Virus record (IMG/VR): IMGVR_UViG_3300026484_000274
Coordinates: 1 to 26,057 of that record
Source of the DNA: a virus
DNA: 26,057 nucleotides
Direction: 5' to 3' (one strand)
Part shown: positions 1-26,057 of the stretch, in pieces
Layout: each line of letters starts with the position of its first letter
Numbering within the stretch: position 1 is the first letter of the stretch
Made by a program: the position numbers and the translations under genes
Notes under the pieces: model-generated
Told to the model about the DNA's origin: nothing
Database searches by the model: none
What the model saw: the letters and a program-made list of their open reading frames with translations, nothing else

Positions 1-1
1 A

Positions 2-46
2 ATTCTACTTTAAAAAATCAAACTAATTAACTTTTTAAAATAGAAT
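2..46. repeat. Long AT-rich inverted repeat at the end of the tRNA array
   Basis: Bases 2-16 and 32-46 are reverse complements over 15 positions with one mismatch, giving a long AT-only hairpin downstream (minus-strand sense) of the last tRNA. It may protect or define the 3' end of the tRNA transcript. Function is inferred only from position. Confidence 0.5.
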
Positions 47-79
47 GGAGGTTTATTTTTCATAAACTACACATCTCCA
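46..79 (-). terminator. Stem-loop after the last tRNA, possible terminator
   Basis: TGGAG (46-50) pairs with CTCCA (75-79), and inside it GTTTAT (51-56) pairs with ATAAAC (62-67). On the minus strand the stem is followed by a T-rich stretch (TTCTATTTT). It lies three bases past the 3' CCA of the tRNA at 82-156, so it could end the array transcript or serve as a processing site. Confidence 0.4.
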
Positions 80-81
80 AT

Positions 82-156
82 TGGTTGCAGTGGTTGGATT
101 TGAACCAACATATTCTTGGTTATGAGCCAAGCGAGTTGCCAGTACTCTACACTGCT
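82..156 (-). tRNA. tRNA with CAU anticodon (Met or Ile2)
   Basis: A full cloverleaf is visible: anticodon stem CTTGG/CCAAG around loop CTCATAA, D stem GAGT/ACTC, T stem GTTGG/CCAAC and encoded CCA. Positions 1 and 72 are both A, an unpaired end that recalls initiator tRNAs, but the three G-C pairs of initiator anticodon stems are absent. Sequence alone does not separate elongator Met from lysidine-modified Ile2. Confidence 0.9.
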
Positions 157-680
157 ATAAATAAAATCCGAAAGGATTTATTAAATACCCTAATTATATA
201 AAGGATATTTAATTTATCTCTGATACTTTACATATCTAATTATATTTTAAGACCTACATCTCTTCTTTCAGTCTTTTTGCCTTATCTCCATAAGGACTTT
301 TTCGAAAATACAGACGATTAAATTCTGCTTGAGTTATTTTCTACAATCTTTTGGTTTAGTTTTAATTCCTATCGACTGTTAAAGTAAGAATAAACATTAA
401 ATGAACAGACTCGTTTTTTGGTGAGTCTCTTGGTTTACCCTTTCTCTTCATTATGTTTGATTGGTGACACCTCAAGTTTTGTCTGAGGTTTCTTACTACA
501 AAATCTAATCTGTAACCATATAAGTATTGTTTTACGAATACTTTAAAAAGAAATTAATATAGTTTTCGACGCTACCCAAGTTACCACTAACTTGTTCCAA
601 ATAAATTAGTTACTTTTACTGAATATTATACAGTCGTGGTTTTCACTAATTTTATCAATTTCTTTTTAAAGTATTCTATA
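157..680 (-). ncRNA. Gene-free, stem-loop-rich region inside the tRNA array (candidate structured RNA)
   Basis: No tRNA or credible ORF fits here, yet six short perfect stems occur in about 430 bases: AAATCC/GGATTT (164-179, GAAA loop when read on plus), CCTTAT/ATAAGG (280-295), AGACTC/GAGTCT (407-428), ACCTCA/TGAGGT (469-489), AAGTATT/AATACTT (522-543) and CAAGTT/AACTTG (577-594). It lies between two tRNAs of the same orientation, so it is probably co-transcribed with them. It could be a structured non-coding RNA, decayed tRNA genes or processing stems. I found no tmRNA, RNase P or group I intron signature. Confidence 0.35.
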
Positions 681-765
681 TGGTGTAGTCTGGTGGACTC
701 GAACCACTCCCATAAGGACGAGATTTACAGTCTCGCTGCTGAATCCGATCAGCTTTCAAACTACA
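681..765 (-). tRNA. tRNA-Tyr (GUA)
   Basis: Anticodon stem CGAGA/TCTCG encloses loop CTGTAAA, anticodon GTA. The variable arm is long (TCC-ttat-GGGA), as expected for bacterial class II tRNA-Tyr. T stem GTGG/CCAC with TTCGAGT loop, acceptor TGTAGTT pairing with GACTACA (one G-U), encoded CCA. Confidence 0.95.
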
Positions 766-770
766 ATTTT

Positions 771-848
771 TGGTGTATCTGGTGAGACTTGAACTCACGA
801 CCTCCTGATTAAAAGTCAGGTATTCTAACCAAACTGAATTACAGATAC
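771..848 (-). tRNA. tRNA-Lys (UUU), copy 1
   Basis: Acceptor GTATCTG/CAGATAC pairs perfectly. Anticodon stem CCTGA/TCAGG encloses CTTTTAA, anticodon TTT. T stem GTGAG/CTCAC and encoded CCA. It ends five bases from tRNA-Tyr, so the two are likely cut from one precursor. AAA is expected to be a very common codon in this AT-rich genome. Confidence 0.96.
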
Positions 849-850
849 GA

Positions 851-925
851 TGGTACATCCACTGAGAGTCGAACTCAGATCCCGAGATTAAAAGTCTCGT
901 GCTTCACCACCAAAGCTTTAGATGC
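851..925 (-). tRNA. tRNA-Lys (UUU), copy 2
   Basis: Anticodon stem CGAGA/TCTCG encloses CTTTTAA, anticodon TTT. The acceptor GCATCTA pairs with TGGATGT using two G-U pairs. CCA is encoded. The body differs clearly from the Lys tRNA at 771-848, so this is not a recent tandem copy. The 12 bases spanning its 5' end (919-930) recur inverted at 978-989. Confidence 0.93.
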
Positions 926-1064
926 TTATAAAAATAACTTTATTCCTTTTGACGAAACAATTTGTTTAAAGTCACTCTATAAGCATCTAATTCGTCTATG
1001 CTTATAAAGGGACTATGATTTTTGAACTCTTCATAGTTTCTTCCTTTTTATTTTGAAATACTTT
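926..1064 (-). other. Spacer with two strong hairpins between tRNA genes
   Basis: No gene is visible. TATAAGCAT (978-986) pairs with ATGCTTATA (998-1006), and ACTATGA (1012-1018) pairs with TCATAGT (1031-1037). Bases 978-989 are also the exact reverse complement of 919-930 at the 5' end of the second Lys tRNA. This suggests a partial tRNA duplication or a processing hairpin in the precursor. Confidence 0.4.
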
Positions 1065-1065
1065 G

Positions 1066-1147
1066 CTCTGTAGGTTGGACTCGAACCAACATAGTCATTA
1101 CGACACAGATTAACAGTCTGCTGAGCTACCAAATACTCCACTACAGA
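1066..1147 (-). tRNA. tRNA with GUU anticodon (Asn) but a class II long variable arm
   Basis: Anticodon stem GCAGA/TCTGT encloses CTGTTAA, anticodon GTT. D stem GAGT/GCTC, T stem GTTGG/CCAAC. The variable region is 14 nt and forms its own stem (GTC-gtaat-GAC), normal for Tyr, Leu or Ser tRNAs but not for Asn. The acceptor helix extends to nine pairs (1065-1073 with 1141-1149). Unlike the other twelve tRNAs here, CCA is not encoded. Coordinates given are for a standard 7-bp acceptor plus discriminator base. Confidence 0.8.
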
Positions 1148-1171
1148 GCAAAATATTTCATTTAATTTTTA

Positions 1172-1246
1172 TGGTGACTCCAGAGAGAATTGAACTCTCG
1201 TCCTCGAGATGAAAACCCGATATTCTAACCACTAAACTATGGAGCC
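1172..1246 (-). tRNA. tRNA-Glu (UUC), copy 1
   Basis: Anticodon stem TCGGG/CTCGA (one G-U) encloses TTTTCAT, anticodon TTC. Acceptor GGCTCCA/TGGAGTC, T stem GAGAG/CTCTC, encoded CCA. Promoter copy 1263-1295 lies just upstream. Confidence 0.95.
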
Positions 1247-1262
1247 ATTTTTTAACTTTTAT

Positions 1263-1295
1263 ATTATAGCTAATTAAAGCTTAAAGTCTTATTAA
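1263..1295 (-). promoter_or_regulatory. Periodic promoter for tRNA-Glu copy 1
   Basis: Minus strand: TTAATA, 5 bases, TTAAGC, 10 bases ending TTAGC, then TATAAT at 1263-1268. A start near 1256 would sit about ten bases before the mature tRNA-Glu 5' end at 1246. Nearly identical to the copies at 1411, 1561, 1868 and 2025. Confidence 0.7.
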
Positions 1296-1327
1296 ATTCC
1301 TTATAAAATTTAAAGAATTTATATTTT

Positions 1328-1402
1328 TGGTACTCGGTAGGGGAATTGAACCCCTCTTACCAAATTGAAAGTATGGTGACCTAACCGATAGTCGAACCGA
1401 GC
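1328..1402 (-). tRNA. tRNA-Glu (UUC), copy 2, with a mismatched anticodon stem
   Basis: Acceptor GCTCGGT/ACCGAGT, T stem AGGGG/CCCCT and encoded CCA are sound. Loop CTTTCAA gives anticodon TTC. The anticodon stem CCATA/TTTGG has a U-U mismatch in the middle and the variable loop is only four bases. It may be decaying, or it may be a variant isoacceptor. Confidence 0.85.
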
Positions 1403-1410
1403 ATTTTTAT

Positions 1411-1443
1411 ATTATAGCTAATTAAAGCTTAAAGTCTTATTAA
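1411..1443 (-). promoter_or_regulatory. Periodic promoter for tRNA-Glu copy 2
   Basis: Same layout as the 1263-1295 copy: TTAATA, 5 bases, TTAAGC, 10 bases, TATAAT at 1411-1416. It starts about nine bases upstream of the tRNA at 1328-1402. Confidence 0.7.
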
Positions 1444-1469
1444 ATTCATTATAGAATTTATAATTTTTA

Positions 1470-1544
1470 TGGCGATCCCGGAGAGAATTGAACTCTCGTA
1501 ACCAACGTGACAGGCTGGTGTAATAACCACTATACGACGAGACC
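1470..1544 (-). tRNA. tRNA-Asp (GUC)
   Basis: Anticodon stem CCAGC/GTTGG (one G-U) encloses CTGTCAC, anticodon GTC. Acceptor GGTCTCG/CGGGATC with two wobble pairs, discriminator G as usual for Asp, T stem GAGAG/CTCTC and encoded CCA. Confidence 0.95.
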
Positions 1545-1560
1545 ATTTTTTAACTTTTAT

Positions 1561-1593
1561 ATTATAGCTAATTAAAGCTTAAAGTCTTATTAA
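1561..1593 (-). promoter_or_regulatory. Periodic promoter for tRNA-Asp
   Basis: TTAATA, 5 bases, TTAAGC, 10 bases, TATAAT at 1561-1566. The whole spacer, including the following AT tract, is a near-exact copy of the spacer at 1411-1470. Confidence 0.7.
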
Positions 1594-1619
1594 ATTCATT
1601 ATAGAATTTACAATTTTTA

Positions 1620-1695
1620 TGGAGCCCAATAGAGGAATTGAACCTCTATCACCAGAGTACAAAACTGGCATAATAATCCATTATACTAATTGGGC
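1620..1695 (-). tRNA. tRNA-Thr (UGU)
   Basis: Acceptor GCCCAAT/ATTGGGC is perfect. Loop TTTGTAC gives anticodon TGT. The last anticodon-stem pair is a U-U mismatch. T stem AGAGG/CCTCT, discriminator T and encoded CCA. Confidence 0.93.
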
Positions 1696-1700
1696 ATTAT

Positions 1701-1778
1701 TGGTGGGTAAAGCTGGACTCGAACCAACGACCATCCCGTTATGAGCGGGAGACTCTAACCAAACTGAGTTATTCACCC
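1701..1778 (-). tRNA. tRNA-Met (CAU), elongator type
   Basis: Anticodon stem TCCCG/CGGGA encloses CTCATAA, anticodon CAT. Acceptor GGGTGAA/TTTACCC is fully paired with G1-C72, so this is not an initiator. T stem GTTGG/CCAGC, encoded CCA. Elongator Met is likeliest; Ile2 is not excluded. Confidence 0.92.
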
Positions 1779-1852
1779 TGGATGCATCGGCTGGGATCGA
1801 ACCAGCATTCTCAACTTCAAAGGCTGATGTCCTACCATTAGACGACGATGCA
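1779..1852 (-). tRNA. tRNA-Gln (UUG)
   Basis: Acceptor TGCATCG/CGATGCA is perfect. Anticodon stem TCAGC/GTTGA encloses CTTTGAA, anticodon TTG. T stem GCTGG/CCAGC and encoded CCA. It abuts the CAU tRNA at 1701-1778 with no gap, so one precursor is likely. Confidence 0.95.
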
Positions 1853-1867
1853 ATATTTCTTCTTTAT

Positions 1868-1900
1868 ATTATAACTAATTAAAGCTTAAAGTCTTATTAA
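1868..1900 (-). promoter_or_regulatory. Periodic promoter for tRNA-Gln, Met and Thr
   Basis: TTAATA, 5 bases, TTAAGC, 10 bases ending TTAGT, TATAAT at 1868-1873. No further copy lies between the Gln, Met and Thr tRNAs, so this one probably serves all three. Confidence 0.7.
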
Positions 1901-1931
1901 ATTTCTCATAATATTTAAAGAATTTTTAAAA

Positions 1932-2007
1932 TGGTGGTCACAACTGGAGTTGAACCAGTGACACCCAGATTTTCAGTCTGATGCTCTACCAACTGAGCTA
2001 TGTGACC
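1932..2007 (-). tRNA. tRNA-Phe (GAA)
   Basis: Acceptor GGTCACA/TGTGACC is perfect. Loop CTGAAAA gives anticodon GAA. T stem ACTGG/CCAGT, D loop with GGTAG, discriminator A and encoded CCA. Confidence 0.96.
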
Positions 2008-2024
2008 ATTTTTTTAACTTTTAT

Positions 2025-2057
2025 ATTATAACTAATTAAAGCTTAAAGTCTTATTAA
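2025..2057 (-). promoter_or_regulatory. Periodic promoter for tRNA-Phe
   Basis: TTAATA, 5 bases, TTAAGC, 10 bases, TATAAT at 2025-2030. Predicted start is about ten bases before the mature tRNA-Phe 5' end. Confidence 0.7.
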
Positions 2058-2063
2058 ATTTAT

Positions 2064-2139
2064 TGGTGGAGTATATTGGTCTCGAACCAATCACCTCTTG
2101 GCTGCAAACCAAGTGCTCTCCCCGATGAGCTAATACCCC
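2064..2139 (-). tRNA. tRNA-Ala (UGC)
   Basis: Acceptor GGGGTAT/ATACTCC has one G-U pair. Anticodon stem CTTGG/CCAAG encloses TTTGCAG, anticodon TGC. T stem ATTGG/CCAAT and encoded CCA. It is the first tRNA of the array in transcription order. Confidence 0.95.
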
Positions 2140-2160
2140 ATTTATATTTTAAACTTTTTT

Positions 2161-2193
2161 ATTATAACTAAAATATACTTAAATCTTGCTTAA
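2161..2193 (-). promoter_or_regulatory. Periodic promoter at the head of the tRNA array
   Basis: TTAAGC, 5 bases, TTAAGT, 10 bases ending TTAGT, TATAAT at 2161-2166. Its upstream half-site overlaps the stop codon of the small membrane protein gene at 2190-2411. Confidence 0.7.
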
Positions 2194-2411
2194 TAAAATC
2201 TAATTAAACCTATTAAATTAATAATAGAAAAAATTATATTCATAACTAATAACTGATTATTTCTATTTCTATATGCATAAATTGCCCATAAAATAGAACT
2301 TGTTACAAAAAGTAAATATGCAATAAAAAACATATTTAGATTTAAAGCCATCAAAAGAGCGGCAGCAACACCAGTAACAGTAGCAATATTTGTAATTAAA
2401 CTATCATTCAT
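2190..2411 (-). CDS. Small two-helix membrane protein
   Basis: A 73-residue protein that is almost entirely hydrophobic. Residues about 10-45 form one or two membrane segments and residues 52-71 form another, separated by a basic loop (YAYRNRNN). The pattern of W/Y, then N, then IN.IG near the C terminus resembles small SemiSWEET or PnuC-like half transporters, but this is a weak visual impression and I do not assign transport. It has its own promoter (2434-2465) and AAAGGAT as ribosome-binding site. The NAD salvage genes elsewhere in the window make a vitamin-uptake role tempting but unsupported. Confidence 0.65.
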   Translation of the reverse strand: MNDSLITNIATVTGVAAALLMALNLNMFFIAYLLFVTSSILWAIYAYRNRNNQLLVMNIIFSIINLIGLIRFY

Positions 2412-2433
2412 ATTATATCCTTTAGTTGAATAT

Positions 2434-2465
2434 ATTATACCTGAATAGTCTTAAAATAAAATTAA
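2434..2465 (-). promoter_or_regulatory. Periodic promoter for the 73-residue membrane protein
   Basis: TTAATT, 5 bases, TTAAGA, 9 bases ending CAGG, TATAAT at 2434-2439. The spacer is one base shorter than in the other copies. The upstream half-site overlaps the base of the hairpin at 2462-2527. Confidence 0.5.
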
Positions 2466-2548
2466 GTGGATTGTTTTTGTTGTAGAAATTATATAATTTC
2501 TTGAAGTTGTAAACTTTAGCCACTTAATAGTGACCAAAGATCACTATT
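2462..2548 (-). terminator. Three-part stem-loop structure, probable terminator or structured RNA
   Basis: TTAAGTGG (2462-2469) pairs with CCACTTAA (2520-2527) and encloses an 18-base perfect palindrome at 2484-2501. Beside it AATAGTGA (2526-2533) pairs with TCACTATT (2541-2548). On the minus strand the outer stem is followed by a T-rich run, so it can end the transcript of the 41-residue ORF just before the next promoter. The two outer stems share bases 2526-2527, so the two folds may compete. Confidence 0.5.
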
Positions 2549-2673
2549 TATTTTTGAGAGAAGAAAGGATATGAAATTTCTTGAGCCAGAGCACTATCTA
2601 TAAATCTAGACGTATTTTCTGTTGGTTTATTTTCAATATTACTTAAAATAATTGTTTGTAAACTCAATTTCAT
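2548..2673 (-). CDS. Small ORF, 41 residues, unknown
   Basis: ATG at 2671-2673 follows a strong ribosome-binding site (GGAAAGGAAAACT before the ATG), and the frame stays open for 41 codons to TAA at 2548-2550. The product starts MKLSLQTIILSN and ends SYPFFSQK. There is no recognisable family. The N-terminal dozen residues are hydrophobic and the rest polar. It is flanked by a palindrome upstream and the stem-loop structure downstream, so it forms its own small unit. The good ribosome-binding site is the main reason to believe it. Confidence 0.5.
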   Translation of the reverse strand: MKLSLQTIILSNIENKPTENTSRFIDSALAQEISYPFFSQK

Positions 2674-2746
2674 AGTTTTCCTTTCCTTTAGTTTTTATAT
2701 TTAGATATAGTTATTTATAGTCAATATTTCTAAAAATTGACTTTTT

Positions 2747-2772
2747 AGAAAGAAATTTTAAAATTTCTTTCT
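2747..2772. other. 26-base perfect palindrome after the 142-residue gene
   Basis: Bases 2747-2759 and 2760-2772 are perfect reverse complements (arms AGAAAGAAATTTT). It starts four bases past the stop codon of the gene at 2776-3204. The T run follows on the plus strand only, so it is not a textbook terminator for the minus transcripts. It may act in RNA stability or as a protein-binding site. Confidence 0.45.
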
Positions 2773-2775
2773 TTT

Positions 2776-3204
2776 TTAGTTCAAAACTCTCAAATAATTA
2801 AAATATTGAGGTTTTGACCATTGTGCATCCTCAAGATCTGGATCATCATCGATATTTTCTAAATATCTCATATAACCTTTTTCTGTATTTAAAATACAAA
2901 GTAGTGTCATTCCACCAGCTATTGTAGTTGTTGAAGCATATCTACAAAGGATTTCATTTTTATTTGGATTACCATCTAAAAATTCTTTCCCTTTTGCTTC
3001 TTCATTCTTGAATAGATTTGTAAAAATATATGTTGAGTCTTTTTTAGTTTTAAAGAATTTTTCTAAAAGACCAATTCCTATAATAGACAGTCCAATTTTA
3101 TTAATATAATTATCCATTCCCTCAAGATCCCATTTATCCTTAGAACTATCTCTAAAGATTTTTGGTTTGCTTTCTCTTACTGAGATAAGTGCTTCTTTAA
3201 TCAT
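2776..3204 (-). CDS. Hypothetical protein, 142 residues
   Basis: I recognise no family. The protein has a basic N terminus, a short hydrophobic stretch at residues 36-47 (IGLSIIGIGLLE) too short and broken to be a sure membrane helix, and an acidic patch near the C terminus (ENIDDDPDLEDA). It lies eight bases downstream of the 101-residue gene at 3213-3518, and both should be read from the promoter at 3541-3573. Confidence 0.7.
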   Translation of the reverse strand: MIKEALISVRESKPKIFRDSSKDKWDLEGMDNYINKIGLSIIGIGLLEKFFKTKKDSTYIFTNLFKNEEAKGKEFLDGNPNKNEILCRYASTTTIAGGMTLLCILNTEKGYMRYLENIDDDPDLEDAQWSKPQYFNYLRVLN

Positions 3205-3212
3205 ATTTCTTC

Positions 3213-3518
3213 CTAATTCTCTAAAAGAGAAGCTATTGATTGATAAAGATCCCCATCATTTTCAATAATATTAATAAATGAATCTACTAATGTCATTTCA
3301 GTTGGGTTGCCATCTTCTTTAATTTTAGCTTTTACTTTACTTATAGCTTTATTTATTTCTTTAGTTAAAATACCATCTTCTTTTGCTTCTTGTTTGATAA
3401 CTTTTATATCTTCTTTAAGACCCTTTATTTCATTTTCAATATAAAGTATTCTTTTAATATACTCTTTTGATTTTTCAACATCGTTGTCTACATTTAGAAA
3501 ATTTAAATCTTCTGTCAT
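3213..3518 (-). CDS. Small coiled-coil protein resembling T4 DsbA / GapR-type DNA-binding proteins
   Basis: 101 residues. Residues 15-70 are a charged heptad-like helix with a pattern (I..I...IK.LKEDIK.IK.EAKEDG then an EI.K.I...K...K helix) like T4 DsbA and the GapR/DUF2312 family, whose members bind double-stranded AT-rich DNA. In T4, DsbA binds near late promoters. An acidic, amphipathic C-terminal third follows. A neighbouring HU-like gene would fit a DNA-architecture role. The match is by pattern only; a generic coiled-coil protein is the alternative. Confidence 0.55.
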   Translation of the reverse strand: MTEDLNFLNVDNDVEKSKEYIKRILYIENEIKGLKEDIKVIKQEAKEDGILTKEINKAISKVKAKIKEDGNPTEMTLVDSFINIIENDGDLYQSIASLLEN

Positions 3519-3540
3519 TTTTATTCCTTTATTTTTATAT

Positions 3541-3573
3541 ATTTTACTATAAAAGACCTTAATATCTTATTAA
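3541..3573 (-). promoter_or_regulatory. Periodic promoter, weaker copy
   Basis: TTAATA, 5 bases, TTAAGG, 12 bases, with TAAAAT (3541-3546) in place of TATAAT. It overlaps the stop codon of the gene at 3570-4034 and stands about 23 bases upstream of the gene starting at 3518. Confidence 0.5.
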
Positions 3574-4034
3574 ACTAATTTTTCTACAAATTTTCCAAGT
3601 TCGGTTTTTAAATCTGCTGTTGTTTTATAATCGTAATAAACAAATTTCGAAATTTTTATCGGCTTTCTAGTTTTATGGTCTAGTATTGTAATAGAAAAAT
3701 TTAAGTTAAAAACAATTCTTTTTCTCTTTTCATCAATATTAATAGAAGTGATGAAGTTTTTATTAACAATCTCACCTAAATTTTTTATATCTTCTGAAAT
3801 TAAAAAATTATCTTTAACAAATTGAATTTTCTTAATACTCTCAAATTCTCTTAGAGTTTCTTCAGGACTATCAAATGTTTGATATGTGTAATCCGGAGTT
3901 TCTCTTTCCATAATGTTAATAGAATTAATAAAATTATAGATTATTTTACATCTCTCAGTATCAACTAAAATAGTTGATACATTTTTAAGATTTATAATCT
4001 TTTCAGTAGGTGTTGAAAGATAAAGACATTCCAT
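3570..4034 (-). CDS. Hypothetical protein with an internal duplication, 154 residues
   Basis: No family recognised. Two halves share one layout. Residues about 20-68 run from a strand VDTERCKIIYNFINSINI through a Y..Y segment to a helix ETLREFESI. Residues about 98-152 repeat it as IDEKRKRIVFNLNFSITI, KFVYYDYKT and DLKTELGKFVEKL. This suggests a duplicated beta-alpha domain, each half with a strand hairpin and one helix. It sits between the HU-like gene and the DsbA-like gene with short gaps, so it is probably part of that operon. Confidence 0.7.
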   Translation of the reverse strand: MECLYLSTPTEKIINLKNVSTILVDTERCKIIYNFINSINIMERETPDYTYQTFDSPEETLREFESIKKIQFVKDNFLISEDIKNLGEIVNKNFITSINIDEKRKRIVFNLNFSITILDHKTRKPIKISKFVYYDYKTTADLKTELGKFVEKLV

Positions 4035-4042
4035 AACTCTTC

Positions 4043-4342
4043 CTAAAGCTTTTCAGCTATTTTTGAATCCTGAACGATTGCTAAAACTGTTTTATCTTCA
4101 GTTTTAAATTTATCACCCTTTCTTGGACCAAAGTTTAGAGTTCCCTCTCTACCTTTTTGAACTTTAGTTTTAACTTTACCAACTTTTGGTATTGCTACTG
4201 AACCACCTGCAACTAATTCTGCTTCCATTTTTTCACTAATGTTCATAAGAACTTTTTCTGCAGCCGTTGCTGTTACTTTTACTTCAGGGAATGCTGCCGC
4301 AATTTCCTCTTGTACTACTTTAATTAAATCTTGTTTTGTCAT
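4043..4342 (-). CDS. HU/IHF-family DNA-binding protein
   Basis: 99 residues, the usual HU size. It opens TKQDLIKVV as HU proteins do, has the two N-terminal helices to about residue 45, then the G.V.I...G beta arm and GREGTLNFGPRKGDKF, which corresponds to the GR.G.NP.TG region of the DNA-gripping arm. The Pro of the NP motif is not in its usual place, so arm intercalation may differ. A phage-encoded HU would bend DNA for replication, transcription or packaging. Ribosome-binding site AAAGGAGTC precedes the ATG. It lies downstream of the primase gene. Confidence 0.85.
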   Translation of the reverse strand: MTKQDLIKVVQEEIAAAFPEVKVTATAAEKVLMNISEKMEAELVAGGSVAIPKVGKVKTKVQKGREGTLNFGPRKGDKFKTEDKTVLAIVQDSKIAEKL

Positions 4343-4396
4343 TTTTGACTCCTTTTAGTTTTTGTTTTTATAATTTTATTTATAAATGAATATTTG

Positions 4397-5380
4397 CTAT
4401 ATACTCAACTTTATGGAAGCCTTTAATCCTGTTTCAACATTTCCTACTATAATTTTTTTAATTTCTTCTTTTGTTTTATACTTTAATAATTCATTAAAAT
4501 CTTTAACTTTTATATCTACTGGCCAAATTACCACATATTTATTTTCTTTAACTAATTTTAGACATTTTTCTTTTGATGTCCTATCTAAAAACTGATTATC
4601 TAAGCTATAAATGGGATGTTTAAGCCCCTCTGCAAGCTTAGGACTAAAATCTGAACCTAAAGCTGATGTAATATTTTTAAGAGGAAGACCAGAAGAGAGG
4701 GCATCAAAAACACTCTCAAAAATAAAAACTGGTCCATCCTTATCTAAGTTATAATAATTCCAAGCTTTAAACCCCATATTTGCATCAGGAATAAATGTTG
4801 AAAAAAGTTTCGTATCTAATCTTCTTGCTTGAAATCCATAGATTTTCCCCTTAAAAGTTAAAGGAGTAATTATACTATTTTTTATCGGCAAATACTTATT
4901 TTCTAAAAATACATCCTCATCACAATAATAGAAGAGTTCTTCAAATTCTTCTAATTTTCGTGTTTTTAGATAATCTCTAACTTCTTTCGTATATTTCCTA
5001 AAAGGCAATTCTTCTACATTTAAAAAGACTGTTGGTTCTTTTGTAATATCTTCATTTGTTCTTATAATTTTTTCTTTAGGTTTTAGTTCATCTAATTTAT
5101 CTTTGAATTTTTCTCTTTTATACTGTGTTAAAAGAGTTTCATCAACCATATATAGATAATTTTCAATATTACAATGTATTCCACAGTTATAGCAATGTAT
5201 CATAGCTTTATCAAATGAGTCCTTAATATAAAGATGACATCTTTGCTTTCTATCCCACGAATTCCCTTCTTTACAAATCGGACAACAAATGGCTATATCA
5301 GTTTGACCGATTTTAGGACTTTTTGTTGCAGTGTTTGTCATTAAAAAGTATCGTTCATCTATATAGTCAAGTGTTTTCAT
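4397..5380 (-). CDS. DNA primase, T4 gp61-like
   Basis: 327 residues, close to T4 gp61 (342). The N-terminal zinc ribbon is visible as CPIC at 33-36 and CYNC at 63-66. The toprim catalytic domain follows: GPVFIFESVFDAL with the essential Glu at 222, then SLDNQ (Asp261) and KVKDFNELLKY near 291-301. gp61 makes the pentaribonucleotide primers for lagging-strand synthesis and works with the gp41 helicase, which is not in this window. Its start lies 11 bases past the RNase H stop codon, with GGGAATAGGAT as ribosome-binding site. Confidence 0.9.
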   Translation of the reverse strand: MKTLDYIDERYFLMTNTATKSPKIGQTDIAICCPICKEGNSWDRKQRCHLYIKDSFDKAMIHCYNCGIHCNIENYLYMVDETLLTQYKREKFKDKLDELKPKEKIIRTNEDITKEPTVFLNVEELPFRKYTKEVRDYLKTRKLEEFEELFYYCDEDVFLENKYLPIKNSIITPLTFKGKIYGFQARRLDTKLFSTFIPDANMGFKAWNYYNLDKDGPVFIFESVFDALSSGLPLKNITSALGSDFSPKLAEGLKHPIYSLDNQFLDRTSKEKCLKLVKENKYVVIWPVDIKVKDFNELLKYKTKEEIKKIIVGNVETGLKASIKLSI

Positions 5381-5390
5381 ATCCTATTCC

Positions 5391-6425
5391 CTATCTTGTA
5401 AATATAGCTATATTTGCAACTTGTTCTTTAAGAGAATGTTTTAAGAAATATTTCATTATACCACCATAATTACAAGTAATAGAACAATTATCATATTCAT
5501 CATAGATTGCTTGCTTTATATCAGCTGGCATACCACTTGGATGAATTAGATTTTTATTTCTTTCAAAATTCTTTCTTAAAAGCTTTTGGTGTGGTGTTTC
5601 TCCCTCTAGATTTTTTACTAGATCTTTTGCAAATTTTTCAGCAGTTTTTTCTCCGAACCTTACTTTTTTAAAGATTTTCTTTTCGACATTTTCACCTTTT
5701 TTATTCAAGTACCAAATATCAAATTCTTCTTCTAAAGTAACAATTTGTTCATATGGTAAACAATCATATTCATATTCATTTAAAGAAATTTCTTTTTCTT
5801 TAAGGTATGCTTTATATTCGTCTGTAAATGTAGTATTAAAAAGAATATTTGGAATATTATCAGCAGCATCTCCAAGACAAATATGAGTTTTTACCCAAAG
5901 ACTTAATTCAGATGGTGTCATATCGACATATTTCTTTTTAATTGGCATATACATCTTAGCACCATAATTAAGAACAATTTTCATATCCTTATCTTCTGTA
6001 ATTACTAAAACATCATCATATTTACTATATTTTTCAGCTAAAGCAAAAATAACATCATCTGCTTCTGCTCTATCAACTTCAACTACTTTAAAAGAGAAAT
6101 GTTCTTTAAGATTTTCTATAAGTTCCTTATTATATTTAAAAAACTCTTCAAAATTTATTTCACTTTCATCCCTACTTTTTTTCCTATGTGATTTGTAATC
6201 AGGATAAACATCCTTTCTCCAATTCATTCTTGAGTCGATTGCTAAAACCATTTCTTTTCTTCCAAATTGCTTCTTCAAAAAGTTTAATGATATAAACATT
6301 TGGTGTAAATACATTCCAATAAAATCTTCAGTAATATATTTTCCGTCTTTTTTCTTTGGTCTTGCATTAAAAACTGATGTAAATAAGTTTCTATTTGCGA
6401 GATGTGAGAAGTCTACTAATAACAT
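5391..6425 (-). CDS. rnh: T4 RNase H-type 5'-3' nuclease (FEN family)
   Basis: 344 residues, T4 RNase H being 305. Metal-binding acids of the FEN fold are in order: Asp5 in LLVDFSH, Asp64 in LAIDSR, Glu121/Asp123/Asp124 in RAEADD, Asp145/Asp147 in TEDKD and Asp186/Asp189 in GDAADN. The conserved KSHRKKSRDE arch region is at 78-87. The C terminus GGIMKYFLKHSL matches the T4 RNase H end. It removes RNA primers and adjacent DNA from lagging-strand fragments, stimulated by gp32 and the clamp, both encoded just upstream. An insertion around residues 195-260 accounts for the extra length. Confidence 0.92.
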   Translation of the reverse strand: MLLVDFSHLANRNLFTSVFNARPKKKDGKYITEDFIGMYLHQMFISLNFLKKQFGRKEMVLAIDSRMNWRKDVYPDYKSHRKKSRDESEINFEEFFKYNKELIENLKEHFSFKVVEVDRAEADDVIFALAEKYSKYDDVLVITEDKDMKIVLNYGAKMYMPIKKKYVDMTPSELSLWVKTHICLGDAADNIPNILFNTTFTDEYKAYLKEKEISLNEYEYDCLPYEQIVTLEEEFDIWYLNKKGENVEKKIFKKVRFGEKTAEKFAKDLVKNLEGETPHQKLLRKNFERNKNLIHPSGMPADIKQAIYDEYDNCSITCNYGGIMKYFLKHSLKEQVANIAIFTR

Positions 6426-6450
6426 TTTAATCCTTTTAATATTTTTTAGG

Positions 6451-6469
6451 GTAGGGAATTTATCCCTAC
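6451..6469 (-). other. Stem-loop between the ssDNA-binding protein and RNase H genes
   Basis: GTAGGGA (6451-6457) and TCCCTAC (6463-6469) form a seven-pair stem with loop ATTTA on plus. It lies three bases after the gp32-like stop codon. The minus strand continues CCTAAAAAATA, not a T run, so partial termination, RNA processing or 3'-end protection of the abundant gp32 message is likelier than strong termination. Confidence 0.5.
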
Positions 6470-6472
6470 TTC

Positions 6473-7546
6473 CTAAAGATCATTTAATAAAGCTTCGATA
6501 TCAGCTGGTGCTGATGTTCCTGCAGTTGTATTTTGAACTGGTGTAGAAGTCTCAACTGTAGGTGTTACAGTTTGAGTTACTTGTGCAACTTCAGTTACAG
6601 GAGCTACTGTAGGTGTTACAGTTTGAGCTACTTCTTGAACTGGAGCAGTTTGAGTTACTCCAACATTTACTGCTCCCCCAACAACAGCAGTTTCAGCAGT
6701 TGTGCTTGTAGGAACAGTTTGAGACTGAGTTGCTCCCCCAGAATTTGATTGATATGGTGCAGTAATAACTTGACTACCAATTTCTAATAAAGCTTTTTCA
6801 ATATCAGTTCCAGCAATAGTTCTGTGAAACTCATTTTTCAAAGTATCATAGTCTTTAAATCTTTTTTCATCTAAAAATTCATTTAAATCCACAGCTTTAT
6901 TTTCTATAATATCTGAAATACAAGCAGCATCACATAATGCTTTTGGAGGATTAAAAGTTAAAGAATATGTAGTATCTAATTTTTTACCAGTTACTGCAAC
7001 AACAATTTCTTCACCATTTGATAAATCAAATAAGTTTTTAGGTTGAACCCCTAATTGTTTTTGTTGATCACTTGGTTCTAATGCACCAATAATTTGTTCA
7101 AAAATTGTTTTCCCATATCCCCATAACATTAGTTTTCCATTATTTCCTGGATTTCCTAAGTCATTTGCAATATATACATTTGAAATGAACTGAGTTCTTC
7201 TTCCGATTTTACCAGCAATTTTATCAGCATATTGTTCAATACCACAGTTTTTTAATTCCATATAAGCATCGCTTACTGGACAAGGTCTATCAATAGTTGA
7301 TGGTGATGGGTTCTTAAAAACTCCCCATTTTCCGTTTGCTTTTTTGATAAAGATTTCGTGATTAAAAACCCTTACAATTGGTGGTGTAGCATCTCCACCC
7401 TTTCCAGGTACTAATCTAACGACAGCCGTTCCAGTTCCTGTTTCATCTCTTGTTAATGCCCAAAATCTTTCATCTTTTTGATCATTGTTGTTTTGAGAAT
7501 TAATATTCCCCATTTTTTGTTTTAAGTTATCCCAGTTGAAATTCAT
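6473..7546 (-). CDS. Single-stranded DNA-binding protein, T4 gp32-like
   Basis: 357 residues against 301 in T4. The OB-fold core is clear: DERFWALTRDETGTGTAVVRLVP at 25-47 (interrupted here only for length), then VFNHEIF, SNVYIANDLGNPGNNGKLMLWGYGKTIFEQI and FDL. The extreme C terminus DIEALLNDL matches the acidic T4 tail DLDDLLNDL that recruits partner proteins. Two of the four T4 zinc ligands appear lost: His63 and Cys89 remain, but the positions of Cys77 and Cys90 are Ser81 and Ser92. Residues about 265-345 are a T/V/P/Q/A-rich repetitive linker (QTVTPTV units), explaining the extra length. Confidence 0.95.
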   Translation of the reverse strand: MNFNWDNLKQKMGNINSQNNNDQKDERFWALTRDETGTGTAVVRLVPGKGGDATPPIVRVFNHEIFIKKANGKWGVFKNPSPSTIDRPCPVSDAYMELKNCGIEQYADKIAGKIGRRTQFISNVYIANDLGNPGNNGKLMLWGYGKTIFEQIIGALEPSDQQKQLGVQPKNLFDLSNGEEIVVAVTGKKLDTTYSLTFNPPKALCDAACISDIIENKAVDLNEFLDEKRFKDYDTLKNEFHRTIAGTDIEKALLEIGSQVITAPYQSNSGGATQSQTVPTSTTAETAVVGGAVNVGVTQTAPVQEVAQTVTPTVAPVTEVAQVTQTVTPTVETSTPVQNTTAGTSAPADIEALLNDL

Positions 7547-7563
7547 ATTTTTTCCTTAATTTT

Positions 7564-7602
7564 AATTGTGCGATTTTGCTATTGTGCAAATTGTGCGATT
7601 TT
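7564..7602 (-). promoter_or_regulatory. Repeat-hairpin element in the leader of the gp32-like gene
   Basis: Minus strand: AAAATCGCACAATT occurs twice (7589-7602 and 7564-7577), separated by 11 bases carrying another GCACAATA. ATTTGC and GCAAAAT flank the middle and can form a six-pair hairpin. The element ends about 17 bases before the start codon and overlaps nothing coding. T4 gp32 represses its own translation by binding a leader pseudoknot plus unstructured repeats, so an analogous autoregulatory site is the natural reading here, by inference. Confidence 0.5.
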
Positions 7603-7629
7603 TTGTTTTTTGATTGTGTTTATTTTAAA

Positions 7630-7660
7630 CTTATTGGGTCAATTTATTTTGAACCATAAG
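7630..7660 (-). terminator. Stem-loop after the sliding clamp gene
   Basis: CTTAT (7630-7634) pairs with ATAAG (7656-7660), and inside GGTCAA pairs with TTGAACC with a one-base bulge. It lies 15 bases past the clamp stop codon in the 128-base gap before the gp32-like gene. The following minus-strand sequence TTTAAAATAAAC is only moderately T-rich, so a weak terminator or processing site. Confidence 0.4.
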
Positions 7661-7674
7661 AAAACTATTCAGGT

Positions 7675-8379
7675 CTAAGCCTGAAATTGTTCTAATAGAG
7701 AAACTACAATTCCTATTGGTTTTGTTTGACTCATTAAAAGAATTGATAAGTTACCTTTCGGTGATTTTATAATTCTCGCTCTGTAATCATCCACAGGTAC
7801 TGTTTGGAAGTTTCTTACATCCACAACTATGGCATAATGCTCTGTAATCTCAGCATCAATTTTTAGTTTAGTAGGATTTTGATATCTATCCATTTCTGTA
7901 AAGTTAGTTAAAACCATTTCAGAATTATCTCCTCTAAAGTCAATAACAATATGATTTAATTTTAATAAACCACTTAATTTATTCACTTTTTGCATCATAT
8001 CTTTTGATAATTCAAATTCCATAACAGAATTCGCATTTTTCATCGCTTGATATTTTGCAGGATCTACATAGTTTCTTCCCTCTATTACTGATAATTCAGT
8101 CGTCTCATACTCACAACTACCATCTGCTCCACTGATGTATAAAACATCATCTCTTAATTCAACATTTGCATCGTCAAAATAATCTAAAACAGAAAGTAGT
8201 TCGTTTAAGAAATACGAACCGAATTTTTCAAATCCCTCTGGTTCAGTTTCTGAAAAATCAACAAATGCGATTACCGACTTATCTTGAGGACAAATTGGTG
8301 TAATTGGATATTCAATTACAGCAGTTGATGAAATTCCTGAAACTGATTTCAGAAGTTTCCTAGTTTCCTTTGTTAGCAT
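7675..8379 (-). CDS. Sliding clamp, T4 gp45-like
   Basis: 234 residues from the chosen ATG at 8377-8379, against 228 for T4 gp45. The start fits MLTKETRKLLKSV aligning with T4 MKLSKDTTALLKNF and follows AAAGGATTAAAT. The frame is open 23 codons further upstream, but that part runs through two hairpins and has no good ribosome-binding site. Matching pattern to gp45 continues as FLNELLSVLDYFDDANVEL (T4 FLGILSLVNDDAEI) and ELSKDMMQKVNKLSGLLKLNHIVI. The trimeric ring tethers DNA polymerase and, in T4, also activates late transcription. The loader genes (44, 62) are not in the window. Confidence 0.88.
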   Translation of the reverse strand: MLTKETRKLLKSVSGISSTAVIEYPITPICPQDKSVIAFVDFSETEPEGFEKFGSYFLNELLSVLDYFDDANVELRDDVLYISGADGSCEYETTELSVIEGRNYVDPAKYQAMKNANSVMEFELSKDMMQKVNKLSGLLKLNHIVIDFRGDNSEMVLTNFTEMDRYQNPTKLKIDAEITEHYAIVVDVRNFQTVPVDDYRARIIKSPKGNLSILLMSQTKPIGIVVSLLEQFQA

Positions 8380-8404
8380 ATTTAATCCTTTTAATTTTAT
8401 GGTT

Positions 8405-8441
8405 GAGTCAATGACTCCAACAAGGGCTTTAACAAGCCCTT
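8405..8441 (-). promoter_or_regulatory. Two hairpins in the leader of the sliding clamp gene
   Basis: AAGGGCTT (8422-8429) pairs with AAGCCCTT (8434-8441) around four bases, and GAGTCA (8405-8410) pairs with TGACTC (8412-8417), extendable past a bulge to GTT/AAC. They fill the 80-base gap between the 109-residue gene and the clamp ribosome-binding site. They could attenuate read-through or control clamp translation; T4 gene 45 is itself translationally repressed by RegA. Confidence 0.45.
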
Positions 8442-8459
8442 TATGCAATCATTATCGTT

Positions 8460-8789
8460 TTAAGCTACCTTTGATAACACAGGATTAATTAAGTCCTTAT
8501 CGGCAACTTCTACCACCTCTTTTAGTGGTTTATTTTGAGCATCTTTTACAAAAGCTTCAATATATAAAGAAATAATCTCCTTTGCTCTTTTTTCAACAGT
8601 TCTTCGTCCCCTAATACCAGTTTCTAAAGTTAGCATATCATCTGTAAAGATCTTGATAAAATCTTTTTCAACATCTTCTAAAGTGTAAGATGGAACTGTT
8701 CCAGCAACAATAGCAGTTTCGAAAGCTTTTAAAGTAGTTACAATTTTATCCTCTAACTGAGCGATTACTTTTTGAGATGGGTTTTTCAT
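8460..8789 (-). CDS. Hypothetical protein beside the clamp gene, 109 residues
   Basis: No family recognised. It is predicted mostly helical, with charged segments (residues 9-28, 37-58, 62-82) and a GRRTVEKRAKE basic patch at 60-70. Placement immediately before the clamp recalls the T4 arrangement where rpbA (RNA polymerase-binding protein) precedes gene 45, but I see no sequence likeness to RpbA, gp33 or gp62. Two promoter copies (8816-8848 and 8911-8943) feed this gene and hence the clamp, gp32-like and downstream genes. Ribosome-binding site AAAGGATCAAAT. Confidence 0.75.
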   Translation of the reverse strand: MKNPSQKVIAQLEDKIVTTLKAFETAIVAGTVPSYTLEDVEKDFIKIFTDDMLTLETGIRGRRTVEKRAKEIISLYIEAFVKDAQNKPLKEVVEVADKDLINPVLSKVA

Positions 8790-8815
8790 ATTTGATCCTT
8801 TTAAATTTATATATA

Positions 8816-8848
8816 ATTATACCTAAAGTTTACTTAAAAACAAATTAA
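8816..8848 (-). promoter_or_regulatory. Periodic promoter for the clamp operon, proximal
   Basis: TTAATT, 5 bases, TTAAGT, 10 bases ending TTAGG, TATAAT at 8816-8821. Predicted start lies about 20 bases before the ATG of the gene at 8789. Confidence 0.68.
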
Positions 8849-8910
8849 ACTAACTTGAATTTTTTAAACTCTAAACTCTTTTGTTCCTGATGAACTCTTT
8901 TTACTCTATA

Positions 8911-8943
8911 ATTATACCTAAATAATACTTAAAATAAGCTTTA
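8911..8943 (-). promoter_or_regulatory. Periodic promoter for the clamp operon, distal
   Basis: TAAAGC, 5 bases, TTAAGT, 10 bases ending TTAGG, TATAAT at 8911-8916. This and the 8816 copy make the only tandem promoter pair outside the tRNA array, which suggests high or two-stage expression of the replication block. Confidence 0.6.
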
Positions 8944-8974
8944 ATTTTAAAGGTTTATATTATTTATAATAAAA

Positions 8975-9193
8975 TTAATCAACAATTAGAAATTTCTTAG
9001 ATCTCGAATTCCTCATTAATGTTACATATTTATTTGGTTTTGTTAATACTCTTATTTCATAAGCAGTATCTGTTGGTGCGAGTCGTATAGGATACGACTC
9101 TTTTGATAATTTACCATCACAGTCAAATAGTTTTACTTTATGATTAAGACTTAATTCTCTTCCATTTATGTCAGTTATTAATATCTCAATCAT
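8975..9193 (-). CDS. Hypothetical protein, 72 residues
   Basis: A small, probably all-beta protein: alternating hydrophobic strands (IEILITDI, HKVKLFD, AYEIRVLT, KYVTLMR, KKFLIVD) with a basic stretch NSRSKK near the end. I recognise no family. It lies 11 bases downstream of the SPFH gene and is the last gene before the tandem clamp promoters, so it closes the SPFH/RNA ligase operon. Confidence 0.65.
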   Translation of the reverse strand: MIEILITDINGRELSLNHKVKLFDCDGKLSKESYPIRLAPTDTAYEIRVLTKPNKYVTLMRNSRSKKFLIVD

Positions 9194-9204
9194 TTTTCTT
9201 CTCC

Positions 9205-10563
9205 CTATTTAATTGCTTTTGTTAATTCTTCAAGTTTTTGAATACCTATTGCTTGCATAACAACATCTACACTATTTGTTGATTGTTGCCCATCTGACCC
9301 TGAACCATTAATTTGAACTCTTGGCATTTGAACAGTTATCCCTTGCATAGCTGATTTAAGGTTATTTGTAACTTCAACTTGTTTCTCAAGTGCATATAGT
9401 TTTGGATCTCTAGCTTTATATTTTGCCGATATTACTGCTGCTTCTGCTAAACCTTTTTCTTTAATTGCTTGAGCTTGATATTTTGCAGCTTTTGCATTTG
9501 CTTTTTGAATTCCCTCGTTTGCTTTAGCAATCGCAAGTTCTTTCTTCTTTCTAACTATTTGTAATTCTGCAGCTTTTGACTCAAGAGCAACTCTCTTATC
9601 AGCTTCAATCACAGCAGCATCTTTTTCTTTAAGCATTTTCTGTTTTGCTTCAACTCTTTCTCTATCACCTCTAAGTTTTGCAACCACAGCTTTTTGTTTT
9701 TCATTTTCTTGGTTTTCTCTAAGAGTTGCTCTTTCTTGAATTCTTTTCTTCTTATTATCCATAAATGTTTTTAACTGTTGCTCTGGAATAAACCCATCAA
9801 TTGTAACTTGAGTAACTTTAACACCATATTTTTTCATAGGGTTTGGATTTCTTAATGGCTTTCCATTTTTATCCCTTTGAATAATATTTTTAAAAATAAC
9901 TTGGTCAGTAGAAGTTGTTTGACTTGGTTTATCCTCTTTTAACCCAACAATACCAGCTTGTCTTTTAACCTTTACAGCAGTTCTTTTTGTTATATAAAGA
10001 CCACCTTGAGCTTGATCCATTAACCTTGCTTTAAATTCATTTTGACCACCTTGCATAAATGCTTCACCAGTAAATTGATTTGCAGTATATGCTAATAATT
10101 CATTTGTAAATTTTTCAACTCCATTATCAACAAAATTATCATATCTTTTAAATGCTTTATGTAATTCTCTAAACTCATCAGGATTTCTTGGCATTTCAAT
10201 TCTAAAAGTACCCTTTATTTTTCCACCATATGTATCCGCAAAAATAATTGGATATGGTTGATTATCACTTGTTGCTCCAGAGTCCTTTTTATCATAAGTT
10301 ACAGTCGTTACTTCATTATAGAAGAATACTTTTGACACAAATGGAAATTTGAATTTAATTCCTGGATCCATTCTTGTAATCAACTTTCCTGATGGAGTCT
10401 GTTCAATTGCAATTTCACCACCATCAACTGTATATGTTGAATTTATTAAAATTACTAATGTAACAATTCCAGCAACACTATATCCTATAATTTTCTTAAT
10501 AGAATTTTTAGCTGATTTCACAGCATCTTTGACATTTTGTTTTATATCTTCGTTTTCAAACAT
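9205..10563 (-). CDS. SPFH/Band 7 (prohibitin-like) membrane protein
   Basis: 452 residues. A single N-terminal membrane segment (about 24-42) is followed by the SPFH domain: VDGGEIAIEQTPSGKL, DPGIKFKFPFVSKVFFYN and VTQVTIDGF. Residues about 270-375 form a long, charged, Ala/Lys/Glu-rich coiled coil, typical of band 7 oligomers. The C terminus is Gly/Ser-rich then helical. Such proteins form membrane scaffolds and control proteases such as FtsH; T4-like phages carry related genes of unclear role, possibly superinfection control or protection of phage proteins. The RNA ligase gene ends eight bases inside this gene's start, so the two are translationally coupled. Confidence 0.88.
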   Translation of the reverse strand: MFENEDIKQNVKDAVKSAKNSIKKIIGYSVAGIVTLVILINSTYTVDGGEIAIEQTPSGKLITRMDPGIKFKFPFVSKVFFYNEVTTVTYDKKDSGATSDNQPYPIIFADTYGGKIKGTFRIEMPRNPDEFRELHKAFKRYDNFVDNGVEKFTNELLAYTANQFTGEAFMQGGQNEFKARLMDQAQGGLYITKRTAVKVKRQAGIVGLKEDKPSQTTSTDQVIFKNIIQRDKNGKPLRNPNPMKKYGVKVTQVTIDGFIPEQQLKTFMDNKKKRIQERATLRENQENEKQKAVVAKLRGDRERVEAKQKMLKEKDAAVIEADKRVALESKAAELQIVRKKKELAIAKANEGIQKANAKAAKYQAQAIKEKGLAEAAVISAKYKARDPKLYALEKQVEVTNNLKSAMQGITVQMPRVQINGSGSDGQQSTNSVDVVMQAIGIQKLEELTKAIK

Positions 10564-11704
10564 TTTCTTCCTTTAATTTTTTTAATAACTCTCTAGCTCC
10601 AGTTAGCTTTTGAGTTTGTTTTTTAATCATTTCAATAAGATTTATTTTTATTTCATCTTTTGATTTACTTCTCATAACAACCCCAAAGAATTTGAATTCA
10701 TTATTTTTCTTTGCAAATTCTTTTCTTTCACTTACACATAACTCATCATATAACTCCTCACAATGTTTTAGATTTTTATTAAAATAGTGACTTATTAAAA
10801 TCTCCATTTCTGTGAATTTTTTTCTTTGAAAATCATTACAAACAGCTAAAATATCATCCAATGTTTCGTCTAATATACAAGCAATTAATCTATTTTCAAC
10901 TAATTCGTTTGGCGATACTAATCGATGTAATGTAAAATATTCGGCAGTCTTAACCTTTCTAAAAGCAGTTTGTAAATTTTTTGCTTTTGGGTTAAAAACT
11001 ATCCATCCCTCAATCCCTTTTTCAGTTTCTTGCCTTTCTAAAATTTCTTTAAAAGTTAAAGAAATTCTATCAACTAAAAACTTTTTAGGAATATCTAAAT
11101 CATTTATAATTTCATCATATGTTAAATACTTACCAAAATAATCTCTTATTTGAAGTATTTTTAATTCTGGAACATTATAATTTACAACTATTCTATTTTC
11201 AGGACTTGTAAACTCTAATAAAGGAGTATAACCACATTTTAATAACTTATAAAGAAAATCTTCTAACTCTGGTTCAATTCTTTCAGAACATTCAAGTGCT
11301 TGGTCTGAATAAAAAGTTCCTTTAGTTTTTAAAACTACTTTATCATTAACTAATAAAGTATTGATTAAAGAACCATCTCTTTTATCTCTTATATCAAGTT
11401 CATCAGTATAATCCCATTCAACAGTTTCATCAATTTCAGGAATTGTTTCCCCATTTAGTGTAAATGGATTTTCGTCATTATTAAAAAATTTATGAATACT
11501 TAACCATCTCTCACCAGTATCTAAATTAAAAGTTATACCTCTCATTTCAATAGTACCTGGAATTAAAAAGTCTGAAAAAGAAGCTAATCTGTAATTAAAG
11601 ATTTTAAATCTTTGTCCGTCAAAAACTTCTTCTTTAGCATAAAATGCTTCATTAGTTTCTACAATTTTTTCACACTCTTCAAGAGTTGGTAAATATGTCT
11701 TCAT
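10556..11704 (-). CDS. rnlA: RNA ligase, T4 Rnl1 type
   Basis: 382 residues, T4 Rnl1 being 374. The adenylated lysine is Lys108 in the motif I sequence DKRDGSLINT (T4 KEDGS). Other nucleotidyltransferase motifs are visible: MRGITFN at 54-60, KTKGTF near 128, EGWIVFNPKAKNL (motif IV) and FRKVKTAEY (motif V). A helical C-terminal domain as in Rnl1 follows. Rnl1 with polynucleotide kinase/phosphatase repairs tRNA cut by host anticodon nucleases, fitting a phage with 13 tRNA genes. No pnkp is in the window. The gene overlaps neighbours on both sides (four bases upstream, eight downstream). Confidence 0.93.
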   Translation of the reverse strand: MKTYLPTLEECEKIVETNEAFYAKEEVFDGQRFKIFNYRLASFSDFLIPGTIEMRGITFNLDTGERWLSIHKFFNNDENPFTLNGETIPEIDETVEWDYTDELDIRDKRDGSLINTLLVNDKVVLKTKGTFYSDQALECSERIEPELEDFLYKLLKCGYTPLLEFTSPENRIVVNYNVPELKILQIRDYFGKYLTYDEIINDLDIPKKFLVDRISLTFKEILERQETEKGIEGWIVFNPKAKNLQTAFRKVKTAEYFTLHRLVSPNELVENRLIACILDETLDDILAVCNDFQRKKFTEMEILISHYFNKNLKHCEELYDELCVSERKEFAKKNNEFKFFGVVMRSKSKDEIKINLIEMIKKQTQKLTGARELLKKLKEENV

Positions 11705-11919
11705 TTTTCTTCCTTTAAAGTTTTAATATATTTCGGATTATGTTTTTGAATTGAAATAACAATATCATATTTTTGACTTCTTCCAATATCTTCCATTAAC
11801 CAATCAAGTTTTCTTTTCTTAATATAGCTAAGAAAATCCCCCATTTTTAATAATTTAAGTAAATCTTTATTGGTTTCAAGATCTTTTAAACAAGCTTCAA
11901 TCTTTTCAATCTTAGTCAT
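11701..11919 (-). CDS. Hypothetical protein, 72 residues
   Basis: A small, highly charged, helical protein (many Lys and Glu, with LKMGDFLSYIKKRKLDWLMEDIG in the centre, split here by position 26-48). No family recognised. Its stop overlaps the RNA ligase start by four bases (ATGA), showing translational coupling, and promoter 11947-11979 stands just upstream. It is therefore the first gene of the RNA ligase-SPFH operon. Confidence 0.7.
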   Translation of the reverse strand: MTKIEKIEACLKDLETNKDLLKLLKMGDFLSYIKKRKLDWLMEDIGRSQKYDIVISIQKHNPKYIKTLKEEK

Positions 11920-11946
11920 TTCAATTCCTTAATCTTTATATAATAT

Positions 11947-11979
11947 ATTATAACTAAAGTTAGCTTAAAATCTACTTAA
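11947..11979 (-). promoter_or_regulatory. Periodic promoter for the RNA ligase-SPFH operon
   Basis: TTAAGT, 5 bases, TTAAGC, 10 bases ending TTAGT, TATAAT at 11947-11952, followed by AT. This is among the best matches to the consensus. The upstream half-site overlaps the stop codon of the 30-residue ORF. Confidence 0.75.
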
Positions 11980-12068
11980 TTATCCAATGGTCCACCTATA
12001 AAATTATTAATTACCACCATTAAAAACACAATTCCTAAAATAATTAAAAAAGCTATTAATGTTCCCAT
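11976..12068 (-). CDS. Tiny membrane peptide, 30 residues
   Basis: ATG at 12066-12068 follows TAAGGATTTAAT. The frame encodes 30 residues beginning MGTLIAFLII and ending NFIGGPLDN, with residues 4-22 a clear single membrane helix. It begins two bases past the stop codon of the P-loop kinase gene. Phages often carry such single-helix peptides, with roles in lysis timing or host membrane effects. Evidence is the ribosome-binding site, the position and the coherent hydrophobic helix. Confidence 0.5.
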   Translation of the reverse strand: MGTLIAFLIILGIVFLMVVINNFIGGPLDN

Positions 12069-12069
12069 A

Positions 12070-12606
12070 TTAAATCCTTATGTTAAGATCTTCTAAAATA
12101 GTTCGTACAGCATCTTCACCAGCTAAAACTTCAGTAAAGGGTATATTATAAATTTTAAACATTTTCTTTAATTCATCTGCAAGCTTTATACTTTCTTCAA
12201 GAGTTTGTTCCCTACCAAACTCTTGATATTCTAAATTGGGGTTTCTTATTAAAAAATAATTTTTATGATTATACTTTTTCCAAAGTTTAAGAAGAAAATC
12301 TTTAAATTCTTCTATTGGAAAACCATCTTTATCTTGTGCATAAATAAGCCCTAATAAAAATGGTCCATCATTAACTAAAAAGTCCAATTCTTCATTTAAT
12401 TTAAAAATTGGATGATGTTGTTTAGCTAAAATATAGGTTTGGTCTTTTAACCTATAAAAATCTTTACTATAAACAAGATCCTTTGCATATTCAGTTAAAT
12501 ATTCAACTTTATAATCAAGTTTTTTCATTTCGTGAAAAATTCCTGCTGCAGTTGTGCTCTTCCCTACTCCAGGTGACCCAAATATATTAATATTCAGTGC
12601 TCCCAT
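12070..12606 (-). CDS. P-loop kinase of the NadR/AAA_28-like family
   Basis: 178 residues. Walker A GSPGVGKST at 10-18. After it come VEYLTEYAKDL, DQTYILAKQHHPIFKL and the strand LDFLVNDGPFLLGLIYAQD, an arrangement like the ribosylnicotinamide-kinase domain of NadR and deoxynucleoside kinases (EYAR/E, then Q..., then D-G/S-P). The C-terminal part has LIRNPNLEYQEFGREQTLEE, whose Arg residues could be the lid. If it phosphorylates nicotinamide riboside it would supply NMN to the NMNAT encoded 3 kb away; a deoxynucleoside kinase or a phage-specific ATPase are alternatives. Family call good, substrate inferred. Confidence 0.75.
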   Translation of the reverse strand: MGALNINIFGSPGVGKSTTAAGIFHEMKKLDYKVEYLTEYAKDLVYSKDFYRLKDQTYILAKQHHPIFKLNEELDFLVNDGPFLLGLIYAQDKDGFPIEEFKDFLLKLWKKYNHKNYFLIRNPNLEYQEFGREQTLEESIKLADELKKMFKIYNIPFTEVLAGEDAVRTILEDLNIRI

Positions 12607-12618
12607 TTTATTTCCTTT

Positions 12619-12951
12619 TTAAATTGTACATATAAATTCCCACACGGCATCATCAGTTGACATATCTTTATAATGTGGTATTGTAATTAATATATCTCTA
12701 ATTGTACTATTACTATTGATACAATGCCAAAAATTCATATCAGATAAATAATCAAATACATCTATTTGTCTAAATGTTTTATGAAAAATCTCTAAAAAAG
12801 AAGAAATGTCATCATTTGATATTTCTAATGCAACTTCTATGGACTTATTAAATTCTTTTTCTCCAACATTTTTCATAGTCGATAAAAATATTCGTATATA
12901 CCCATTATCTTCTTTTTCTAAACTTTCAGATATATATTTAAAATAGTTCAT
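12619..12951 (-). CDS. Hypothetical protein, 110 residues
   Basis: No family recognised. It is rich in aromatic and acidic residues and likely all-helical (residues 4-12, 31-60, 65-75, 98-108). It overlaps the downstream end of the next gene upstream (12948-13184) by four bases, ATGA style, and precedes the P-loop kinase by 12 bases, so it is part of that operon. Confidence 0.65.
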   Translation of the reverse strand: MNYFKYISESLEKEDNGYIRIFLSTMKNVGEKEFNKSIEVALEISNDDISSFLEIFHKTFRQIDVFDYLSDMNFWHCINSNSTIRDILITIPHYKDMSTDDAVWEFICTI

Positions 12952-13184
12952 TTTAACCTCCCTAATGGTACTGAATTTCCTATAACATTTGCAACTTTTT
13001 TATAGGTATCACCATAAATAAAAGAAAGTTTTAATTCCTCTTTTAAATGAACATAATCATAATGACAATAATAAAATTCCTCATTATTTTTCTTAATTTT
13101 AAAAATATATTTTTTCCTAGATTTCATAGAACACAAAGGATTATTATCCTTTATGAAGTTTTCATAAGTTTCTTTAGTGCCCAT
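12948..13184 (-). CDS. Hypothetical protein, 78 residues
   Basis: The longest frame starts at 13286, but its first 34 codons lie wholly within the better-supported gene at 13174-13731. I therefore use the ATG at 13182-13184, which overlaps that gene's stop by 11 bases. The product (MGTKETYENFIKDNNPLCS...) is basic with many Lys and Tyr and a CHYDYVHLKEELKLSF strand-helix segment. No family recognised. Confidence 0.6.
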   Translation of the reverse strand: MGTKETYENFIKDNNPLCSMKSRKKYIFKIKKNNEEFYYCHYDYVHLKEELKLSFIYGDTYKKVANVIGNSVPLGRLK

Positions 13185-13731
13185 AATTAAACCCAAATAC
13201 ATATAGCTTTCCATCAATTTCAACATCTTCTTCATAACTTCCACAACAAGTTCTAAGATTTTTAAATTGCTCCATTGAGTCATCATCTTCTTTTAGAGCA
13301 ATTCTTTTACCATCAATATTGTAATAAGTTTCTGAGTCGCTTGTTATATTCTTAAACCAAGTTTCAAATTTTTCTGTGATTATTCTTTTAGGAAATACCT
13401 CAAATATTTCTCTTCCAGTATCGCCACCCCAAGCTTTAAGTTTTTTATAACCTTTATTCGTTTTAATTTCTTCAATACCAATAAAAAGAGTATCTTTCGT
13501 TCTATTTATACAGAATGAAATATTATCACAATCCTCGAATTCAGTTATGAAGTAAGTAACAGCTCCAAGAATATTAACTTTAAAACCCTTATCTTTTAAT
13601 TCTCTTTTAAAGTCTTCATCGTCAAAATCTATCAATGTCGCAAGATACTGAGCAATATCTAGAAATTCATCGAAATATCGTACTACCTCTGATGATGGGT
13701 TTTGTAAAAAAGACACTTTTACTATATACAT
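13174..13731 (-). CDS. Hypothetical protein, 185 residues, ending CCGSYEEDVEIDGKLYVFGFNYGH
   Basis: Acidic protein of mixed helix and strand with no named family. The C-terminal part has a CCGSYE motif then a strand ending GFNYGH (the call name gives the end of the protein; the motif spans residues 161-185). I have the impression that this ending recurs in other phage proteins of unknown function. The paired cysteines (161-162) and terminal His could bind metal. It is the first gene after promoter 13758-13790. Confidence 0.65.
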   Translation of the reverse strand: MYIVKVSFLQNPSSEVVRYFDEFLDIAQYLATLIDFDDEDFKRELKDKGFKVNILGAVTYFITEFEDCDNISFCINRTKDTLFIGIEEIKTNKGYKKLKAWGGDTGREIFEVFPKRIITEKFETWFKNITSDSETYYNIDGKRIALKEDDDSMEQFKNLRTCCGSYEEDVEIDGKLYVFGFNYGH

Positions 13732-13757
13732 ATTATATCCTTTAATTTATATAATAT

Positions 13758-13790
13758 ATTATAACTAAAATTAACTTAATTTATACTTAA
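13758..13790 (-). promoter_or_regulatory. Periodic promoter for the 13.7-12.0 kb operon
   Basis: TTAAGT, 5 bases, TTAAGT, 10 bases ending TTAGT, TATAAT at 13758-13763. Both half-sites are identical here, which makes the 11-bp period very plain. It stands about 20 bases upstream of the gene starting at 13731. Confidence 0.75.
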
Positions 13791-13795
13791 AATTT

Positions 13796-14644
13796 CTATT
13801 TATTTATATTTTTACAACCAAATACTTCAGAAATTTTTGTTTCATCAAGAAGATTAATATTTCCTTTTAGATAATTACCAACTGAATAATTACCATTAGG
13901 ATCTTCAGTGAAGTATTTCGCCCCAATTATAAAACTTCTAAAGCCAAACATTGTTCTTTTATTTGGGAGACTCTCTGTAACTCCGTGTTGTAATAAGGTA
14001 TTATCAAAAATAATTACTTGTCCTGGAGACAAATTAATTTTTATAATTTTTCCTTTTTTACCATTTTCATTAATAGGTTTTCCACCATCAGGGTATTTTA
14101 TACCAGCTTTTTTAAAGTCTTCTTCAAAAACTTTAATTTCTAAACCTTTACCATCATTATCATTCTCAGTAACTATAACCATAACGAATTTAGGAATTAT
14201 TCCTTCTTGAATATCTATTGAATATTTTTCCCAACTACCTTTCTTTATATCAACATCAATATGCCACGGAAGTGAGTTATCTGAACCTTGTAAATATTTT
14301 TGCCAATTTAATAATGTTGGGAATTTATTAGTGTATTCTGGATCTAAATCAAAATATTTTTCTAAAAATTCTTTATAAACTGTGTATGCATAGTTTAGAT
14401 TTTTATAATTCTCTAAATTAACATAATTACATTCACATTCATTATTTCCGACTAAAACCGCATATCCAGAACGACCTTGATGATCTTCTTTAGGTTTAAA
14501 TAATTCTGATTTAACATATGCTTCCGAATATAAACTTTCTAATGAAGAGATTTCTTCCATAACATCTTTTAAATTTATATCTATATCACCAATATAAAAT
14601 CCATTTTCTCTCACTTGCCTATAAATAAAATTTCTAGTATTCAT
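13796..14644 (-). CDS. 2-oxoglutarate/Fe(II)-dependent oxygenase-like protein
   Basis: 282 residues. The iron triad is visible as His128 and Asp130 in PWHIDVD and His220 in LLQHGVTES, with Arg230 (NKRTMFGFR) as the likely 2-oxoglutarate-binding base. LSPGQVIIFDN at 206-215 is the typical strand before the second His. This is a double-stranded beta-helix oxygenase of the prolyl hydroxylase/phytanoyl-CoA type. T4-like phages carry such genes, and substrates are mostly unknown; nucleic-acid base or host protein hydroxylation are both possible. Start ATG at 14642-14644 overlaps the next upstream gene by 11 bases. Confidence 0.82.
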   Translation of the reverse strand: MNTRNFIYRQVRENGFYIGDIDINLKDVMEEISSLESLYSEAYVKSELFKPKEDHQGRSGYAVLVGNNECECNYVNLENYKNLNYAYTVYKEFLEKYFDLDPEYTNKFPTLLNWQKYLQGSDNSLPWHIDVDIKKGSWEKYSIDIQEGIIPKFVMVIVTENDNDGKGLEIKVFEEDFKKAGIKYPDGGKPINENGKKGKIIKINLSPGQVIIFDNTLLQHGVTESLPNKRTMFGFRSFIIGAKYFTEDPNGNYSVGNYLKGNINLLDETKISEVFGCKNINK

Positions 14645-14816
14645 CTTTTTTCCTTATAATAATTTCAAAATCCTTAGGATCTCCCTGAACTTTGAAAAAG
14701 AGTTTTCGTTTATCTTCAGTTTTCAACTGAAAAGAGCCATTTTCTCCTAAAGAAATTCTAACTTCTACATTTTCATCAATAATAAAAGGGAATTCCTTCA
14801 TCCTATTCTTTTGCAT
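14634..14816 (-). CDS. Hypothetical protein, 60 residues
   Basis: Small, probably beta-rich protein (FPFIIDENVEVRISL, GSFQLKTE, KLFFKVQG, FEIIIRKK). Two Met codons are near the start. I keep the first, since GGAAGAG stands four bases before it, whereas the second has no spaced ribosome-binding site. Both ends overlap neighbours (14 bases upstream, 11 downstream), so it is translationally coupled within the 2OG oxygenase/NAD kinase operon. Confidence 0.6.
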   Translation of the reverse strand: MQKNRMKEFPFIIDENVEVRISLGENGSFQLKTEDKRKLFFKVQGDPKDFEIIIRKKDEY

Positions 14817-15012
14817 ATTCTCTTCCTTTCAAGTATTGTTGAATTCCTCTTTCTTGCTTCATCTTTTTATAATTTGAAATCTTATGCTTTTTAGAAAGAT
14901 TTTTTGAATATGTTCTCATATATTTCCAAGAACTCCACCAAGAAATTCTAATTATATTAAAGATTTCAAGGTTTGATAATATTGGTCTATTTGGTGGAAA
15001 TTTATGTATCAT
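14803..15012 (-). CDS. Hypothetical basic protein, 69 residues
   Basis: Very basic and Trp-rich in the middle (RISWWSSWKYMRTYSKNLSK), with Lys/Arg spread throughout. No family recognised; it could bind nucleic acid or a membrane surface. It starts inside the NAD kinase stop codon (ATGA overlap), so it is coupled to NAD kinase translation. Confidence 0.6.
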   Translation of the reverse strand: MIHKFPPNRPILSNLEIFNIIRISWWSSWKYMRTYSKNLSKKHKISNYKKMKQERGIQQYLKGREYAKE

Positions 15013-15671
15013 TTTCTTTTTTCCTTAAATCTTTCATAATCATTAAAGATTACCTCCACAGTGGAACCAACTGTAATAGTGATTTTAGCAACATCATTAA
15101 AAATATGATTTGAACCATCAACCCATAAAGTAACTTGTTCTCTTGATGAACATCTAATAATCATTTTTCTCGGCTCCAGGACATATCTAATTAGTCGATC
15201 AGTTTTATCCCCAGTTACTACCCAGTTATGTGAGCTTAATGGGAGAATTACCCCTCCATTATTTTTATTAATGCCAGTAGAACCTTGAGGAGTTGAAATA
15301 ATTAACCCTCCCCCATTAAAATTACCAAGAATATTATCTTTATCTTCAACATCAAAGTTTATCCAACTATTCATATTTCCACCAAGCATTATATCATTAA
15401 ATGCTTCTACAGTTATAGTTTCTTTTTTATTGTAAAATTCTACCTTTACCTTTATAAGTTTAAATTTTTTCACTTTTGCATTTTCTTGAATTCTTTTTTC
15501 AGGGTTCATTAAGAAGTTTTTAGTCCCACTAGCAACTCCAAAGAATTTTTTCCCTTTATTTTTAAAAAGATTAATTGCTCTTAGTAAAGTACCATCCCCA
15601 CCATTAGCTTCAATATAATTTGTATGTTCAATTATAGATTTCCCATAATTATCTCTAAAAAGTTCTTTCAT
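15009..15671 (-). CDS. NAD kinase (phage-encoded, compact)
   Basis: 220 residues from ATG at 15669-15671; hosts usually have about 280-300. Family motifs in order: GGDGT at 24-28, FGVASGTKNFL at 44-54, AFNDIMLG at 90-97 in place of the usual NE motif, and STPQGSTGI at 126-134 for STPTGSTAY. WVDG at 183-186 is near the end. The enzyme would phosphorylate NAD+ to NADP+. The N-terminal extension of bacterial enzymes is absent. Its start is fused to the NMNAT stop as TAATG, with GGGAAGA as ribosome-binding site, so the two steps are made together. A TTG five codons upstream is a less likely start. Confidence 0.88.
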   Translation of the reverse strand: MKELFRDNYGKSIIEHTNYIEANGGDGTLLRAINLFKNKGKKFFGVASGTKNFLMNPEKRIQENAKVKKFKLIKVKVEFYNKKETITVEAFNDIMLGGNMNSWINFDVEDKDNILGNFNGGGLIISTPQGSTGINKNNGGVILPLSSHNWVVTGDKTDRLIRYVLEPRKMIIRCSSREQVTLWVDGSNHIFNDVAKITITVGSTVEVIFNDYERFKEKRK

Positions 15672-16204
15672 TATTTTTCTTCCCAAAAATTAACTTCTTC
15701 AAGGCTTTTAAGAGTTCTAGCATCTAGAACTCCTAGAGCATATTCTTTATTTTTTCTAACTTTAGTTGCATCAATAGAAAGCCCTACAGGACAGGTATGT
15801 TTACAAACATCATTAATTTTAAATCCACTATCTTTAAAAACATCCATATAGTGAGAGTTTTTATAAGTTTTTCCATTAAAAACAAAATCTCCAAAATCAT
15901 CTTCTTTTTGATAAACATAGAAAGTTTTTTCACCATCAAAATAATCTAAAGATTTTGTTACAGCTTCTACCCATTTTCCCCAACAATCATAATCTTTCAT
16001 AGCAACTATATCAATATCAGGATAAATATTTGTAATAATTTTTCTTCTTTGTCTAAAACTTAAAGGGTTCTTTTCATCATTTTTATTAACAGAACCAATA
16101 ACTATAATTGGTGTTTTGCCATCCAAAATAATTTGTTGGATTATTTTAAAATGTCCATTATGAAATGGTTGAAATCTTCCAATAAGTATCCCATATTTTT
16201 CCAT
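15671..16204 (-). CDS. Nicotinamide-nucleotide adenylyltransferase (NadM-like)
   Basis: 177 residues, the size of archaeal-type NMNAT. GRFQPFHNGH at 9-18 carries the nucleotidyl-transfer HxGH; NPLSFRQRR at 46-54 and SIDATKVR at 143-150 are the other family signatures (ISATKVR in relatives). It joins NMN and ATP to give NAD+. In Vibrio phage KVP40 the equivalent protein is fused to a Nudix domain; here it stops after the transferase domain and a separate Nudix gene lies at 20395-20958. Cysteines at 134 and 138 (VCKHTCP) are unusual. Next in the operon comes NAD kinase. Confidence 0.92.
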   Translation of the reverse strand: MEKYGILIGRFQPFHNGHFKIIQQIILDGKTPIIVIGSVNKNDEKNPLSFRQRRKIITNIYPDIDIVAMKDYDCWGKWVEAVTKSLDYFDGEKTFYVYQKEDDFGDFVFNGKTYKNSHYMDVFKDSGFKINDVCKHTCPVGLSIDATKVRKNKEYALGVLDARTLKSLEEVNFWEEK

Positions 16205-16206
16205 CT

Positions 16207-16521
16207 TTAATCCTTTACAAGTTTATTTTTAATCTTTTCATCCGCAACTGAAATACTATAAATAATTAACATTATTAGGAGTATTCCGAAAACTCCTAAA
16301 TTAAAAAAAGGTGTTATTGCCGATGCATATATCAACCACCCATTTTCTCCTGGTTCTTCTTCAATTGAAAAAAATAAAACTACTGCAAAGAAATTTATAA
16401 TAATTTCAATAATTATAAATGAGAGAGGAACAAGTGCAAAAAACCATAATATTAAAAGCATAAAACTCATAATAACTGCCCAAAAGGTATAACGGATTTT
16501 TATATATGTTAAAGTTGACAT
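16207..16521 (-). CDS. Small integral membrane protein, 104 residues
   Basis: Three hydrophobic segments are visible: about 11-34, 35-52 and 66-88, with an acidic loop SIEEEPGENG between the second and third and a charged tail. No family recognised. Its ATG lies 13 bases inside the end of the GGDEF gene, with GGAGAAAAGA just before it, so it is coupled to the diguanylate cyclase, and the NMNAT gene follows after two bases. It could anchor or transport something for either partner; no function is shown. Confidence 0.7.
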   Translation of the reverse strand: MSTLTYIKIRYTFWAVIMSFMLLILWFFALVPLSFIIIEIIINFFAVVLFFSIEEEPGENGWLIYASAITPFFNLGVFGILLIMLIIYSISVADEKIKNKLVKD

Positions 16522-16994
16522 TCTTTTCTCCTATCATCCTCACCTTTATAAAGTTCTTTTTTAGCTTTAATCAAACGATTATCTGCAAGTTTTATTAACT
16601 CATCAAGATTATCAACTTCTGTTTTATAAGCACATCTTATAATTGTATTTTCAATATCAACTTTTTTATCTTGAAAACAAATAATCGCAAATTCATCTCC
16701 TCCAATTCTAAATGGAATTCCTTGAAATCTCTCAACAATATCATATGCTACTCGTTTTATAAGTCTATCCCCAGCATCATAACCGAGTTCTCTATTAACA
16801 TTATGTAAGCCATTCACATCTACAAGACATAAGAAAAAGTTTTCTTGTAAATTCCAAATTTCTCTAAGTTTAGCATCAAAATCTCTTCTCATTAAAAGTC
16901 CAGTTAAGGGATCGTGTTTATATAGATCAAGCTTTGATTTTAACTCTGCTATTTCCATTTGTAGTTGTTGTATCTTTAATTCTTCTTGTGTCAT
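16509..16994 (-). CDS. Diguanylate cyclase (stand-alone GGDEF domain)
   Basis: 161 residues: a short N-terminal coiled coil (2-25), then one GGDEF domain. DPLTGLLMRRDF at 28-39, LVDVNGLHNVN at 57-67 with metal Asp59 and Asn67, GYDAGD at 71-76, and the intact active-site loop GGDEF at 98-102 followed by LADNRLIKAKK at 136-146. The inhibitory I-site RxxD is broken: the expected place reads R89-F-Q-G92, so product inhibition should be lost. It would make cyclic di-GMP from two GTP in the host cytoplasm, perhaps altering motility or biofilm. No sensor domain is present. Confidence 0.9.
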   Translation of the reverse strand: MTQEELKIQQLQMEIAELKSKLDLYKHDPLTGLLMRRDFDAKLREIWNLQENFFLCLVDVNGLHNVNRELGYDAGDRLIKRVAYDIVERFQGIPFRIGGDEFAIICFQDKKVDIENTIIRCAYKTEVDNLDELIKLADNRLIKAKKELYKGEDDRRKECQL

Positions 16995-17050
16995 TGTAAA
17001 TCCTTTATTATATAACTATATTTCAATAGCAGTTTTATATTCTTTTAACT

Positions 17051-17416
17051 TTATAATTTTTTATGTGTAAATATATTTTTATCATATATAAAATTTAACA
17101 ACCCTGCAACTGCTTTATTTCCCCAATTATGGTTCATAGATTGATTAAAATAACAAGCATCAGTTTTTATCAAGGCATCTTCTAAAGACATAGTAGGTTC
17201 TTCCTCTATAATATCTGATACTAAATCTAAATCAATATCTAAATCAGCATCAAATTTTTTAACATCAAATTCTCTTAATCTAGATGGTCTAGTAGAATAT
17301 ATATTTTTCCGATCTGATTTTTCTTTAGATACTTCAAGAGAAGAATTCCCTATTGAAATTTTTTCATCATTAACAATTAATTTTATACCAGCTTTTGTTT
17401 TTTGAACTTGTATCAT
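17051..17416 (-). CDS. Hypothetical protein, 121 residues
   Basis: A basic N-terminal half (IQVQKTKAGIKLIVNDEKI, then RPSRLREFDVKKFD) precedes an acidic DLDIDLDLVSDIIEEE stretch and a C-terminal helix with NHNWGNKAVAGLLNFIYDK. No family recognised. It is the first gene after promoter 17451-17483 and lies 56 bases before the GGDEF gene, which has no promoter copy of its own, so both probably share this transcript. Confidence 0.65.
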   Translation of the reverse strand: MIQVQKTKAGIKLIVNDEKISIGNSSLEVSKEKSDRKNIYSTRPSRLREFDVKKFDADLDIDLDLVSDIIEEEPTMSLEDALIKTDACYFNQSMNHNWGNKAVAGLLNFIYDKNIFTHKKL

Positions 17417-17450
17417 ATTTTTTCCTATTATCTTTTATAATTTATAATAT

Positions 17451-17483
17451 ATTATAACTAAAATTAGCTTAAAATATGATTAA
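17451..17483 (-). promoter_or_regulatory. Periodic promoter for the GGDEF-NMNAT-NAD kinase operon
   Basis: TTAATC, 5 bases, TTAAGC, 10 bases ending TTAGT, TATAAT at 17451-17456. It lies between the Nampt gene and the 121-residue gene. The genes from 17416 down to 13796 follow it without another good copy. Confidence 0.75.
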
Positions 17484-17492
17484 AGAGAAAGA

Positions 17493-18878
17493 TTATTTAC
17501 ATCTTTCTCTAATTTCATCAATAGTATAGGTTTTAACCATTTTACCATTTTTGTAAATAGTTTCAAGTGCAACAACTGCATTTTCACCTATTACACCAAT
17601 TGTATCAACAAAGAAAGTGTCGTCTGGTCTTTTGTAAGTGGTAACTCTTCCTTTTTTAGACTTCTTATTTGAAGCAGTTATAGGATCTTTAAATACATCT
17701 TGTTCCGTCCCATCAGGTCTTGTAATACTTGAACATTTTACAGCAAACCCAAGAGTATCTCTATTTACATTTTGCATTATATCACCACCAGATCCAAATA
17801 CAAATGTTTCTGCAGCATATCCCATTTCCATAGCCATAGTTAGAATATCTTCAATAGTTTTTGGTGTAATACCATCACCCCAAAGAATTCCCCATTTAGA
17901 AGAAGATTTTCTTCCCCCTATTTCAATATCAAATACACCATTAGCTTCCATAATTTTAAGCATTTCGGCAATTACTTCAAGAGCATCACCACTATCAGGT
18001 CTTATGACAAATTTTTGGTTTTCTCTTTCATCAATAATAGTTCTAATTCTTCCTCCTGGTCTAGTAACCATATCAGTAAAATTATAAATATTATAACTAT
18101 CAGCAACAAAACTCATAATTGCTTTTTCAGGGTTTTCTATAAGCATTCTTTCAACAAATTGAAGTTCCTTAATTTTAGACCCCATAGCATTTGCACAATT
18201 CGTGCTGTGTTCTGTAGCAAAAACAGAAAATGCTGCACATTTTGAACCATAATTATTTCTTATATATCTAAGAGAATTAAAGTTATCAGTACCCATAAAT
18301 CCAGCAGCAAGGTGAGCATAACCTCCAATTGCTGCAGTTTCTACAGAACTTGAACCCCTATCTCCAAAATTATGGTAAGCAAATTGAGCCCATTCAGGAG
18401 AACCAAATTTTTCAAGCATTTTTCTTACAAAATAAGCTTTAGTTGCAACTGTAGATGGATACCAAACTTTCATAAGAATTGTCTCAAGCCAACCAGCAAT
18501 CCAAGGTACTTTTGGGTCGGTACTTTCAACAGTCATAAGAACAGTTTTAACTGGCATCACAGTTCCCTCTGGAACTGCTTTAATAACCACAGGAATATTT
18601 CCATCAAGTTTCTGAACAATATAATCCCAACCAGCTTTATCAAAAGGCACTCCGTGCATTTGAGCCATTTCAAATGCTTCATCTACTTCCCATTGTTTAA
18701 TAGGAGTTGTAAAATATTCCTGAAGAATACCTTGAAGTCCCACAAAAACTACTTCAGGATAATGTTTATCACTTCTTGCTTCCATATAGTCATACATTGA
18801 AATCATATTTGGGTATTGAGATGCGTGTGAATACTTATATGAGTCTGCAAGCATTACTCTATTAATTTCTATTTTCAT
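17493..18878 (-). CDS. Nicotinamide phosphoribosyltransferase (Nampt)
   Basis: 461 residues, human NAMPT being 491. LADSYKYSHASQYP at 10-23 matches the substrate-binding start. HNFGDRGSSSVETA at 169-182 parallels human HDFGYRGVSSQETA. ATEHST at 221-226 carries the phosphorylated catalytic histidine (His224; human His247), and IRPDSGDAL at 292-300 parallels human IIRPDSGNP. It joins nicotinamide and PRPP to form NMN. With NMNAT at 15671-16204 this is a complete two-step NAD+ route from nicotinamide. A promoter copy (17451) lies downstream, not upstream, so its own promoter is unclear. Confidence 0.97.
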   Translation of the reverse strand: MKIEINRVMLADSYKYSHASQYPNMISMYDYMEARSDKHYPEVVFVGLQGILQEYFTTPIKQWEVDEAFEMAQMHGVPFDKAGWDYIVQKLDGNIPVVIKAVPEGTVMPVKTVLMTVESTDPKVPWIAGWLETILMKVWYPSTVATKAYFVRKMLEKFGSPEWAQFAYHNFGDRGSSSVETAAIGGYAHLAAGFMGTDNFNSLRYIRNNYGSKCAAFSVFATEHSTNCANAMGSKIKELQFVERMLIENPEKAIMSFVADSYNIYNFTDMVTRPGGRIRTIIDERENQKFVIRPDSGDALEVIAEMLKIMEANGVFDIEIGGRKSSSKWGILWGDGITPKTIEDILTMAMEMGYAAETFVFGSGGDIMQNVNRDTLGFAVKCSSITRPDGTEQDVFKDPITASNKKSKKGRVTTYKRPDDTFFVDTIGVIGENAVVALETIYKNGKMVKTYTIDEIRERCK

Positions 18879-18914
18879 TTTTCTTCCTTTAATCTTTTTG
18901 TTAAAAACTTTATT

Positions 18915-19208
18915 TTAACTTAATACAAATTCCATTTTATAAGTTGAAGTTCCGTCAGAATAACTGTCAACTCTATTGATAGATATATCATCAATAAAAA
19001 CACCTATAAATTCTAATTCAGTAATAACTAATTCATTTAAAACATTATTATCTAAATCATAAGTTTCTTTCCTATCATCTACACTAATATATGGAAGAAG
19101 AAAATAATCATCTTCCATTTCAATATCATCAATATTAGTTTCAATAATACAAGGGTATAACTCAGTCAAGACCCTTTCGACTTTTAATAAGTCATCTTCA
19201 TTTAACAT
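18915..19208 (-). CDS. Hypothetical acidic protein, 97 residues
   Basis: Acidic, probably alternating helix and strand (LLKVERVLTELYPCI, YFLLPYISV, NELVITELEFIGVFIDDISI, TYKMEFVL). No family recognised. Its ATG directly follows the stop codon of the gene at 19209-19721, so the two are coupled, and it precedes the Nampt gene by 36 bases. Confidence 0.65.
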   Translation of the reverse strand: MLNEDDLLKVERVLTELYPCIIETNIDDIEMEDDYFLLPYISVDDRKETYDLDNNVLNELVITELEFIGVFIDDISINRVDSYSDGTSTYKMEFVLS

Positions 19209-19721
19209 TTAACAACCTCCATATGGGAATTTTATATTTTTTAATTCAGAATATTTTCGTTCATATTCTGATATTACTATATCTTCTTTATGTTCTTCGA
19301 CTCTTAAAAATAATTGAATAGTCAAACCAGTTATAAAATCTCTTACAAATTCTTCAAGCTTATCAAAAACTTCATTATCTCCCTTTGTAAATAAATCGCT
19401 CCTAGCAATATTAAAACTATCAGATAAAGAAATTTCTTTAGGCAAATAGCCATTATTCATACAATTTTCTAAAAAACCTTTCTCAATAAATGATAAATTA
19501 TTTGCTTTATGTAATAAATGTATTAAAGAAATTGTTCCTTTAAAAGTTAGTTTATCTAAATCTAAAGTTTTAAGATAAACATTTTCCATTTCACAAACAA
19601 TTCTAAAGTCTGTAAATAGCTTATTATAATCTGGCTTTAGAATTATAATATTTTCTTTTATAATATTTTGAGCAAATCGTTCATCAATTCCTACAATTTG
19701 TTCTAAAGTTAAAAATTTCAT
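19209..19721 (-). CDS. Hypothetical protein, 170 residues
   Basis: Mostly helical, with a LEQIVGIDERFAQNII start and several leucine-rich helices. No family recognised. Start and upstream stop share bases (TAATG at 19721), showing coupling to the 186-residue gene before it. Likely one operon from promoter 20326 down towards Nampt. Confidence 0.65.
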   Translation of the reverse strand: MKFLTLEQIVGIDERFAQNIIKENIIILKPDYNKLFTDFRIVCEMENVYLKTLDLDKLTFKGTISLIHLLHKANNLSFIEKGFLENCMNNGYLPKEISLSDSFNIARSDLFTKGDNEVFDKLEEFVRDFITGLTIQLFLRVEEHKEDIVISEYERKYSELKNIKFPYGGC

Positions 19722-20281
19722 TATAATTCCTCTATATAAATTTCATTTACAGTTAAAAACTCAACTACAGCTTTATCAGAAGTTAAAGAATTATATTCTT
19801 CTTCTAATATTCTATAAAGATCCTGAGACCATTCTTCTCTAGTTTCTTCTAAATATGATTGTAATTCTTCAAGTTCATCTTCACACATAGATGTTATTTC
19901 ATCATATACTTCAAAATCTTCCACATAAGTAGTATTTTCGTGACAATATTGGTGATTTGATCTTGAAATTCCTACAATTTCTTCAATTTTTCCTTCTCTC
20001 ATTGCTCTAACAACTTTAGGGAATTGAGTTAATTTTCTTTTTGCTTTTAAAAAATTAAGAGCATTAATAATCCCTATAAAAGAAGCACCATCACCTTGAG
20101 ACCAAAACCCTCTAAAAGATACATCTTGAGGATCTATTTCAAATCCTATTTTTTCTAAATTTTCACAGAAGTTTTCAATAGTAGGGTTAAACCAATCACA
20201 ATATAAGTTACATTCTCTATATTTTTCTATAACTTCCATCGCCATTGTTCTATCTCTTTTTAGTAATTGTTTGATTGTCAT
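19721..20281 (-). CDS. Conserved-looking phage protein with an RGFWSQGDGASF motif
   Basis: 186 residues from ATG at 20279-20281, chosen because GAAAGGC lies six bases before it; a TTG five codons earlier is less likely. The stretch VSFRGFWSQGDGASFIG (about residues 54-70) resembles a motif I have seen in several phage and proteobacterial proteins of unknown function. The C-terminal half is strongly acidic and helical (EDELEELQSYLEETREEWSQ). Function is unknown. It is the first gene after promoter 20326-20358. Confidence 0.7.
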   Translation of the reverse strand: MTIKQLLKRDRTMAMEVIEKYRECNLYCDWFNPTIENFCENLEKIGFEIDPQDVSFRGFWSQGDGASFIGIINALNFLKAKRKLTQFPKVVRAMREGKIEEIVGISRSNHQYCHENTTYVEDFEVYDEITSMCEDELEELQSYLEETREEWSQDLYRILEEEYNSLTSDKAVVEFLTVNEIYIEEL

Positions 20282-20325
20282 TTTTAAGCCTTTCAATTCA
20301 CTTTAGTTTTTAAAACTTATAATAT

Positions 20326-20358
20326 ATTATAACTAAATTAGACTTAAAGATTGCTTAA
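20326..20358 (-). promoter_or_regulatory. Periodic promoter for the 20.3-17.5 kb operon (includes Nampt)
   Basis: TTAAGC, 5 bases, TTAAGT, 10 bases ending TTAGT, TATAAT at 20326-20331. It precedes the gene at 20281, and no later copy lies before Nampt, so this is the best candidate promoter for Nampt. Confidence 0.75.
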
Positions 20359-20383
20359 TTTTAAGAATATTTGTAAGATTTTC

Positions 20384-20406
20384 GCTGGAATTTATTAAAT
20401 TCCAGC
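20384..20406 (-). terminator. Ten-pair hairpin spanning the Nudix stop codon
   Basis: GCTGGAATTT (20384-20393) pairs perfectly with AAATTCCAGC (20397-20406) around three bases. The Nudix stop codon (20395-20397) sits in the loop. The minus strand then reads GAAAATC, without a T run, so it may protect the 3' end or pause the ribosome rather than stop RNA polymerase. Confidence 0.45.
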
Positions 20407-20958
20407 TTTTGAAATAATAGTGATTGCTTTCCAATCAGAATTTTGAAAAACTTCTTCTTTCGTCATCCATACGACTGAGTTTCCTGCAAATTCATCAGGA
20501 TCTTTTTCAAGTTGTTCTTTAGAAATTTCTTGTTCACATTCAGCAATTTCAGTTTTGGGATAACCCTGAATATCAACTAGAAATAAATGACACATTTGCG
20601 ACATTTGAGTAGATACTAGAACTGAACCAACACTCTTAATATTTTCAAGGGGAATATCATACCCAGCTTCTTCCCTAACTTCAATTTTACAGATATCTTC
20701 AAAAGATGCATTCATATCAACACTACCACCAAAGGCAGTAGTCATTCTGACTTTTTTATTTTCTCTTTCATCCATTGGTGGTTTAGACTCATTTATAAGG
20801 GCATATCTTTCTCCATCAAAAAGAATAAAAGCTATACTATCAACCCCACCCCTCTCAGCATAATAGTAATATCCTCTTGCTTTCTTTATAGTCATAAAAG
20901 ACTTTCCATCAGGAGTGGTCTCTTTTGAATTCCAAATAACTTCAGCTTTATTTTCCAT
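20395..20958 (-). CDS. Nudix hydrolase
   Basis: 187 residues. The Nudix box lies at 78-100: G78, then five residues, Ala84 where Glu is usual, then seven, Ile92 where Arg is usual, and E93-V-R-E96-E97-A-G-Y. The three Glu that bind metal are kept. An acidic C-terminal helix follows (FAGNSVVWMTKEEVFQ, typical of ADP-ribose or similar Nudix proteins). In phages with Nampt, the Nudix domain is usually fused to NMNAT and cleaves ADP-ribose or related compounds; here it is a separate gene 4 kb away. It might recycle ADP-ribose left by NAD-cleaving defences. Confidence 0.85.
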   Translation of the reverse strand: MENKAEVIWNSKETTPDGKSFMTIKKARGYYYYAERGGVDSIAFILFDGERYALINESKPPMDERENKKVRMTTAFGGSVDMNASFEDICKIEVREEAGYDIPLENIKSVGSVLVSTQMSQMCHLFLVDIQGYPKTEIAECEQEISKEQLEKDPDEFAGNSVVWMTKEEVFQNSDWKAITIISKAGI

Positions 20959-20967
20959 TTTATTCCT

Positions 20968-21753
20968 TTAAATTTTTATACATTCACCATCTTTAAAAGG
21001 AATATAAATTCCTTTTTGAACTTTTTGAGTCGGAGCAACTCCCCATATTTCCATAAAAGAATAATCACCTTTTTCTTTCTTAATTAAGAATTTATTTTCC
21101 AACTGGATATAAATTGTTTTATCAAAAATATCATTAGTCTTAGAAATAAAAAAGTTAAAAAACTCAAAATCTAATTTATAGAAATTTCCATTCTCATCAA
21201 CACTATAAACTTCTTCAATTCTACAGTAAGATTGTCTTTCAATTTCTCTTTCAAGACCTCTAAGATCATTATCCACCTTATTCCTGTTTTTAATAGACTC
21301 AATATATTCGAAAATAGTAGCTTCATTCTCTCGTTTTTCTTTTTTTGACAATGATGAGAACCTATTTCCTCTTGATATCCAATAATTATCTATATATTCA
21401 ACTTCTATACTTGTTACATAATTTTCTATATATTCTTTATATAAATCTGCTACATAAATTCCTTTTTGGAATATATTTTCATTAGCAATATTAAGGTATT
21501 TAGAAAGAAAGTCTTTCTTACAATAAGATCTTATTTTTTCCAACCCATCTTTATATTTTGGAAATAATTCAATAGCTTCATCAATAGTAAACATATCAAA
21601 TAAGAAAGCTTGAATTGTATAATCAAGATCTCCATTAATTGTTTTTACATTATCTTTTAGGGTTACTGGAGTTTCTATTTCCAACTCCCTATGGAATGGA
21701 CTATAACCTTGTGAAACCCACCCTTTATAATTTTCTTCGCTTGAAAAAAGCAT
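20968..21753 (-). CDS. Hypothetical protein, 261 residues
   Basis: No family recognised. The N terminus MLFSSEENYKGWVSQGYSPF is Trp/Tyr-rich, the middle is acidic and helical with a basic KKEKREN turn, and the last 60 residues look beta-rich (DKTIYIQLENKFLIK, SFMEIWGVAPTQ). I chose the ATG at 21751-21753, just after the upstream stop codon with TTAGGTG before it; a GTG three codons upstream is the alternative. It precedes the Nudix gene by nine bases. Confidence 0.65.
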   Translation of the reverse strand: MLFSSEENYKGWVSQGYSPFHRELEIETPVTLKDNVKTINGDLDYTIQAFLFDMFTIDEAIELFPKYKDGLEKIRSYCKKDFLSKYLNIANENIFQKGIYVADLYKEYIENYVTSIEVEYIDNYWISRGNRFSSLSKKEKRENEATIFEYIESIKNRNKVDNDLRGLEREIERQSYCRIEEVYSVDENGNFYKLDFEFFNFFISKTNDIFDKTIYIQLENKFLIKKEKGDYSFMEIWGVAPTQKVQKGIYIPFKDGECIKI

Positions 21754-21754
21754 T

Positions 21755-22042
21755 TTATGCACCTAATAGGTTCTGGATATTTGCTTTAATAGTTTCAGCT
21801 TTTTGCATAGCTTCTTTATTTGATGCAATTTCTGCTTCTAATTTTGCTTTTTCTTCTTCAAAAGCCTTTCTTTTTGCTTCAATTTCATCTTTTGTCTCAG
21901 CAATTTCTTGGTCTGACATTTGAATACCAGCATTTAAATCCTCAAGAGCATCAGTGAACATTGCAATTGCACCACTAATTTTATCTTGACCTCTTTTAAC
22001 TTCAACAGTTTTTTCTTTTCCAATTCCTAACATTTTTAACAT
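21755..22042 (-). CDS. Coiled-coil protein, 95 residues
   Basis: Residues about 42-90 form an unbroken charged coiled coil (DQEIAETKDEIEAKRKAFEE and on to NIQNLLGA). The N terminus MLKMLGIGKEKTVEVKRGQD is basic. No enzymatic motif. Such short coiled-coil proteins act as adaptors or chaperones, but nothing specific is shown. GGAGAAAAAGAA stands before the ATG. It starts 20 bases past the gene at 22063-22356. Confidence 0.7.
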   Translation of the reverse strand: MLKMLGIGKEKTVEVKRGQDKISGAIAMFTDALEDLNAGIQMSDQEIAETKDEIEAKRKAFEEEKAKLEAEIASNKEAMQKAETIKANIQNLLGA

Positions 22043-22062
22043 TTCTTTTTCTCCAATTTTAA

Positions 22063-22356
22063 TTATTTTTTAGCTTCAGCAGACATAACGATAATTTGAT
22101 GTGCAGTAAACAATTCATCATCTGTTAAATTTTCAGTTCTCTTATCAATAAACTCGCATAACCCAACAACTGTAGTTATAGTATCAAGTTTTTCCTCCAT
22201 AACTTTTTTCATATCAAAATCACAAACAATTAAAGCATATAATTCATAAGGAAGCATAGTAGCAAATCCTAAAATAACTTTTTGCCTATCATTCAACCCA
22301 CTCATAATTTCAGGAGTCAACTCTTCAACTTCCCTGATATTTTCCCAATTTTCCAT
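22063..22356 (-). CDS. Hypothetical protein, 97 residues
   Basis: Acidic, helical protein with a hydrophobic centre (KVILGFATMLPYELYALIV at 26-44) that could be a buried helix more than a membrane segment. No family recognised. It is the first gene after promoter 22384-22416 and has AAAGGAATAAA before the ATG. Confidence 0.65.
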   Translation of the reverse strand: MENWENIREVEELTPEIMSGLNDRQKVILGFATMLPYELYALIVCDFDMKKVMEEKLDTITTVVGLCEFIDKRTENLTDDELFTAHQIIVMSAEAKK

Positions 22357-22383
22357 TTTATTCCTTTTATTTTAAACTTTTAT

Positions 22384-22416
22384 ATTATAACTAAAATTTA
22401 CTTAAAATTTACTTAA
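22384..22416 (-). promoter_or_regulatory. Periodic promoter for the 22.4-20.4 kb operon (includes Nudix)
   Basis: TTAAGT, 5 bases, TTAAGT, 10 bases ending TTAGT, TATAAT at 22384-22389. Both half-sites are identical. The 128-base gap that holds it has no other feature. Confidence 0.75.
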
Positions 22417-22484
22417 AACCTAAAGATCTTTTCAATAAAGTTAAAAATATTATGATTTACATATCCATAAATTCTCTTTCCCTC

Positions 22485-23303
22485 CTAGTACTGAATTCCT
22501 TTAGATAATACTTCATAAAACATATCCCTTGAAATATCTTCTTTATTTCCTTGTATTTTTGAAATTGCTATTACTGAAGTGTCAATATCTTTTAAGAAAG
22601 AAAAACTTCCTATTTTTTCTATTTCACCCTTTATTAGCTTATTATTAAGAATATTTCTTAATTCATCCATCCTATCAATATAGATTTTCATAATAAACTC
22701 AATTTCATCTTTTGAAAATTTACCAGTTTTAATATCAAATAAAAGATCTCTATTATTATAATATTTCACACACGACTCATCATTATTTTTCATATTAAAA
22801 TTTTTAGGTTCAAATAAAAGTTGTTCAGCAAATATTATACCTCTTACAGCGTGAGAGAGGGACTTTAAAGCATCTTTATTGTTTGTTCTATGTAAACCCT
22901 TAAATGCACTTTTAAAGTCCCTCTTAGCTAATCCTAAGTATGATTTAATTATATTATAGTTTATGAATTGAAATCTTTTTTCATAAAGAAAATCTAAACT
23001 ACTATTTTTCATTTCTTCAGTAAAAAGTAATTCAAAGTTAATTGTCGCATCTCCAGTTAATATATTTCTTATAAAGCCTTGAAGTGTTGAAAAGTTTCTA
23101 TCAACTTTTTCTTCTTTATATTGTAATTGGTGATGTTCCCATAAAAATGATTTTGAAGTCATATCATCTTCAATATAAATTGTTAATAGATCTATATCAG
23201 ACTCTTCTGTTTGTAAATTATAAAGAGGACTTCCAACTTCAAAAGTTACAAATGAAATTTTATCAAGTTGGTTAAAAAGTTCTTTTTCAATATGAATATT
23301 CAT
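22485..23303 (-). CDS. Predicted nucleotidyltransferase (DNA polymerase beta-like fold)
   Basis: 272 residues. FEVGSPLYNLQTEESDIDLL at about 22-41 is the GS...DxD signature of the polymerase-beta superfamily, close to the COG3541 group found in many T4-like phages. NFELLFTEE near 90 may supply the third acid. The rest is helical, with FKGLHRTNNKDALKSLSHAVRG and a second helical part. These proteins transfer nucleotides to proteins, small molecules or RNA ends; the phage substrate is unknown. It is coupled by TAATG to the 185-residue gene before it. Confidence 0.78.
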   Translation of the reverse strand: MNIHIEKELFNQLDKISFVTFEVGSPLYNLQTEESDIDLLTIYIEDDMTSKSFLWEHHQLQYKEEKVDRNFSTLQGFIRNILTGDATINFELLFTEEMKNSSLDFLYEKRFQFINYNIIKSYLGLAKRDFKSAFKGLHRTNNKDALKSLSHAVRGIIFAEQLLFEPKNFNMKNNDESCVKYYNNRDLLFDIKTGKFSKDEIEFIMKIYIDRMDELRNILNNKLIKGEIEKIGSFSFLKDIDTSVIAISKIQGNKEDISRDMFYEVLSKGIQY

Positions 23304-23860
23304 TAAAGTTCAATCTCCTTTGCTTTTTCACTTAGTTCTTTATAGTTATCTAAAAGAAAAACATTATCAAATTTTTTCATTTCATTAAATCTATCATAGT
23401 GACCTATTATAATTTTATAACCATTTAAAAGTTTTAAGGCATAAAGTGTTGGATTTATACCTCTATTTTTTAATTCTTTAGTTATATTATTGATAATCTT
23501 TTTATATCCTTTACTATTCAATTTATCAATTTCAGAGTCCATTTCAGGCATTTTATTCAATAGTTCACATACAAGTTTTTCAACATTTTCATCCATTACT
23601 AAAATATCATAAGCTTCAGCATATTCTTTTCTTGGAGTTCCATAATTACCATAACCATTTTCATCATACCAAACTGAATTTTTTACGAATGCTGATTTTG
23701 AAATAGTACATTTTTCAACAATATTAAGTTCCTTAATAATTCCAGTTAGAGTTGATGCTAGAGATGCTGATAATGAATACCCATAACCATATGGTGCTTT
23801 TATTTTTGCAACTGTTAAATAAAGATCTGATAAACTCAATGTTTTTTGTAATGTTTTCAT
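23303..23860 (-). CDS. Hypothetical protein coupled to the nucleotidyltransferase, 185 residues
   Basis: No family recognised. The N-terminal part has LSLSDLYLTVAKIKAPYGYGYSLS and a Gly/Tyr-rich NGYGNYG segment at about 68-75, followed by two helical parts and a strand-helix end (NGYKIIIGHYDRFNE, FLLDNYKELSEKAKE). It is directly upstream of the nucleotidyltransferase with a one-base overlap, so the two proteins may work together. Promoter 23886-23918 stands just before it. Confidence 0.68.
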   Translation of the reverse strand: MKTLQKTLSLSDLYLTVAKIKAPYGYGYSLSASLASTLTGIIKELNIVEKCTISKSAFVKNSVWYDENGYGNYGTPRKEYAEAYDILVMDENVEKLVCELLNKMPEMDSEIDKLNSKGYKKIINNITKELKNRGINPTLYALKLLNGYKIIIGHYDRFNEMKKFDNVFLLDNYKELSEKAKEIEL

Positions 23861-23885
23861 AATAACTCCTAATTTGTTATATAAT

Positions 23886-23918
23886 ATTATAACTAAATTA
23901 TACTTAGAGTTTACTTAA
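23886..23918 (-). promoter_or_regulatory. Periodic promoter for the nucleotidyltransferase operon
   Basis: TTAAGT, 5 bases, CTAAGT, 10 bases ending TTAGT, TATAAT at 23886-23891. It lies at the left edge of the non-coding repeat locus. Confidence 0.7.
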
Positions 23919-23937
23919 AGTGTATAGTAAAAATAAA

Positions 23938-24333
23938 ATGTCTTGGAGATGTAAAAAATTTTTATTAATCTATTATATAGTAAAATTAAAAACTAAAAAC
24001 CCTAAAATAAAACTATAACTAAAAAGTAAAATGTCTTGCAGATGTAAAAAATTTTTATTAATCTATTATATAGTAAAATTAAAAACTAAAAAATAAAATG
24101 TCTTACAGATGTAAAAAATTTTTATTAATCTATTATATAGTAAAATTAAAAACTAAAAAATAAAATGTCTTGCAGATGCTATTTTTTAGTTACGAAAATG
24201 TTGAATTTGTATGATTGAAAAAGCTTGTTGAAGAATTTACAAGCTATTTGTGTAAGATAAATAGCATCTGCAAGACATAAAAAAGTTTTATTTTCATCTT
24301 GCAGATGCTAAAAAATAAAATGTCTTGGAGACA
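23938..24333. repeat. Tandem 67-bp repeats with seven TCTTGCAGATG-type dyads
   Basis: No gene fits. The core TCTTGCAGATG (variants TCTTGGAGATG, TCTTACAGATG, TCTTGGAGACA) occurs at 23941, 24034, 24101, 24168, inverted in 24259-24278, at 24297 and at 24323. Copies two to four are exactly 67 bp apart and share an AT-rich body (a TAAAAAATTTTTATT segment, a CTATTATATAG near-palindrome, then AAAATTAAAAACTA). The first copy stands 93 bp from the second, with an extra insertion. The core is a dyad (TCT-tgc-AGA; TGTCT-tgg-AGACA). The same body repeats without unique spacers, so this is not a CRISPR array. It could be an iteron-like origin, an operator cluster or a source of small RNAs. Confidence 0.85.
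24165..24278 (-). ncRNA. Perfect 20-bp inverted repeat forming a large stem-loop, followed by a T run
   Basis: Bases 24165-24184 and 24259-24278 are exact reverse complements over 20 bp. The 74-base loop holds a second stem, AGCTTGT with ACAAGCT. On the minus strand the 3' arm ends in AGACAT and is followed by TTTTATTTTTT, as in an intrinsic terminator. The structure therefore looks like a small stable RNA with its own terminator, or a cruciform at an origin. The outer stem is made of one direct and one inverted copy of the repeat core. Confidence 0.55.
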
Positions 24334-24335
24334 TT
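24308..24335 (-). terminator. Intrinsic terminator after the metallophosphoesterase gene
   Basis: On the minus strand AATGTCT-CCA-AGACATT forms a seven-pair stem with a three-base loop, directly followed by TTATTTTTTAG. It overlaps the last bases of the metallophosphoesterase stop codon and is itself one of the repeat cores. Confidence 0.65.
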
Positions 24336-25152
24336 ATTTAATTATTTTAAGAGTTTTTATAGTAGTGTTTAAATCGCCAGGATATCCTAAAGGATTACAA
24401 GCAAAGAATATATCTTCATCTTCATAGGAATAGATATTATGAGTATGTCCAAAAATATAATTTTTAGTTTTATTTTTAATTAAATCATACCCACCTTTAG
24501 TACGAAAATAAAACATATTATCAGGATCTCCAATATATTTTGGATTCATATGTTTATCTTTCATTTCATACATCGCTATATGAGAAAAAAGAATATCCAC
24601 CTTTGGCATTTTTTCAAGAAGTTCTTTTTGCTTCTCCCAAAAACTTACAGGACAAAACCCCTTATATTTTTCGTTTGAATACGGGAGGCAAATAGGGTAT
24701 GTCGTATAAATATGAACAGAGTCATTCATAGTTTGCTTCCAGTAACCCAAATCAGCTACTTCCATTTCATACCATCCTGGAAGACCCCCAATAGTTATAC
24801 CCTCTACTTCAACTACATTCCCATCCATAAAAAATATACCAAGTTCTAAACATATGTTTTTTAAATCTTCTATTCTTTCAAACGAGTTCCATTCAAATTT
24901 CTTTTGAGTATTTTTAGATAATAGATAGAGATCGTGGTTTCCATATGTTAAAAATATATGTTTATAATACCCTTTAAGTATTTTTAAAAATATTTTATTT
25001 TGTCCATTATTATGTCCAATATCTCCAGCTATTATTAAAATTTTACTTTTTTCTTTAGGTAAAATCGACTCAATGAATTTACGAATTTTTCCCTCTGCTG
25101 CGACATTTAAGTAAAAATCTAGATGTATATCGCTTATAAAATCAATTTCCAT
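24334..25152 (-). CDS. Calcineurin-like metallophosphoesterase
   Basis: 272 residues. All five metal motifs are visible: DFISDIHLD near 4-12 (D-x-H), IAGDIGHNN near 41-49, YGNHDLY near 70-76, ILFSHIAMYEM near 190, and FGHTHNIYSY near 238. It is a cytosolic hydrolase of phosphomonoesters or diesters such as cyclic nucleotides, nucleotides or DNA ends; the substrate cannot be read from sequence. AAAAGGAAAATA stands before the ATG. It follows the acidic protein gene by 22 bases with a hairpin between. Confidence 0.88.
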   Translation of the reverse strand: MEIDFISDIHLDFYLNVAAEGKIRKFIESILPKEKSKILIIAGDIGHNNGQNKIFLKILKGYYKHIFLTYGNHDLYLLSKNTQKKFEWNSFERIEDLKNICLELGIFFMDGNVVEVEGITIGGLPGWYEMEVADLGYWKQTMNDSVHIYTTYPICLPYSNEKYKGFCPVSFWEKQKELLEKMPKVDILFSHIAMYEMKDKHMNPKYIGDPDNMFYFRTKGGYDLIKNKTKNYIFGHTHNIYSYEDEDIFFACNPLGYPGDLNTTIKTLKIIK

Positions 25153-25167
25153 TATTTTCCTTTTGAG

Positions 25168-25187
25168 GGAGTTCTTAAAAGAACTCC
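25168..25187 (-). other. Nine-pair hairpin between the acidic protein and metallophosphoesterase genes
   Basis: GGAGTTCTT (25168-25176) pairs perfectly with AAGAACTCC (25179-25187) around two bases. It covers the stop codon of the acidic protein gene and ends 16 bases before the metallophosphoesterase ATG. No T run follows on the minus strand, so it may tune read-through or translation of the next gene. Confidence 0.5.
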
Positions 25188-26057
25188 GATTGTGTATTAT
25201 TTAACATTTGTTCAGCTACTTCCATCATATCGCTGCAATGTGATGTTGGGATAAAAGAATTTTCATTACTTTGAGAAGTTTCTGGTTGAGGTTGATTTTT
25301 ATTATGTTCCTCACTTTCTTTTTCACTATTACTACAAGTTTCTGGTAATAAATCTTCAAGTGTTGTTTCCTTAGTATCTATAAGTATATCTGATAAATCA
25401 GGTACTTCCTCCAAAGTCTGAAGAGGAATTTCTTCAGGAATTTCTTGAAATAATAGATCAAATTCATTTTCCTCAGTTAATTCAATACCAATAGATGGCA
25501 TTTCATTATCTATATCAAAATCATCTTCTTGATTTAGAGGTCCTTCAACATCAGAAAAGAAATTATATAATTCATCTTCAGAAGTAAATTCTTCAATTTC
25601 AGAATTTAAAATATAACCAATAGGTTCAGTATTAATAGGAATATCATTATCTAGATCTATTTCAATTTTACTAATATCTGTTGTTTCCTGTAATATACTT
25701 TCTGTTTCTTCATCCGTGAGAATATGCTCATTCTTGATTTCATCTTCCGTTTCTTCATTATTTTCTTCTGTCGTATCAGTTGATGATATTTGCTCTGTCT
25801 CTTCATTTGTTTGTTTTTCAACAATAGAATGTTTAGTTTCTTTAGATGATATAATTTTTTCATTTTTAGGAATTTCGTGAATATTATTTTCAATAAAATT
25901 AAAGTCATTATTTTCCTCTTCTTCAACTATTTCATCAGAACTATCTTCTTCAGTTTCAGTTTCATTAGTTGAACTATCTTCTTCAACTATTTCTTCAACT
26001 ATTTCAGGGCTTAAAACTATTTCTTCAGTTTCAGTTTCATTAGTTGAACTATCTTCT
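25175..26057 (-). CDS. Very acidic, repetitive protein, 5' end beyond the window
   Basis: The frame that ends at 25175 is open all the way to base 26057, so at least 293 residues are coded and the start lies outside; the ATG at 25499-25501 is internal. The visible part is dominated by Glu, Asp, Ser, Thr, Asn and Ile. It contains the repeats EDSSTNETETEE (twice) and several IVEE and TEE units. The region nearest the C terminus is less repetitive (YNFFSDVEG, NEFDLLFQEIPEEI, HCSDMMEVAEQMLNNTQSEFF). It looks like a long disordered acidic protein, for example a DNA mimic, a scaffold or a binding platform; none is proven. Lys-rich ORFs on the same strand in another frame are shadows of it. Confidence 0.75.
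   Translation of the reverse strand, partial: EDSSTNETETEEIVLSPEIVEEIVEEDSSTNETETEEDSSDEIVEEEENNDFNFIENNIHEIPKNEKIISSKETKHSIVEKQTNEETEQISSTDTTEENNEETEDEIKNEHILTDEETESILQETTDISKIEIDLDNDIPINTEPIGYILNSEIEEFTSEDELYNFFSDVEGPLNQEDDFDIDNEMPSIGIELTEENEFDLLFQEIPEEIPLQTLEEVPDLSDILIDTKETTLEDLLPETCSNSEKESEEHNKNQPQPETSQSNENSFIPTSHCSDMMEVAEQMLNNTQSEFF

Follow-up and report, generated by a model that had tools for sequence, protein, structure and literature searches.

Results

Organization of the repeat locus

The DNA analyzed here (the window, 26,057 nucleotides) is the 26-kb virus record of a T4-like phage that encodes a gp32-like protein, an RNase H-like exonuclease, a primase and RNA ligase 1, with all genes on the minus strand. 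The largest gene-free gap of the window outside the tRNA region spans positions 23861-24333 (473 bp) and was described in a first-pass annotation as the site of an unusual repeat locus with dyad cores, a description that our analysis bears out. The features of the locus and its surroundings (23,303-25,152), hereinafter array A and its neighbors, are as follows.

23303-23860, minus strand: first gene of the downstream operon, an open reading frame without a family match in profile searches
23877-23919, minus strand: early-type phage promoter TTTAAGTAAACTCTAAGTATAATTTAGTTATAATATTATATAA of the next operon, adjoining array A, recognized by motif
23929-24021, plus strand: repeat unit 1, 93 bp, consisting of the 67-bp unit and the CCCTAAAATAAAACTATAACTAAAAA module, core ATGTCTTGGAGATG at 23938 (direct repeat)
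24022-24088, plus strand: repeat unit 2, 67 bp, core ATGTCTTGCAGATG at 24031 (direct repeat)
24089-24155, plus strand: repeat unit 3, 67 bp, core ATGTCTTACAGATG at 24098 (direct repeat)
24156-24178, plus strand: truncated repeat unit, core alone, continuing into the stem-loop (direct repeat)
24165-24184: arm 1 of a perfect 20-bp inverted repeat, beginning with the core ATGTCTTGCAGATG (repeat search)
24185-24258: 74-nt loop of the stem-loop, between the arms
24259-24278: arm 2 of the perfect 20-bp inverted repeat (repeat search)
24295-24307: perfect dyad core CATCT-TGC-AGATG (sequence, fold)
24320-24334: perfect dyad core ATGTCT-TGG-AGACAT, type S1 (sequence; RNA hairpin, z -3.7)
24334-25152, minus strand: metallophosphoesterase gene, an open reading frame matching phrog_1649 (E 6e-32) and Pfam Metallophos (E 1e-13)

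In the direction of transcription, the metallophosphoesterase gene is upstream of array A, and its stop codon, which touches the outermost dyad, is followed by the perfect dyad ATGTCTCCAAGACAT, the stem-loop, the three units, the early promoter and the next gene; the motif of this promoter recurs in front of many genes, both of the window and of the related contigs. The 71-nt direct repeats at 23929, 24022 and 24089 are 97% alike and are spaced by 93 and 67 bp, and the array as a whole is approximately 81% AT. The seven dyad cores that the first-pass annotation had counted, three of them exactly 67 bp apart, were all recovered: four on the plus strand (23938, 24031, 24098 and 24165, the last three with the 67-bp spacing), one on the minus strand (24278-24265), and those at 24295-24307 and 24320-24334. 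With up to 3 mismatches allowed, the window contains 12 core matches against 2.0 expected, a count reached in none of 100 shuffles.

The phage and related contigs

Early promoters of the phage follow the pattern TTTAAG(T/C)..TTTAGTTATAATATATTATATAA (TTTAAG..TATAAT), and the structural genes are preceded by T4-type late boxes TATAAATA. The major capsid protein matches those of Rhizobium phages at 40%, with no Campylobacter phage among the matches listed; a host in Campylobacterota would fit the low GC content and the TTTAAGT/TATAAT promoters.

Searches with two flanking proteins detected no relatives in viral contigs, and scans with GroEL and the polymerase returned only distant relatives apart from G1 itself; it was the repeat pattern that led to the contigs G1 (42.7 kb) and G2 (34.4 kb), both from a single sample. 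Positions 1-277 and 518-765 of the window overlap the start of G2 at 97-99% identity, and a contig from another sample, G003 (48 kb, 93-94% identical), runs through the window/G2 junction, so that by sequence the window and G2 are neighbors in one phage species. The approximately 240 bp at window positions 278-517 are absent at the same place in G2. Contig G1 probably belongs to the same genome, judging from its sample, composition, and shared repeats and promoters rather than from an overlap.

A tmRNA with the tag ANNTNYSVVVAA is present on a relative contig (L040, 55-411), and the phage also encodes GroEL and, by sequence, its own SmpB (L041, 120-1706 and 2829-3281). At L041 13835-13970 (G1 33835-33970), in a 307-bp gap, the early promoter core ATTTAGTTATAATAT occurs in both orientations, its copies forming 15-bp inverted repeats.

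Dispersal and modular build of the arrays

The search for the core elsewhere in the genome and in relatives, which had been proposed as a check, revealed units in at least four more arrays, for a total of at least five in the approximately 103 kb of the window, G1 and G2, and cores that persist as a class in the 94%-identical strain.

Array A, window: runs against the genes
Array B, G2 at 5.8 kb: runs with the genes
Array C, G2 at 34.2 kb, contig end: runs with the genes
Array D, G1 at 23.4 kb: runs against the genes
Array E, G1 at 40.25 kb: runs with the genes

In these approximately 103 kb, all tRNA-free gaps that reach 400 bp contain an array, and G2 ends inside array C, as unresolved repeats would predict. 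Where the placement is readable, the arrays mostly separate the terminator-like hairpin that comes after one operon from the promoter that opens the following one. Each unit combines a short dyad core, set between A/T tracts, with an AT-rich spacer ATTTTTATTAATCTnnnATAGTAAAA and, in some cases, filler; as modules, these are the core, the spacer ATTTTTATTAATCT(n)ATAGTAAAA and the optional CCCTAAAATAAAACTATAACTAAAAA. Unit sizes are 67 and 93 bp, with a 14-15-bp core, and 25-26 bp on G2, and the spacings across the arrays are 25, 26, 67 and 92-93 bp. In array B, head-to-tail copies of 25 bp (core alone) and 26 bp (variant core) are 100% identical, which indicates recent tandem amplification. No convincing match to the array was found in 50,697 phage records. 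The core with its flanks had only two single matches in the bacterial genomes searched, both in Butyricimonas, and was discarded as a candidate bacterial repeat on this account.

Core copies inside genes

The coding sequences of the window, G1 and G2 contain 11 occurrences of the core pattern, palindromic copies being counted on both strands, compared to 1.7 expected under synonymous-codon shuffling (0 of 60 shuffles reach 11). Judging by the flanks, at least three of these look like true repeat copies, namely those at G1 34752 (a perfect ATGTCTCCAAGACAT), G2 3221 (an approximately 35-bp match to array units) and G2 3418, the latter two being present also in G003. Other in-gene cores, such as the one at window position 5879 in the RNase H gene, probably reflect a coincidence of conserved codons. 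The G2 gene at 1867-3510 (L043), with two core copies in its 3' part, encodes a protein similar to TET-associated glycosyltransferases and HMC glucosyltransferases, and the phage may glucosylate modified DNA.

Folding and RNA features

The 114-base stem-loop with 20 perfect pairs that had been noted in array A (24165-24184/24259-24278) is confirmed, with a folding energy of -36.0 kcal/mol on the minus strand (z -9.8 against shuffles) and -41.4 kcal/mol on the plus strand (z -7.5). Its counterpart on G1 (23335-23448) is exactly 114 nt long as well, with a largely different loop; in this comparison of two sequences, the changes between the window and G1 are one-sided, the G1 stem contains an uncompensated G-G mismatch, and no compensatory changes were found. 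Single repeat units fold no better than shuffles. An Rfam search of the array produced no match above threshold, only sub-threshold chance hits; a terminator scan of the array detected no terminator-like site; and the unit, searched for the phage's own early and late promoter motifs, matches neither class. The T run that had been likened to a terminator after the minus-strand stem is indeed present, but it is a feature of every unit (ACATTTTATTTTTT or nearly so) and not of the stem-loop alone. On the minus strand, TTTATTTTTT comes after the hairpin at 24320-24334.

Another perfect 20-bp inverted repeat is located in the tRNA region (536-555/657-676), so that a perfect stem of this length is not unique in the window. 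On the minus strand, this repeat closes a 141-nt element (536-676) between tRNA-Tyr and tRNA-Met that is found also at L043 90-231 and L060 10264-10407. In strain G003, the stem is at the same place and differs partly in sequence, with the inner blocks CCACGA and TTGGAACAAG conserved. This element has no Rfam match and may be an undescribed structured RNA.

Several further candidates were considered and set aside. When a shared guide-like origin was considered for the two 114-nt loops, their middles aligned slightly better than shuffles, 11 of 500 of which attained the score. A mini-ORF in the core (ATG TCT TGC AGA TGT..., MSCRC) has no ribosome-binding site before its ATG, unlike the genes with their AAAGGA-like sites; its codons 3 and 5 vary freely, and the ATG is absent from two G003 units. 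The AT spacer was ruled out as a promoter against the phage's own promoter motifs, and a similarity of CCTCC variants to the anti-Shine-Dalgarno sequence was spotted with no supporting evidence.

Turnover between strains

The strain comparison covers two strains, one of which has two arrays (positions B and C). In G003, which is 94% identical, arrays are present at both positions with well-kept borders and different content, and a G003 array is bounded on one side by a 15-mer (G003 46842) identical to the core at 24320-24334 of the window. Within the first strain, units of different arrays are 93.8% identical on average (90-100%), with up to 100% identity between G1 and G2; the region of unit 1 in array A has a 164-bp match, 96% identical, on G2 (34214-34377). 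Between the two strains, units at the same position (C) are 82% identical, compared to 92-96% for the flanks at B and C, so the arrays change much faster than the neighboring genes. Arrays within a strain are more alike than arrays at the same position across strains, a pattern of concerted evolution in which arrays recombine with or convert one another.

The alignments at the two positions show an array replaced between conserved borders, with unit number and sequence differing between these close relatives (G2 and G003). The spacer middle CTAATATATAG is still shared by position, so the units are mosaics. At position B of G003, the long unit is lost entirely and the dyads TGTCCTCCAGATGCT and ATGTCTCCAAGACA remain. 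The dyad core is retained across every array of both strains even as the spacers change, with variable half-sites (AGATGT, AGACAT, AGACCC); this persistence through turnover hints that the dyad cores may be selected rather than passive.

Discussion

A probable recombining family of intergenic repeats

The arrays are dispersed, modular, located mostly between operons, replaced between close strains and homogenized within a strain. We put at roughly two in three the probability that this T4-like phage carries a dispersed family of intergenic repeats that recombine with one another, that the locus is one of its arrays, and that the family is comparable to the repeat regions known from Campylobacter group II phages. 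T4-like phages replicate largely via recombination. The engine would be this recombination-dependent replication combined with slippage at the short dyads: the dyads would favor slippage and the gaps between operons would tolerate insertions, so that the arrays could expand, shrink and copy each other. Gain, loss and copying of units between distant arrays account for the likeness within a strain and the divergence between strains, and the stem-loop could have formed from two copies in opposite orientation. A by-product of this process, and possibly a benefit, would be homologous patches at operon borders that could be used for the exchange of genome modules; alternatively, neutral gaps may simply tolerate the repeats.

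Several other explanations were weighed against this one. The dyad core TCT-N3-AGA could be recognized by a phage or host protein at operon borders as an operator, a reading already offered in the first-pass annotation, or as an insulator, partition or recombination-enhancer site; the adjacency of the arrays to promoters and the persistence of the core amid changing spacers speak for this possibility, but the spacing (from 25 to 92-93 bp), the orientation relative to the genes and the half-sites all vary, and many early promoters have no core nearby, so that it seems unlikely. Somewhat more doubtful still is the proposal that the core has a function of its own, a phage protein binding it or cutting it as a cruciform, for instance, to start recombination-dependent replication, in which case the arrays would be programmed starters of recombination that homogenize each other and spread the core into genes. 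The in-gene copies, in particular the perfect palindrome at G1 34752, the long match at G2 3221 and the copies common to G2 and G003, could also be expected of remnants of a small palindromic mobile element (REP-, RPE- or MITE-like) that inserts its copies into genes as well as gaps. Neither a target-site duplication nor a full-length conserved element was recognized, and recombination better fits tandem arrays with spacers, which makes such an element a quite improbable source of the arrays.

The other two readings proposed in the first-pass annotation have little in their favor. Tandem repeats, the approximately 81% AT content and strong inverted repeats are what a replication origin with iterons, an unwinding region and a cruciform would display, but at least five arrays exist in approximately 103 kb, they occur in both orientations, and most of the unit and its spacing are not conserved between 94%-identical strains. 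Five diverging copies are not expected of an origin, and this reading is strongly disfavored. The GC-skew check suggested for it found no sign change near any array, but all genes lie on one strand. T4-like phages can use several origins, so that a single array might still act as one. It is just as improbable that transcription of the stem-loop or of the units yields small RNAs, decoys or terminators: the stem-loop folds far above shuffles on both strands, the G1 counterpart has exactly the same length, and the outermost hairpin precedes TTTATTTTTT on the minus strand, but the failure of single units to fold beyond shuffles, the negative Rfam, terminator and promoter results, the G1 stem with its mismatch and different loop, and the orientation of three of the five arrays to the genes, opposite to that of array A, all argue against this reading.

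Comparison with known systems

Repeat regions are known from the Campylobacter group II phages CP220, CPt10, CP21 and IBB_35 (Firehammervirus) (PMC2853527, PMC4546147). In CP220 and CP21, units of approximately 75 bp are reported to occur in variable numbers in a plaque-purified population, with the arrays standing between modules; it has been proposed that these arrays are maintained by recombination as homologous patches (PMC2853527, PMC4546147). The amplicon-length ladder of CP220 was not seen in a later study of related Campylobacter phages, in which the massive repeat regions of Campylobacter lytic phages are called rather uncommon for phages (PMC4546147).

The present phage shares with this group the T4-like character, a GC content of 27%, AT-rich units of approximately 70-90 bp (72-86 bp for CP-type units) built around a short core, several arrays that are mostly extragenic, run in either orientation and vary in copy number, breakage of assemblies at the arrays and occasional copies elsewhere in the genome. 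As in CP220 and CP21, the extragenic arrays are dispersed, with five on the window, G1 and G2, provided that G1 is part of the same genome. The unit and core sequences are unrelated: the CP21 core is AAACTTAAAGCAA, the window-type core has a single chance-level match in CP21 and none in the CP21 arrays, and array A has no match to CP21 beyond AT-rich background. The arrays described here are approximately 0.15-0.45 kb long compared to 1-2.9 kb in Campylobacter phages, and the capsid protein, with its 40% match to Rhizobium phages, places the phage in a different lineage. Thus, the architecture is known from Campylobacter phages, whereas the sequence family, the lineage and the array size differ; in the literature on other phages with such repeats, we found nothing closer. 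The presence of a second repeat family, unrelated in sequence, in another T4-like lineage suggests a repeated origin of such regions, and the comparison of the two strains provides direct evidence of concerted evolution between arrays tens of kilobases apart. The breakage at the arrays is also a warning with regard to assemblies of such phages.

REP/BIME sequences and Rickettsia palindromic elements are short dispersed palindromes of bacterial chromosomes that are clustered, alternate in orientation and are located partly in genes. The palindrome clustering, orientation and in-gene copies are shared with the arrays described here, which differ from REP/BIME in belonging to a lytic-type phage and in their long AT spacers and tandem 67/93-bp periods. 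Plasmid iteron origins combine tandem repeats, AT-rich DNA and inverted repeats, all of which the arrays share; in contrast to iteron origins, the arrays are many, dispersed and irregularly spaced, with a unit that is not conserved between close strains and no initiator gene identified.

In CP21 (HE815464), for example at 55662-55905 on the minus strand (L049), the 13-bp unit core reads TTGCTTTAAGTTT on the other strand. In some CP21 units, TATAAT stands after the core (TTTAAGTTTCAGATATAATAC), an arrangement that closely resembles the early promoters of the present phage, and the CP21 repeats may contain promoters.
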